A stretch of 49,168 nucleotides of DNA, from NCBI GenBank assembly GCA_013154295.1, contig JAADCS010000154.1, forward strand, positions 1 through 49,168, in the 5' to 3' direction. The notes under the pieces were generated by a model. The model did no database searches. It had not been told where the DNA came from and was given only the letters and a program-made list of their open reading frames with translations. The position numbers and the translations under genes were made by a program. The DNA comes from Thermotogae bacterium (lineage in GTDB: Bacteria; Hydrothermota; Hydrothermia; LBFQ01). Below, one piece after another: positions 1 to 49,168 of this stretch. Numbering within the stretch: the first letter of the stretch is position 1; each line of letters starts with the position of its first letter.

Positions 1-265
<265 letters not shown>

Positions 266-313
266 TTCCCCGCGCTACCTACGCTGGTTGTCATACCTTA
301 GACGAAGCATAGA

Positions 314-342
314 ATAATGGTGGGAATACCCACATTTGTCAA
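314..342 (-). promoter_or_regulatory. 23S rRNA promoter (-35/-10)
   Basis: On the minus strand TTGACA (337-342) is followed after 17 nt by CATTAT (314-319). The mature 23S start lies about 50 nt downstream. The box pair and the downstream stretch GCTTCGTCTAAG-GTATGACAACC are repeated almost exactly at 1150-1232. A perfect -35 is unusual here, since most protein genes in the window show only a -10-like box. Confidence 0.8.
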
Positions 343-385
343 GTAGGTCTTCCCCCACTCCCTATCTCATACGGATGCACCGGGT

Positions 386-391
386 ATTATA
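386..391 (-). promoter_or_regulatory. possible second upstream -10 box for 23S
   Basis: TATAAT on the minus strand, about 120 nt upstream of the 23S 5' end and just downstream of the 423-1064 gene. No good -35 and no reading frame follows (the next ATG is closed after one codon), so a second rRNA promoter is the simplest reading. Weak evidence. Confidence 0.35.
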
Positions 392-422
392 AGGGGGAAA
401 GTAGGGTGTGTGTGAAAGGAGC

Positions 423-1064
423 TTATCTCACCAGCACCTTCTTAACCCTACTTCCAACCTTCACGAAGTAAAGGCCACGCCTTAGTCGCAGGACCTTCCT
501 ATCTTTTAATGTAAAGCGCGTAACCAACCGACCGGATACGTCCCATATCTTTACCTCGTTAGAGTCGCCGTTTGAATAAGAGGAGATCTCTATCCCTCCG
601 GGTACGGCTGAAACTTTAATATCCTCTGAAACTTCAATATCCCCCGCTTCCGCGCTATAGTCGGAGTGGGGACGTTTGGATCCACCTGTCGGTACTATAC
701 CGCTACTCCTACATCTGCACACGGGAGCACCGTTGGGGGTGCAACCGCATATCACTACACCGTAGCACGAGACGGAGCACGAACCTGCGCTGCATTGGGC
801 AGAGCAGCTGGACTGCTCATAGTTGGGAGTGGTTTTATCCCCCTTAGGTATAGGAAGACCGAACGGTGATGAGCGTTCCAACTCCTTAACGGTCTCGTCC
901 CACAGACGCAGTATTTCCTTCTCCTCCTCGGAGGGAGCCTGAAGGTTCAGAAGGGTATCGGGGAGGAGGTTGCTTAAATCTTCGCTCCTATGAGCGTAGG
1001 AATACCTATCCACATTTGCGGCACCGCCACTGTAAGCGGTCCCGACAACTATAATCCACAACAT
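423..1064 (-). CDS. secreted Cys-rich protein with type IX-like C-terminal sorting tail
   Basis: 213 aa, family not recognised. A short hydrophobic N-terminus (LWIIVVGTAYSGGAA) looks like a signal peptide. Residues ~85-118 hold eight cysteines in a compact CxxxC/CGC/CRC arrangement, suggesting disulfides or metal binding. The last ~70 residues (IKVSAVPGGIEISS ... VWDVSGR-type strands ... GLYFVKVG ... KKVLVR) match the pattern of Por/type IX sorting domains and resemble the tails of the 14338 and 21035 genes. The start is supported by GGAGGT six nt before the ATG. The promoter is a near copy of the 23S rRNA promoter, implying strong expression. Protein chemistry of the Cys region is unknown. 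Confidence 0.8.
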   Translation of the reverse strand: MLWIIVVGTAYSGGAANVDRYSYAHRSEDLSNLLPDTLLNLQAPSEEEKEILRLWDETVKELERSSPFGLPIPKGDKTTPNYEQSSCSAQCSAGSCSVSCYGVVICGCTPNGAPVCRCRSSGIVPTGGSKRPHSDYSAEAGDIEVSEDIKVSAVPGGIEISSYSNGDSNEVKIWDVSGRLVTRFTLKDRKVLRLRRGLYFVKVGSRVKKVLVR

Positions 1065-1070
1065 TGACCT

Positions 1071-1076
1071 ACCTCC
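1071..1076 (-). promoter_or_regulatory. Shine-Dalgarno site of the Cys-rich secreted protein
   Basis: GGAGGT, 6 nt before the ATG at 1064. It is one of only two clear Shine-Dalgarno sites at gene starts in the window; most first genes have a -10 box there instead. Confidence 0.8.
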
Positions 1077-1093
1077 TTCCCCTTCGCCTTTTA

Positions 1094-1125
1094 CCCTTCG
1101 GGTGAAGGGGTTAAGCCCCGAAGGG
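1094..1125 (-). promoter_or_regulatory. 5' leader hairpin
   Basis: The minus-strand leader of the 423-1064 gene can form CCCTTCGGG/CCCGAAGGG (9 bp) around a 14-nt loop that itself contains CCCC able to pair with the GGGG of the left arm. There is no U-run after it, so it is not a standard terminator. It could stabilise the mRNA or act as an attenuator. Confidence 0.45.
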
Positions 1126-1203
1126 CCATCACGCTATACCATTTTTGCCACCCCACTTTCCCACTCTACTCACGCCGGTTGTCATACTTAGACGAAGCAT
1201 GGA

Positions 1204-1232
1204 ATAATTGGGGATGTTTGGGTAAATGTCAA
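1204..1232 (-). promoter_or_regulatory. rRNA-type promoter of the Cys-rich secreted protein gene
   Basis: TTGACA (1227-1232), 17-nt spacer, AATTAT (1204-1209) on the minus strand, about 140 nt upstream of the ATG. From the -10 onward the sequence (ATGCTTCGTCTAAGTATGAC) copies the 23S promoter region with few changes, and looser similarity continues for roughly another 30 nt. The -35 sits directly after the stop codon of the preceding methyltransferase gene. Confidence 0.78.
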
Positions 1233-1236
1233 GTGG

Positions 1237-2070
1237 TCAGAGCACCCACCTAAAGCTCACGCGGGTAAAATCACCGTCCCATCGATAGTTGAGCGTGAAA
1301 ACATCCCCGACGCGAGGGGTCCAACCCAACGACCAATTGGTACAGGTGAAGGGGTCGCATAGGTCCCGTCCGTTGTGCTGTACTTTCATGTAAAAAAGGA
1401 GTAAATCCCCGTCCATACGGCCCACATCTATCTCTTTTGAAAGGTTCAACCCCCTACCAAATCTCCAGTTGGCGACCTCCACCTCCTCACTCTTTGGCTT
1501 ATCATCCAATGGTACAAGATCCGCCACAATCACCCCCTCCAGGGGACGCAGAACGTCGGGTTTTAAAAGAGGGTCGTTTAGACTTTCCGAATCTATACCC
1601 ATAACGACCAGGCTTCCACCGTTGGGTAGGACCAACCGGGGCCTGTAAGGCAGGTTGTCTAAAACGTATAGGGATTCGTCGTAGAGGAGGGGGCCATAGA
1701 AGTCGTGGATTATCACTCCCACTTCCTCCGGTGGAGAAAATTTGAGGGCATCCGCCTTTATCACCCTTACATTTTTGTATCCGCTTAGGCGCTCCTTTAG
1801 AAGCTGGTACATGTATGGGTTCCTCTCTACAGCATATACCTTGCGGGCACCCAGCTCAAGCGCCAGTGCGCTGAACTCCCCAAACCCGGCCCCAAGCTCA
1901 ACCACCACGGCCCCCTCTATGGATTTTTGGTGGCGCTCCAACAGGTCCGTCCAGACCTTTCGCCTGCTATCATCGTCGTATATGCCCAAAAAAGCTAAAT
2001 AGTCACTAAGAGCCTCATACCGCTTAAAAGGAATTTGGTTGAGAATCTCCAAAGTCAGGAGAGGGGGCAA
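1237..2070 (-). CDS. PRMT-like SAM-dependent methyltransferase
   Basis: 277 aa. Class I methyltransferase core: motif I VVVELGAGFGEFSALAL (residues ~55-72), the acidic end of strand 2 in KVYAVERN, and a later VIIHDFYGPLLYDESLYVLD. That last segment resembles the double-E loop of protein arginine methyltransferases, with Asp replacing the first Glu. The C-terminal ~60 residues (TNWSLGWTPRVGDVFTLNY) resemble the PRMT beta-barrel. Last gene of the ribE operon, 15 nt after the DJ-1 stop. The reported TTG start lies inside a G/C hairpin, so a later start is possible. Substrate unknown; arginine methylation is inference. Confidence 0.72.
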   Translation of the reverse strand: MPPLLTLEILNQIPFKRYEALSDYLAFLGIYDDDSRRKVWTDLLERHQKSIEGAVVVELGAGFGEFSALALELGARKVYAVERNPYMYQLLKERLSGYKNVRVIKADALKFSPPEEVGVIIHDFYGPLLYDESLYVLDNLPYRPRLVLPNGGSLVVMGIDSESLNDPLLKPDVLRPLEGVIVADLVPLDDKPKSEEVEVANWRFGRGLNLSKEIDVGRMDGDLLLFYMKVQHNGRDLCDPFTCTNWSLGWTPRVGDVFTLNYRWDGDFTRVSFRWVL

Positions 2071-2078
2071 AGCCCCCC
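2063..2078 (-). promoter_or_regulatory. G6/C6 hairpin between DJ-1 and methyltransferase genes
   Basis: Minus strand GGGGGC-TTT-GCCCCC immediately after the DJ-1 stop codon. The putative TTG start of the methyltransferase lies in its loop. No U-tract follows. It could reduce read-through or translation of the last gene, or mean that the real methyltransferase start lies farther in. Confidence 0.45.
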
Positions 2079-2085
2079 GTAGGCC

Positions 2086-2670
2086 TTACCTTTCAACGAA
2101 GTCTACACCCAAAAGCTTTATGAACTCGCGCATCCACTTGGGATGGGCAGGCCAGGCCGGTGCGGTCACCAGGTTACTGTCAACTACAGCATCGTCCATG
2201 CGTACCTCCAGGTACTCGCCGCCAGCGTTTATCACGTCGGGTGAAACGGCGGGATAGCAGGTGAGTTTTTTACCCTTCAGAGCACCGGGTATGGAAGCGA
2301 GAACTAAGGGACCGTGACATATAGCAGCTATGGGTTTGTTAGCATCTACAAAATGCTTCACTATCTCGCGCACACGAGGGTTGAGGCGGATGTATTCGGG
2401 GGCACGGCCTCCGGGTAGGACCAAGCCGTCGTACTCTTCAGGATTTACTTCGTCAAAGTCCTTAGTGAGAGTGAAGTAGTGGCCAGGCTTTTCGCTGTAG
2501 GTTTGCTCGCCGGTAAAATCATGTATGGCCGTTATAACGCGCTCTCCTGCCTTTTTATCAGGGCAGACAGCATCGACCTTTACCCCCACCATCAGAAGCA
2601 TTTGAAAGGGGACCATAGTTTCATAGTCCTCCGCATAATCTCCAGCTATCAAAAGTACCTTCTTTGCCAT
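2086..2670 (-). CDS. DJ-1/PfpI family protein from an internal start (alternative product)
   Basis: 194 aa, in frame inside the longer ORF. It begins [17 protein letters not shown], the normal N-terminus of PfpI/DJ-1 proteins, and has the nucleophile elbow [11 protein letters not shown], the [13 protein letters not shown] segment and a C-terminal [21 protein letters not shown] lies 9 nt before this ATG, the same arrangement seen at other starts in the window. Family members include glyoxalase III-type deglycases, chaperones and peptidases; which applies here cannot be told. Confidence 0.65.
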
Positions 2671-3264
2671 GGTACCTTTATTATAAGGGTGTAACAGGGA
2701 TCTGGCTGCCTCATTGCGGGCTGTCCTCTTATTTCTGCCGTAACCTTCGCTTATTAGGACTCCATTGTTGTAAATCTTGGCATGAAACCTACCATTGTGT
2801 CGTCTGTACTTTACCGTTAACCGTCCTTTGTACCTCCTCCAAAGTTCCTGCCAGTAGTTCTTGAAGTTGGGGTAGGTACGCTCCAGTATGGGTAGGATTT
2901 CCTCGTTTAAGGCGTTAAAGATGACCTTCAAGGGGAAGTGGAGGTAGAGAATCCCCAGAAGGGCTTCAAACATACTCGCGTAGGAGTATTCGGAAATTTC
3001 CGCTGTTTCAAGCCATGCCTCTATCCCCAATTCCTTTACTACGAAATAGAGGGCACGGTTGCTTTTGTATTCTGAGGCTAAGCTGCTTATCTCCTCTTCG
3101 TCTAATCCTCTTTCAAAGAGGAATGAGACCACCCAAAGGTTCAAAAGGGCGTCTCCCAACGTAGCCAGACGAAAGAAGTGGGGGTTTCCCATACTGGTGT
3201 GAACTGTTGCTTTTCTACGAAGATCCTTTGGTAGAGCACGAAGTAACTTGAGGAACTTTCCCAT
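2086..3264 (-). CDS. degenerate RNase III-like/dsRBD protein fused in frame to a DJ-1/PfpI domain
   Basis: One open frame of ~392 aa. Residues ~1-130 resemble an RNase III domain ([33 protein letters not shown]). Several catalytic positions are changed: RLEFLGD has become RLATLGD and the Asp of the second acidic motif is Ser. The GD and FE acidic residues remain. Residues ~140-192 look like a dsRNA-binding domain ([20 protein letters not shown]). After HPYNKGT comes a complete DJ-1/PfpI domain with nucleophile Cys in AICHGPL. The ATG at 3264 overlaps the GT2 stop (TGATG); a TTG sits at 3267. An internal promoter and ATG suggest the DJ-1 part is also made alone. Fusion function unknown. Confidence 0.7.
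2680..2685 (-). promoter_or_regulatory. internal leaderless-type -10 box for the DJ-1 domain
   Basis: TATAAT on the minus strand, 9 nt before the ATG at 2670, inside the coding frame of the RNase III-like part (codons Tyr-Asn). Confidence 0.6.
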
Positions 3265-4256
3265 CAATACTGAGTTTCCGTTCTATCCCCCCTCTCCTTA
3301 AGTTCCATCCAGAGCGCCGCGAAGTAGCCCTTTAAGTTCTCAAAGGTTTGGGCCAGATCCTCAAAGAAGGCCTCGGCCTGTTCCTGATTGGTTTCTTTGG
3401 GGCGGTTGTATACGTTGGCTACGTTGAGGTTATAGAGGGGTGTGAGGGTATCTAGTACCTCAGAACGTCGGTCAGGCATACTGTAGAAGGTTTTGGCATA
3501 GTGATACACGGTGCGGGCCCAAGTTTCGGATGGTATCACGAACTTTTCAGGGTTCTCTTCGTGATAGAGATCCTTATACACGGTGAAATCTACAGGTGGT
3601 AGTATGTTCTTCCATAGGACGTTGAAGCTTTTGTATATCCATACATCTATGTCGGATCGGGCTACATCCGTTTTCCAGACTCCCTGGCGCACGTAATGAT
3701 GTGACAGAGGAGCTGACACACCGAAGTCTCCACCTATGGGCTGGCGTATCCGCTTGCCGAATAGAGCGCGTGTTAGAGGATAGACTACGCCGTTGGTTAT
3801 AGTGCCATCGTACTTGTAGCGATTGTAATAGGAGGTTACCTCGAAGATGGGTAAGAGGATGTTTCTTATCCACTTCGGTGTTATGGAGCGTAGATCGGCA
3901 TCAAATAGAGCTATAGCCTTGGCTCTGAGAAAGCGAGCAGCCTCAAAGACGGACCTGAGAGCGGAACCTTTTCCTGGCAATTCCCGGTATATAGCTACTA
4001 TCTTTTCGTGTCCGTAATCTGACAGGTCTAAGGATCGGGCCACCTCTCTGGTGTCATCGGTCGATCCACCGTTGGATACGAATATGAGACTTCTTTTTTC
4101 GGGGAAGTGCATGTATAGGCCTTGACACACCGTTTCTATGACCTTCCGTACAGTGTCGGTACTCATATAGGTAGGTATGCCCACCACTATGTCCACTTCG
4201 CCTAAAAGTTCAAGTTTTCTTATAGTGGGCTGCCTCAAAGCTGTTAAAAATCCCAT
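3264..4256 (-). CDS. GT2-family glycosyltransferase, possibly glucosyl/mannosyl-glycerate forming
   Basis: 330 aa, no membrane segment. GT-A fold signs: [20 protein letters not shown] at the N-terminus, [28 protein letters not shown], and the metal-binding [15 protein letters not shown]. Further on [15 protein letters not shown] and a [11 protein letters not shown] stretch resemble mannosylglycerate and glucosyl-3-phosphoglycerate synthases. The start overlaps the end of glycerate 2-kinase by 13 nt with GGGAG before the ATG. Pairing with a glycerate kinase suggests a compatible-solute branch such as mannosyl- or glucosylglycerate; acceptor and donor are inferred, not shown. Confidence 0.75.
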
Positions 4257-5557
4257 CTTCTCCCTTCTACGTACAAAAGCACTACATCGGCCACGTTCGT
4301 TCCCGTAGGCCCGGTTATAAGGAGTGTGCCGTATCGCCTATGGAAGTTATAGGAGTCGTTTCTCCTTAGGTACTTCCGCATCTCTTTCCTATCCATGTGT
4401 TTCAGATCCTCATTCCCTACAACCGCCCCGGCAGCATCCGTAGACCCATCTATACCATCCGTTCCTGCACTTAGAAGGAGTATCTTAGCGTCCCCTTCCA
4501 TCTCCAGAAGGAAGGCTAGAGCCAGTTCTTGGTTCCGCCCTCCTATGCCTTCTCCTTTTACGCTTACGGTGGTTTCTCCGCCAAACAGAAGTAGAATGGG
4601 AGGAGAGAAGGGTTCTCTACGAAAGGCCACATGTCGGGCCATGGCGTGGAGGACCTTGGCGACCTCTCTGGCTTCACCCCGAAGGGTATCCGTTATTATA
4701 CGCACTCTAAGACCCATGCGCCTGGCCGAATCTCTGACAGACAGGAGAAACCTCCGGTTGTTGCCGATTATTATATGCCTTATGCGACGGGGCATCTCCT
4801 TGAGGGTTTCGGGAATTTGACCCTCCATACCCGCTTCTATAACGCCACGCACGTTCGCTGGCACTCTATCCCAAAGACCGTACTCCCTAAGGAGGGTGTA
4901 GGCGTCGGTGTAGGTGGAGGGATCAGGGTAGAAGGGGCCGGAGCCGATAGAGGAGAGATCATCTCCCACTACGTCGGACAGGACCAGAACGTACCCTTTT
5001 GCCTCCGTTATCTGGGAGAGACGCCCCCCCTTAACGAGGGATAGGTGTTTGCGTACCACGTTCAACTCCTCTATGGGCATGCCGGATTTAAGGAGTAAAT
5101 CTGTTGTCACAGCTAACTCCTCCAAAGTCAGTGGAGGTATGGGCTTTTCAAGAAGGGCCGATGTTCCCCCCGAAAGCAAGAATATGAAACGATCTTCCCT
5201 GCTCAAGGAGGCCAAATAGTTCAGGACCTCTTCGGTGGCCCTAAGGTTCTCCTGCGAAGGAAGGGGATGGGTGCCAGTTAGAAATTTTATTCGTTTACTT
5301 ACGGGTGTTTCCTCTCCCTTCGGCCCTAAGACCACACCCCCTAAAATCCGGTCCCGTAGCGTTCTCTCGGTCTCTGCTGCCATCCGGAAGGCGGCCTTGC
5401 CACTGCCCAAGACGTGGACGCCTCCCCTAAAACGGAACCGGACTACTTTAACGAACGGCCCGAAGATCCGTAGGTTTTCGCGAATCAGATTTTCGGGGGA
5501 TACGGTCTCGATACCTCGTAGAAAGAGCTCTATTAGAGTCTCCTTCGTAACGATCAT
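4244..5557 (-). CDS. glycerate 2-kinase (MOFRL family)
   Basis: 437 aa, typical family length. N-terminal GckA domain: VHVLGSGKAAFRMA, then GTHPLPSQENLRAT, LLSGGTSALLEKP, LNVVRKHLSLVKGGRL, LVLSDVVGDDLSSIGSGPF. C-terminal MOFRL domain: LLLFGGETTVSVKG-GIGGRNQELALAF and SAGTDGIDGSTDAAGA. Phosphorylates D-glycerate at C2 using ATP and is cytoplasmic. Its start overlaps the preceding small membrane gene by 4 nt and its end overlaps the GT2 gene, so expression is coupled. Besides serine/glyoxylate metabolism, it could serve turnover of a glycosylglycerate solute. Confidence 0.93.
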   Translation of the reverse strand: MIVTKETLIELFLRGIETVSPENLIRENLRIFGPFVKVVRFRFRGGVHVLGSGKAAFRMAAETERTLRDRILGGVVLGPKGEETPVSKRIKFLTGTHPLPSQENLRATEEVLNYLASLSREDRFIFLLSGGTSALLEKPIPPLTLEELAVTTDLLLKSGMPIEELNVVRKHLSLVKGGRLSQITEAKGYVLVLSDVVGDDLSSIGSGPFYPDPSTYTDAYTLLREYGLWDRVPANVRGVIEAGMEGQIPETLKEMPRRIRHIIIGNNRRFLLSVRDSARRMGLRVRIITDTLRGEAREVAKVLHAMARHVAFRREPFSPPILLLFGGETTVSVKGEGIGGRNQELALAFLLEMEGDAKILLLSAGTDGIDGSTDAAGAVVGNEDLKHMDRKEMRKYLRRNDSYNFHRRYGTLLITGPTGTNVADVVLLYVEGRRWDF

Positions 5558-5766
5558 CCCAATTCTCTCATCAGGTAGGAAATTATAGCCACTGCGCTGC
5601 TCACATAACCGACCAGGGTCCAGATACCTAACTCTTTGCGCTTTAAAGTAGATATGATAACATAGACGACTATCGGTGATCCAGCCCAGATCAAACTACC
5701 CAACTTAAAACCTAAAAGGGAGAGGAGTATTCCCAAAAGGACCAGAAAGAGAGGTAGGCGACTCAT
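5554..5766 (-). CDS. small inner-membrane protein
   Basis: 70 aa, mostly hydrophobic, with probably two or three membrane helices (residues ~4-22, ~27-40 and ~48-66) and a basic KRKE loop between the last two. No family recognised. Its ATG overlaps the ribE stop (ATGA) and its own stop overlaps the glycerate kinase start, so it is translated as part of the operon. Function unknown. Confidence 0.7.
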   Translation of the reverse strand: MSRLPLFLVLLGILLSLLGFKLGSLIWAGSPIVVYVIISTLKRKELGIWTLVGYVSSAVAIISYLMRELG

Positions 5767-6359
5767 CTTAGAAACTCCATGAGACGCTCAACGTAGCGCG
5801 CCACCACGTCTACCTCAAAGTTCAAAGGATCACCCTCACCGCGCAAACCGAGGGCTGTTATCTTGAGCGTATGGGGTATGAGACGAACGGTGAAACGAAA
5901 ATCGGAGACGCTATTTACAGTCAAACTGGTCCCGTCCAAAGCAACTGATCCCTTGGGAGCTACGTATTTGGCGAGTCCCGAGGGAACCTCTAGCGTCCAT
6001 TCAAGCCCTTCTTCTCCCAAGTCTTTTACGGACACCAATCGGGCGACCCCATCCACGTGGCCCAAGACAATGTGACCGTCTATACGGTCGCCTATCTTCA
6101 AAGCTCTCTCGTAGTTACTAATGTACCCCGGAATGAGAACTTGAGAGAATTTGGTACGGCGTAAAGTTTCATCCGATAGATAGAACAGAGCAGCTTCTTC
6201 CAAGATCTCTTCCACCGTCAAGCACGCACCGTCCAGGGCCACGGATTGACCAACCTCCAATTCCACCCCCTCTGGAAAACGCCAAACCACCCTTTTACCC
6301 CTGTCTACAGGTATAACTTCCTCTATCCTAGCCCTACCTTCAACTATACCGGAGAACAC
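5763..6359 (-). CDS. ribE: riboflavin synthase, alpha chain
   Basis: 198 aa, two tandem lumazine-binding barrels. The first starts MFSGIVEGRARIEEV and contains VALDGACLTVEE; the second starts GHIVLGHVDGVARLV and contains VALDGTSLTVNSV with a LIPHTLKITALG end. It dismutates two 6,7-dimethyl-8-ribityllumazine molecules to riboflavin. The start is GTG with TAAAAT 8 nt upstream, so no room exists for an FMN riboswitch between promoter and start. Other rib genes are not in the window. First gene of the six-gene minus-strand operon. Confidence 0.96.
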   Translation of the reverse strand: MFSGIVEGRARIEEVIPVDRGKRVVWRFPEGVELEVGQSVALDGACLTVEEILEEAALFYLSDETLRRTKFSQVLIPGYISNYERALKIGDRIDGHIVLGHVDGVARLVSVKDLGEEGLEWTLEVPSGLAKYVAPKGSVALDGTSLTVNSVSDFRFTVRLIPHTLKITALGLRGEGDPLNFEVDVVARYVERLMEFLR

Positions 6360-6367
6360 CGCCAGTT

Positions 6368-6373
6368 ATTTTA
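6368..6373 (-). promoter_or_regulatory. -10 box before ribE (leaderless)
   Basis: TAAAAT, 8 nt before the GTG start at 6359. Confidence 0.7.
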
Positions 6374-6384
6374 TGGAGGAAACT

Positions 6385-7245
6385 CTACTCGTACTTGTAA
6401 AAACCCTCTCCGGTCTTCCTTCCGAGCTTTCCAGCTTCGACCATCTTGACCAGAAGCGGACAGGGTCTGTACTTGGGATCCTTAAAGTCGTTGTAGAGGA
6501 CCAGAAGGATGTTCAAAACGACGTCCAGACCTATGAAGTCGGCCAAGGTTAAGGGACCCATGGGATGGTTCATGCCCAGTTTCATCACCGTGTCTATGGC
6601 CTCTTTGGAGGCTATACCCTCATAGAGGGCCCAAATTGCCTCGTTTATCATGGGCATGAGGACCCGGTTAGATATGAAACCGGGATAGTCTTTGACTTCA
6701 ACCGGGGTTTTACCCAGCTTCTTGGCCAACTCTATTACCAACTCGGCCGTCTCGTCGGAAGTGGCGTAGCCACGTACCACCTCAACCAGCTTCATGACCG
6801 GAACGGGGTTAAAAAAGTGCATGCCAGCGAAGAGATGGGGGCGGCCGGAGTAGGAGGCTAGACGGGTTATGGATATGGAAGAGGTGTTGGAAGTTAAGAC
6901 AACTTCAGGACGGGTTATACTACCCAGTTTGGTGAAGATCTCCCTCTTTACCTCTTCGTCCTCAAAAACGGCCTCCACTACGAAATCCACGTCGGCAAAG
7001 TCCTCAAGGTTGGTCGTGGTGGTTATGCGGGATAGAACCTTGGGTATATCTTCATCAGAAATTGTACCCTTTTTAGCTTGACGACCTAAATTTTTCTTTA
7101 TGGTCTCAAGGGCCTTGGTTAGATACCCTTCAGATACGTCGGCCAACTTGACGTTGTAGCCAGCGAGGGCGAAGACGTGGGCTATACCGTTGCCCATAGT
7201 TCCGGCACCTACAACACCAACTTTCTTTACATCTTCCAATTTCAT
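6385..7245 (-). CDS. hbd: 3-hydroxybutyryl-CoA dehydrogenase
   Basis: 286 aa, full length for the short-chain family. Rossmann motif [20 protein letters not shown] at the N-terminus with an acidic strand end (LADVSE), the catalytic-region stretches [14 protein letters not shown] and [17 protein letters not shown], and C-terminal [21 protein letters not shown] plus [16 protein letters not shown] and GEGFYKYE. It reduces acetoacetyl-CoA to 3-hydroxybutyryl-CoA or works in reverse with NAD(P). It appears monocistronic. No crotonase or thiolase is adjacent, so its direction and pathway cannot be told from context. Confidence 0.94.
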
Positions 7246-7254
7246 AGGGAGAGG

Positions 7255-7260
7255 ATTATA
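7255..7260 (-). promoter_or_regulatory. -10 box before hbd (leaderless)
   Basis: TATAAT, 9 nt before the ATG at 7245. Confidence 0.75.
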
Positions 7261-7295
7261 GGAGCGACGGATGGACCGGGGGATGCTTTTAACGA

Positions 7296-8717
7296 CTACC
7301 AGTTTATGGGACTACCCGTGGGGTACTCAACTTCTATCTGGCGCCTTAGGGTGAAGCTGGAGCCACTTTTAAGATGTACCTTCCACATGAGTAAGCCATC
7401 TCCCATATCTTTTTGGAATTTAGGCTTGAACTTTACGGATAGGATACGCACGTTCGTGCCGGCAAAGGGTTTGCGAGCATAGACTACAACGTCTAAATCT
7501 ATATCCGAAACGTTTTTGACTCTTATCTCTTCTTCTCTAAATTCAACTGTATAGAGTTTTTTGCCCTTCCCCCTCCTCTTCTTGCTCTGCTTTATCAGTA
7601 CTACCTCTCCTTTGATGAAGGGATAATAACCCACGAAGAGGGTGTCGGGGGTGTTCCGTTCGGCTCCATCGTAAAAATAGTTAGACATAAGCTGGGAAGC
7701 TACGTAAACTGCCATCTTCCCTTTGGGTAGATCCACATCGGGTTTTATAACAGCTTTCATATATCCCCTTGGGGCGATCTCCGGATAGGCGAAGAACAAA
7801 AACTCAGCATCGTACTCTTTTTTGAAAAGTGGGATGCGGGTGCTACCTATATGAGGTATCTCAATCGGACCTCTGTATTCGTAACGAGTGGATATGAAGG
7901 TCGAGCTTATCTTCGGTTGTGGAGGGGGAGGTTCAGCTTCGGCTAACACAACCTCACTTTCCATCTTCATTCCCATGGCTCTAACGGACGCACTCCTAAG
8001 TATCCACCTACGGTGTTTGGGTGGTGAATAGATAGGAGGGGGGAGGGTGGTTATCACGACCTTTTCGGTTTTGATGGGGAGACCACTGAAGGTTTCTAGT
8101 TCTATATCGGCCTCCAAGGTCACCTTCCCTTTGGTAGGATCAGCGCGGAGTACATAGCGGGGAAGCCAGCGACTCTTTACGGTGTAGCTAACGAAGATTT
8201 TCCCGCCTTTGAAGTTCCTCAGTTTAACCTCCAAGATGAGCTGGCGCACCTTTAGCTTCTGAAGACGAACCTTTAGATTTTGTTTTACCTTATTCAAACT
8301 GTCCTTGATTGGACCGATGCTGTCCATTTCCAACAAGTTCGTTTGGAGGCGATTGCTCATGGCCAATAGGGTTTTTGGAGGAAGTTGAGTTTCCTTTTTG
8401 ATATAAGATTCTATGAGATCGTTCTCGTACTTGAGACTGCGATAACGGGATTCCAGAGAGGAGAGTTTGCGCTCAACGTTTTTATATTCGGTTTGGAGTC
8501 TTTTGTACTCCTTCGGATTAGCCGGTATAAAGGTGTCCTTTACTGTATGGGAAAGCACCACACCGGAGGATACCCATATCCGTAAGTTGGAAACCTTCAA
8601 CGGCAAGCTTAGTAACCTCACGCGATCCGTTCGTTTCACGCGCGCACTACGGAATACCTCTGCCTCTCCCATGTAGTATACCACAGAATCCGTTACCAGA
8701 GGGATAAAGCCTATCAT
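7296..8717 (-). CDS. DUF4139 domain protein (MuiA-like)
   Basis: 473 aa. The N-terminal ~90 residues form a DUF4140-like strand region, followed by a coiled coil (residues ~95-170, [20 protein letters not shown]). The C-terminal DUF4139 part opens [20 protein letters not shown] and contains [22 protein letters not shown], the hallmark 'W-x-P-x-Y ... T-G-x-x ... L-x-L-x-T' pattern. Family members include mucoidy-inhibitor MuiA-like proteins; biochemical role is unknown. No obvious signal peptide. It starts 3 nt after the truncated transposase gene and probably shares its transcript. Confidence 0.75.
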
Positions 8718-8720
8718 CTT

Positions 8721-9170
8721 TTAAACCTTCTCTATCTCCTTCACCATAGGGCGTTTGATATTGGGCTTTATGGTTATCTTGAGGGATACGAACTTCTCTT
8801 TATCGGGTTTAAAGCGCTTGAGCATCCGGATGCCGCTTTTATCATAAACGATATATGTGCGCTTTCGTTCATATACGTTCATGCGATTCTTTACGGTAAG
8901 TCTCCTTTCGCTCTCTTTCAACTTAGCTATGCGTTGTTGTAGAGTTATAAAGTGCGGAACGTTTTCTTTCGGAAGAAGGCCACTGAGGATGTTACATAAC
9001 GAACGGTAGCTTACCTGGAGGATTTCCTTTAAAACGGCGGCGAACTCTATGAGACCCTTGCTATATTTGAAGGGTCTCCCGTCTTTAAAATTGTTCATGA
9101 CCTCCAGTTCGGCTAACCATCCGTCTATCAGTGCCTTTGCAACATGCAACTCTACTTCCACAAACCTCAT
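8721..9170 (-). CDS. truncated IS5/ISH-type transposase (N-terminal part only)
   Basis: 149 aa. Residues ~30-80 (GRPFKYSKGLIEFAAVLKEI, then LQVSYRSLCNILSGLL and VPHFITLQQRI) match the N-terminal helical domain of IS5/ISH DDE transposases, where GRPxKY, LPxRQ and VPDYTTLSRR occur at the same spacing. Residues ~107-117 (IVYDKSGIRML) align with the strand holding the first catalytic Asp (VVDSTGLKV). The remaining DDE domain is missing and the protein ends in a basic tail. No inverted repeats were seen. The frame is intact and has a TAAAAT box before the ATG, so the remnant may be expressed or co-opted. Confidence 0.62.
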   Translation of the reverse strand: MRFVEVELHVAKALIDGWLAELEVMNNFKDGRPFKYSKGLIEFAAVLKEILQVSYRSLCNILSGLLPKENVPHFITLQQRIAKLKESERRLTVKNRMNVYERKRTYIVYDKSGIRMLKRFKPDKEKFVSLKITIKPNIKRPMVKEIEKV

Positions 9171-9178
9171 CGTGGGTT

Positions 9179-9184
9179 ATTTTA
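9179..9184 (-). promoter_or_regulatory. -10 box before the truncated transposase gene (leaderless)
   Basis: TAAAAT (in TATAAAAT), 8 nt before the ATG at 9170. Confidence 0.7.
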
Positions 9185-9216
9185 TAGGTGAATAGGACGT
9201 ACTATAAATGTGTGTT

Positions 9217-9618
9217 CTACACGCTGTTCTGATCTCTTATATGTTTTTTAAGATATGGCAGAAATGTCGGATGTATCTTTATCTTATTACGTGTTTGCGG
9301 ATCGTAGCCTACTTGCACGCTCCGTGCGCGGGCGCAGAGTATTCCCCGACTGTTAAAAACCTCATAACCCAAGGTGAAACTGGTTGTACCTATTCTTTCA
9401 ACCCACGCTACCACCTCCACCTCGTCTAAAAGGTACAGGGGATGAAGGTAGTCTATTTCCACACGTGCTATAACGAAGTGAAAGTTTCCGTATTTCTCGT
9501 AAAATTCCCTGAACATTTCAACACGGGCATGCTCGATGTAAGACAGATAGACGGCGTTGTTTACATGCCCTAGGGTATCCACGTCCCTGTACATGACTAC
9601 CAATTTCGTTCTAACCAT
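9217..9618 (-). CDS. hotdog-fold acyl-CoA thioesterase (4HBT family)
   Basis: 133 aa from the ATG at 9618. The frame is open farther upstream but that stretch is antisense to the glycosyltransferase end and not family-like. The 4HBT signature is YRDVDTLGHVNNAVYLSYIEHARVE, where the Asp and the HVNN segment form the active site, followed by IDYLHPLYLLDEVEVVAWVERIG. It hydrolyses acyl-CoA thioesters in the cytoplasm; chain preference is unknown. Its start lies 2 nt after the stop of the GT4 gene, so it is the last gene of that operon. A related paralogue lies at 11053-11439. Confidence 0.88.
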   Translation of the reverse strand: MVRTKLVVMYRDVDTLGHVNNAVYLSYIEHARVEMFREFYEKYGNFHFVIARVEIDYLHPLYLLDEVEVVAWVERIGTTSFTLGYEVFNSRGILCARARSVQVGYDPQTRNKIKIHPTFLPYLKKHIRDQNSV

Positions 9619-9620
9619 GG

Positions 9621-10631
9621 TTAAGAGGGCATCAGCGCTTGGGCGATGGTAGTTACCCTGTGATCCCACGTTGGGAACCTTTCGGCAGATACACGGGCAG
9701 CGTTTCCTACAGTTTCGCGAAGCAAGGGATCGGTGGCGAGTCGTACGGTGTAACGGGCAAACTCTTCCACGTTGAAGTTCTCGGCCACAAAGCCATTCCA
9801 ACCACTACGTATTATCTCATCCGTGGAGTGGGCCTTGAAGGCGACCACCGGCACTCCCATGGCCAGAGATTCAACGACGACGGCTGTTTTGTTGCCGTAA
9901 AGGTACGGTGCGAGAACGAAATCCACCGCGGAGTAGAATAGGTTCATCTTTTCGTAGGGTAGCGGAGGAACGACAAAGACCGTATCCGGGGACTCCCTTC
10001 TTAAACGTTCAATTTCCTTGAGGAGAGGACCCTCACCTATGACAGCCAAGCGATAGGTTCCCCGTGCCAACTCGAGTATCTTACCCAAAAGGTGAGCACC
10101 TTTGAGTTTGTTCAAAGAGCCAGCAAATCCCCCGATAGGACCGTTAGGAGGTAAACCTAGAAGTTCGCGGGCCTTTAGTTGGGGTATTCTACTCCATGGA
10201 GGACGCGGTACCGGAAGGAGGATGTAAGGTTGGGAATACATTTGGGCCAATTTCTCACCCCGTGAACCATCGTCGGTTATGAGGAAAAGGTCGGCTCCTC
10301 CCCTAAAAGCACCGTCTAAATGTCTATACCTCCACCAGTGGAGAGGCCAGAAAACACGACGCAGAGGGAATCTTTCAAACACACCGTATATGGCTACTAC
10401 GAACCGTTTGGCTCCACATCGTTGTGCCAACTTACGGCTATGGCCGTAAACACGCTCCGACTGTGCAAACACCACATCGCACCTACGCGGAGGATGATCA
10501 CCGGCGTTCAAAACGTTTATGTCGTACAGACTTTCCAACTTTTTACGTAGAAACTTTACCTCTGGGAACCTTTTTACTTCCCCCTCCCATTCCTCGGCCC
10601 AGGGGGTCACTACCACCAGGCGAAACTTCAT
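9621..10631 (-). CDS. GT4-family glycosyltransferase
   Basis: 336 aa from the ATG at 10631, which overlaps the preceding stop as ATGA. N-terminal MKFRLVVVTPWAEEWEGE is a Rossmann-like donor half. The C-terminal GT4 half shows GPIGGFAGSLNKLKGAHLL, LAVIGEGPLLKEIERL and the donor-binding stretch VVVESLAMGVPVVAFKAHSTDEII with the E-x7-E spacing. No membrane helix. It probably transfers a nucleotide-activated sugar to a surface glycan or lipid carrier. The adjacent genes do not define the substrate. Confidence 0.88.
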   Translation of the reverse strand: MKFRLVVVTPWAEEWEGEVKRFPEVKFLRKKLESLYDINVLNAGDHPPRRCDVVFAQSERVYGHSRKLAQRCGAKRFVVAIYGVFERFPLRRVFWPLHWWRYRHLDGAFRGGADLFLITDDGSRGEKLAQMYSQPYILLPVPRPPWSRIPQLKARELLGLPPNGPIGGFAGSLNKLKGAHLLGKILELARGTYRLAVIGEGPLLKEIERLRRESPDTVFVVPPLPYEKMNLFYSAVDFVLAPYLYGNKTAVVVESLAMGVPVVAFKAHSTDEIIRSGWNGFVAENFNVEEFARYTVRLATDPLLRETVGNAARVSAERFPTWDHRVTTIAQALMPS

Positions 10632-11017
10632 TGCTGCAGCGAGAACAGTATAGCTACCAGGGCTCCAACTACGGCCAAACCACATCCGGCGGTGGCGGCC
10701 AGAGTTTCACCTATACGTTTTTTGACGTTGTCCTTACCGGTGAGTTTTTTCATAACCAAAGATTCAAAGTAGTCAGGAGTATCCTTAGGTAGTTTGATAG
10801 CCACAGGAGTTCTGTACCATACCCTATATCCTGAAGGGGTTGTAACATACCATCTCCGGTGATACATCAAGTAAATTCCGGTTGAATCTTGATATATTTT
10901 TACATCAAAATAATCCCCCTTACTTTCCTTATATATCTTTTTAGCCAGCCTCTCTGCAAGATTGTCCCAGTACGTACTATCGTGCGCCATCGTCGTTAAA
11001 GAGAATAGAACCAGCAT
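10628..11017 (-). CDS. hypothetical protein with N- and C-terminal hydrophobic segments
   Basis: 129 aa, not recognised. A short hydrophobic N-terminus (MLVLFSLTTMA) may be a signal peptide. The middle is charged and aromatic (GIYLMYHRRWYV, YRVWYRTPVAIKL). The C-terminus is a Gly/Ala-rich helix (TAGCGLAVVGALVAILFSL) that looks like a membrane anchor. First gene of a three-gene operon with the GT4 enzyme and thioesterase. TATAAT lies 12 nt before the ATG. Confidence 0.65.
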   Translation of the reverse strand: MLVLFSLTTMAHDSTYWDNLAERLAKKIYKESKGDYFDVKIYQDSTGIYLMYHRRWYVTTPSGYRVWYRTPVAIKLPKDTPDYFESLVMKKLTGKDNVKKRIGETLAATAGCGLAVVGALVAILFSLQQ

Positions 11018-11029
11018 GACCGAGAACGT

Positions 11030-11035
11030 ATTATA
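11030..11035 (-). promoter_or_regulatory. -10 box for the 11017-9217 operon
   Basis: TATAAT, 12 nt before the ATG at 11017, giving an expected leader of only about 5 nt. Confidence 0.7.
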
Positions 11036-11052
11036 CCCCTGACGGATGCGAA

Positions 11053-11439
11053 TCAGGGGCCTTTAAAAAGCTCCTTCGCAAAACTGGGAGGTCTTATAGG
11101 GCGTAGGTTCTTATCCGTGAAGGCATGGACAGTCTGCCCTTCAGCGATCTTCTCTCCCTCCCTCCAAACTGTATAGAAGACAAAGAGACGGGCACCTTTG
11201 AGACTTGGGACCACATCTATTTCGAGTATGTCCTCGAAGAAGGCAGGTCTTAAGAAACGAACCTTCAATTCCAAAAGAGGCATCAAGATACCTTCCTTCT
11301 CCATACGGGAGTAGGGGTAACCCGCCTTCTCTAGGTAAGATACTCTGGCCTCCTCAAAATAAACCGCATACATGCTATGATGCACTACCCCCATCTGATC
11401 TGTCTCGGCGTACCTAACTTTCAGTCTGTGTTTGAACAT
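11053..11439 (-). CDS. YbgC-like acyl-CoA thioesterase
   Basis: 128 aa, 4HBT hotdog fold. Active-site region VRYAETDQMGVVHHSMYAVYFEEARV carries the D-Q-M-G-V-V-H-H pattern typical of YbgC/FadM enzymes, followed by LELKVRFLRPAFFEDILEIDV. It overlaps the bactofilin gene by 26 nt and closes the CvpA-like/bactofilin operon. YbgC proteins are often linked to envelope genes such as tol-pal, but tol-pal is not in this window. Substrate unknown. Confidence 0.9.
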   Translation of the reverse strand: MFKHRLKVRYAETDQMGVVHHSMYAVYFEEARVSYLEKAGYPYSRMEKEGILMPLLELKVRFLRPAFFEDILEIDVVPSLKGARLFVFYTVWREGEKIAEGQTVHAFTDKNLRPIRPPSFAKELFKGP

Positions 11440-11809
11440 TTTCCTTTACCTCTACGGCGTTTATAACTTTACCCTGAAGAACGGCTCCCTCCTCAACCAC
11501 CAGTACTTTATAACGTATTTCACCTTCAAAATGAGCGGTGCCTTTGAACTCCGCCCTTTCCACCACTAGAATTTGGGTTTTTATACGACCAGAACATACC
11601 AAAGAGAGGGCCTCCACGCTCTCGGAAAACACTCTCCCTGTCTCTCCTACGGTCAGCTCTCCCTCCACCTTTAGGTTCCCTTTAATTTCTCCCATTATAG
11701 TAGCACTTCCCTTTACCTCCACGTCCCCAACTATCTTGCTGTTTTCGCCTAAAAGTAGCTCCATAGGTCCCAGATCCGGTACCGCAAGTTTTTTCTTTTT
11801 ACCAAACAT
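11414..11809 (-). CDS. bactofilin
   Basis: 131 aa. It contains the right-handed beta-helix core of bactofilins: LGENSKIVGDVEVKGSATIM, GEIKGNLKVEGELTVGETGRV, then further turns ending EGAVLQGKVINAVEV. The N-terminus is short and basic (MFGKKKKLAVPD) and the C-terminus short and polar. Bactofilins form nucleotide-independent filaments that organise cell-wall synthesis or polar structures. It lies 2 nt after the CvpA-like membrane protein, which could be its membrane partner (inference). Confidence 0.93.
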   Translation of the reverse strand: MFGKKKKLAVPDLGPMELLLGENSKIVGDVEVKGSATIMGEIKGNLKVEGELTVGETGRVFSESVEALSLVCSGRIKTQILVVERAEFKGTAHFEGEIRYKVLVVEEGAVLQGKVINAVEVKENVQTQTES

Positions 11810-11811
11810 GT

Positions 11812-12282
11812 TTAGAACAGTCCCTTTCCTCCTAAAGCCGTTATCAGACTGCCAGCAATGGCGGAGAGTTTGGAAAGTAGGAGGGTGCCTTTAACGGCCG
11901 GATTGAGTGAAGGGACACCGGATGCCGCGTATCCCAAAACGCCTGCATATAGAGAAGATTCTATCAAAGCGAATATACCTCCAACTATTCCATCAAGGCC
12001 TCCGGAGAGTGAGAAGTTTAATTTAAGAGCAGATGCTATGAACTGCACTCCTTGGTGTATTAGAAGGAAGACGATCAGGAAAGCTATGATCAACCTGACG
12101 TTTCCATCCGCGAGGAAGGTTAGGCCTCCCGCTAAAGTTGGTGCCAGGGTGATGCCTCCGAATATGGCAAGTAGGAGAGCTACCAGCTTCCAAAATTCGG
12201 TCCCGGCCTTTGACCGCTTTAGGCCGTGGTATACCGAAAATACTACAAAAAGCAAAACCGCACCATCAATAAGCCACGTCAT
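11812..12282 (-). CDS. CvpA-like multi-pass membrane protein
   Basis: 156 aa from the ATG at 12282, about four membrane helices (MTWLIDGAVLLFVVFSVYHG, WKLVALLLAIFGGITLAP, LIIAFLIVFLLIHQGVQFIA and a final Gly/Ala-rich segment). The pattern 'DG-x-GG-hydrophobic' between helices (GLDGIVGGIFALIESSL) is like CvpA/colicin V production proteins. Ten codons upstream are open, but TAAAAT 7 nt before 12282 supports this start. CvpA acts in envelope homeostasis; here the link to bactofilin is contextual. Confidence 0.75.
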   Translation of the reverse strand: MTWLIDGAVLLFVVFSVYHGLKRSKAGTEFWKLVALLLAIFGGITLAPTLAGGLTFLADGNVRLIIAFLIVFLLIHQGVQFIASALKLNFSLSGGLDGIVGGIFALIESSLYAGVLGYAASGVPSLNPAVKGTLLLSKLSAIAGSLITALGGKGLF

Positions 12283-12289
12283 AGAAAAC

Positions 12290-12295
12290 ATTTTA
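12290..12295 (-). promoter_or_regulatory. -10 box for the CvpA-like/bactofilin operon (leaderless)
   Basis: TAAAAT (in TATAAAAT), 7 nt before the ATG at 12282; it decides this start over an upstream in-frame ATG. Confidence 0.7.
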
Positions 12296-12905
12296 TAGTG
12301 GTAGGGTGGCACACGAAAGTCGTATCCTTTGGAAACTATTTGCGTGCATAAAAAGAATTATGATAAATTATATGCTAAATTTATTAACAATTGGAAAATT
12401 CCGCACTATTGTCATCAATATGCATAGTTCTAATTTACCATATAAACTATTGAACGCAAATACTAAAAAAGTCTTACTAAAAACAAAGTACATCTTACTC
12501 TATGCCCATCGCAGCAAATATTACAGTTAGAATTTCCACAATTATTCGGGGTCACTAAGTCTTAAGAGATGTTGTTGATGGTTTCACTTGGAGGCTATTT
12601 GGCCTCACAGTGATACCAGTTCATGTACGGCCATTTTTTCGTTTCTCCAAGAAGCGAAGCAATAGGGTGCTCTTCCCTACATGATGAAAAAGTTCTACCC
12701 TTTCCGTACTACCCGATGGAAGTATTAATTGCCAGACAAACGTGACCCTTATGGAGAAAAAAGAGTATTATTGATATTTTTCATCAAAGTCTCCAACTTT
12801 CTGAATCACAGGCGATTAGCTTCGGTAAATAGGTGCCTTCTACGGAAACGAAAACATTTTTGCTTACCTCAAGGAGACTAAAAGAGTATAATATTTTACG
12901 CACGA
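12296..12905. other. gene-poor stretch, AT-rich left half
   Basis: About 610 nt without a credible gene. Positions ~12330-12540 are much richer in A/T than the rest of the window (runs such as TAAATTATATGCTAAATTTA), suggesting foreign or decayed sequence. The 44-bp palindromic repeat lies at 12578-12621. A 64-codon minus-strand frame at 12784-12978 overlaps the GH99-like gene and is not family-like. Nothing else was recognised. Confidence 0.6.
12578..12621. repeat. 44-bp imperfect palindromic repeat, copy 1
   Basis: Identical over 44 bp to 17200-17243 in the same orientation. The core is a 38-bp dyad: arms GGTTTCACTTGGAGGC and GCCTCACAGTGATACC around loop TATTTG, with 13 of 16 positions complementary. 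On the minus strand the inner 36 nt start GTATCACTG and end GTGAAAC, which resembles a CRISPR repeat, but it occurs singly. Confidence 0.9.
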
Positions 12906-14285
12906 TCAAGGGGAAAACCTCTTGAGAATCCAACGTAAGATAGATGGAAGATAGGGTTGCTCCCTTATACCTTTCCAAAGATATACGATCCTTCCCTTAC
13001 CGAAACGTTTTATTCCCACTACCGTTCCTTCTCTACGATCGTCACGTACCAGATAGAACAGTGTCTCATCTGGATTTTCCAGAGTTCTCAAGCGTTTATC
13101 TCCTACCACAAAGAAGCGGAAGCGGCCCAGTGGTCCTTCAATCATCACCTTCTCTCCCACGGATAGATCTCTGCCGAAACCTATCCTTATGTTGAAGGAC
13201 CCTATAGCTAACTTTTTATCTCCTGAAACGCTTTTGTAAAGAGGATAAGGCCCACCCGCTAAGATCATAGTTCCCCCCGTTCGTACGTATTCCACCAAGA
13301 TGGGAATGAGGTGAGATTGGTAAAGCTCTCCCATGTCGTGTATGAGAATATCACACTTTTTTACATTTTTTGGAGGATGGATTTTGAGTAAGAGGGGTAT
13401 GGGGCTACCTCCCTTAGAAGAATTTCCGGATATATAACACACCTGTCCCTTGAAAGATAGTCTAACGGCTCTAAAATGGAAATGGTGTGATTTGTAATTT
13501 TCCTTAAAGATATAGGCCATGTTTCGCGTAATATCAAGGTAAAGGTTACCGTATCCTTTTGCTGGTTCTATCTGTGTTCCTTCCTCCCATTCGTTAAAGG
13601 AAGTCACAAGAATCACATCCGCACCTGACCCTATAGCTCTCCTCCACTGCCATCTGTAGAACTCACCATTCTTTCTTGAAATCCTGAGTGAGCTTTTACG
13701 CATTTTGAAACCGGGTGAAACCGGAACGGCGCACAATCCTCCGAACGCATGGGTGTAGTCACACCTCTCTTTAAGCGTTTTCACATCGTTTTTGAAGTCC
13801 ACGTAAGAGTGCATGCTACCTGATGTAAAACCGTTGAGAGCGTTGAAGCCATGGAGGAAGAAGATGACGCTGTCGGACAACTTTCTTATGCTCCTCCTTT
13901 GAGATAGGGAGAGTTTGTCGGAGACGCGGGCGTATACGAAGATCACCACTCTCCTATCAATACGTAGAAGGTTCTTACGATCCTTCATCTTTAGGAGTTT
14001 TTTCGCTACCCACGAGGGATCTTGATCCTCTACATAGACGGTGTATTTTAGGCCACACTTTTCCAAAATCTCGCTGACCCTTTTAAACCTTTCCCATCCT
14101 CCGAATACTTCATCTTTCCACAGCGAGATCACAAAACCGTCTATCCCGCTCCCCTTGGCCATTTCACAGTGCCGTCGTACCACAGCCATGTCCAAAGAAG
14201 AGTACTCACCTAGCGAAGGTGTATCTAAAGCCACTCTCCATCGTCCGTCCGTTTTAAACCAGATATAATAGAAGGCCAGAACCAA
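12906..14285 (-). CDS. GH99-like glycoside hydrolase with a C-terminal amidotransferase-like domain
   Basis: 459 aa. The N-terminal ~275 residues resemble GH99/endomannosidase-type barrels: GEYSSLDMAVVRRHCEMAKG, GIDGFVISLW, and VTSFNEWEEGTQIEPAKGYG, whose E-W-E-E pair matches the catalytic ExxE region. The C-terminal ~180 residues (CDILIHDMGELYQSHLIPIL, GGTMILAGGPYPLY, GKGRIVYLWKG) look like the non-catalytic class I amidotransferase-like domain found in some glycosidases. No signal peptide, so probably cytoplasmic. The start is TTG with TAGAAT 6 nt upstream, divergent from the 14338 gene. Target glycan unknown (alpha-mannoside by family analogy). Confidence 0.72.
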   Translation of the reverse strand: MVLAFYYIWFKTDGRWRVALDTPSLGEYSSLDMAVVRRHCEMAKGSGIDGFVISLWKDEVFGGWERFKRVSEILEKCGLKYTVYVEDQDPSWVAKKLLKMKDRKNLLRIDRRVVIFVYARVSDKLSLSQRRSIRKLSDSVIFFLHGFNALNGFTSGSMHSYVDFKNDVKTLKERCDYTHAFGGLCAVPVSPGFKMRKSSLRISRKNGEFYRWQWRRAIGSGADVILVTSFNEWEEGTQIEPAKGYGNLYLDITRNMAYIFKENYKSHHFHFRAVRLSFKGQVCYISGNSSKGGSPIPLLLKIHPPKNVKKCDILIHDMGELYQSHLIPILVEYVRTGGTMILAGGPYPLYKSVSGDKKLAIGSFNIRIGFGRDLSVGEKVMIEGPLGRFRFFVVGDKRLRTLENPDETLFYLVRDDRREGTVVGIKRFGKGRIVYLWKGIREQPYLPSILRWILKRFSP

Positions 14286-14291
14286 TGCCGC

Positions 14292-14297
14292 ATTCTA
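14292..14297 (-). promoter_or_regulatory. -10 box before the GH99-like gene (leaderless)
   Basis: TAGAAT on the minus strand, 6 nt before the TTG at 14285. With the plus-strand TAGAAT at 14326 it forms a compact divergent promoter. Confidence 0.65.
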
Positions 14298-14325
14298 AAG
14301 GTGTAACTGAAAGATGCGATCACCT

Positions 14326-14331
14326 TAGAAT
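14326..14331 (+). promoter_or_regulatory. -10 box before the phospholipase D-like gene (leaderless)
   Basis: TAGAAT, 6 nt before the GTG at 14338. Confidence 0.65.
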
Positions 14332-14337
14332 ATCCGT

Positions 14338-16092
14338 GTGCTTTTCTTACTGATCGGTTTGAGCATAAAGGATCTGCAATACACTACGGATCCTTCCGGT
14401 GACTCTCCCTACCTGGGAAGCAGTGTGAGTGTAACGGGGATAGTCACGGCCGTTTTACCAGATCTAAGGGGATTTTACATCCAGGATAGCGCTGGAGCCT
14501 GGTCGGGTATTTTCGTCTATGCAGGGGTGTCCATGCCCTCCGTTTCGGTTGGAGATAGCGTTTTAGTTTCCGGTGTAATTCAAGAGTACCATGGAAACAC
14601 AGAGATAGTTCTATCCTCCGTGAGTGTGTTGGGAAGTTCTACCCCATTTCCATCCCTGCGAGTTTTGATTCCAGAGGTAGCCGAGAGCCTTGAGGGAGTG
14701 CTTATAAAGGTAGACGGATGGGTGAAAGATGCTTGGATTAACAGGCGAGGCGAGTACACTATAACCGATGGTACGAATGACCTTTTGGCTCTCAATAGGA
14801 ATGCTCTCCTCTACTTTCCCTTCGTGGGGGACAGTTTTGAGATAGTGGGTATTTTGGATCAGAGAGACGATAACTACCGTCTCATACCCCGTTGGGATGG
14901 GGATATAACCCCCTTAGCTTTACGTTTTTACACACCGTTTTTCAATAAAAGCACAGATACGACTCTTTCTCGTGTGGTAAAAAATTACGGCAACGACACC
15001 CTCCGCTTCGTGGTGGCCACCTTCATAGAGAAGGCACGCTACAGCGTTGATGTGGCCATTTACAATCTAACTTCCCAGACTATAACCGATGCTCTGATAG
15101 ATGCCCACGAAAGAGGTGTTAAGGTGCGGGTGATATATGAATCGGAGAACGATAACTCCTACATAGCCCAACTTCGCTCGGCTGGAATTCCTCTGCTGTC
15201 AGATGCTGTGCGGACCGACTACGGATATATGCATATGAAGGTGGTTATAGTAGATGCGCGGGATCCAACACCAGAAAATGACGTGGTACTGGTAGGATCG
15301 TACAACTTTACCGTCTATGCCGATACGCTCCAAATAAACAACCTCACAGCCATAAGAAGTTTCACTGTGGCCCAAAACTTTTTGGCGGAGTTCAACGAGA
15401 TGTGGGGAAGTTCAGGAGACACCCCTGACCCTTCCAACGCCCGCTTTGGGGTTGAGAAAACCCCTAACACCCAAACCTACTTTCCTGACGAGAGTATAGG
15501 GGTATGGTTTCCGCCCGCCGATACCGCCGAAGAAGCCTTTAGGCGCTTCATCCTGGCCACGTCAATCCAAATACACTTTGGCATAAATGTTTTCACCCAC
15601 GATGGAGTGAGGGACGCTTACCGAATACTTCACAACTCTGGCCGCCACATTTTTGGCCTCTTCGATTACTCCGACTGGAATAGCTCCTACTCCGAAAGTC
15701 AGACCATGCGTACATGGGGACCACCGACGGAGGTACATCCTTATCTTAGCGGATACACCTTTCACGACAAATTTGCCATAAGGGACCTCTCGGCCGTGGA
15801 ATTCGGTTCAGTCAACTGGACCTATAACGGTTTCACCCGGAGCGACGAGGTGATGGTTATAATAAACAGTCGCCACTTTGCAGATCAGTTCGTTCAATAT
15901 TTGGGTGCACGTTGGAGAGAAGCAACCGATTCAAGTTTGCCCCTGGGATTAGTGGAAATTCCTCGCAAAGTCCAAAGGTGCAACGATGGGGTCCTCTACA
16001 CAGCCTCCGGCAGAAAGGTGAACGATTTCAAAGCCAAAGGTATATATTTCATGAAATGTGGTCGAAAAATACAAAAAATCTTAAAAATGTGA
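14338..16092 (+). CDS. exported OB-fold/phospholipase D-like protein with type IX-like tail
   Basis: 584 aa. A short hydrophobic N-terminus (MLFLLIGLSI) may be a signal peptide. Residues ~30-190 are an OB-fold like the one in extracellular nuclease YhcR (VTGIVTAVLPDLRGFYIQDS). Residues ~215-545 carry two HKD-type PLD motifs: HMKVVIVDARD with GSYNFT, then HDKFAIRDL with GSVNWT. The last ~55 residues (DGVLYTASGRKV ... GIYFMKCGRKIQKILKM) match the sorting-tail pattern. Likely a secreted nuclease or phospholipase; nuclease is favoured by the OB-fold. The start GTG is fixed by the TAGAAT box. Its stop overlaps the nth start. Confidence 0.82.
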   Translation: MLFLLIGLSIKDLQYTTDPSGDSPYLGSSVSVTGIVTAVLPDLRGFYIQDSAGAWSGIFVYAGVSMPSVSVGDSVLVSGVIQEYHGNTEIVLSSVSVLGSSTPFPSLRVLIPEVAESLEGVLIKVDGWVKDAWINRRGEYTITDGTNDLLALNRNALLYFPFVGDSFEIVGILDQRDDNYRLIPRWDGDITPLALRFYTPFFNKSTDTTLSRVVKNYGNDTLRFVVATFIEKARYSVDVAIYNLTSQTITDALIDAHERGVKVRVIYESENDNSYIAQLRSAGIPLLSDAVRTDYGYMHMKVVIVDARDPTPENDVVLVGSYNFTVYADTLQINNLTAIRSFTVAQNFLAEFNEMWGSSGDTPDPSNARFGVEKTPNTQTYFPDESIGVWFPPADTAEEAFRRFILATSIQIHFGINVFTHDGVRDAYRILHNSGRHIFGLFDYSDWNSSYSESQTMRTWGPPTEVHPYLSGYTFHDKFAIRDLSAVEFGSVNWTYNGFTRSDEVMVIINSRHFADQFVQYLGARWREATDSSLPLGLVEIPRKVQRCNDGVLYTASGRKVNDFKAKGIYFMKCGRKIQKILKM

Positions 16093-16760
16093 AACATTCA
16101 CTACGATCATTCCTAAAAATTCTTGAAGAGGTTTATAATAGCCTTCCAGAGGACGAAGCCCCTATAAAACTTATGGCTAAGGTAAAGAGGCGATCACCCT
16201 TCCATGCCTTGATAACTACCATGTTGAGTGTGCGCTCAAGAGACGGGGTAACGCACCGGGTTGCTGCTCGACTCCTCAAAGAGGCCCCTACACCGGAGGA
16301 TCTATGTAGGATGCCCCTTAAGGAGGTTGAGAAGATTCTGCGACCCCTGGGGTTTTATCGCCAGAAGGCCAGGAACATCAAGGAGGCCGCCTGCCGAATA
16401 ATAAGTGAATACTCCGGCCAAGTGCCCGATACTCTTGAAGAACTTCTAAAGTTCAGGGGCGTAGGTAGGAAGGTAGCCAATATCGTACTTTACAACGCCT
16501 TCGGTAAGCCAGCTGTTGGGGTGGATACGCACGTCTTTCGCATCGTTAAAGATAGATGGGGGCTTTTACCGGATGCCAAAGAGCCGGAGGAGGTTGAACG
16601 GTTTCTGATGGAGAACTTGCCCAAGAACATGTGGGGCAAAGCTAACCGATATATAGTGGCCTTTGGCCAAGCCATATGTAAACCTGTAAGACCTCAGTGT
16701 GACACCTGCCCTCTTAGAAAAGAATGCCCCTATCCACACCGAAGTTCCGATCAGATATGA
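16089..16760 (+). CDS. nth: endonuclease III
   Basis: 223 aa, usual family length, from the GTG at 16089 that overlaps the upstream stop (GTGA). The longer open frame upstream is antisense-frame noise over the PLD gene. Helix-hairpin-helix LLKFRGVGRKVANIVL carries the catalytic Lys and GVDTHVFRIV the catalytic Asp. The C-terminal iron-sulfur loop C-x6-C-x2-C-x5-C is intact (CKPVRPQCDTCPLRKEC). Bifunctional DNA glycosylase/AP lyase for oxidised pyrimidines. Translational coupling to a secreted protein is odd and probably reflects compact gene packing. Confidence 0.95.
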   Translation: MKHSLRSFLKILEEVYNSLPEDEAPIKLMAKVKRRSPFHALITTMLSVRSRDGVTHRVAARLLKEAPTPEDLCRMPLKEVEKILRPLGFYRQKARNIKEAACRIISEYSGQVPDTLEELLKFRGVGRKVANIVLYNAFGKPAVGVDTHVFRIVKDRWGLLPDAKEPEEVERFLMENLPKNMWGKANRYIVAFGQAICKPVRPQCDTCPLRKECPYPHRSSDQI

Positions 16761-16936
16761 AAATACGGCTCCGTGGGTCTCTGCTATATTTTTCAATCTC
16801 GTTTACTCGCGCACCTCTTACTTGGAGGAGAATCGGTTCCCCAAATTTCATCGGCGCAGAGCTAAGAAAGAGAAGGTGGCAAATATCGTACTCAACTACT
16901 GATCAGTCCGCTAAAAGGCAATTGATACATAGCGAG

Positions 16937-17008
16937 AAAGAGAGCCAACGACCACTCCGAGGTCGGGAAAGTAGGGAAAGCCTTATGTCAAACTCCTTGG
17001 CTCTCTTT
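16937..17008. repeat. 72-nt inverted-repeat element, possible structured RNA
   Basis: AAAGAGAGCCAA (16937-16948) and TTGGCTCTCTTT (16997-17008) are perfect 12-nt inverted copies. Directly inside the left arm CGACC (16949-16953) can pair with GGTCG (16961-16965). The remaining ~31 nt of the interior are purine-rich and unpaired. No U-tract and no target-site duplication flank it. It could be a small RNA, a processing stem or a remnant of a MITE-like element. Confidence 0.5.
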
Positions 17009-17199
17009 ACCCTATCTTCTCCCAAGCATCCCATCGCCTATCCAGTGATCTAATACTCTTTTACCACATAATCGTTCTTCCTGGTGTATGACTTTTTAAG
17101 GAAGTAAGGAAGTATGAGATTTTCAAAAAATCTTTCATTCTCTGCAATCTTGGGAAAATTGTTGCAAGTGCGCACAAACAGCTCGCAGTAGATCATGAA

Positions 17200-17243
17200 A
17201 TGGTTTCACTTGGAGGCTATTTGGCCTCACAGTGATACCAGTT
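17200..17243. repeat. 44-bp imperfect palindromic repeat, copy 2
   Basis: Exact match to 12578-12621 in the same orientation, in the non-coding region upstream of rsmE. The flanks beyond the 44 bp differ completely from copy 1, so the unit is sharply bounded. Confidence 0.9.
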
Positions 17244-17379
17244 TAGTGCTGTTAATTTCCCTCCGCCTTCTTCATATCTACCCCCACTCTCTCACTACCA
17301 ATCCCAAACCTTCCCTCAATATACGTTATGGGCTGTTTTGAGGGAGAAATTGTAATGAAAGAGAAACACCTTACCTCCA

Positions 17380-17385
17380 TAGAAT
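17380..17385 (+). promoter_or_regulatory. -10 box before rsmE (leaderless)
   Basis: TAGAAT, 8 nt before the ATG at 17394. It favours this start over in-frame ATGs at 17328 and 17355. Confidence 0.65.
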
Positions 17386-17393
17386 CCCTTCGG

Positions 17394-18104
17394 ATGGATA
17401 GATTCTTTGCTCACATAGAGGATGGAATCGCAGAGATACGGGGTGAGGAGTTTCATCATCTTTACAGAGTACTTCGCCATAAGATAGGCGATAGGGTGCG
17501 GGTTTTCACTGGAAGAAGGGAGTTTATTGCAGAGATAGTGGAAATCGCTACGAAAGATAAGAGGGCAACATTGAAGATCATAGAGGAGCTACCTCCTCTT
17601 TTACCCCCGGTTGAGGTCGTGGTAGCCGTTTCGCCTCCGAAGGGACAGAGGTTTGACGCGCTTTTGGAGAAGCTCGTTGAGGTAGGTGTAAGTGGAATAG
17701 TGCCGATGATCTGTGAGAGAACGGTACGTCGTCCTGCGGAAAAGAAGGATAGATGGGGAAGGATAGTACTATCGGCCGTGAAACAGTCCGGAAGGACAGA
17801 CATACCCACAGTTTATCCTCCGATGAAACTGGAACAGGTCCTACGGGTTTTTGACTCCTACGAAGGTAAGTTTGCAGGGTTAATAGGTAGCCGAACTCCT
17901 ATAGTGGCTATCAATCCCAGAACGCGGAATATCATTCTAATAGGTCCGGAAGGAGACTTTTCACCGAATGAAAAAGAAAAGATAAAAAAGGCAAATTTTA
18001 AAGGAATCTCTTTGGGCCGGATAATACTTCGCGTGGAGACTGCCGCTATAGTTTCAGCTTCCTGTTTGCTCCAGAGAGCATGGTTTAGTGCACTTTCTTC
18101 TTAG
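17394..18104 (+). CDS. rsmE: 16S rRNA m3U1498 methyltransferase RsmE
   Basis: 236 aa from the ATG at 17394 (MDRFFAHIEDG), which matches the family N-terminus better than the upstream starts. An N-terminal PUA-like part (EFHHLYRVLRHKIGDRVRVF) precedes a SPOUT domain with AVSPPKGQRFDALLEKLVEVGV, AVKQSGRTDIP, IILIGPEGDFSPNE and the knot end LGRIILRVETAAIVSAS. GPEGD replaces the usual GPEGG. It methylates N3 of U1498 in 16S rRNA. Its 3' end overlaps the convergent 18085 gene by 20 nt. Confidence 0.94.
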   Translation: MDRFFAHIEDGIAEIRGEEFHHLYRVLRHKIGDRVRVFTGRREFIAEIVEIATKDKRATLKIIEELPPLLPPVEVVVAVSPPKGQRFDALLEKLVEVGVSGIVPMICERTVRRPAEKKDRWGRIVLSAVKQSGRTDIPTVYPPMKLEQVLRVFDSYEGKFAGLIGSRTPIVAINPRTRNIILIGPEGDFSPNEKEKIKKANFKGISLGRIILRVETAAIVSASCLLQRAWFSALSS

Positions 18105-18870
18105 CTCTGGGATGGTCCGGAGCTATGCGTAGTATCTGCTGCCAGATGCGTTGGGCACTCTCGTTGTCCCCTTGCGCTTCTAGGGCTAAAGCCTGTCGCT
18201 CCAACTTGATAAGACGGAGATACTTTTTTGCCATAGAGTTTTTAGGGTTCTGCTTCAGCTCCTTGCGGAGCATCCTTTCAGCTTTGACCAAGTTACCTTC
18301 GCTATAATACACCTTCTTGACCTCTTCTTCGGAGAGGGAGCTTATACGGAGGGTTGGAGTGGTCCCCTTTTTTATATCCGGCTCAACTGTAGGTATACTG
18401 GGCCCCGATTTAGGTTTAGGTGTGGTATTCAGATCTATAGTGCTACTTAGATCTATCGTGGGTACGGTTATGTCTCCCGACCCGGAATTTTTTGTAGCCT
18501 TTTGAGATCTGGAAGTCGGTACGGTTGGAGTGTCAGCCTTTTGAGCGATCATTGGACGAATCGTATCCGCGGTGATCTCGCCAGAGGAGGTATCGGCCCT
18601 CCTCTCTTTCGCTGAAACTTTCGTCCTTGAGGTGGAAAATTCGGAGGAGGAACGTCCCGTGGTTCTTTCTTCCTTTTGAACTATCTCCTGGACCGTACGT
18701 GCCGCCTCTGGGAGTGTTTCGGTGGTTGTATCCGCATCTCCCGCGGTACCGGAAACTTGTTCGGTTATCCGTTGTTGCAATAGGTATATGGCCACACCCA
18801 CCCCTATGCCACCCCCAATAGCTGCTCCCAGTATTACCAGGAGAATGATAAGAACTATACGCCTCACCAC
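18085..18870 (-). CDS. membrane-anchored protein with Ser/Thr-rich linker and C-terminal TPR
   Basis: 261 aa. One N-terminal membrane helix (IVLIILLVILGAAIGGGIGV), then ~130 residues of low-complexity Ser/Thr/Pro-rich linker with KPKSGPSIPTVEPD, then ~80 residues of TPR-like helices (YYSEGNLVKAERMLRKELKQ and RIWQQILRIAPDHPRAKKK). The C-terminal ~75 residues are clearly paralogous to the end of the FHA protein at 44399-46153. TAGAAT lies 4 nt before the first GTG and 7 nt before the second (18867), which may be the true start. Function unknown; likely a periplasm-facing scaffold. Confidence 0.7.
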   Translation of the reverse strand: MVRRIVLIILLVILGAAIGGGIGVGVAIYLLQQRITEQVSGTAGDADTTTETLPEAARTVQEIVQKEERTTGRSSSEFSTSRTKVSAKERRADTSSGEITADTIRPMIAQKADTPTVPTSRSQKATKNSGSGDITVPTIDLSSTIDLNTTPKPKSGPSIPTVEPDIKKGTTPTLRISSLSEEEVKKVYYSEGNLVKAERMLRKELKQNPKNSMAKKYLRLIKLERQALALEAQGDNESAQRIWQQILRIAPDHPRAKKKVH

Positions 18871-18874
18871 CAGT

Positions 18875-18880
18875 ATTCTA
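18875..18880 (-). promoter_or_regulatory. -10 box before the 18085-18870 gene (leaderless)
   Basis: TAGAAT, 4 or 7 nt before two successive GTG codons; the 7-nt spacing fits the window-wide pattern better. Confidence 0.6.
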
Positions 18881-18888
18881 AGGCCGCT

Positions 18889-19746
18889 TTAAAAGTTTGC
18901 TCTCGGTATCATCCAATCTTCAATTTTGTTTGAAAAGTCGGATGTTCCTTTAATGATTTGATCCAACAAACTCTTCTTCTTTTTTCTTTTTATGAACACC
19001 ATCCGCTTTAGTCTGGCTTCTTTTTTGAGCAACTCCAAAGCGTCGTATTTGGTTCCTAACTTATCCACCAACCCCCAACGCAAGGCCTCCTCCGCCGTTA
19101 AGATACGGCCGTCGGCTATCGGGAGAAGATCTTCCACCCTCTTGCCTCGACTCTCGGCCACACGATTCAGGAAAACTTTCCAGATCTCTTTTGCCAACTC
19201 CGTGAGTAAGAGACTGTCTTCCTCCGTACGTTTCCTGAAGGGTTGGGTCAAATCTTTATTTTTGCCCGACTTATATATATCCCAAGAGATACCTACCTTC
19301 TTAGAGAGCTCGGTTATTTCGGGAATGACGATTATAGCCCCTATGGAGCCAGTCAAGGCCGCCGGGTTTGCCACTATCTTATCGGCAGCAGAGGCTATGT
19401 AGTACCCGCCTGATGCCCCCACCGAGTGAATGTAAGCGACTACTTTCTTCCCACGCTTTTGAGCCATTTTGATGAGTTGATACATCGTTTCGCTGGATGC
19501 TGCACTACCACCAGGGCTGTTAATGTAAATAAAAACTGCCTTTATACGGTTAAGTTTGTCGTTTTTTATCTTCTGATACATCCAGTCTGCCAACTTGGGG
19601 ATCTCCTTATCGTCGATGGAAGATTCCAACTCAACGTATAGGGTGTTACCACCCAGCACCTGCATGCGGCTCATGATTCTCAAAACCAACAGACTGCCAC
19701 TCAAGAGGGCAACGAAGACTAAAACCCAAAACCACATGTTACGCAT
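18889..19746 (-). CDS. sppA: signal peptide peptidase SppA-type serine protease (S49)
   Basis: 285 aa, the short single-domain form. N-terminal membrane anchor WFWVLVFVALLSGSLLVL. The S49 fold shows AVFIYINSPGGSAASSETMY, the nucleophile Ser in AYIHSVGASGGYYIASAADK, GSIGAI, and the general-base Lys in YKSGKNKDLTQPF, as in Bacillus SppA. A C-terminal basic segment (IKRKKKKSL) may touch membrane or nucleic acid. It cleaves leftover signal peptides in the membrane. It sits between the TPR membrane protein and an exonuclease, each with its own -10 box. Confidence 0.93.
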   Translation of the reverse strand: MRNMWFWVLVFVALLSGSLLVLRIMSRMQVLGGNTLYVELESSIDDKEIPKLADWMYQKIKNDKLNRIKAVFIYINSPGGSAASSETMYQLIKMAQKRGKKVVAYIHSVGASGGYYIASAADKIVANPAALTGSIGAIIVIPEITELSKKVGISWDIYKSGKNKDLTQPFRKRTEEDSLLLTELAKEIWKVFLNRVAESRGKRVEDLLPIADGRILTAEEALRWGLVDKLGTKYDALELLKKEARLKRMVFIKRKKKKSLLDQIIKGTSDFSNKIEDWMIPRANF

Positions 19747-19752
19747 CCGGTT

Positions 19753-19758
19753 ATTTTA
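19753..19758 (-). promoter_or_regulatory. -10 box before sppA (leaderless)
   Basis: TAAAAT in the context CCGTAAAATAACC, 6 nt before the ATG at 19746. Confidence 0.7.
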
Positions 19759-19766
19759 CGGAAGTT

Positions 19767-20543
19767 TTAGAAGGAGTAATCATCTATCATAGGACCAAAT
19801 GTACGCAGTATTCTATCATAGACTTGGACCGTTGCCCACACATCAAGGCAGTTGTAAAGTGCTATATCTTCATACCGTCTGGCGTTGAAGTATGCGTCAA
19901 CATCTTTGCCTTCCATATCTTTCTTAGGGGAGGGAATACCCATCCTTCTGCATACGAAATCCAAGGAAGCGAACCGCGTTACACCGTGGAAGGCCAAAAC
20001 ATCCATTATATCAAAGTGTTCACGGTACTTGAAGCGATTTTTTATGAGGTAGCGACTTATGGGAACGTTAAGTATTAAAGATCGGTGCATGAGAAAAGGG
20101 AGGTCAAATCTCCTTCCGTTGAAGGTAACTATCCTCCCTCTCACTTTCCCAAAGATATGCCAAACTTCTCGTAGTATGCGCTGTTCCATCTCATCCGTAC
20201 CTCTTGTGAGGTCGTAGGCTACAAAATCCACGTTGTATTCCTCGCTAGCTATGCGAAGAGGTTCAGAGCGTAGTTCTTCCCTTTCGGATAGATACAGAAC
20301 CTTACATTTGACTAATTTGGCACCGTTTTTCTTCCTCTCTACGACCCCGAGGGCAACACTGGCTATATGCCCGGTGAAACCCCAAAGGGGGAGTTGTCTT
20401 TCCACCTTCTGTCTGTACCTCTCTCGCTCCTCTTCATCCAACAGATCCTCTTTACGGTATAGGTACGAGAGTTCCTCTTCACTTAAGGGAGATCTAACCG
20501 TTTCTATGTCTACAACCAAATCCCCCACAGGCCTACCGTTCAT
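19767..20543 (-). CDS. DEDDy-type 3'-5' exonuclease (RNase H-like)
   Basis: 258 aa. Exo I acidic pair in LVVDIETVRSP; Exo II Asp in IVTFNGRRFDLPFLMHRS; Exo III Y-x3-D in DIALYNCLDVWATVQVYD. The layout matches the PolB-like predicted exonuclease family rather than RNase D, since no HRDC domain follows. It degrades DNA or RNA from the 3' end with two metal ions; its polymer preference cannot be told. TAAAAT lies 8 nt before the ATG. Confidence 0.85.
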   Translation of the reverse strand: MNGRPVGDLVVDIETVRSPLSEEELSYLYRKEDLLDEEERERYRQKVERQLPLWGFTGHIASVALGVVERKKNGAKLVKCKVLYLSEREELRSEPLRIASEEYNVDFVAYDLTRGTDEMEQRILREVWHIFGKVRGRIVTFNGRRFDLPFLMHRSLILNVPISRYLIKNRFKYREHFDIMDVLAFHGVTRFASLDFVCRRMGIPSPKKDMEGKDVDAYFNARRYEDIALYNCLDVWATVQVYDRILRTFGPMIDDYSF

Positions 20544-20551
20544 TTCGGTGT

Positions 20552-20557
20552 ATTTTA
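20552..20557 (-). promoter_or_regulatory. -10 box before the DEDDy exonuclease gene (leaderless)
   Basis: TAAAAT in the context GCGTAAAATACACC, 8 nt before the ATG at 20543. Confidence 0.7.
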
Positions 20558-20670
20558 CGCCTGTATCGTTGCTAAAGGGGATTCATAAAACTCACATTAA
20601 AAATCCATGGATTTTGATCGGGAGATCATTTTTGGATTTGCATCCATGGTTTTGCTTCCTTTTAGAGTCC

Positions 20671-20837
20671 CGTACGGTGGGAACTTTGGTTTTGGGAGGA
20701 GGTGTGCGAAGTGGATAGCTCACATAGGGGTTCTCAAGTTTTTCCAGGAGAAGGGTATTGAGTTTGATTTAGTGGTGGGTTGTAGCATGGGGGTCATAGC
20801 TGAAGGATCGTACGCAGTCAGTTATGAAGGTATTTGA
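20671..20837 (+). pseudogene. patatin-like phospholipase remnant (frameshifted, truncated)
   Basis: One frame reads TLVLGGGVRSG then stops; the next frame continues AHIGVLKFFQEKGIEFDLVV, then GCSMGVIAEGSYA and a stop. Joined, this is the patatin start: oxyanion hole GGGxRG, AHIGVLK, and nucleophile elbow G-x-S-x-G. The shift falls near 20713, where one base (GGAT-AGCT) seems missing. Nothing of the rest of the ~250-residue domain was found downstream, and no start codon precedes it. The remaining ~180 nt to the next promoter hold nothing recognised. Confidence 0.8.
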
Positions 20838-21020
20838 TCAGAATCCCTATTTTCCTGCAAGTATCTATCTATATTTCCCTTGAAGACGGCTTTTAAAATC
20901 AGCGAAGTTTATGGGTATAAATCAGAGAAGAGGGGATAAATTCCATCTAACGAGTATGAAATGATCGCATGGGAATTTCCAGCCTGCATGTAATTAACAA
21001 AACCAAAACTTTTCCGGTCG

Positions 21021-21026
21021 TATAAT
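21021..21026 (+). promoter_or_regulatory. -10 box before the 21035 secreted protein gene (leaderless)
   Basis: TATAAT in the context GTCGTATAATTCC, 8 nt before the ATG. Confidence 0.75.
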
Positions 21027-21034
21027 TCCGGGGT

Positions 21035-22951
21035 ATGTTGCTGGCACTTCTTTCTATACCTTTGCTTTATGAGGATTTTGAGAGTTCCACCTTTCCTCCC
21101 ACTAGGTGGGACAGCACTTATACCAACTACTACATCCGTTGGCAGAGACGCACCAGCGGTGTCATATTCGGTTCGGGCTCGGCTGGTATCATAACCGGTA
21201 AAAGTTCCTATACAGACACCGGAACCGCCACTCTCATAACACCCCCTGTCGAATACGTATCCTTGGACAGCTTGGTCTTTTACTATAAGTTCCCTGGTAC
21301 CCAACCTCCCTTCGCCGAGGCCGGTGATACCATCTTTTTGGATTACTCGCTCGATGGTGGAACCACATGGATCACCATATGGTTCATAGACAGCGCCAAC
21401 GCCATAATCAACGCACCGGTCCGCATATCCTTACCCTTGAGCAGCTTAAGCGGTCCTGACACCCTTCTCCTCCGCTGGAGGTTCGTGGATCAATCCACGA
21501 GCACCATAAGCCAGAACCGTTACTTCCTCGTAGATTCCGTAGTTATCTTCGGTACCCCTATAGGGAACGCTCCCCCCATCGTTACTTTGGTTGCCTTGGA
21601 TCCCCTCTTCCCGGATACTAACGTGGATGTGACCGTATCCTTTACGGCAACCGACTCCGACGGTTCGATAGCGGCAGCCTACGTTCTGTACTCCTTTGAC
21701 GGGAGCACCTACAACGTTATTCCTGCTACACCTGCCGCCGGTGATACCTTTGTGGCGACCATACCAGCCCGTGGTAGTTACGGGAAAGTATACTACGGAG
21801 CGGCAGCTATAGACGATGTGGGCGATACTTCGGCTTCAACTCTCGCATACTACATAGCGGGCTTTTTGAGGGTCCATGAGGTCAGAACTTTAGGCCTAGG
21901 AGATACCGCTCAAACCAAGGTGGTGATAGTTGGTGAAATAGGTAGCGCCATCTATGCCCAGGATAGCACAGAACCCGTCTCCGGCGTTAGCAGTGGGATA
22001 GTCATATACAGCAGCAGTGTGGCTTCAGCCGTGGATACCGGGTACGTTATCCTTATAAGGGGTGAGCTAACCGAATACCGCAACCTATTCGAAATTTCCC
22101 CTGCCCACGCTTTTCAGGTGGTTGATAGTGGGCCGGTATATCCTCCCGCCTATATAAGTACGGCCGAAATGAACGAGAGTTATGAAGGAATGTTGGTTGC
22201 CATAAGGGGTTTTACATGGGTAGCCTATCCGGGTACCTTCGCCGCCAATACTAACTACGATATACAGGATGGAAGTGGTACGGGTGTTCTAAGAGTGTCC
22301 AGCGCCACCGACTTAGACGGCAATCCCGCTCCCGACGGCATCCTTGAGGTTTGGGGAGTTTTGGGACAGTACAACACTACCTATCAGCTCTACCCCAGGT
22401 ACATAAACGATTTCTCCCCCTATCTGGAAACCATATCCATAACTCCCAACCCACCCGTGTCCGGATCGTTGGCGATAGTATCCGCTCGTGTGTACGACTT
22501 CGATGGCCTGGGACCCATTACACTCCATTATTCCACCGACACCACCTCCGGTTATACGACTGTGACCGCCGACAGCATAACAACCGACTCTATTGCATAC
22601 TTTACCATAGCTTCCGTACCCTCCGGAGATACCCTTTACCTGAAGGTTGAGGCCCACGACTCTCGCTCCCGTATAACCTTCAGTTTTCTCCAGAGGTTCC
22701 CTATAGACGTCGGCGTAACTGTATCCGAAAGACCCTCCGAAGGGGAGTATATAAACGTACGTACGATAGCCGGTGGTCTCTTTTTGGAATGGAACCTCTC
22801 CACTGGGAAACTCCTACGTATTTACGGACCGAGTGGTAGACTGTACAAGATAGTGGAGATCTCTGGAAAGGGAAGCAGAAGAATCTCGCTTCCGCGCGGA
22901 ATCTTCTTCCTGAAAAACGACCGTGAGGTGGAAAAGGTCGTGATAAGGTAA
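21035..22951 (+). CDS. large secreted multidomain protein with type IX-like sorting tail
   Basis: 638 aa. A short hydrophobic N-terminus (MLLALLSIPLL) precedes a choice-of-anchor/MAM-like domain (YEDFESSTFPPTRWDS, residues ~12-175). Next are an Ig/fibronectin-like domain (PPIVTLVALDPLFPDTNVDV, ~180-275), an OB-fold like that of the 14338 protein (VVIVGEIGSAIYAQDS, ~285-460), and a second Ig-like domain (ISITPNPPVSGSLAIVSARV, ~465-560). The tail RIYGPSGRLYK ... GIFFLKNDREVEKVVIR matches the sorting motif. Few Cys or Lys, rich in Thr/Ser/Asp, as expected for a cell-surface adhesin. No catalytic site was recognised. A strong terminator follows. Confidence 0.82.
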   Translation: MLLALLSIPLLYEDFESSTFPPTRWDSTYTNYYIRWQRRTSGVIFGSGSAGIITGKSSYTDTGTATLITPPVEYVSLDSLVFYYKFPGTQPPFAEAGDTIFLDYSLDGGTTWITIWFIDSANAIINAPVRISLPLSSLSGPDTLLLRWRFVDQSTSTISQNRYFLVDSVVIFGTPIGNAPPIVTLVALDPLFPDTNVDVTVSFTATDSDGSIAAAYVLYSFDGSTYNVIPATPAAGDTFVATIPARGSYGKVYYGAAAIDDVGDTSASTLAYYIAGFLRVHEVRTLGLGDTAQTKVVIVGEIGSAIYAQDSTEPVSGVSSGIVIYSSSVASAVDTGYVILIRGELTEYRNLFEISPAHAFQVVDSGPVYPPAYISTAEMNESYEGMLVAIRGFTWVAYPGTFAANTNYDIQDGSGTGVLRVSSATDLDGNPAPDGILEVWGVLGQYNTTYQLYPRYINDFSPYLETISITPNPPVSGSLAIVSARVYDFDGLGPITLHYSTDTTSGYTTVTADSITTDSIAYFTIASVPSGDTLYLKVEAHDSRSRITFSFLQRFPIDVGVTVSERPSEGEYINVRTIAGGLFLEWNLSTGKLLRIYGPSGRLYKIVEISGKGSRRISLPRGIFFLKNDREVEKVVIR

Positions 22952-22969
22952 TGCTACGTCAACGGAAGG

Positions 22970-22996
22970 GAGGGGGGCTTAAAGCCCCCCTCTTTT
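22970..22996 (+). terminator. intrinsic terminator after the 21035 gene
   Basis: GAGGGGGGC and GCCCCCCTC pair (9 bp) around TTAAA, followed by TTTT. This is the clearest rho-independent terminator in the window. It also lies just beyond the 3' end of the convergent tRNA-His. Confidence 0.9.
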
Positions 22997-23001
22997 AAAT
23001 G

Positions 23002-23076
23002 GGCGGCCGACGGGACTCGAACCCGCGACCTCCAGAGCCACAGTCTGGCGCTCTAACCACCTGAGCTACGGCCGCC
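23002..23076 (-). tRNA. tRNA-His (GTG)
   Basis: The minus strand folds into a standard cloverleaf with acceptor GCGGCCG/CGGCCGC, D arm GCTCAGGTGGTTAGAGC, anticodon arm CCAGA-CTGTGGC-TCTGG with anticodon GTG, and T loop TTCGAGT. An encoded extra G (G-1) pairs with discriminator C73, the tRNA-His identity pair. CCA is not encoded. Confidence 0.96.
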
Positions 23077-23088
23077 AGATGAGTGTGT

Positions 23089-23094
23089 ATTTTA
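23089..23094 (-). promoter_or_regulatory. tRNA-His promoter -10 box
   Basis: TAAAAT, 12 nt before the tRNA 5' end, in the context CCCTTAAAATACAC also seen before tRNA-Leu (CCCTTAAAATACCA). Confidence 0.75.
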
Positions 23095-23120
23095 AGGGGG
23101 AACAGAGGAGCCTTCGGGGT

Positions 23121-23126
23121 TAGAAT
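23121..23126 (+). promoter_or_regulatory. -10 box before tnaA (leaderless)
   Basis: TAGAAT, 7 nt before the ATG at 23134. An upstream in-frame ATG at 23125 overlaps the box itself and is therefore unlikely to be the start. Confidence 0.7.
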
Positions 23127-23133
23127 GGATCCT

Positions 23134-24474
23134 ATGCGTTATCCGATTGAACCCTTCCGTATTAAGGTGGTTGAACCTATAGAGCTACCAACGCTCGAAG
23201 AGAGAGAAAGACTCCTAAAGGATGCCAAATACAACATTTTTAAGATACCTTCGCAAAAGGTATTCGTGGATCTTCTAACCGATTCTGGAACCGGTGCCCT
23301 TTCGCAAAGACAGTGGGCCGCCATGATGGAAGCGGACGAATCCTATGCTGGGAGCCGTAGTTGGTTCCGTCTTAAGAAGGCTATAGAAAACTTTACCGGT
23401 TATGAGGATCCCATACCTGTTCATCAGGGTAGAGCTGCTGAGAAACTTATAGCGTCCATATTCCTACACGAGGGAGCAGGAGTAGCGTCCAACACCCTCT
23501 TTGATACGACACGGGGAAACTTCCTATCCGTAGGCGCGCGAATCTACGACCTTCCTACCCCGGAGGCCAACGACCTTTCCTCCGACTATCCGTTCAAGGG
23601 GAACGTAGATCTGAACCGCCTCGGAGAGCTTTTAAAGGAAAATCGCATAAAACTTATAGTCATGGTACTAACAAACAACACAGGTGGAGGCCAACCCGTA
23701 GATCTGGATAATCTAAAGGAAGCCTACGCTTTGGCCCAAAAATACGGCGTTCCACTCATAATAGACGCCTGCCGCATATCCGAGAACGCCTTCTTTGTAA
23801 AACGAAGGAACCCCAAATACGCCAACTGGAGTTTGAGAGAGATAGTTCTGGAAAGCTTTCGTCATAGTGACGGGGCTTTTATGAGCGGCAAGAAAGATGG
23901 TCTCTCCAACATGGGTGGATTTCTAGTTCTGCGCGATGAAAAGAAAAGAATGAGAGCCAAAGAGCTCCTCATCCTCTGGGAAGGTTTCATCCATTATGGA
24001 GGGCTATCTGGGAGAGATATGGAGAGTTTCGCCGTAGGGTTAGAGGAATCTTTAGACGAAACCTACCTTGAGCATCGTACCGGCCAGGTGGCTTATCTTA
24101 CGGAAAGGATAAAAGAAATCGGTTGGAACGTTATGTGGCCCCCCGGTGGTCACGCCGTATATGTGGAAGTGCGCGATACTTTGCAACATATACCGAGAGA
24201 GAAGTTTCCCGCCCACTCTTTAGTAGTTGAACTCTACCGCAGGGGGGCCGTGAGAACTGTAGAAGTGGGGAGCTTGATGTTTAAGGAGGCCGCTCGGTAT
24301 GAATTCGTGCGATTTGCCATACCCCGCAGGATGTACACGAGATCTCACTTGGATCATGTGATAGACGTGATGGGAGAGATCTACGACGACCGTGTCTCCC
24401 TTGTGGGCTACAGGATAACCTACGAACCTCCCTACTTGCGCCACTTCTTGGCCGAGTTGGAGCCAGCACCGTAA
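23134..24474 (+). CDS. tnaA: tryptophanase (tryptophan indole-lyase)
   Basis: 446 aa, a PLP beta-eliminating lyase. PLP Lys lies in SGKKDGLSNMGG; VPVHQGRAAEKL-type, IIDACRISENAFF and YGGLSGRDMESFA motifs are all present. Two residues that separate tryptophanase from tyrosine phenol-lyase point to tryptophanase: Asp in SNTLFDTTRG and His in the C-terminal LRHFLAEL. The tyrosine phenol-lyase Arg is absent, with TVEVGS in that place as in tryptophanase. It converts L-tryptophan to indole, pyruvate and ammonia. No tnaC leader or TnaB permease is adjacent; a leaderless start leaves no room for tnaC attenuation. Confidence 0.87.
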   Translation: MRYPIEPFRIKVVEPIELPTLEERERLLKDAKYNIFKIPSQKVFVDLLTDSGTGALSQRQWAAMMEADESYAGSRSWFRLKKAIENFTGYEDPIPVHQGRAAEKLIASIFLHEGAGVASNTLFDTTRGNFLSVGARIYDLPTPEANDLSSDYPFKGNVDLNRLGELLKENRIKLIVMVLTNNTGGGQPVDLDNLKEAYALAQKYGVPLIIDACRISENAFFVKRRNPKYANWSLREIVLESFRHSDGAFMSGKKDGLSNMGGFLVLRDEKKRMRAKELLILWEGFIHYGGLSGRDMESFAVGLEESLDETYLEHRTGQVAYLTERIKEIGWNVMWPPGGHAVYVEVRDTLQHIPREKFPAHSLVVELYRRGAVRTVEVGSLMFKEAARYEFVRFAIPRRMYTRSHLDHVIDVMGEIYDDRVSLVGYRITYEPPYLRHFLAELEPAP

Positions 24475-24483
24475 GAGCGGGGT

Positions 24484-24489
24484 TAAAAT
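24484..24489 (+). promoter_or_regulatory. -10 box before the DUF4837 lipoprotein gene (leaderless)
   Basis: TAAAAT, 6 nt before the TTG at 24496. Confidence 0.65.
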
Positions 24490-24495
24490 ATACTC

Positions 24496-25428
24496 TTGAG
24501 AAGAACAGTTTTAGTGTTAGCTCTTGGTTTCACGATAGGATGCACGGGCAAAGCCAGAATGCTGCGGGGGACGAGTAGGGAAGTTCTGATGGTATACTCG
24601 GAGGACTCCAAGTTCTCTGCCGGTGCCCTGTACAAATATGCTACCCGCATTCTCTACACCCCACAGCCAGAAACTCTCATATACTTTCGTCCCCTAAAAT
24701 GGGATAAGTTTCCCGAATACGATGATTATCGCAACAAGATACTGTTCTTACTCCCTAACGATTCACTCTGGGATCTGTGTAAGGAAGAGGAGGGGGTTTT
24801 CTTCAGAAAAGGCATGTTCGTTAGGGGGGATTTCACAATCCTGGTCTGTTCTTTTGACTCCCGCGCCATGCTTCGATTGGTCAGTGATCATCTAAGCGAG
24901 ATATGGGATACGATCCTGGGAAAAGCCATAAAGGAGCTTTCCGAAGTAGAGTTTTTGGGTGGGAAGAATCGCAAAGCCATGAGTCTTTTAGAGAAAGAGT
25001 TCAACATAAGGATGTTGATACCTGCCGGTTGGAAAACCTACAGGCGTGGTGATAACTTCATATCTTTCATAAAAAACAACCCAAGCAGGTTCATATTCGT
25101 CTTCAGACTTCCTCACACCCAAGGGGAGTTGAAGGTGGATAGAATTTTAGATTTGCGTGATAGTCTAACAGCCCGTTATTACGGTGGTGACGTTGTCCTT
25201 AAGGAGTATGTAACATCCATGGCAGATGAGGTTGAAGGCATCTCCATACTCAAAATCTACGGCCTCTGGAAAAACGACTCCCTTATAGCCGGAGGCCCGT
25301 TTGTAACCTACGCCTTCAACAAGGATGGGAGCTTTTACCTCCTTGATGCGGGTGTTTATGCGCCGGAGAGTGAGAACAAAGTCAATCTGATCTTAAGAGT
25401 GGAGGGAATCTTAAGGACCTTCCGCTAA
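24496..25428 (+). CDS. DUF4837-family lipoprotein
   Basis: 310 aa. The N-terminus RRTVLVLALGFTIGC is a lipoprotein signal with Cys at residue ~16. The body shows repeated features of DUF4837: early VLMVYSEDSKFSAG, and later LEKEFNIRMLIPAGWKTYRR followed by ISFIKNN and a beta-rich end. Known mainly from Bacteroidetes-like genomes; role unknown. The start is TTG, supported by the TAAAAT box. The last 47 nt overlap the convergent TonB-type gene. Confidence 0.72.
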   Translation: MRRTVLVLALGFTIGCTGKARMLRGTSREVLMVYSEDSKFSAGALYKYATRILYTPQPETLIYFRPLKWDKFPEYDDYRNKILFLLPNDSLWDLCKEEEGVFFRKGMFVRGDFTILVCSFDSRAMLRLVSDHLSEIWDTILGKAIKELSEVEFLGGKNRKAMSLLEKEFNIRMLIPAGWKTYRRGDNFISFIKNNPSRFIFVFRLPHTQGELKVDRILDLRDSLTARYYGGDVVLKEYVTSMADEVEGISILKIYGLWKNDSLIAGGPFVTYAFNKDGSFYLLDAGVYAPESENKVNLILRVEGILRTFR

Positions 25429-26902
25429 TGTATAGAGTGAATGTGCGTCCCGGTAGGGTATAACCCTCGATGAATTGGTAACGGCCGTTTAGGATGTTAT
25501 AGCAGGAAAGCTTTAAACTCCAGTCTCCCAAAGTGTATCCGATGGCTCCTTCCGTTAGAAAGACTGCCTCTACATAACGGGTGTTCTCACGGTTGGTGAA
25601 TCTTGGATCCAGATATAAGATGGAAAAATTTAAGAAAAATGACCCTAATTGTGGATTAGTAGTAAAAAAATACGAATTTTTAGGCCTATACACTAATCTT
25701 TTCCCATTTTTACCGTAAGCCCACATTCTTAGGTATCTGAAAACGAAAGGACCACGGTTGAATTTAAGGTCAAACCCCCAAATTCGGGCTAAAGAACGAT
25801 TTATGGGTCTCCAGATGCCCCTCAGCGGTTCCCACTCAATGAGGTTCCAAACCTTACGGGCGAAAGCATCCAACCTGTAGTACGAGAAGACCGCTCCCAC
25901 ACTGGCACTCACCGAACGTTCGTTCTTCAAGTTTGGGTTACCTGCAGCCATAGGACCACGCCAGTAAAGTTCGTCAAAGGAAGGTATCCGGTCCGCTATG
26001 GAGAGCTCAGCAAAGAACCTCCTTCCTACTCCAAAGACCGAGGAATAGCCCAGTCTCTGGCCATCGGACCAAAGGCCAAAGTTCATGTAGTACAACTTAC
26101 CGGATAACTTCCTTCCGATAGAGAGAAGAGGGCGCCATCGGTTACCGACGTTGTCACTCCTTATGCCTTCAAAAGTCATACCTAAGACGAACCCCCAGAG
26201 ATGAAAACCTTTGTAAAGACGGAGGTTATCGTGCGAAAAGCTTCCACTTGGATCGGTCCAATCCCGGTGAAGAAAGATAAAACTTCCCCAACGACCTCCA
26301 ACCAACACACGTGTATCCTTCTGCACCCCCGCCGTCTGCGGAAAGTTATCCATCCCGGAGGTTCTCTTGCGGGAGATTCGCCAGTCAAAGATTCCCCATT
26401 TACCTACCATCACACCCTCGGCGTAAAGCAGCGTATCTCTACCTTTGGAGGCTCTTCCGCCATCGAACCCAAGATCACCCCACTTAATACCACCTTTGAG
26501 AGTCCCTCTATCTCCGACCGCGAGATAGCAGGAGGTATCCGACAGATAACTTAGCGATAGGTTGCCGTGTATGGAATAAGGTGTGGTTCCCCCTTCCCAG
26601 ATTTCCGCAGCGGAAAATAGAAAAGTAGATACGTCCGATAGATCTGCCACGCCGCTTTGGGGTTGATTTACGAGCACGCCATTTAGAAGCAAGGCCGTCC
26701 CCTTTGGATGACCTCCCTTTATAGAAACTCCACTAAGATCGGCATAAGAACCGTAGGTATAACCCAAGACACCGGAGAGGACGTATAGTGCTTTCCAACC
26801 TTCCCCACCCTTTAAGGTGTCGGAGTCGTACCAGAGAGGAGGAAGGCTGTCGCTCACCTCTACTGGAGGCATGACGTATTGAAGCGTCAAAAGGTGGAAC
26901 AT
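25382..26902 (-). CDS. TonB-dependent receptor-like outer-membrane barrel
   Basis: 506 aa, short for the family. An N-terminal plug-like region (LYVLSGVLGYTYGSYADLSG, then SIKGGHPKGTALLLNGVLVN and SAAEIWEGGTTPYSIHGN) is followed by ~20 alternating beta strands. A TonB-box, ESYFDELYWRG-like region (IPSFDELYWRGPMAAGNPNL) and a near-C-terminal GYTLPGRTFTLYISG are typical of BtuB/FepA-like receptors. No carboxypeptidase-like domain. The C-terminus extends ~12 residues beyond the last strand. It overlaps the convergent DUF4837 gene by 47 nt. Ligand unknown; no cobalamin riboswitch is present. Confidence 0.78.
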   Translation of the reverse strand: MFHLLTLQYVMPPVEVSDSLPPLWYDSDTLKGGEGWKALYVLSGVLGYTYGSYADLSGVSIKGGHPKGTALLLNGVLVNQPQSGVADLSDVSTFLFSAAEIWEGGTTPYSIHGNLSLSYLSDTSCYLAVGDRGTLKGGIKWGDLGFDGGRASKGRDTLLYAEGVMVGKWGIFDWRISRKRTSGMDNFPQTAGVQKDTRVLVGGRWGSFIFLHRDWTDPSGSFSHDNLRLYKGFHLWGFVLGMTFEGIRSDNVGNRWRPLLSIGRKLSGKLYYMNFGLWSDGQRLGYSSVFGVGRRFFAELSIADRIPSFDELYWRGPMAAGNPNLKNERSVSASVGAVFSYYRLDAFARKVWNLIEWEPLRGIWRPINRSLARIWGFDLKFNRGPFVFRYLRMWAYGKNGKRLVYRPKNSYFFTTNPQLGSFFLNFSILYLDPRFTNRENTRYVEAVFLTEGAIGYTLGDWSLKLSCYNILNGRYQFIEGYTLPGRTFTLYISGRSLRFPPLLRSD

Positions 26903-26911
26903 ACGAGCGGA

Positions 26912-27112
26912 TCAGTTTTCCCACTCCTCATCCTCATCGTAGTCCTCAACTATCCACTCCTCTTCCCACTCTTCATCGTCTTCCTCGTAATCCTCCCAAT
27001 CCTCCTCATCTAACCATTCATCCTCCCACTCCTCCCAATCGTCCTGCTCCTCCTGGAGCAGGAGTTTCTGAACCGCTCCCGTAAAATCCCATATCAAAAC
27101 ATTCCCGCTCAT
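26912..27112 (-). CDS. extremely acidic Trp-rich miniprotein
   Basis: 66 aa. An ordinary start (MSGNVLIWDFTGAVQKLLLQ) is followed by ~45 residues made almost only of D, E and W with some Y (segments such as DDWEEWEDEWLDEEDWEDY). Nine or so Trp at near-regular spacing could form an aromatic ladder or bind cations. TAAAAT lies 8 nt before the ATG, and the TonB-type gene follows after 9 nt, so it is expressed as the operon leader. No family recognised. Low-complexity DNA explains why the frame has no stops, but promoter and start arrangement support a real gene. Confidence 0.62.
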   Translation of the reverse strand: MSGNVLIWDFTGAVQKLLLQEEQDDWEEWEDEWLDEEDWEDYEEDDEEWEEEWIVEDYDEDEEWEN

Positions 27113-27120
27113 CGCCGTCT

Positions 27121-27126
27121 ATTTTA
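27121..27126 (-). promoter_or_regulatory. -10 box before the acidic miniprotein/TonB-type operon (leaderless)
   Basis: TAAAAT, 8 nt before the ATG at 27112. Confidence 0.7.
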
Positions 27127-27149
27127 TGCTGGAAGGGGTGACCTCTGCA

Positions 27150-27419
27150 TCATAGCCAACCAAACACCCTCTCAAACGTATCCCGTATTTCCAAGATTTT
27201 TTCCTCCACGACACGATATACCTCATCCTCCAAAAGACCCAGTTCGGCCCCCTTCGCTTGGGCACTCTCGGATACGTTTCTTTCAAGGATGAGGCGGAAC
27301 CCCCTTATATCATCCTCCGAAAAGTAACCGTAGTTTCCAGCTTTGAGGTTCTTTAGGAACTCCTCCAGAGACAACATCTCCTCCGCCAGCATCTCCACGT
27401 ACGTGTCAAAGATACTCAT
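27150..27419 (-). CDS. small helical hypothetical protein downstream of tRNA-Ser
   Basis: 89 aa, predicted all-helical and acidic (YVEMLAEEMLSLEEFLKNLK, EDEVYRVVEEKILEIRDTFE). No family recognised. Its ATG lies 7 nt after the discriminator base of tRNA-Ser, with neither a Shine-Dalgarno site nor a TANAAT box. It is probably co-transcribed with the tRNAs and released as a nearly leaderless mRNA by tRNA 3' processing (inference). Confidence 0.6.
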   Translation of the reverse strand: MSIFDTYVEMLAEEMLSLEEFLKNLKAGNYGYFSEDDIRGFRLILERNVSESAQAKGAELGLLEDEVYRVVEEKILEIRDTFERVFGWL

Positions 27420-27426
27420 AAGAAAA

Positions 27427-27520
27427 AGCGGAGAGGGAGGGATTCGAACCCTCGGAGGGGATCACCTCCCCTCAGTGGCTTAGCAAGCCACCGCCTTCGG
27501 CCGCTCGGCCACCTCTCCGC
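27427..27520 (-). tRNA. tRNA-Ser (GCT)
   Basis: Class II tRNA on the minus strand. Acceptor GCGGAGA/TCTCCGC, anticodon arm GTGGC-TTGCTAA-GCCAC (anticodon GCT, reads AGC/AGU), long variable arm GAGGGGAGGTGATCCCCTC-like hairpin, T loop TTCGAAT. The discriminator position reads T, which is unusual, since bacterial tRNA-Ser normally has G73. CCA is not encoded. Confidence 0.95.
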
Positions 27521-27526
27521 TTGAGA

Positions 27527-27610
27527 TGCCGGGGGCGGGACTTGAACCCGCACGGACCGAAGTCCACTAGGTCCTGAACCTAGCGCGTCTACCAATTCCG
27601 CCACCCCGGC
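27527..27610 (-). tRNA. tRNA-Leu (CAG)
   Basis: Class II tRNA on the minus strand, 6 nt upstream of tRNA-Ser. Acceptor GCCGGGG/CCCCGGC with A73, anticodon arm CTAGG-TTCAGGA-CCTAG (anticodon CAG, reads CUG), a variable arm TGGACTTCGGTCC, T loop TTCAAGT. CCA is not encoded. It is the first tRNA of a two-tRNA transcript. Confidence 0.95.
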
Positions 27611-27620
27611 GGGAGATGGT

Positions 27621-27626
27621 ATTTTA
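27621..27626 (-). promoter_or_regulatory. tRNA-Leu/tRNA-Ser promoter -10 box
   Basis: TAAAAT, 10 nt before the tRNA-Leu 5' end, same context as at tRNA-His (CCCTTAAAATAC). Confidence 0.75.
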
Positions 27627-27649
27627 AGGGCGAGCGAAGGTCGTTTGCA

Positions 27650-28153
27650 TCAACGCTCAAACTCCTCCTCTCCCTCACCTCTCACCGGAGATTTGAACTT
27701 TATATAGGAGATGGAGGCATCCGTTTCTAACCCCTTGGCGTACAGGATCCGTTCGCGTTTACGGTCGTATATCTTCACCGAATCTTCCGTCCAGATGATC
27801 TTCTTCTTCTCATCCCAGTGGAGACTCCTACTCCAAAGCTCGGTACTGTCCGAGGAGATCAGATGCACACGGCCAAAGGCTACCATGTTGCCGCTGGTTT
27901 GGTCGTACTTTCCAGAGTCGGCCGTTAGAATGGAGACTGCACGGTTCCCCTTGAAAAATGTTATGCTCACGCCGTAGCCTATAAGCGTATCTCCTCTCTC
28001 CTTGACTTTGGCCGTTTTCATCATCCAAAGTTTTCGTCCCATCTTGGTTGATATTACCCTCACGGAATCAGCCCCCGGCTCAACGTGGTCTTCTTTGGGG
28101 GTGTTGGACTTTGAGCATCCGAACAAAAAGAGTAGAAGAGGAAGGTAACGCAT
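27650..28153 (-). CDS. lptC: LptC-like LPS transport lipoprotein
   Basis: 167 aa. Lipoprotein signal MRYLPLLLFLFGC with Cys at 13. The rest is a beta-jellyroll of the LptC/OstA type: LWMMKTAKVKERGDTLIGYG, VSILTADSGKYDQTSGNMVAFG (the classic 'ad.a.yd...g.i.l.G.V.' repeat), SSDSTELWSRSLHWDEKKKIIW. LptC hands LPS from the LptBFG transporter toward LptA. Its ATG lies 1 nt after the beta-propeller stop, so it follows that gene in an operon. lptA and lptB are not in the window. Confidence 0.82.
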   Translation of the reverse strand: MRYLPLLLFLFGCSKSNTPKEDHVEPGADSVRVISTKMGRKLWMMKTAKVKERGDTLIGYGVSITFFKGNRAVSILTADSGKYDQTSGNMVAFGRVHLISSDSTELWSRSLHWDEKKKIIWTEDSVKIYDRKRERILYAKGLETDASISYIKFKSPVRGEGEEEFER

Positions 28154-28154
28154 G

Positions 28155-28895
28155 TTAAAATACCCTAAAGCTTTTCAACTCCCCCAGCTCTAAGAGTGGG
28201 ACCCAGACGTTTTTACCGTCAAAACCGATACCGGCTGGCGTTTTTAAACCTTTAGCTATTACCTCGTAACGGCCGTTGGGCCACACCTTTAGAACCTTGC
28301 CCGATCGGTAACCGGAAGCTAAAAGCACATCCTCTTCCCTCACGTAAATGAGACCATCGCCACCGTTTATGTCGGGGCTAATCAGAACAGTGTCCAGCGT
28401 TTTACCGTCCCAACGGAATATGATACCCGGATTCGTGAAGGTTATAACATACAAGTTGCCACGCCCGTCCGCAGCCAGACCGTTGGGGTTATTCACATTT
28501 AAAACTTTCTTAACGCTACGCCTCCGTGCATCCACCTCGTAGATGGCATTGCCGTAAGTGTCGCTCACATAGAGTTTGCGGTTACGCCCACAGGTTATAC
28601 CGTTTAGAAACTTCGCCTTGAAATCTTTGGGACCTACCAGCATAAAAACGGCAGATCTATCTTTAACGGCCCAGATTCTATCGACGTCGGCTACGTATAG
28701 AATCCCTCCGCAGAAGGCTAAACCCTTCGGATCGTTCAGATAGGATGCCCACACGCTCCAACGTCTGCCCTGTTTAACATACACCTTCCCGTCCCTTTCA
28801 CCGAATTCTCCTATATCGCTCACGAACATCTTATCACCTACCCAAAGAACAGTTTCTGGATGTTTGAAATATCCGCCCATCAAAAGAGCGAGCAT
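28155..28895 (-). CDS. NHL/SMP-30-like beta-propeller protein
   Basis: 246 aa from the ATG at 28895, chosen because TAGAAT lies 8 nt upstream; 26 open codons upstream overlap the previous gene. Repeats of 'DP.GLA..G..LYVAD...I..' are visible: YLNDPKGLAFCGGILYVADV, FLNGITCGRNRKLYVSDTYG, NNPNGLAADGRGNLYVITFT, KTPAGIGFDGKNVWVPLL. This is a five- to six-bladed propeller, ligand-binding or lactonase-like. The N-terminus MLALLMGGYF is weakly hydrophobic but not a clear signal. Coupled to lptC, so a periplasmic or envelope role is possible. Confidence 0.75.
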   Translation of the reverse strand: MLALLMGGYFKHPETVLWVGDKMFVSDIGEFGERDGKVYVKQGRRWSVWASYLNDPKGLAFCGGILYVADVDRIWAVKDRSAVFMLVGPKDFKAKFLNGITCGRNRKLYVSDTYGNAIYEVDARRRSVKKVLNVNNPNGLAADGRGNLYVITFTNPGIIFRWDGKTLDTVLISPDINGGDGLIYVREEDVLLASGYRSGKVLKVWPNGRYEVIAKGLKTPAGIGFDGKNVWVPLLELGELKSFRVF

Positions 28896-28903
28896 AGCTT
28901 TTG

Positions 28904-28909
28904 ATTCTA
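28904..28909 (-). promoter_or_regulatory. -10 box before the beta-propeller/lptC operon (leaderless)
   Basis: TAGAAT (in TATAGAAT), 8 nt before the ATG at 28895. Confidence 0.65.
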
Positions 28910-28920
28910 TAGCCGATAGA

Positions 28921-30087
28921 TTAGTGGAGGCGTTTTTCCGCTTCCCGTTTGAGAACACGGGCCCACTCGGCATCCTCGTACTTCAAAAAGTTTCCAAACC
29001 TTAGGGTTATATGCATGTCGGCAGGGGCAAATCTTAAGTTAGAAGCTCTGGATAGATTTTCTATGGCCCGGTTTTTAGGGCTTTTACTCTCTGGAAATAT
29101 CAGATGGGCATACCTGTTTAAAAGCTCTTTTCCTCCTACTTTGGCAAAGGCTACACAGAGAAGCTGTTTTTGGGGGACCTTGAGGGGCTCACCCCCTTGC
29201 ATGACCCTTAGGTTTCCAGCGAAAGTCAGGTAGATTTTACCACGGTAGATCTTATCCAAATACCACCACATGTTGTAGAGAGATCTAAGTCCCGGATAGG
29301 CTTGAAAGACCCCTTTGCCTTCGACAGTAAACACGAGATATTCGTACATAACCCGAAGCGTAAGAAAGCTTTCTGGTATCTTCAAACGGGGGACTTTTTT
29401 CTCTATGAGACCGGTATATATGATGGCGACCGTAGCTCCCATCCTATCACCAAGGTTCTGTGAGACGTAGTGGGCAACGCCTATATCTCCTAGCTCTCTC
29501 CTAAAAGCTCCCCTAAGTACCATAGTATTCAGGGCTACGGATATGGCTCCCTGTTTCAGGCTCATGGATAGTGCATCGTTCAGATAGACCAGTCCCCTTT
29601 TTATCTCACCTCCAACTATCAAGCGGCGGCCGTTGAAGAAGGTAAAAAAGAGTCTCTCCAAGGGCGATACCTCCTCCGGAGGTTCGTAATCGTAACCCTC
29701 AAGGAGACGCACCGTGGCTATGCGGGCGGCCGAAGTGAGATCGTACCTCCTAGCTTCCTCGGTGTAACCCAGGGTGGTTAATATCCAGAAGGCTACATGT
29801 TCAGGGATCTCCGGTATGAGAGGAAGGAGTTTATCAGTCTGGAGAGTTATCATATAATAGAGCCCTATAACTTCCTTGAAGCTGTCTGGAAATTCTCCAT
29901 AGATCTTCTTCCATTTAGAAAGGATACGTTTCATCCCTCTCGCATCCCTACCGGTAGCTAGAACCCTCAAAAGGTTAAGCACATTCTCCTCATCAAAGTT
30001 CTCTCGCGCTCTAGCATGAGCTATACGTTTGGCCTTTTCCAGTTCGGCGTTGGCCAGAAGATCATCCACCGAAACCTCCGTCCTCAT
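28921..30087 (-). CDS. possible SARP-like regulator: helical repeats plus C-terminal winged helix
   Basis: 388 aa. Residues 1-~270 are helical and TPR-like (ELEKAKRIAHARARENFDEE; LERLFFTFFNGRRLIVGGEI). Residues ~280-360 read KIYLTFAGNLRVMQGGEPLK, then VPQKQLLCVAFAKVGGKEL and FPESKSPKNRAIENLSRASN, which follows the OmpR/SARP-type DNA-binding domain pattern ('F.G...V...G.p..l......lL..La......r..L...LWP....kA.n.L...l'). In typical SARPs the winged helix is N-terminal; here the order is reversed. TATAAT lies 12 nt before the ATG. Regulatory function is inference. Confidence 0.55.
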   Translation of the reverse strand: MRTEVSVDDLLANAELEKAKRIAHARARENFDEENVLNLLRVLATGRDARGMKRILSKWKKIYGEFPDSFKEVIGLYYMITLQTDKLLPLIPEIPEHVAFWILTTLGYTEEARRYDLTSAARIATVRLLEGYDYEPPEEVSPLERLFFTFFNGRRLIVGGEIKRGLVYLNDALSMSLKQGAISVALNTMVLRGAFRRELGDIGVAHYVSQNLGDRMGATVAIIYTGLIEKKVPRLKIPESFLTLRVMYEYLVFTVEGKGVFQAYPGLRSLYNMWWYLDKIYRGKIYLTFAGNLRVMQGGEPLKVPQKQLLCVAFAKVGGKELLNRYAHLIFPESKSPKNRAIENLSRASNLRFAPADMHITLRFGNFLKYEDAEWARVLKREAEKRLH

Positions 30088-30099
30088 CTTTCAGTCTGT

Positions 30100-30105
30100 A
30101 TTATA
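30100..30105 (-). promoter_or_regulatory. -10 box before the 28921-30087 gene
   Basis: TATAAT, 12 nt before the ATG at 30087. Confidence 0.7.
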
Positions 30106-30209
30106 CCCGTGGAGAGAATGTGCCATGGCCTACGGGATAATTTCGGAAGGTGATACACCACACCAAAAACTACTAAGGTGGTTAGTTTCAAACGTTTTTG
30201 GTCCTAATA

Positions 30210-30215
30210 TATAAT
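30210..30215 (+). promoter_or_regulatory. -10 box before the haem-barrel gene (leaderless)
   Basis: TATAAT, 8 nt before the ATG at 30224. An out-of-frame ATG lies 3 nt after the box. Confidence 0.7.
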
Positions 30216-30223
30216 CACATGCT

Positions 30224-31270
30224 ATGCTAGAACTTATCTTAGCCATCCCCGCTTTTGCGAGGATGTATAACGTGAGCTGCAAGCTCTGCCATGTAGCCTA
30301 CCCTAAGTTAAACGCCTTTGGAGAGGGCTTCGCCGACAACGGATACGTTTTCCCAGGGCAACAGGAGAACATATACAGGAACCTAAACGATGAGGATGCT
30401 AGAACTTTCAAAGAGCTACCCTTGGCTGTTAGATTCACGCAGTACGTCACTGCCAAGTACGACTCTGCCGGTATCTTTACGGACTTTCAAACCCCATGGG
30501 CTACCAAGTTACTCATGGGTGGGGCTTTGACCGAAAACGTAAACTTCTACTCCTATGTGATCTTTGAAAAGGGGTTGGCTCCTTTCTTTGAAGATGCGTG
30601 GGTTGATCTGCACGGTTTCTTCGGGTTACCTTTCTCTCTAACACTCGGTCAGTTCCAGATCTCTGATCTCATGTTCATGCGGGAAACCCGTCTTACCAGA
30701 TCTGACTTTTACATTTACAAGGTGGGTCCCTATCCGCTGACCTACCATCGCGGCGCCATACTGGGGACTCCCATAGGGGACTTCGGGGTGGTAAACGGGA
30801 ACGGCGCGCACGGGAGCATAAACGGTTTCTACGACAACAATAGTCAAAAATGGTACTTTGCCCATTTTTCACTTCCTTTTGATTTTGGCCTTTTTGGGAT
30901 GTGGGGCGAAGATTACGACACCCTCGACGGCTACGTGAGTATATACCGTTTAGGGATCGACTGGCGCGGTCATTTTGGAAACCTTCATCCCTTTGCCCAG
31001 ATCATAGTTGGATACGATAAGGACACCTCCAACCTTTTCTACGGTGGATTCCTGGGTATAGATTACGCAGCCTGGCCCAACGTGTTCGCCTTTCTATTCA
31101 ACTACGTTGATGCTCCTTCTAACTCCTCCTACTACAGCCAGCGGATGCTGACTGTGGCTGGTCGTTATTCGCGCTACGTTCTAACGAACCTAAAAGTTTT
31201 CGCCGAGTTGGAAGCTCACTTTAGAGCCAGGAGTCACTATCTGACCTTGGGAGTAGACTTCGCCTTTTAA
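30224..31270 (+). CDS. outer-membrane barrel protein with N-terminal c-type haem motif
   Basis: 348 aa. A short hydrophobic start (MLELILAIPAFA) is followed at once by the haem c motif CKLCH in NVSCKLCHVAYPKLNAFGEG, then FADNGYVFPG. Residues ~75-348 alternate in aromatic amphipathic strands (FTLGQFQISDLMF-like, GIDWRGHFGNLHPFAQIIVG) and end in LTLGVDFAF, a terminal Phe typical of outer-membrane barrels. Similar 'CxxCH-x2-[YF]P-x-LN-x-FG' barrel proteins occur in metal-cycling bacteria. A role in electron transfer across the outer membrane is possible but not shown. Only one haem site is visible. Confidence 0.75.
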   Translation: MLELILAIPAFARMYNVSCKLCHVAYPKLNAFGEGFADNGYVFPGQQENIYRNLNDEDARTFKELPLAVRFTQYVTAKYDSAGIFTDFQTPWATKLLMGGALTENVNFYSYVIFEKGLAPFFEDAWVDLHGFFGLPFSLTLGQFQISDLMFMRETRLTRSDFYIYKVGPYPLTYHRGAILGTPIGDFGVVNGNGAHGSINGFYDNNSQKWYFAHFSLPFDFGLFGMWGEDYDTLDGYVSIYRLGIDWRGHFGNLHPFAQIIVGYDKDTSNLFYGGFLGIDYAAWPNVFAFLFNYVDAPSNSSYYSQRMLTVAGRYSRYVLTNLKVFAELEAHFRARSHYLTLGVDFAF

Positions 31271-31281
31271 AGGAGCCACCT

Positions 31282-31287
31282 TATACT
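31282..31287 (+). promoter_or_regulatory. -10 box before gatB (leaderless)
   Basis: TATACT, 9 nt before the ATG at 31297; weaker match to the TANAAT pattern than elsewhere. Confidence 0.5.
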
Positions 31288-31296
31288 TGCCACCCT

Positions 31297-32682
31297 ATGA
31301 GGTTTCATCCGACCATTGGTTTAGAGGTACATGTTGAACTGAAAACTGTTAGCAAGATGTTTTGCAGTTGCCCGGTAGGAGAATGGGATGAACCTAATGT
31401 GGCAGTTTGCCCTGTGTGTATGGGACATCCAGGTACCCTTCCCGTTCCTAACCGCCGAGCCGTTCTATTCGCTGTAGCTTTAGGTTTAGCTCTTAAGGGT
31501 AGGATAGCACGTACCTCCCATTTCTATAGGAAGAATTACTTCTATCCGGATCTACCCAAGGGTTATCAAATCACCCAGTACTCTGTCCCTATAGTGCAGG
31601 ATGCTAGGCTCTTGGGTGTGCAGATTGAACGTATAAACTTAGAGGAGGAAACGGCCAAATCTCTTCATACCGAGACAGGGCATGTACTACTCGATTTCAA
31701 TAGAGCAGGTGTCCCACTTTTGGAGATCGTTTCGGCTCCGGAGATTCGCTCTTCCCAACAAGCCAAGGAGTATCTCGTCGCTCTTCAATCGGTCGTGAGG
31801 TTCCTGGGAATATCGGATGCCCACATGGAAAAGGGCCAATTGCGGGTAGATGTGAACGTATCCCTATCTCCTGATTCCCAAATTCTCGGAAACAAAGTGG
31901 AGGTAAAGAACCTCAACTCCTTCAAAGCTGTGGCCGATGCCATAGAATACGAGATTAAACGTCAGCGAACCATACTTGAAAGGGGTGAAAGGGTAATTCA
32001 AGAAACTCGGATGTGGAATGGCAAAGGTACCGAACCCATGAGGACGAAAGAAACGGCCAGCGACTACCGTTTCTTTCCCGACCCCGATCTTCCTCCTCTG
32101 GTTCTAACCGATTCTTTAATAGAGGAGGCTAAAGGCTTGCTGGTTGAACTCCCCTGGGAGAGACAGTTCAGATACGAGGAGGAAGGAGTACCTTCCCATC
32201 TGGCTAAGGTTTTGGCTTACGATCCGGAGCTCACGAGGATATACGAGGACGTTATGGAGATTGATCCAAAGTTAATGGCCGATCTTATTTTAAACGTCAT
32301 TTTGGGTAAATTTTCAAAACTATCCAAAAGTCTAAGCGATTTTGATTGGAAAGGTTTCAAAGTGTTTGTAAAGACCTTTAAGGAGGGGAATTTTACCAGA
32401 GAATACCTTAAGGAGGGAATAGATCGCCATCTTGCCGAAGGGGTGAGTTTTGAACGACTCCTAAAGGAGGCTCCCCAGATGGAGGAGATAGATGTAGAAC
32501 CCTTCTTGAGGGAGCTTATAGTTTCCAAACCGCAGGAGGTAAAAAAGTTTGCCAAGGGGCAAAGAGGAGTGGTGGGCTTCTTCGTGGGCCAGGTGATGCG
32601 AAAGTACAGGGGTAAGGTGGATCCCCGGAAGGTCAGGGAGTTGACCGAGAGACTCTTGGAGGAAGCTGTCGAGAATACCTAA
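31297..32682 (+). CDS. gatB: aspartyl/glutamyl-tRNA amidotransferase subunit B
   Basis: 461 aa. Begins FHPTIGLEVHVELKTVSKMF, then zinc-site cysteines FCSC and CPVCMGHPGTLPVPN. YFYPDLPKGYQITQYSVPI, EVKNLNSFKAVADAIEYEI and ETASDYRFFPDPDLPPL are family signatures, and a YqeY-like C-terminal helical domain completes it. With GatA and GatC (not in the window) it transamidates Glu-tRNA-Gln and/or Asp-tRNA-Asn. It ends convergent with, and overlapping by 4 nt, the 32679 gene. Confidence 0.97.
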   Translation: MRFHPTIGLEVHVELKTVSKMFCSCPVGEWDEPNVAVCPVCMGHPGTLPVPNRRAVLFAVALGLALKGRIARTSHFYRKNYFYPDLPKGYQITQYSVPIVQDARLLGVQIERINLEEETAKSLHTETGHVLLDFNRAGVPLLEIVSAPEIRSSQQAKEYLVALQSVVRFLGISDAHMEKGQLRVDVNVSLSPDSQILGNKVEVKNLNSFKAVADAIEYEIKRQRTILERGERVIQETRMWNGKGTEPMRTKETASDYRFFPDPDLPPLVLTDSLIEEAKGLLVELPWERQFRYEEEGVPSHLAKVLAYDPELTRIYEDVMEIDPKLMADLILNVILGKFSKLSKSLSDFDWKGFKVFVKTFKEGNFTREYLKEGIDRHLAEGVSFERLLKEAPQMEEIDVEPFLRELIVSKPQEVKKFAKGQRGVVGFFVGQVMRKYRGKVDPRKVRELTERLLEEAVENT

Positions 32683-33092
32683 CAGTTCACTTCACCCTCC
32701 GGTATGGCGTACTCCCTTATCAGGATACCTACACTCCCGTCAAGAACCAGAGGTCTGCTTTTACACATGTATGCGAAAGGATCGGGAGAAAGGTGCCTAC
32801 TACGTACGAACCTTTCAAAGACCTTTTTGGGTTTTAGCCGCGCGCTAACGATCTCTCCGTTGGGACGGAAGATCAGAAAGTTTATGCTCTCTTCCTCATC
32901 GTAGAGAACCTCATGGCTTCCATCCTCCATGACCCTTAAAACTACCGTCCGGTAATATACACATGGGAGCTTCGCGAATCTGCTCCTTAAAGGTTCCGCA
33001 AGGGGAACTATGCGACATCTCCTCCTTTTAAGGAACCCCCAGAAAAGGCCTAAGGTTAAGATTATCGCCAGGAGGACGATCAGCAGAAGCAC
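32679..33092 (-). CDS. membrane-anchored GIDE-like domain protein
   Basis: 137 aa. One N-terminal helix (LLLIVLLAIILTLGLFWGFL) is followed by RRR and then LAEPLRSRFAKLPCVYYRTV, whose P-C-V-Y-Y pattern recalls the GIDE domain of bacterial membrane proteins, with VLYDEEESINFLIFRPNGEI after it. The C-terminus SVGILIREYAIPEGEVNC fits a second half of that fold. The start is GTG with TAAAAT 6 nt upstream. Divergent from accC with only 40 nt between the two start codons. Assignment is tentative. Confidence 0.55.
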   Translation of the reverse strand: MLLLIVLLAIILTLGLFWGFLKRRRCRIVPLAEPLRSRFAKLPCVYYRTVVLRVMEDGSHEVLYDEEESINFLIFRPNGEIVSARLKPKKVFERFVRSRHLSPDPFAYMCKSRPLVLDGSVGILIREYAIPEGEVNC

Positions 33093-33098
33093 GAACCT

Positions 33099-33104
33099 AT
33101 TTTA
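33099..33104 (-). promoter_or_regulatory. -10 box before the GIDE-like gene (leaderless)
   Basis: TAAAAT on the minus strand, 6 nt before the GTG at 33092. With TAAAAT at 33120 on the plus strand it makes a divergent promoter pair only 15 nt apart. Confidence 0.65.
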
Positions 33105-33119
33105 TGGCCTGCACTCCTT

Positions 33120-33125
33120 TAAAAT
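33120..33125 (+). promoter_or_regulatory. -10 box before accC (leaderless)
   Basis: TAAAAT, 7 nt before the GTG at 33133, which decides that start. Confidence 0.7.
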
Positions 33126-33132
33126 AAACGCT

Positions 33133-34479
33133 GTGGGTCGTGAGATAAAGCGGATATTGGTGGCCAATCGGGGTGAAATAGCTCTAAGGATAATTTACGC
33201 TGCCAGGGAGTTGGGTATAGAGACGGTGGCCATATACAGCGAGGCGGATGAGGAGAGCCTGCATGTTCAAATGGCCGATTACTCCGTACGGGTAGGAGGT
33301 GCTGCTCCCCATGAGAGTTATTTGAACATCCCTCACATAATAGCTGCTGCCGAGGCCTGGGGAGCCGACGCCATACACCCTGGCTACGGTTTTTTGGCTG
33401 AAAATCCTAAGTTTGCTCGGATAGTTGAGTCCCACGGTCTCATCTTCATAGGACCGAAACCCGAACACATCGAGCTTATGGGCGACAAGGTGGAGGCCAA
33501 ACGGATAGCTCGAAGGGCATCGGTACCATTAGTTCCGGGTACGGATGAACCGGTAGAAACACCCCAAGAGGCCAAACGTATAGCCGCCGAGATAGGTTAC
33601 CCAGTACTTTTAAAAGCGGCCGCCGGGGGTGGAGGTAGGGGTATGAGAGTGGTAGAAAGTGAGGAGGAGATGGAGCGTAAGTTCATGGCTGCATCCTCCG
33701 AAGCCGAGGTTGCCTTCGGAGATGGAAGGCTCTACTTAGAGAAATTTATCATACATCCCAAGCACATAGAGGTACAGGTCTTCGGAGACGAGTACGGAAA
33801 TGTCACTCATCTCTACGATAGGGAATGTTCCCTACAGCGTCGTCATCAAAAGGTATTGGAGGAGGCGCCTAGCCCATCCATAGATGATACCAAGAGAAGG
33901 GAAGTGGTAGGCTACGCTCTTCGGTTGGCTGGAGAGATCGGCTATCGCAATGCCGGTACGGTTGAGTTTCTTTACGACGGTAAAGGTAACTTCTATTTCA
34001 TAGAGATGAACACGAGAGTTCAGGTGGAACACCCTATCACCGAAATGGTAACCGGGGTAGATATAGTGAAGGCCCAAATTCTTCTTGCCATGGGTGAGAG
34101 GTTACCCTTTGACGGTGATAGGATCACCCTGAAGGGACACTCCATAGAAGCCCGTATAAACGCTGAAGATCCAGCTAACAACTTCGCTCCCTCACCGGGA
34201 AAGATAGAGCTGCTTCACAAACCCGGAGGTCCTGGTGTTAGAGTAGATTCGCATATCTATCAGGGATATACCATACCATCCTACTACGATTCCTTAGTAG
34301 CTAAGCTCATAACGTGGGGAATGGATAGGAGAGAGGCTATAGATCGCATGAACAGAGCCTTGGAGGAATTTGTCCTTGAGGGTATAAAAACCAACATACC
34401 TATGCATTTAAACATCCTCCACCGCAGAGAGTTTCTAAGCGGTAGATTTTACACCGACTCCCTTGAAAGATGGGTATGA
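33133..34479 (+). CDS. accC: biotin carboxylase subunit of acetyl-CoA (or pyruvate) carboxylase
   Basis: 448 aa from the GTG at 33133; 41 open codons upstream overlap the divergent gene and are not family-like. Starts IKRILVANRGEIALRII. ATP-grasp glycine loop KAAAGGGGRGMRVV, HIEVQVFGDEYGNVTHLYDR, ECSLQRRHQKVLEEAPSP, and the EMNTRVQVEHPITEMVTG active-site stretch are complete. It carboxylates biotin on a carrier protein using ATP and bicarbonate. accB is not adjacent, so the carrier is elsewhere; pyruvate or propionyl-CoA carboxylase use cannot be excluded. Overlaps mlaE by 10 nt. Confidence 0.95.
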   Translation: MGREIKRILVANRGEIALRIIYAARELGIETVAIYSEADEESLHVQMADYSVRVGGAAPHESYLNIPHIIAAAEAWGADAIHPGYGFLAENPKFARIVESHGLIFIGPKPEHIELMGDKVEAKRIARRASVPLVPGTDEPVETPQEAKRIAAEIGYPVLLKAAAGGGGRGMRVVESEEEMERKFMAASSEAEVAFGDGRLYLEKFIIHPKHIEVQVFGDEYGNVTHLYDRECSLQRRHQKVLEEAPSPSIDDTKRREVVGYALRLAGEIGYRNAGTVEFLYDGKGNFYFIEMNTRVQVEHPITEMVTGVDIVKAQILLAMGERLPFDGDRITLKGHSIEARINAEDPANNFAPSPGKIELLHKPGGPGVRVDSHIYQGYTIPSYYDSLVAKLITWGMDRREAIDRMNRALEEFVLEGIKTNIPMHLNILHRREFLSGRFYTDSLERWV

Positions 34480-35207
34480 TTTACAGTATAGGAGAGTACG
34501 CCCTACTTCTGTGGAACGTCCTAAGATCTCTATCTGAAATTCACAAGAGTGCAGGTGAGATAATCCGCCAGGTGGCCGCCATAGGCTACGGTTCTCTTTT
34601 GATAGTTATGGGAAGCGCCACCTTCGTAGGGTTGGTATCGGGAGTTCTCATATCCTACCAGATAAAGGATTTCGTCCCCTCTAACATCATCGGCTTGGGT
34701 ATATGGAAGGGAGTTTCGGCCGAACTTGCTCCCGTCCTTACAGCTCTGGTAGTCGCTGGAAGAGTGGGTGGAGGTTTAGCCTCCGAGATCGGCACCATGA
34801 GGGTAACCGAGCAGATAGATGCCCTGGAGGTCATGGGGATAAACCCCTACAGGTTCATAGTTCTACCGAGAATCGTGGCGGGTATAATCTCTATCCCTCT
34901 CCTTACCATCATCGCTACCTTCATAGCCGTGCTTTCTGCTCTATTTTTGACGATCTACGTCTATCACCTCCCCTCCAACCCTCTCATAGAAGGTATAAGG
35001 GGTAGCTTTATACCTAAGGATTTGATTATAGGTGGTACCAAGTCCTTCGTATTCGGTGCGATAATCTCGACCGTAAGCTGCTATTTTGGTTATTACACTC
35101 GCGGTGGAGCGGTAGGGGTAGGTCGCTCGGCGATGAATGCCGTGGTCGCTTCAGCAGTTCTTATATTGGCTGCCGATTTCCTAATTTCCATGTACTTTTA
35201 TTCTTAG
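34470..35207 (+). CDS. mlaE: MlaE-type ABC transporter permease
   Basis: 245 aa, five to six membrane helices. Family landmarks: GSATFVGLVSGVLISYQIKD, GIWKGVSAELAPVLTALVVA, then GRVGGGLASEIGTMRVTEQI and DALEVMGINPYRFIVLPR. MlaE permeases move phospholipids between inner and outer membrane together with an MlaF ATPase and MlaD MCE protein, neither of which is next to it. Start ATG is at 34470 or at the in-frame ATG at 34476; both overlap accC. Confidence 0.93.
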   Translation: MGMIYSIGEYALLLWNVLRSLSEIHKSAGEIIRQVAAIGYGSLLIVMGSATFVGLVSGVLISYQIKDFVPSNIIGLGIWKGVSAELAPVLTALVVAGRVGGGLASEIGTMRVTEQIDALEVMGINPYRFIVLPRIVAGIISIPLLTIIATFIAVLSALFLTIYVYHLPSNPLIEGIRGSFIPKDLIIGGTKSFVFGAIISTVSCYFGYYTRGGAVGVGRSAMNAVVASAVLILAADFLISMYFYS

Positions 35208-35248
35208 TGCAGCTTTTGGATCTTCAGAGGTTTGGAACTCTTCGAGTG

Positions 35249-35254
35249 TAAAAT
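35249..35254 (+). promoter_or_regulatory. -10 box before glmS (leaderless)
   Basis: TAAAAT, 8 nt before the GTG at 35263. This leaves no room for a glmS ribozyme in the mRNA leader. Confidence 0.7.
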
Positions 35255-35262
35255 AACGAGTC

Positions 35263-37095
35263 GTGTGCGGAATAGTAGGTTACGTCGGTCGTAAGGACGC
35301 GGAATCGGTTTTGACTGTTGGCCTTCAAAAGTTGGAATATAGAGGCTACGATTCGGCAGGCATAGCCCTACTTAGTTCTGGCGAGATAGAGGTACGTAAA
35401 AAGGCCGGAAGGATACACGATCTGATAAACAGTCTGTCATCATATCCTCTACCCAAAGCCCACATAGGTATAGCCCATACCCGTTGGGCCACACATGGAA
35501 GGGTGTGTGATTCGAATGCTCACCCGCACATCTCTCAACGGGGGTTGTTTGCGGTGGTGCATAACGGCATAATAGATAACTACTCCCTACTTAAAGAGAG
35601 ATTGCAGAGCGAGGGCTATTCCTTCAGCTCTGAAACCGATACCGAAGTTATAGCTAACCTTCTGGAATACCACTATCTAAAGGAGGGGAATCTGTTAGAA
35701 GCGGTACTAAAAGCCGTGAAGGAGCTGGATGGATCGTTCGCTTTGGCCATACTCTTTAAGGAAGACCCCAATTTGATAATAGGTGTGCGTAAAGATAGTC
35801 CCCTGGTGGTCGGCTTGGGAGAAGGCGAGAACATACTGGCCTCGGATCCAGTAGCCGTACTTCCCCACACTAAAAAGGTGGTCTATCTCAACGACGGAGA
35901 GATCGTTTTCGTTAGGAAGGAAGGTGTGGAGTTTTACGACTTTTCAGGCCGAAGGATCGAGAAAGAGGTGAAAGTATTGGAGTACGATGAAGAGGATGCA
36001 GAGAAAGGTCCCTACCCCCACTTCATGCTGAAGGAGATATACGAACAACCTAGGGTTATACGGGCTAACCTGGAGAGATACGTCCGAGATCGTCGGCCTG
36101 TTATGCTCCGGGATCTGAACCTACGTAAGCTTCTTTTAAACAAAAATCGCATACTGGTGGTTGCAGCAGGTACATCCTTCCACGCCGGTATAGTGGGAAA
36201 GTACCTCCTTGAGACCTACGCCCATACACCTGTGGAGGTTGAGTATTCGTCGGAGTTTTCCTCAAGGAAGCTAGCTACCGATTCTCGTACGTTGGTGATA
36301 GCTATAAGTCAATCAGGTGAAACTGCTGACACCATAGATGGCCTTAGGTATGCCAAGAAACATGGGCTTGAAGTTTTAGCTATAGTAAACCGTCCCGAAA
36401 GCACCATAGCCAGGGAAAGCGATTACGTGATCTACACCAACGCCGGGATAGAGGTTGGTGTGGCATCCACCAAAGCCTACGTAGCCCAAGTTCTGGTTTT
36501 AACCCTGTTGGCTCTGGAGTTGGGTCACGTTAAGGGTCATATAGATGATAAGGAACTGGAGCGCCTTTTGGACGACATGGCAGGCCTGCCGAATCAAGTG
36601 GAAAAGGTTTTAGCCTTGGATTCCCATATAGCCCACATAGCGGAGAGGATTTATAAGAGTACCAACGTGGTGTTCTTGGGTAGGGGGATAAACTATCCTA
36701 CTGCCCTTGAAGGAGCTTTGAAGCTCAAAGAGGTTAGCTATATACATGCCATAGGTTACGCTGCAGGTGAGATGAAACACGGCCCCCTTGCGCTGGTGGA
36801 TAATAAGCTCCCTGTTGTGGTGATAAATCCCAGATCCTCCGTCTATGAGCTCACCGTAAGTTCTACCCACGAAGTGGTCTCACGTGGAGGAAAGGTAATA
36901 AGCGTGATAACTGAAGGAGACAAACGTATGGCCGAGCTCTCCGCCTTCAGCATATACGTCCCTTCCGTACCGGAACCCCTGACACCGATAATAACCATAG
37001 TGCCACTGCAGCTTTTAGCCTACCATTCGGCCGTTCTACGGGGTGTTGATCCCGATAAACCGAGAAATCTGGCCAAATCGGTAACGGTGAGATAG
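35263..37095 (+). CDS. glmS: glutamine-fructose-6-phosphate aminotransferase (isomerizing)
   Basis: 610 aa, full length. The N-terminal glutaminase begins (M)CGIVGYVGRKDAESVL with nucleophile Cys at position 2 and IGIAHTRWATHGR. Two SIS domains follow: VVAAGTSFHAGIVGKYLLE with ISQSGETADTIDGLRYAK, and FLGRGINYPTALEGALKLKE. It ends DPDKPRNLAKSVTVR. It makes glucosamine-6-phosphate, the entry to UDP-GlcNAc, peptidoglycan and lipid A; lpxA lies 5 kb downstream. Its stop overlaps the GTG of the McrB-like gene by 1 nt. Confidence 0.98.
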   Translation: MCGIVGYVGRKDAESVLTVGLQKLEYRGYDSAGIALLSSGEIEVRKKAGRIHDLINSLSSYPLPKAHIGIAHTRWATHGRVCDSNAHPHISQRGLFAVVHNGIIDNYSLLKERLQSEGYSFSSETDTEVIANLLEYHYLKEGNLLEAVLKAVKELDGSFALAILFKEDPNLIIGVRKDSPLVVGLGEGENILASDPVAVLPHTKKVVYLNDGEIVFVRKEGVEFYDFSGRRIEKEVKVLEYDEEDAEKGPYPHFMLKEIYEQPRVIRANLERYVRDRRPVMLRDLNLRKLLLNKNRILVVAAGTSFHAGIVGKYLLETYAHTPVEVEYSSEFSSRKLATDSRTLVIAISQSGETADTIDGLRYAKKHGLEVLAIVNRPESTIARESDYVIYTNAGIEVGVASTKAYVAQVLVLTLLALELGHVKGHIDDKELERLLDDMAGLPNQVEKVLALDSHIAHIAERIYKSTNVVFLGRGINYPTALEGALKLKEVSYIHAIGYAAGEMKHGPLALVDNKLPVVVINPRSSVYELTVSSTHEVVSRGGKVISVITEGDKRMAELSAFSIYVPSVPEPLTPIITIVPLQLLAYHSAVLRGVDPDKPRNLAKSVTVR

Positions 37096-38696
37096 TGTTC
37101 GTCCATAGAATCGTTTCTTTTCTGGTGAATTATACGGGTGAGGATGCTATCTATGAGGACGATAGGGTATCGGTGGGCCTGTTTGATCTCCGGATCCTAG
37201 CCGACGCTGTGGAAATAAGAAGCTCCATCTTCGGGGGTGTGCTTCCTCCTATCAAGGTCATAGAAACCTCCAGTGGTACGGTGTGGCTTTTGAGGTTCTA
37301 CGAAGAGGATGGAAGGGTGGTTCCCTATAAACCTCTACTTAGGGACTTAGAGGTGGAGACCCTGAGGGATATGTTTCTTCCCATCCTTCAGAGTAACTAT
37401 GTTGCCAGATTCGTAGAAGAGGGCGAGAGGGTTAAGTCATTAGATGATTTGGTCCGTGGGATAAGACATCCTGCCCTTGAACCTTCCAGATATGCCTTTT
37501 TGGAGATTCTGGGTAAAACAGACGAGCCTTACGAACTTTTAAACCTGCACTCGAAACTTCGGCGGCTGTATGCACAGGTCTATCCCACGAGAGAAAAGAT
37601 TCTAAACGATGTGGCCAACCAGTTGGAGGTCAGCTCTTACGAGAGGGTAGGCGGGGAATGGCAGATCATGAATACACCCAGAGGAAAGATCCTGTGTAGT
37701 AGGGAGGTGGGCTCAAAGGAGTACGCTCTATTTCTCATAGAGGAAAGATACTCCGGAGAACTTCCAACTTTCACGAGTGATCCAAGGATGGGTAATGCCC
37801 CTTTCGTATCCGGAACCGTGCCGGATCTATCTGGTGACCACGTATTTTTAGGATACTACTCCGACTGGAAACGGATTTTGGAAAACCTTGAGAGGGTGAG
37901 AAAGGGGCCGAAGGTTCTCATCACCATGACCGAAGATCTATCTCCCAAGGAAGAAGAGGTTATGGAAGTTCTCTACAGGTACAAAAGAGCTATACTTATA
38001 GGACCGCCGGGGACCGGTAAGACCTATGTGGCCCAGAGGGTAGCCGAAAGGATAGCGGGGCGGGAAGGTTGGAATTGGGTTTTGGTTCAGGCTTCCCCCT
38101 CCCTAAGGTATGAGGAGTTCGTGGAGGGGCTTAGACCGGTTAAAACCTCTCAAGGTGTGGCTTTTGAGGTGCAGGATGGCATATTTCTACGTATAGTCAA
38201 ACGGGCCAAGGCACATCCAACCGAAAGATTCATGGTCATCTTGGATGAGATGAATAGGGGTAATTTGCCCGCTATCTTGGGAAACTTACTCTACGCGATT
38301 GAGTACAGGGGAAGACCGGTGATACTTCCTTACTCCGGATCATCCTTGGTAATTCCCGACAATTTACTATTCCTGGGTACACTCAACGAGAGGGACGTAA
38401 CTACTTTACAGATAGACCAAGCGATTCTAAGAAGGTTCCCGGTGGTGTTCTTCGAACCCGATGAAGAGGAGTTGAGGGCTTACCTTAGGGGTAAAAACTG
38501 GAGTGAGAACCAAATATCCTGGGCCATTGAAACGTTTCGGAAGCTCAACCGGGAGCTGAAGAACTCTTTAGGTCACGCCTATTTTTTTGCTTCCACCCCG
38601 CAGGACCTGCGAAGAAAACTCCGATACTTCGTTTTACCTCTACTTCGCCTACGTTTAGGTAAGGATCTGGAGGACGTCCTGGAGGACGTATCTTGA
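37095..38696 (+). CDS. McrB-like AAA+ ATPase without McrC
   Basis: 533 aa. The N-terminal ~270 residues are not recognised. The C-terminal AAA+ domain is of the McrB type: Walker A LIGPPGTGKTYVAQRV, RYEEFVEGLRPVKTSQGVAF, Walker B with the McrB signature VILDEMNRGNLPAILGNLLY, the LGTLNERDVTTLQIDQAILR sensor region and LGHAYFF. McrB normally hydrolyses GTP and drives the McrC nuclease on methylated DNA, but no mcrC or methyltransferase follows. Start GTG overlaps the glmS stop; the end overlaps the kinase gene (TTGA). A non-restriction role is possible. Confidence 0.83.
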   Translation: MFVHRIVSFLVNYTGEDAIYEDDRVSVGLFDLRILADAVEIRSSIFGGVLPPIKVIETSSGTVWLLRFYEEDGRVVPYKPLLRDLEVETLRDMFLPILQSNYVARFVEEGERVKSLDDLVRGIRHPALEPSRYAFLEILGKTDEPYELLNLHSKLRRLYAQVYPTREKILNDVANQLEVSSYERVGGEWQIMNTPRGKILCSREVGSKEYALFLIEERYSGELPTFTSDPRMGNAPFVSGTVPDLSGDHVFLGYYSDWKRILENLERVRKGPKVLITMTEDLSPKEEEVMEVLYRYKRAILIGPPGTGKTYVAQRVAERIAGREGWNWVLVQASPSLRYEEFVEGLRPVKTSQGVAFEVQDGIFLRIVKRAKAHPTERFMVILDEMNRGNLPAILGNLLYAIEYRGRPVILPYSGSSLVIPDNLLFLGTLNERDVTTLQIDQAILRRFPVVFFEPDEEELRAYLRGKNWSENQISWAIETFRKLNRELKNSLGHAYFFASTPQDLRRKLRYFVLPLLRLRLGKDLEDVLEDVS

Positions 38697-39763
38697 AACC
38701 CCGCTTTTTCTTCTTCTTCCTACTGTGGGTTTTAACATTGGGGGGTATGGGGCTATCGTTGTGGGTCGTAAGTAAGCTGGAGGATAACGCCAAGAGTAGC
38801 TCCAGATCGTTATCAATTTTGGTATCTTCCCTCCTTATAAGCTCTCTGTCCAACAGAGAGCTTTACAACAAACTCAAGAGCGTCACCAGAGATATAGATT
38901 TCCCTGTCGCCATCTTCGATAACTCTGGCAAGCTACAAGTAGCGAAGAACGTTTCTCCCGAAAGGGCGAAGTATCTTCCCTTTAAGGAAGAGATAACCTA
39001 TTACGGTAAAAAGATAGGGGAACTCCGTTATGACTATCCCTCCTATACCCGTTGGCTCCGTTTGATAAATGTTGCACTATTTATGGGTATTCTCATAATC
39101 TCACTCCTATTCTTTTATACGCTGTACATAGCCGAGAGATACGAGTACACGGAATTTTGGGCGGGTTTTGCGAAGGGATTGGCCCACCAGCTCGCCACAC
39201 CCATCTCCTCGCTTCACGGTTGGTATGAGGTGGTGAAAGATAGACTGCCGGAAGAGGTACGCCGAGGAATGGAGAGGGATCTAAAGAGACTTACTTCCAT
39301 ACTCCGTAGGTTTTCCAAGCTGGGAGGTGAACCAGAGCTCGTGGAGGTGGAGCTTGAAAAGGTCCTTGAAGATGTGGTACATCAGATGAGGAATAAGTAC
39401 AAAAGTACACAGATACTCTTTGAAAGCCATCCGGTCAAAGTTATAGGAGATGCCGAACTGATAGGTTGGGCTGTGGAAAACTTCATAAAGAACTCCGTAG
39501 AGGCCGGGGCAACCCGCGTTAAGGTTTATATCCGACCGAAAGGGGAGAAGGTGTGCGTGATAGTTGAAGACAATGGAAAAGGGTTCGACCGTGAGGGTCT
39601 AAAAAAAGCCTTCAAAAAATCCTTTTCCACCAAACAGAGAGGGTGGGGGGTAGGTTTAACATTAGTCAAAAAGATAGCCCAGATACATGGTGGTGAGGTC
39701 TTCATAGAAGAAAGTTCTCCCTATTATAGAACGGCTGTGGTTTTCTGTCTAAAGGCCGCTTAA
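38693..39763 (+). CDS. membrane sensor histidine kinase (orphan)
   Basis: 356 aa. Two membrane helices (FFFFFLLWVLTLGGMGLSLW and LINVALFMGILIISLLFFYT) enclose a ~100-residue extracytoplasmic sensor. H-box: AKGLAHQLATPISSLHG, where HQLATP replaces the common HELRTP. The N box ENFIKNSVEAGA, G1 DNGKGF and G2 RGWGVGLTLVKKI form a complete ATPase domain. No HAMP domain was recognised. Start TTG overlaps the McrB-like stop. No response regulator is in the window, so the partner is elsewhere. Confidence 0.92.
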   Translation: MKPRFFFFFLLWVLTLGGMGLSLWVVSKLEDNAKSSSRSLSILVSSLLISSLSNRELYNKLKSVTRDIDFPVAIFDNSGKLQVAKNVSPERAKYLPFKEEITYYGKKIGELRYDYPSYTRWLRLINVALFMGILIISLLFFYTLYIAERYEYTEFWAGFAKGLAHQLATPISSLHGWYEVVKDRLPEEVRRGMERDLKRLTSILRRFSKLGGEPELVEVELEKVLEDVVHQMRNKYKSTQILFESHPVKVIGDAELIGWAVENFIKNSVEAGATRVKVYIRPKGEKVCVIVEDNGKGFDREGLKKAFKKSFSTKQRGWGVGLTLVKKIAQIHGGEVFIEESSPYYRTAVVFCLKAA

Positions 39764-39773
39764 GGAACCACCG

Positions 39774-39779
39774 TACAAT
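39774..39779 (+). promoter_or_regulatory. -10 box before rtcB (leaderless)
   Basis: TACAAT in the context ACCGTACAATTCC, 6 nt before the GTG at 39786. Confidence 0.6.
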
Positions 39780-39785
39780 TCCCAC

Positions 39786-41231
39786 GTGGGAGCGCGCCAG
39801 TATCTTAGAAGGATAGATCGCTTCATGTACGAATTACCTAAAACCTACAAACCGGGTATGAGAGTTCCCGGTCTTATCTTCACCAGTCCTTCCCTCATGC
39901 CAGAGGATGAGGCTCTGGAACAGATAGCCAACGTGGCCACGCTACCCGGTATAGCCAAATACTCTATAGGTATGCCCGATATCCATTGGGGCTACGGCTT
40001 TCCGGTTGGGGGGGTGGCTGCCTTTCGGATGGAGGACGGGGTCGTATCACCCGGTGGTATAGGTTTTGATATAAACTGTGGCGTGCGCCTCTTAAGGACT
40101 AACATCTTCGTGGATGAACTTCGAAGTGTAGCTGAACGGTTGGCCAACAAGCTCTACACTTACGTTCCCTCCGGAGTAGGTGTTGGAGGTCCTTTTAGAG
40201 CATCCAAGAGAGACCTAGAAGGTGTCTCCCACGAAGGTGCCCGTTACATGGTGGAATTGGGTTACGGCTGGCAGGAGGACCTGAAGTTCATAGAGGAAGC
40301 GGGTCGTATGAAAGGAGCCGATTTTTCCAAGGTCTCTAGAAGAGCTAGACAGAGGGGGGCAGATCAGCTCGGTACTTTGGGATCCGGTAATCACTTCCTG
40401 GAAGTGCAAGTCGTAGATAAGATATATGATCCCTACGTGGCCCGAAGGTTTGGCCTTTATAAGGGACAGGTGGTCGTTATGATACACTGCGGTAGTAGAG
40501 GATTCGGACATCAAATAGCCGACGATTACATCTCCGTAATGCTTTCGGTAATGGAGAGCAAATACGGGATAAAGGTGCCCGATAAACAGCTGGCTTGTGC
40601 CCCAATAACGAGTAAGGAAGGCGGAAACTATTTAAAAGCTATGGCCGCTGCCGCCAACTACGCTTTTGCCAACCGCCAGCTCATAACCTTCAACGTCAGG
40701 CGAGCCTTTGAAGAAGTTTTCAAAAGATCGGCCGACGACCTGGGTATGTATATACTCTACGACGTAGCCCATAACATAGCCAAATTTGAGACCTACGAGA
40801 TAGAAGGGCGAAAGTTGGAAGTTCTGGTACATCGCAAAGGGGCGACAAGAGCTTTCCCAGCTGGAAGACCGGAGATACCAGAAACCTACCGGGATGTGGG
40901 CCAACCTGTTATAATACCTGGAGATATGGGCCGTTACTCCTTCGTGTTGGTTGGAAAACCCGGTTCTCTAATCAAAAGCTTCGGATCTACTTGCCATGGA
41001 GCCGGTAGGGTACTCTCGCGTCGCAAGGCTAAAAGAATGTACTCGGTAGGTGAGGTAAGGAAACGTCTTCAGGAGAAGGGTATAATAATCCGTGCCAGTA
41101 GTAAGGCCACCATCCTTGAGGAGATACCTGAAGCCTACAAAGACGCCGAAGAGGTGGTAAAGGTGGTAGAAGGGGCAGGCCTTTCTAAGATAGTGACCCG
41201 CAATCGTCCACTCATCGTTATAAAGGGATAG
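39786..41231 (+). CDS. rtcB: RNA-splicing ligase RtcB
   Basis: 481 aa, full length. MPDIHWGYGFPVGGVAAF, SPGGIGFDINCGVRLL (metal Asp and Cys), GTLGSGNHFLEVQVV, IHCGSRGFGHQ, and the guanylylated-His motif FGSTCHGAGRVLSRRKAK. It joins 2',3'-cyclic phosphate and 5'-OH RNA ends with GTP and Mn2+. Archease and RtcA are not adjacent. Possible roles are RNA repair or tRNA handling. The GTG start is supported by the TACAAT box. Confidence 0.97.
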   Translation: MGARQYLRRIDRFMYELPKTYKPGMRVPGLIFTSPSLMPEDEALEQIANVATLPGIAKYSIGMPDIHWGYGFPVGGVAAFRMEDGVVSPGGIGFDINCGVRLLRTNIFVDELRSVAERLANKLYTYVPSGVGVGGPFRASKRDLEGVSHEGARYMVELGYGWQEDLKFIEEAGRMKGADFSKVSRRARQRGADQLGTLGSGNHFLEVQVVDKIYDPYVARRFGLYKGQVVVMIHCGSRGFGHQIADDYISVMLSVMESKYGIKVPDKQLACAPITSKEGGNYLKAMAAAANYAFANRQLITFNVRRAFEEVFKRSADDLGMYILYDVAHNIAKFETYEIEGRKLEVLVHRKGATRAFPAGRPEIPETYRDVGQPVIIPGDMGRYSFVLVGKPGSLIKSFGSTCHGAGRVLSRRKAKRMYSVGEVRKRLQEKGIIIRASSKATILEEIPEAYKDAEEVVKVVEGAGLSKIVTRNRPLIVIKG

Positions 41232-41247
41232 GATAGACTTACCACCG

Positions 41248-41253
41248 TAAAAT
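41248..41253 (+). promoter_or_regulatory. -10 box before the 41261 gene (leaderless)
   Basis: TAAAAT in the context CACCGTAAAATACC, 7 nt before the ATG at 41261. Confidence 0.7.
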
Positions 41254-41260
41254 ACCTGGC

Positions 41261-42346
41261 ATGGAAAGGGAACTTTCCCTTGAAGAGAAGAAGGATCTAC
41301 TCAACGTCCTGGAAGCCATGAATGATATGGACATTGTAACCCTCGATGATGAGGGATCCATAGAGGAGTTGTTGGCCAGGTTAGAGACCAAAAGGGAAAA
41401 GCTTCCACAATTTCATTCGGAACTGATAGAGAGGATGAAGAGCGGGAAGTACGAGGTGGTGGATGTGATAAAGCAAGGAAAATATGGCTTTGAAGATGAA
41501 AAGGGTAGGTTCTTTTTCACTCCTGTGAAGTTGATACACTACGCCAAAACGCTTATATACTCCTTCCCCTTTAAGCTCGGTAGATTCGCCGTTCCTTACA
41601 ACTATCCAGCTCTCTCTCTCCGGCAGAGGATGGCGGTACTGGATCTGAAGGATCCGAGAGATTTCGTTGATAAGATTCGCAAGATAATAGATGAAGAGAC
41701 CAAAAACCAAGATAAACTACCCTTGATCGAAGGGTATCCCAACGAAAGCTATGCAATATCTACCTTTACTTTTATGCTCAAGGATGTAGAAAGATTTTTG
41801 GACACCTACTCCACCAGGGTTATAAAACTTAAGAGCGATAGAGAACTTTATCCTATATCCTTGCAGCTTTCCGACCATACACGGTTGTACAGGACCTATC
41901 CGGATCTCTACTTCTTCCCTACAGGTCTCTTGGGGTTTTTGAGCTTTACGGTGGTTCAGGATGCCCCCTTACTGGTGGCAAGCCTTCTCTCCTGGCCCCG
42001 TATGTTGGCCTATCATCAAATCCTTTCCAAAAACACCTGGGAGAGATTGGTAGAGGGTAAGAATGTTCTTATCCACTACCCTGAGAACAGGAAGGATGAA
42101 GAGATTGAAAGCGATTTTCGTCCTGTTAGCTTACCTAGACCTATCACCTATACCCAACTGGCCCACTTTTACAACAAAGATCTCCCGGATTATGAGCTGG
42201 AGGGTCAGCCATTGGCTAAATGGAAAGAGGAGGGGGATCCGATTTACACCGAAGCCATAAAGACCTTCGCGTACATAGAGTGGCAGCTTAAAGAGTGGAA
42301 GGCCATTTCCTTCCCTTCAGAGATCATTTTGAGAAAGTACCTATGA
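41261..42346 (+). CDS. hypothetical protein upstream of lpxA
   Basis: 361 aa, soluble, no family recognised. The N-terminal ~70 residues are helical and acidic (EEKKDLLNVLEAMNDMDIVT). The middle mixes strands and helices (YGFEDEKGRFFFTPVKLIHY; TYPDLYFFPTGLLGFLSFTV) and the C-terminus is helical. No catalytic motif, signal peptide or membrane helix seen. The last 4 nt overlap lpxA (ATGA), so its product is co-made with the first lipid A enzyme; an envelope link is contextual only. Confidence 0.7.
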   Translation: MERELSLEEKKDLLNVLEAMNDMDIVTLDDEGSIEELLARLETKREKLPQFHSELIERMKSGKYEVVDVIKQGKYGFEDEKGRFFFTPVKLIHYAKTLIYSFPFKLGRFAVPYNYPALSLRQRMAVLDLKDPRDFVDKIRKIIDEETKNQDKLPLIEGYPNESYAISTFTFMLKDVERFLDTYSTRVIKLKSDRELYPISLQLSDHTRLYRTYPDLYFFPTGLLGFLSFTVVQDAPLLVASLLSWPRMLAYHQILSKNTWERLVEGKNVLIHYPENRKDEEIESDFRPVSLPRPITYTQLAHFYNKDLPDYELEGQPLAKWKEEGDPIYTEAIKTFAYIEWQLKEWKAISFPSEIILRKYL

Positions 42347-43131
42347 AAGTGCATCCAACGGCTATATTTGAAGGTAGAGTGGAGTTGGATGAGGGCGTCG
42401 AAATAGGACCGTATGTCTTCATATCAGGTAACGTCAGGATCGGCAAGAACACCCGTATAGGAGCCTATGTACATATCACCGGCAAGGTGAAAATAGGCGC
42501 CAACAACCGTATCCATCACTCCGTATCCATAGGTGATCCCCCCCAGGATGCGGCTTACGGGGGGGAGGATACGGAGGTTGTTATAGGTGACCATAATACC
42601 ATAAGAGAGTTCGTAACTATTCATAGAGCAACCGGTGAAGGTAGTAGGACCGTTTTGGGTGACGGTAACTTCCTAATGGCTTACGTCCACATAGCCCACA
42701 ACTGCGAGGTGGCTGACGGTGTGGTGATAGCCAATGCAGCCCAGCTGGCCGGCCACGTTAGGGTGGAAAGGAGAGCATTCGTATCTGGCGTTTTAGGGAT
42801 ACATCAGTGGGCGCGAGTAGGAGAATTTGCCATGGTAGGAGGTATGACCCGCTTGAACAGGGATGCACCCCCTTACTTTACCACCGTAGGTTACGATCCC
42901 CTCGTGGTGGGTTTGAACCTGGTGGGGTTAAGGAGAGCGGGTTTTACAAAAGATGAGATCTCAAACCTGAAAGAAGCTTATGATCTCATATACAGGAGCG
43001 ATCTACCGCTTGAAAAAGCCCTTGAAGAACTGAAGAGGAAGTTTCCGGATGATCCCCATATCTCACATCTCGTGGAGTTTTTCAGAACCACCCTCCGCGG
43101 GGTAATACTCAAGTCCCCCAAAAGATCCTAA
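42343..43131 (+). CDS. lpxA: UDP-N-acetylglucosamine acyltransferase
   Basis: 262 aa from the ATG at 42343 (MKVHPTAIFEGRVELDEGVE). A left-handed beta-helix of hexapeptide repeats is followed by a helical C-terminal domain (GFTKDEISNLKEAYDLIYRS). Catalytic His lies in MAYVHIAHNCEV, with HQWARVGEFAMVGGMTRLNR and DAPPYFTTVG as family signatures. It starts lipid A synthesis by acylating UDP-GlcNAc at O3, evidence for an LPS outer membrane. It converges with, and overlaps by 4 nt, the 43128 gene. Confidence 0.96.
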   Translation: MKVHPTAIFEGRVELDEGVEIGPYVFISGNVRIGKNTRIGAYVHITGKVKIGANNRIHHSVSIGDPPQDAAYGGEDTEVVIGDHNTIREFVTIHRATGEGSRTVLGDGNFLMAYVHIAHNCEVADGVVIANAAQLAGHVRVERRAFVSGVLGIHQWARVGEFAMVGGMTRLNRDAPPYFTTVGYDPLVVGLNLVGLRRAGFTKDEISNLKEAYDLIYRSDLPLEKALEELKRKFPDDPHISHLVEFFRTTLRGVILKSPKRS

Positions 43132-43574
43132 GAAACAGTAAGGTGGATCAAAACCCCTATGATCATTCCCATCAAGGCTCCCGCTAAAACTTCCTTGGGG
43201 GTATGGCCTAAAAGTTCCTTCAGCTCTGTGTCAGATATAGGATGACCTTTCAAAAACTCATCTAAGATAACGTTTAGGACCTTCGCTTGTTCGCCAGCAG
43301 CCTTGCGAACGCCGGCAGCGTCGTACATGATTATCAAACTGAAGAAAGCCACAGCTCCGAACAGTGGGCTTGAGAAACCTTCCGAAAGACCTATCATCGT
43401 GCTCAGGGCTACCACCGATGCCGAATGAGCCGAAGGCATTCCTCCTGTACCTACCAAACGCGACAGATCTGCTCGTCTGGTTTTTACCAGAGTGGCCAAG
43501 AACTTTAAGAGTTGAGCTATAACGGATGATAGAATGGCCCCCCACAGATAGTGGTTGCTTAAGAAATCCTTCAT
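43128..43574 (-). CDS. divergent PAP2-family (DUF212) membrane protein
   Basis: 148 aa from the ATG at 43574, which overlaps the COG2426 stop (ATGA). Several membrane helices. Signature GTGGMPSAHSASVVALSTMI and IMYDAAGVRKAAGEQAKVLN, then the GHTPKEVLAGALMGMIIGVL end match the YuiD/DUF212 family of PAP2-related proteins. Likely an inner-membrane phosphatase-like protein; substrate unknown. Confidence 0.93.
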   Translation of the reverse strand: MKDFLSNHYLWGAILSSVIAQLLKFLATLVKTRRADLSRLVGTGGMPSAHSASVVALSTMIGLSEGFSSPLFGAVAFFSLIIMYDAAGVRKAAGEQAKVLNVILDEFLKGHPISDTELKELLGHTPKEVLAGALMGMIIGVLIHLTVS

Positions 43575-44104
43575 CGTCGCGCCAGCAGTAAGGAGAGAAG
43601 TAGAAGTGCTATAAACAGTAGCGCAACGGCCCACCAACCGATGTGTGAGGCGAAAGAGACTATAACACCGGCGACCAAAACTCCTGCCGCTATACTGAAG
43701 AAAGCCTCTTTAAAAGGGAGAGCGAACACCTCGGCCACCACACTACCCATCCACGCCCCCGTTCCTGGCATGGGTATAGCCACAAATAGAAACACTCCCA
43801 GGGCTTTGAGACGCCGCACCGATACTCCCTTCCTTCTGGCCCTCTCATACAGCCAGTTGAAGAAACGGCGAGTGGGTTTCCAACGCTGTGAGATTTCCGA
43901 CAGCGGACGCAACAGTATGAGAAGAAAGGGAACTGGAAGTAGGTTACCTAATACGGCGATCAAGAAGGCTTTCCAAGGGGGCATACCGTAGTATATCACC
44001 CCCATAGGTATAGCGCCCCTGAGCTCTAAAAGGGGAAGGGTGGCCGCCGTGAAGACGGCCACCTCCGGCGGAAGTGTCTTTACAAACGCTAGGATTTCAT
44101 TCAA
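43571..44104 (-). CDS. COG2426 'small multidrug export' membrane protein
   Basis: 177 aa, about five membrane helices. Signature PLLELRGAIPMGVIYYGMPP, AVLGNLLPVPFLLILLRPL, and AIPMPGTGAWMGSVVAEVFA match the COG2426/Sm_multidrug_ex family. The name is historical; transport function is not well shown. Starts with an 8-nt overlap with rplU, so it is translationally coupled to ribosomal protein L21, an unusual partner. Confidence 0.9.
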   Translation of the reverse strand: MNEILAFVKTLPPEVAVFTAATLPLLELRGAIPMGVIYYGMPPWKAFLIAVLGNLLPVPFLLILLRPLSEISQRWKPTRRFFNWLYERARRKGVSVRRLKALGVFLFVAIPMPGTGAWMGSVVAEVFALPFKEAFFSIAAGVLVAGVIVSFASHIGWWAVALLFIALLLLSLLLARR

Positions 44105-44384
44105 TTTTCTCCACCACTACCTTGGTGTAATGCTGTTCGTGGTGGTACATCCGCCTGTAGTTGGTCTTGCGCCTCATCTTGAACACGAGTAGGGGCTTTG
44201 AGAAGTGTTCAATCACCTTCAACGTAGCTTTATGGCCTCTAAACTCTAAACCGTTGGGCCCCTTATAGAGGATGACCTCTGCTTGGAGGGTATCCCCCTC
44301 CTCAGCATCCACCTTGGGTACGGTTATCAGCTGCCCTTCCTTTACGGGTATCTGGAAACCTTTAAACTTAATGATAGCCTTCAT
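44097..44384 (-). CDS. rplU: 50S ribosomal protein L21
   Basis: 95 aa, slightly short. KAIIKFKGFQIPVKEGQLI and the diagnostic C-terminal VFKMRRKTNYRRMYHHEQHYT identify L21, which binds domain I of 23S rRNA. AGGAGGT lies 7 nt before the ATG, one of only two strong Shine-Dalgarno sites at starts here. Instead of rpmA (L27), the usual next gene, a COG2426 membrane protein follows, and an FHA/TPR gene precedes it. Confidence 0.96.
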   Translation of the reverse strand: MKAIIKFKGFQIPVKEGQLITVPKVDAEEGDTLQAEVILYKGPNGLEFRGHKATLKVIEHFSKPLLVFKMRRKTNYRRMYHHEQHYTKVVVEKIE

Positions 44385-44391
44385 CTCCTAT

Positions 44392-44398
44392 ACCTCCT
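44392..44398 (-). promoter_or_regulatory. Shine-Dalgarno site of rplU
   Basis: AGGAGGT on the minus strand, 7 nt before the ATG at 44384, lying directly after the stop of the FHA gene. rplU is thus translated from a longer mRNA in the classical way. Confidence 0.8.
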
Positions 44399-46153
44399 TT
44401 ATTGGCTCAACCTTTGAATGGCTCTTTTAGCCCGCGCGTTGCTCTTGTCGTACCTAAGAACGAGTCGCCAGTACTTCAAAGCTTCCTGTTTGTTACCCGC
44501 CTTCTCGTAAGCCAAAGCTTTACTCTCCAACTCCGCTAACTGCTGATAACGGCGTGCTGTAGCATTGCGAGGATTCTCACTCAATATGTCAGTGGCCAAC
44601 CTTTTGACAGTGCGTAGATCCCCCCGACGATAGGCGTTTATCATCTGTCTCTGTTTGTCTATGGTCTGTGAGGATGCCAAATTTATAGCAGGCTTCGGTG
44701 TCCCCAAATCCACCTTAACCGACGGTAGCGAAACCGAGGTACTCACGTCTATGCGTTGCTCCTTCTTTAGCGCGATAGAGCCGGCCTTTAGACCACCTCG
44801 CTCGTTCTTATTCGTGGATTTTGATGCTATTTTTTTGCTTTTTGCAGGTTTTTTGTATCTTTGTTTAACTTCCTCTCTCTTTTTGGCAAAAACCTTTTTT
44901 ACCTCCTCAATCTTCACGGGCTTCTTTGAAGACTTTAGATCCAGTAACGTAGCTTTCAGAGCTTGAAGATCTTCGTTCTCGGGATCTATGGATAGGGCTA
45001 CCTCAAGGGCCTTAAGGGCTTCGTCGTATTTCCCTTCTTCCATGAACTTTCGGGCCACGGCCACGTTTTCCTCAACGGCTATACGGTTCAAAAGCGGGGC
45101 ATATAGGGCAGCGAACTGAGGTTTATCTCCCAGTATAGGTGCCACGGAGTCCAGTTTGGCTAGGGCCTTATCTAACTGGTTTTGAGCCATGAGCTTTTTG
45201 GCTTGAACCACCTTATCCCACGCCGACAGGAGACTGTCTGCCTTTTTAAGATAGTCTTTGGCCTGAATCAGATTTTTGTTTATACTTAGGGCTCGTTGGG
45301 CGTATTCCTTAACCAGTTTATAGTTTTCTCTTATTCTCTCCGGGTTACCCTCGTTCTCCGCTGCAGCAAAGGTGGAAACCGCCAAACTTAGATTGCTTTG
45401 CGCCTCATTTTTCCTTTGGTTGAAATAGAGTAGGGAAGCGACCACTGCCACTAGAACGGCTAACCCCCCTATGGCACCGAACAGCCATCTGTTTGCCCTA
45501 CGTCCTACGGCTAAAAGTTCCGTTTCGGGTTTTTCGGTGGGATTGACGTAAAGAAGAGCCATGCGGCCTACTTTTAGGATGTCGCCACTTTTGAGTTTGG
45601 TCCTCTCGTTCAGGGGCTTCTTGTTTAGAAGAGTGGGATTGGTTTCACTCAAGTTTTCCACCTCAACCCCATCGCCTAAAAAGTGTATACGGAGGTGTTC
45701 CCTTGAGGTGTGGGGATCCGACACCCTATACTCCACGTCGGGGGAACGACCTAATATTCCTGAAGATACTATTTCAATCACTTCCCCGGAGTTGGGACCC
45801 GCAATTATTTTGAAGTAAGGTGGCTCGTCTGCTTCCAAAAATTGGGTGGGTTGGCTCGTACCTTCCGACGGCTCCGGAGCTTCCACCACCACCATCTTCA
45901 CTCTACCTAAAAAATCCACCTCGGTGCCGGGAACCAGTTCAGCCTCCTTAACGTTGGGTGTGCCATTTACGCTCACACCCTTCCCTTTCACTTTAAGGAT
46001 GTATGCGTCCCCAGATCTATCTATTACAGCAAACTCCGGCGGTGCACCGATGACGAAGAGATCACTCTTAGCTGATCCCCCAATAACGAAAGGTACCCTT
46101 CTTATGGTTATCTCTCTCTCTCTTTCACCGATCTTTATTCTTACTTTGAGCAT
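44399..46153 (-). CDS. double-FHA, single-pass membrane protein with TPRs
   Basis: 584 aa. Residues ~1-90 are a divergent FHA domain, ~110-210 a canonical one (GEVIEIVSSGILGRSPDVEY; DPHTSREHLRIHF; LLNKKPLNERTKLKSGDILK), which binds phosphothreonine. One helix follows (WLFGAIGGLAVLVAVVASLL), then TPR helices (~255-400), a Lys/Ser-rich linker, and a final TPR pair. The last ~75 residues are paralogous to the end of the 18085 protein. Topology suggests FHA in the cytoplasm and TPRs outside. TAGAAT lies 9 nt before the ATG. It follows a DivIVA-like gene, hinting at an envelope or division scaffold. Confidence 0.82.
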   Translation of the reverse strand: MLKVRIKIGEREREITIRRVPFVIGGSAKSDLFVIGAPPEFAVIDRSGDAYILKVKGKGVSVNGTPNVKEAELVPGTEVDFLGRVKMVVVEAPEPSEGTSQPTQFLEADEPPYFKIIAGPNSGEVIEIVSSGILGRSPDVEYRVSDPHTSREHLRIHFLGDGVEVENLSETNPTLLNKKPLNERTKLKSGDILKVGRMALLYVNPTEKPETELLAVGRRANRWLFGAIGGLAVLVAVVASLLYFNQRKNEAQSNLSLAVSTFAAAENEGNPERIRENYKLVKEYAQRALSINKNLIQAKDYLKKADSLLSAWDKVVQAKKLMAQNQLDKALAKLDSVAPILGDKPQFAALYAPLLNRIAVEENVAVARKFMEEGKYDEALKALEVALSIDPENEDLQALKATLLDLKSSKKPVKIEEVKKVFAKKREEVKQRYKKPAKSKKIASKSTNKNERGGLKAGSIALKKEQRIDVSTSVSLPSVKVDLGTPKPAINLASSQTIDKQRQMINAYRRGDLRTVKRLATDILSENPRNATARRYQQLAELESKALAYEKAGNKQEALKYWRLVLRYDKSNARAKRAIQRLSQ

Positions 46154-46160
46154 ACTGTCT

Positions 46161-46793
46161 CTATTCTAAGTCCGCAGCGAGCTGTTCCACCTTGCGGGCG
46201 ATGTTGAGCAACTCCTTTTTGATGGAGTCGTATATGGTTTTACGTTTCTCTTCAATCTCTGATAGCTCGGCTTTGAGGATGCTAAGCTTCCTTTGAAGAT
46301 CCGCCTCTTTGAGCTGGGCCTCCCTTAGTATCCGCTCGGCTTCAATCTGGGCGTCCCTTAGGATCTTCTCGGCCTCCTTTCTCTTTTCCTCCACGGTCCT
46401 ATCGCCGGCCTCCTTGGCCATCCTAAGGAGTTGTGTGGCGAGCTTCTCTTCGGGAATTGAATCCCAATCAAAGGCGGCGCCGCTTCCTCGAGTTTCGGCC
46501 TCCTCTAATTTGCGTTTAAGAGCCGCGTTTTCCTTTAGGAGTAGCCCAATCCTTTCTTCCAACTCTTTTACCTTCTCCTCATATTGGAGAATAACCTCCT
46601 CCGAGACCGCTCCAACTTCACCTCCAACTTCGACCTTCTTTTCCAGTTCCTCAATCTGCCGGGCTATACGGTTCAGGAAAGCCTTGACCTCTTCGGGATC
46701 GTAACCCTTCTTGCCAAGACCTCCCACGAGACGGAACTCCTGGGTTTTGACTATGCTGCTTAGGGATTTCTTCCGCTTCGGGAACTTTGCCAT
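46161..46793 (-). CDS. DivIVA-like coiled-coil protein
   Basis: 210 aa. An N-terminal DivIVA-type segment (EFRLVGGLGKKGYDPEEVKAF, split here as FRLVGGLGKKGYDPEEV + KAFLNRIARQI) is followed by long coiled coils (EEVILQYEEKVKELEERIGL; AEKILRDAQIEAERILREAQ). DivIVA/GpsB/Wag31 proteins sense membrane curvature and organise division or polar growth; some are phosphorylated and bound by FHA proteins. The FHA gene starts 7 nt downstream, which fits that idea (inference). TAAAAT lies 6 nt before the ATG. Confidence 0.8.
   Translation of the reverse strand: MAKFPKRKKSLSSIVKTQEFRLVGGLGKKGYDPEEVKAFLNRIARQIEELEKKVEVGGEVGAVSEEVILQYEEKVKELEERIGLLLKENAALKRKLEEAETRGSGAAFDWDSIPEEKLATQLLRMAKEAGDRTVEEKRKEAEKILRDAQIEAERILREAQLKEADLQRKLSILKAELSEIEEKRKTIYDSIKKELLNIARKVEQLAADLE
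46163..46168 (-). promoter_or_regulatory. -10 box before the FHA gene (leaderless, internal)
   Basis: TAGAAT, 9 nt before the ATG at 46153, overlapping the last codons of the DivIVA-like gene. It would let the FHA gene be transcribed independently. Confidence 0.55.
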
Positions 46794-46799
46794 GTGACT

Positions 46800-46805
46800 A
46801 TTTTA
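46800..46805 (-). promoter_or_regulatory. -10 box before the DivIVA-like gene (leaderless)
   Basis: TAAAAT in the context GCCGTAAAATAGTC, 6 nt before the ATG at 46793; divergent from TAGAAT at 46841. Confidence 0.7.
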
Positions 46806-46840
46806 CGGCTGAAAGACCATTCGGTTGCCCCTTACGAGCG

Positions 46841-46846
46841 TAGAAT
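46841..46846 (+). promoter_or_regulatory. -10 box before the 46853 lipoprotein gene (leaderless)
   Basis: TAGAAT in the context GCGTAGAATACC, 6 nt before the ATG. Confidence 0.7.
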
Positions 46847-46852
46847 ACCTCC

Positions 46853-47464
46853 ATGCGTTACCTATTGATCTTATCGGCGTTTTTAGGCTGTGGAGGGCCT
46901 AGTGGGGTTTCTCAAACAGCGCCTAAACCCTCCGGCTCAAATGGTATATCCATGCCAGCTGGTAAGGAACCCGCCGAACAGGCTCCCCAGGAATTTGCCA
47001 TACTCGTCCTTAAAGCTCTAAAGGAGGGTGATATTGAAAAGTTTGCCTCCTACGTATCACCTAGTGGTGTGGTACTCTCCCCAGACGCTTACCTTTCACG
47101 TAAAGATGTGATACTCACTCCCGAACAGTTAGTAGAAGCTTGGAAGGAGAACCGCAGGTTCCTCTGGGGGCACCAACCTGGCTCTGGCAAGCCCATAGAG
47201 CTACCCATAAGGGAATTCTTCAAAAGATACCTTTACGACAGGGATTATCTCAATGCCCCAAAACGCTCGACCAACAGGCGCCTAGGTAGGAGTAACACAG
47301 AAGATAACCTCAAGCTGGTCTTTCCCGACGCTGTAATAGTCGAGTTTTATTATCCACCTTCAAAGGAAGGGGGGATGGATTGGAGCAGCCTGAGGATGGC
47401 GTTACGTAAGGAAAATGGTGGTTGGAAGGTGGTAGCCCTGGTTCATGATTCCTGGACCCCTTAG
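46853..47464 (+). CDS. putative lipoprotein, unknown family
   Basis: 203 aa. The signal MRYLLILSAFLGC has a lipobox with Cys at 13. A Pro/Ser-rich linker (~20-45) precedes a mixed domain with FAILVLKALKEGDIEKFASY and VSPSGVVLSPDAY, which looks like the start of a SnoaL/NTF2-like or DUF-type domain; it ends WSSLRMALRKENGGWKVVAL. Monocistronic with its own -10 box. Function unknown. Confidence 0.72.
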   Translation: MRYLLILSAFLGCGGPSGVSQTAPKPSGSNGISMPAGKEPAEQAPQEFAILVLKALKEGDIEKFASYVSPSGVVLSPDAYLSRKDVILTPEQLVEAWKENRRFLWGHQPGSGKPIELPIREFFKRYLYDRDYLNAPKRSTNRRLGRSNTEDNLKLVFPDAVIVEFYYPPSKEGGMDWSSLRMALRKENGGWKVVALVHDSWTP

Positions 47465-47525
47465 TCCAAATTCAGATGGTACGGGAAATTATCCCTGTCT
47501 CGCACGTTCTTGTGAGATTCAACCG

Positions 47526-47531
47526 TAGAAT
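47526..47531 (+). promoter_or_regulatory. -10 box before the 47540 lipoprotein gene (leaderless)
   Basis: TAGAAT in the context ACCGTAGAATTCC, 8 nt before the ATG. Confidence 0.7.
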
Positions 47532-47539
47532 TCCATCCG

Positions 47540-48007
47540 ATGCAAAACGTGACTAAAGGTTTGTTGGTAAGTGTTTTGCTTTTTGGCGGATGCTCTGTTA
47601 ATGTTAACACTATGGATCCAGAGGCGGTGGCCCATGCTTACTTGAAGGCCATTGAGAGCGAAGATTTTAAAAAGGCTTACATGCTCATAGACGGCATATC
47701 AAAGCAGTACACTCCCTATAAGGAGTTCGTCAAATACTGGAAAAACTACTTCAAGAAGTACGGGCATCCTTACAAACATACTATCCACGAAATAGCGAAA
47801 TTGCGACCTGGATGGATGATGGTTGAGTATACCTGGCACTTCAAAAGGGATAAAGGTGTTGATACGGCGGCATTTTTGGATCAGAGGTCCTATCGTATGA
47901 AGCTAAGGTTTGAATTCAGACGTTGGGCTGTGAAGTTTAGGAAATACCGCCTTATAAAGGAAACCCCCACTCCTTTCGGAGTTCAGAGGGAAGTGATAGA
48001 GGAGTAG
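47540..48007 (+). CDS. NTF2-like lipoprotein
   Basis: 155 aa. Signal VTKGLLVSVLLFGGC with a lipobox Cys at ~18. The rest, DPEAVAHAYLKAIESEDFKK then AYMLIDGISKQY and a strand-rich end, follows the DUF4878/NTF2-like pattern of small periplasmic domains. Catalytic residues not seen. Separate -10 box. It may be a distant relative of the preceding lipoprotein. Confidence 0.7.
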   Translation: MQNVTKGLLVSVLLFGGCSVNVNTMDPEAVAHAYLKAIESEDFKKAYMLIDGISKQYTPYKEFVKYWKNYFKKYGHPYKHTIHEIAKLRPGWMMVEYTWHFKRDKGVDTAAFLDQRSYRMKLRFEFRRWAVKFRKYRLIKETPTPFGVQREVIEE

Positions 48008-48028
48008 CAAAAGGCCCCCTTTCATCCG

Positions 48029-48034
48029 TATAAT
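48029..48034 (+). promoter_or_regulatory. -10 box before the STAS pair
   Basis: TATAAT in the context TCCGTATAATAGC, 10 nt before the ATG at 48045. Confidence 0.75.
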
Positions 48035-48044
48035 AGCACCGTTT

Positions 48045-48395
48045 ATGGCGTTAAACTTGGCAGCTATAGAAGGTGGTGACGTTCTGATCATCAAGTTAAA
48101 AGGGGAGTTGGATACCTACACTTCAAGGGATTTTTTGGAATTTTTCCAGAGGCAGTTGGAGCGGGGTAAGAACAGATTCGTGGTGGATATGTCAGATGTC
48201 TCTTTTGTCAGTTCATCCGGTTGGGGTGCTCTCTCCTCGGCCTATAAACGTAGCCGTGAAAAAGGAGGAAGTCTGGTACTATACGGTCTTAGGGGACAGG
48301 TCAAAAGGGTCTACCGCATCATGGGGTTTAGAGTTATACTCAAGGCCTACGACGATATAAGAGAGGCTATACAACAGGCTTTAAAGAGGGTATAG
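48045..48395 (+). CDS. STAS-domain anti-anti-sigma-factor-like protein
   Basis: 116 aa, a single STAS domain. VLIIKLKGELDTYTSRDFLE and FVVDMSDVSFVSSSGWGALS carry the serine segment that is phosphorylated in SpoIIAA-type antagonists; GQVKRVYRIMGFRVILKAYD ends the domain. Such proteins control an anti-sigma kinase by phosphorylation. No RsbW-like kinase, PP2C phosphatase or sigma factor is adjacent. The second STAS gene starts 1 nt after its stop. Confidence 0.9.
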   Translation: MALNLAAIEGGDVLIIKLKGELDTYTSRDFLEFFQRQLERGKNRFVVDMSDVSFVSSSGWGALSSAYKRSREKGGSLVLYGLRGQVKRVYRIMGFRVILKAYDDIREAIQQALKRV

Positions 48396-48396
48396 C

Positions 48397-48753
48397 ATGC
48401 CTTTGCAGATCATAGAGGATCCTGTTGAAGATTATCCCTTAGCGGTAGTTGTAAAGTTGAGCGGCGAGTTAGACAGCTACACCTCTGCCATCTTGCGGGA
48501 ATACATTAAAAAAGCCCTGGGTAGATATAGGTTCTTCGCCATAGACATGGCGGGGATTTCTTTCGTGAGCTCGATGGGCTGGGGGATCTTAGTTGAATCC
48601 ATCTATAAGGCACGTCAACTGGGTGGAGATCTGGTTTTGGTTAACCTTCAACCTAAAGTCCAACGCATATTCAAGATCATGGGCTTTCACACTTTTTTCA
48701 AATGCTTTTCAGATTTGGACGATGCCGTTCGTTTCATGATAAAGAAAAAGTAG
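48397..48753 (+). CDS. second STAS-domain protein
   Basis: 118 aa, paralogue of the preceding gene. VVKLSGELDSYTSAILREYI and AIDMAGISFVSSMGWGILVE keep the phosphorylatable Ser, but the following Ser is Met (SSMG versus SSSG). It ends KVQRIFKIMGFHTFFKCFSD. The two could form a pair with different regulation, or a heterodimer. Clearly co-transcribed with 48045. Confidence 0.9.
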   Translation: MPLQIIEDPVEDYPLAVVVKLSGELDSYTSAILREYIKKALGRYRFFAIDMAGISFVSSMGWGILVESIYKARQLGGDLVLVNLQPKVQRIFKIMGFHTFFKCFSDLDDAVRFMIKKK

Positions 48754-48803
48754 CACTTCCCTAACCTCCCAATACAGGTACTGCGGGAGCAGAAAAGTTT
48801 TAC

Positions 48804-49168
48804 CTAATGCTCTAACTTTAAAAGATCCGTTATCTTCACCCCCACCGTTGAACCTTCCCCGCCAAAAACGGATCCCGTTCTATCCTCTTCAAGTCTTCTT
48901 TTAGCCAGTTCGTACGCTTCATCTGGAAGTTCTACGTAACCCACCTCCCTTACCAGATTTTTAACGTGCATTAAGTAATAATCCACGAATCTCTTGACGT
49001 ACTCTTTTTTACGATAAGCATCCCGATTCACATAGATAAACACGGGCCTTGAAAGCGGTACGTAACGACCCGCTATGACATTCTCAACCGTGGGCGCGAC
49101 CGGGCCATTCCCGGCGTCTATGGGTACGGCCTTGAGCTTGTCCCGATTCTCCAGATAGTAGGCCAGAC
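48804..49168 (-). CDS. PstS-like phosphate-binding protein, C-terminal part (5' end beyond window)
   Basis: The minus-strand frame is open to the right edge, so the gene is longer than the GTG at 49043 suggests. Reading from the edge: LAYYLENRDKLKAVPID, then VAPTVENVIAGRYVPLSRPV and FIYVNRDAYRKKEYVKRFVD. This is the C-terminal lobe of PstS-type periplasmic phosphate-binding proteins. The pst transporter genes would lie outside the window. Ends LLKLEH. Confidence 0.85.
   Translation of the reverse strand, partial: LAYYLENRDKLKAVPIDAGNGPVAPTVENVIAGRYVPLSRPVFIYVNRDAYRKKEYVKRFVDYYLMHVKNLVREVGYVELPDEAYELAKRRLEEDRTGSVFGGEGSTVGVKITDLLKLEH

Follow-up and report, generated by a model that had tools for sequence, protein, structure and literature searches.

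A dispersed palindrome in a Hydrothermota genome is probably the hairpin core of a small MITE-like element

Results

The window analysed here is a stretch of 49,168 nucleotides, contig JAADCS010000154.1 of a Thermotogae bacterium assigned to the Hydrothermota. It carries the 44-mer ATGGTTTCACTTGGAGGCTATTTGGCCTCACAGTGATACCAGTT twice, identical and on the same strand, with the two starts 4622 bp apart; no such match arose in 100 dinucleotide shuffles. Each copy contains a 38-bp dyad with 13 of 16 arm positions matched and a loop of 6 nt, which folds strongly relative to shuffled sequence both as RNA (-21.6 kcal/mol, z -5.7) and as DNA (-11.6, z -6.3). Copy 1 is flanked by genes resembling Colicin_V/CvpA and GH99, copy 2 by genes resembling endonuclease III and RsmE, each in a stretch of ~590 bp that holds no credible gene (Table 1); there is no ORF of at least 80 aa inside the 12578-12771 part of the window. 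An earlier, sequence-only reading of this DNA had described two identical 44-bp units ~4.6 kb apart, a dyad of this size, pairing and loop able to form a strong hairpin, and long non-coding stretches around both copies, all of which is borne out. It had also called the surroundings divergent. The flanks do differ, but they are not random: they are the right arm (R) and the left arm (L) of one dispersed element, and a BLAST search with the consensus of that element located both of its halves in the window, the palindrome (P) plus R at copy 1 and L plus P at copy 2.

Table 1. Coordinates of the features discussed in the text. Unprefixed positions are those of the window.
Feature	Location	Strand	Description
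23S rRNA gene, 5' part	1..258	-	cut off by contig end
Stretch without credible gene, copy 1	12313..12905		~590 bp
Core P, copy 1	12578..12621	+	dyad 12580-12617, loop TATTTG; covariance model hit E 6e-15
R arm joined to copy 1	12622..12771	+	12577-12771 (P+R) 82% identical to element consensus
End motif (inverted-repeat end, TAATACTC type), right end of copy 1	12749..12770	-	5 mismatches; alignment shows GAGTATTAT end
Stretch without credible gene, copy 2	16761..17357		~590 bp
Likely remnant of IS630-type transposase C-terminus	16884..16958	-	separated by ~90 bp from the L arm of copy 2, on its left; over 55 bp, 84% identity to tail of the IS630-type copy on contig C12; ends in CAGTCCG-type end
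L arm joined to copy 2	17048..17199	+	17048-17243 (L+P) 81% identical to element consensus
End motif TAATACTCTTTTACCACATAAT, left end of copy 2	17051..17072	+	1 mismatch; reversed-pattern control 0 in genome
Core P, copy 2	17200..17243	+	dyad 17202-17239; covariance model hit E 1e-14
Type I-B cas cluster, cas2-cas4-cas1-cas8b1-cas7	L033:163-4779		contig C152
P copy beside CRISPR array, sister genome G001	L159:20-630		
Orphan protein family loci	L040:1627-2295; L008:1-190 (-); L014:1665-1868; L057:1783-2130; L168:2467-2859		

The palindrome is a repeat of the genome at large. The window belongs to a MAG of 1.97 Mb (G000; 169 contigs, 93% complete, 6% contamination), in which 38 places match the palindrome at up to 3 mismatches and the reversed control matches none. 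A covariance model search returned 148 strand hits; as both strands of a palindrome are frequently hit, these correspond to about 100 places. This is the genome-wide count that the sequence-only reading had proposed. Copies were read as DNA stretches around the search hits, and 104 distinct sites resulted; a few of these are diverged and three belong to a sister genome. Among the five other genomes of the genus, the sister (G001) has a few copies and the remaining four have none, and no copy was found in any other genus among 60 relatives searched at up to 3 mismatches. Across GTDB contigs an exact, narrow pattern gave nothing and a degenerate pattern led to a single MAG, Thermotogota bacterium L_MaxBin.116, whose copies match places in G001. 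Viral contigs, plasmids and phages gave no palindrome match, and a search of Rfam gave nothing at gathering for the palindrome, the best sub-threshold match being at chance level. We conclude that the repeat family is real and restricted to this bacterial lineage; its sequence is new and its kind ordinary, such elements being common in bacteria.

Three of the 104 sites fall inside an ORF of at least 150 aa (~97% outside); of positions drawn at random from this DNA, 70% do. Neighbouring genes are convergent at 23 copies, co-directional at 36 and divergent at 17, similar to the background, and the lack of an orientation preference speaks against a role as terminator or promoter. Such a role was rejected on this absence of positional bias, and copy 1 shows no terminator match and no T-tract terminator. 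Contig ends are found within 700 bp of about 29 copies, against an expectation of about 12. This enrichment indicates that the neighbourhoods of the copies are repetitive and that the element explains part of the fragmentation of the MAG. Close pairs are scarce, with about 4 within 400 bp among ~100 places and none abutting. Since the copies are mostly single, the genome does not hold the hundreds of copies in BIME-like pairs that the sequence-only reading had named as the mark of a REP element.

All-against-all comparison of the copies revealed a 40-bp core, P, common to all of them, and weaker shared sequence extending to about -140 and +220. Alignment of the R-armed copies gives an R arm of ~165 bp. 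The outer ends consist of TAATACTCTTTTACNNCATAAA and its reverse complement, found at 22 places when up to 3 mismatches are allowed, with 0 places for the reversed control; they lie mostly 60-240 bp from a palindrome and point toward it. Full copies such as L055, L054, L088 and L051 are arranged as end-L-P-R-end with both ends present and a length of ~335 bp (range of full copies, ~335-365 bp). Where copies are complete, their ends would fit a TA target, and no longer duplication is visible. The full-length element profile also matches itself on the opposite strand. The element consensus has 47 BLAST matches in G000, nearly all of which include P, and matches to the arms nearly always carry P and join it at a fixed point. 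Complete L-P-R copies number 7-9, L-P copies 20-21 and P-R copies 14, the remainder having other flanks; about half of the copies have no recognisable arm.

The core is conserved better than the arms. Mean pairwise identity among the R-armed copies is 0.88 for P versus 0.70 for the R arm, and among the L-armed copies 0.87 for P versus 0.68 for the L arm. Nearly all copies have GGTTTCACTTGGAGGC as the left half of P, and GGTWTCACTGTGAGGC or GGTWTCACTCTGCGGC predominate in the right half when this is read on the opposite strand; each half-site is thus kept separately, with CTTGG on the left and CTGTG or CTCTG on the right. No covariation was detected in the palindrome among 77 distinct cores (13 doubly changed cells versus 19 in shuffles), and shuffling does not lower the frequency of paired cells. 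The near-constant halves and the lack of covariation show that in P the sequence of each half, including the mismatch, is maintained, rather than pairing as such. The lack of covariation also led us to reject an RNA role of the palindrome. The R arm contains one small conserved hairpin and the L arm none.

Left and right arms occur in different combinations across P. One further module on the left (U2) and one on the right (D2) were defined from copies on contigs C86, C104, C131 and C152. All four left/right combinations are present (L-R, 7; L-D2, 2; U2-R, 2; U2-D2, 2), and every class includes one copy or more with strong scores for both modules. The strong mixed copies are L033 for L-D2 (59 and 89 bits) and L035 for U2-R (131 and 100 bits), while the second member of each of these two classes rests on one weak module (13-14 bits). 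Both L035 and L033 are seeds of the U2/D2 profiles, and their high scores on those modules are therefore partly by construction; the shared sequence itself is plain. This four-gamete result shows that arms have been exchanged at P. Recombination at the hairpin, or template switching there, accounts for it, the main caveat being assembly chimeras at repeats: in a MAG of 169 contigs with 6% contamination, some of the combinations could be such chimeras.

The sequence-only reading had seen a CRISPR repeat in one face of the palindrome. This resemblance is refuted by about 100 dispersed copies, none of them arrayed, and by a CRISPR repeat of the genus that is unrelated in sequence. Four congeners have arrays of the 30-mer GTTTGTAGCCTACCTATGAGGGATTGAAAC or its variants. 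G000 has no match to GTTTGTAGCCTACCTATGAGGGATTGAAAC, and a GAAAC-period scan of this 93%-complete genome found no CRISPR array; the lack of any matching array in the genome had been named beforehand as counting against CRISPR. A type I-B cas cluster is present on contig C152, with no array found in the assembly. In the sister MAG, one P copy lies just outside a GTTTGTAGCCTACCTATGAGGGATTGAAAC-type array, adjoining its truncated last repeat; its position beside but not within the array indicates that the palindrome and the CRISPR repeat are different things. The idea that the copies are solitary CRISPR repeats or array remnants draws on the ends (GTTTCAC...GTGAAAC) and on the type I-B cas operon of the genome, but it is almost certainly wrong. 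The likeness to type I-B repeats is superficial and confined to those ends, whereas the palindrome is dispersed and never arrayed, has a longer stem, carries long arms on many copies and matches no CRISPR RNA family in Rfam.

A RAYT/TnpA-like transposase, which the sequence-only reading had suggested looking for, is absent: Y1_Tnp (PF01797) has 0 matches in the 93%-complete G000, while control genomes were positive. An IS630-type DDE_3 gene on contig C12 has CAGTCCG-type ends and was rejected as the parent of the element, as these ends differ and no element motif lies nearby. Among the transposases examined (Y1_Tnp, IS630-type), none has the ends of the element. Synteny comparison for a 4.6-kb insertion showed that none of the five relatives keeps the gene order of G000 upstream of rsmE; they share only ~67% protein identity, and no empty site was found in them.

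Discussion

The palindrome is present in about 100 dispersed, intergenic copies and is set in an element with defined ends and arms, in which the core is conserved better than the arms and the arms are exchanged at the core. We interpret it as the hairpin core of a small, non-autonomous, MITE-like dispersed element mobilised in trans by a transposase, a reading to which we assign a probability of about 0.6. A full copy of ~335 bp comprises an inverted-repeat end, the L arm, the 40-44-bp palindrome, the R arm and the matching end reversed. The dispersal and anatomy of the element suggest that it is mobile, and its spread would be the work of a transposase that acts in trans on the ends, the hairpin or both. 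Most copies would since have lost or exchanged one or both arms, probably when dispersed copies recombined, or templates were switched between them, at the hairpin that they share. Persistence of the core may be due to a protein that recognises its sequence and not its pairing alone, or to homogenisation by gene conversion. Of the two window copies, one is a right half and the other a left half of this element.

Prokaryotic MITEs have been reviewed (PMC10969869), with Chunjie of Geobacter, QMITE2 of Coxiella, ERIC and RUP as examples. The element resembles them in its size below 500 bp, inverted-repeat ends, mostly intergenic position, stable hairpin and tens of copies, many of them truncated; truncated MITEs in turn resemble REPs (PMC10969869). 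At ~335-365 bp it stays below the length limit of about 500 bp and has no coding gene, and its terminal inverted repeats stand at 22 places versus 0 in the control. It differs from MITEs in that its best conserved part is the internal palindrome and not the ends, in that left and right arms are exchanged there, and in that neither a parent IS (Y1_Tnp and IS630-type examined) nor a target duplication was found. Like REPs of the GTAG and CGTC superfamilies (PMC3733652), the palindrome is short, extragenic and imperfect, is dispersed in about 100 copies and falls in the class of 20-40-bp multicopy palindromes, and CGTC-type REPs likewise have no dedicated transposase (PMC3733652). Unlike REPs, it has no GTAG or CGTC tetranucleotide tag and no RAYT/TnpA, it forms few BIME-type dimers or clusters, and it has a larger element around it. 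The REP-type alternative of the sequence-only reading therefore holds for a short, intergenic, palindromic unit in many copies, and fails on the tags, on the transposase and on the longer MITE-like element in which the unit lies. In our best reading the element functions in the manner of a MITE whose core is REP-like; strict membership of neither class is established.

It is also conceivable, if somewhat unlikely, that the palindrome itself is the mobile unit, an untagged REP-like palindrome of a new kind, which a tyrosine (HUH) transposase or another one would move, with the arms as older neighbouring repeats in which it tends to lie. The size class, the imperfect stem with its conserved internal mismatch, the intergenic placement, the many copies, the better conservation of the core and the sister-genome copies without recognisable arms all agree with this. 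However, neither foot bears the GTAG or CGTC tag by which REPs are defined (PMC3733652), the genome has no Y1_Tnp gene and few close pairs, and arm matches nearly always come with the core, joined to it at a fixed point. Strong and separate conservation of both half-sites would fit a selected site of protein binding or RNA processing as well, such as that of a nucleoid protein, a regulator or an mRNA-end hairpin. We consider this clearly unlikely, given that the copies show no promoter, terminator or convergent bias, that copy 1 has no T-tract terminator, that no positions were seen shared with the sister genome and that four congeners have no copies.

The window itself invites another explanation. 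Its P-R and L-P halves are in direct orientation, and if the two P copies were joined, exactly one full element would result. Together with the occurrence of four out of four arm combinations, this would fit an active site-specific recombination joint, at which crossovers insert, excise and exchange arms or whole segments. The window would then bear the footprint of a circle: the 4.6-kb GH99-PLD-Nth segment would have entered as a circle with a full L-P-R element, leaving a half-element at each border. We regard this as highly improbable. There is no linked recombinase; one-armed copies are common everywhere, so that an R half next to an L half can be coincidence; and the gene order of the rsmE region is not kept in the genus, so that no empty site can be read. 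On inspection, the order of end motifs does not fit an integron attC site either.

These results define a repeat family that is specific to its lineage, within an uncultured bacterial group, and they remove a false CRISPR lead. Arm exchange at a conserved hairpin provides a usable case for the origin of one-armed MITEs and of REP-like cores.

A family of orphan proteins, 222 aa long in G001 and with no match in Pfam, adjoins the palindrome at three loci of G000 and at one of the sister genome. DNA of this family is 88-92% identical over 207 bp between the two genomes, the rsmE proteins of which are only ~67% identical. On contig C12, a relative adjoins an IS630-type transposase gene.
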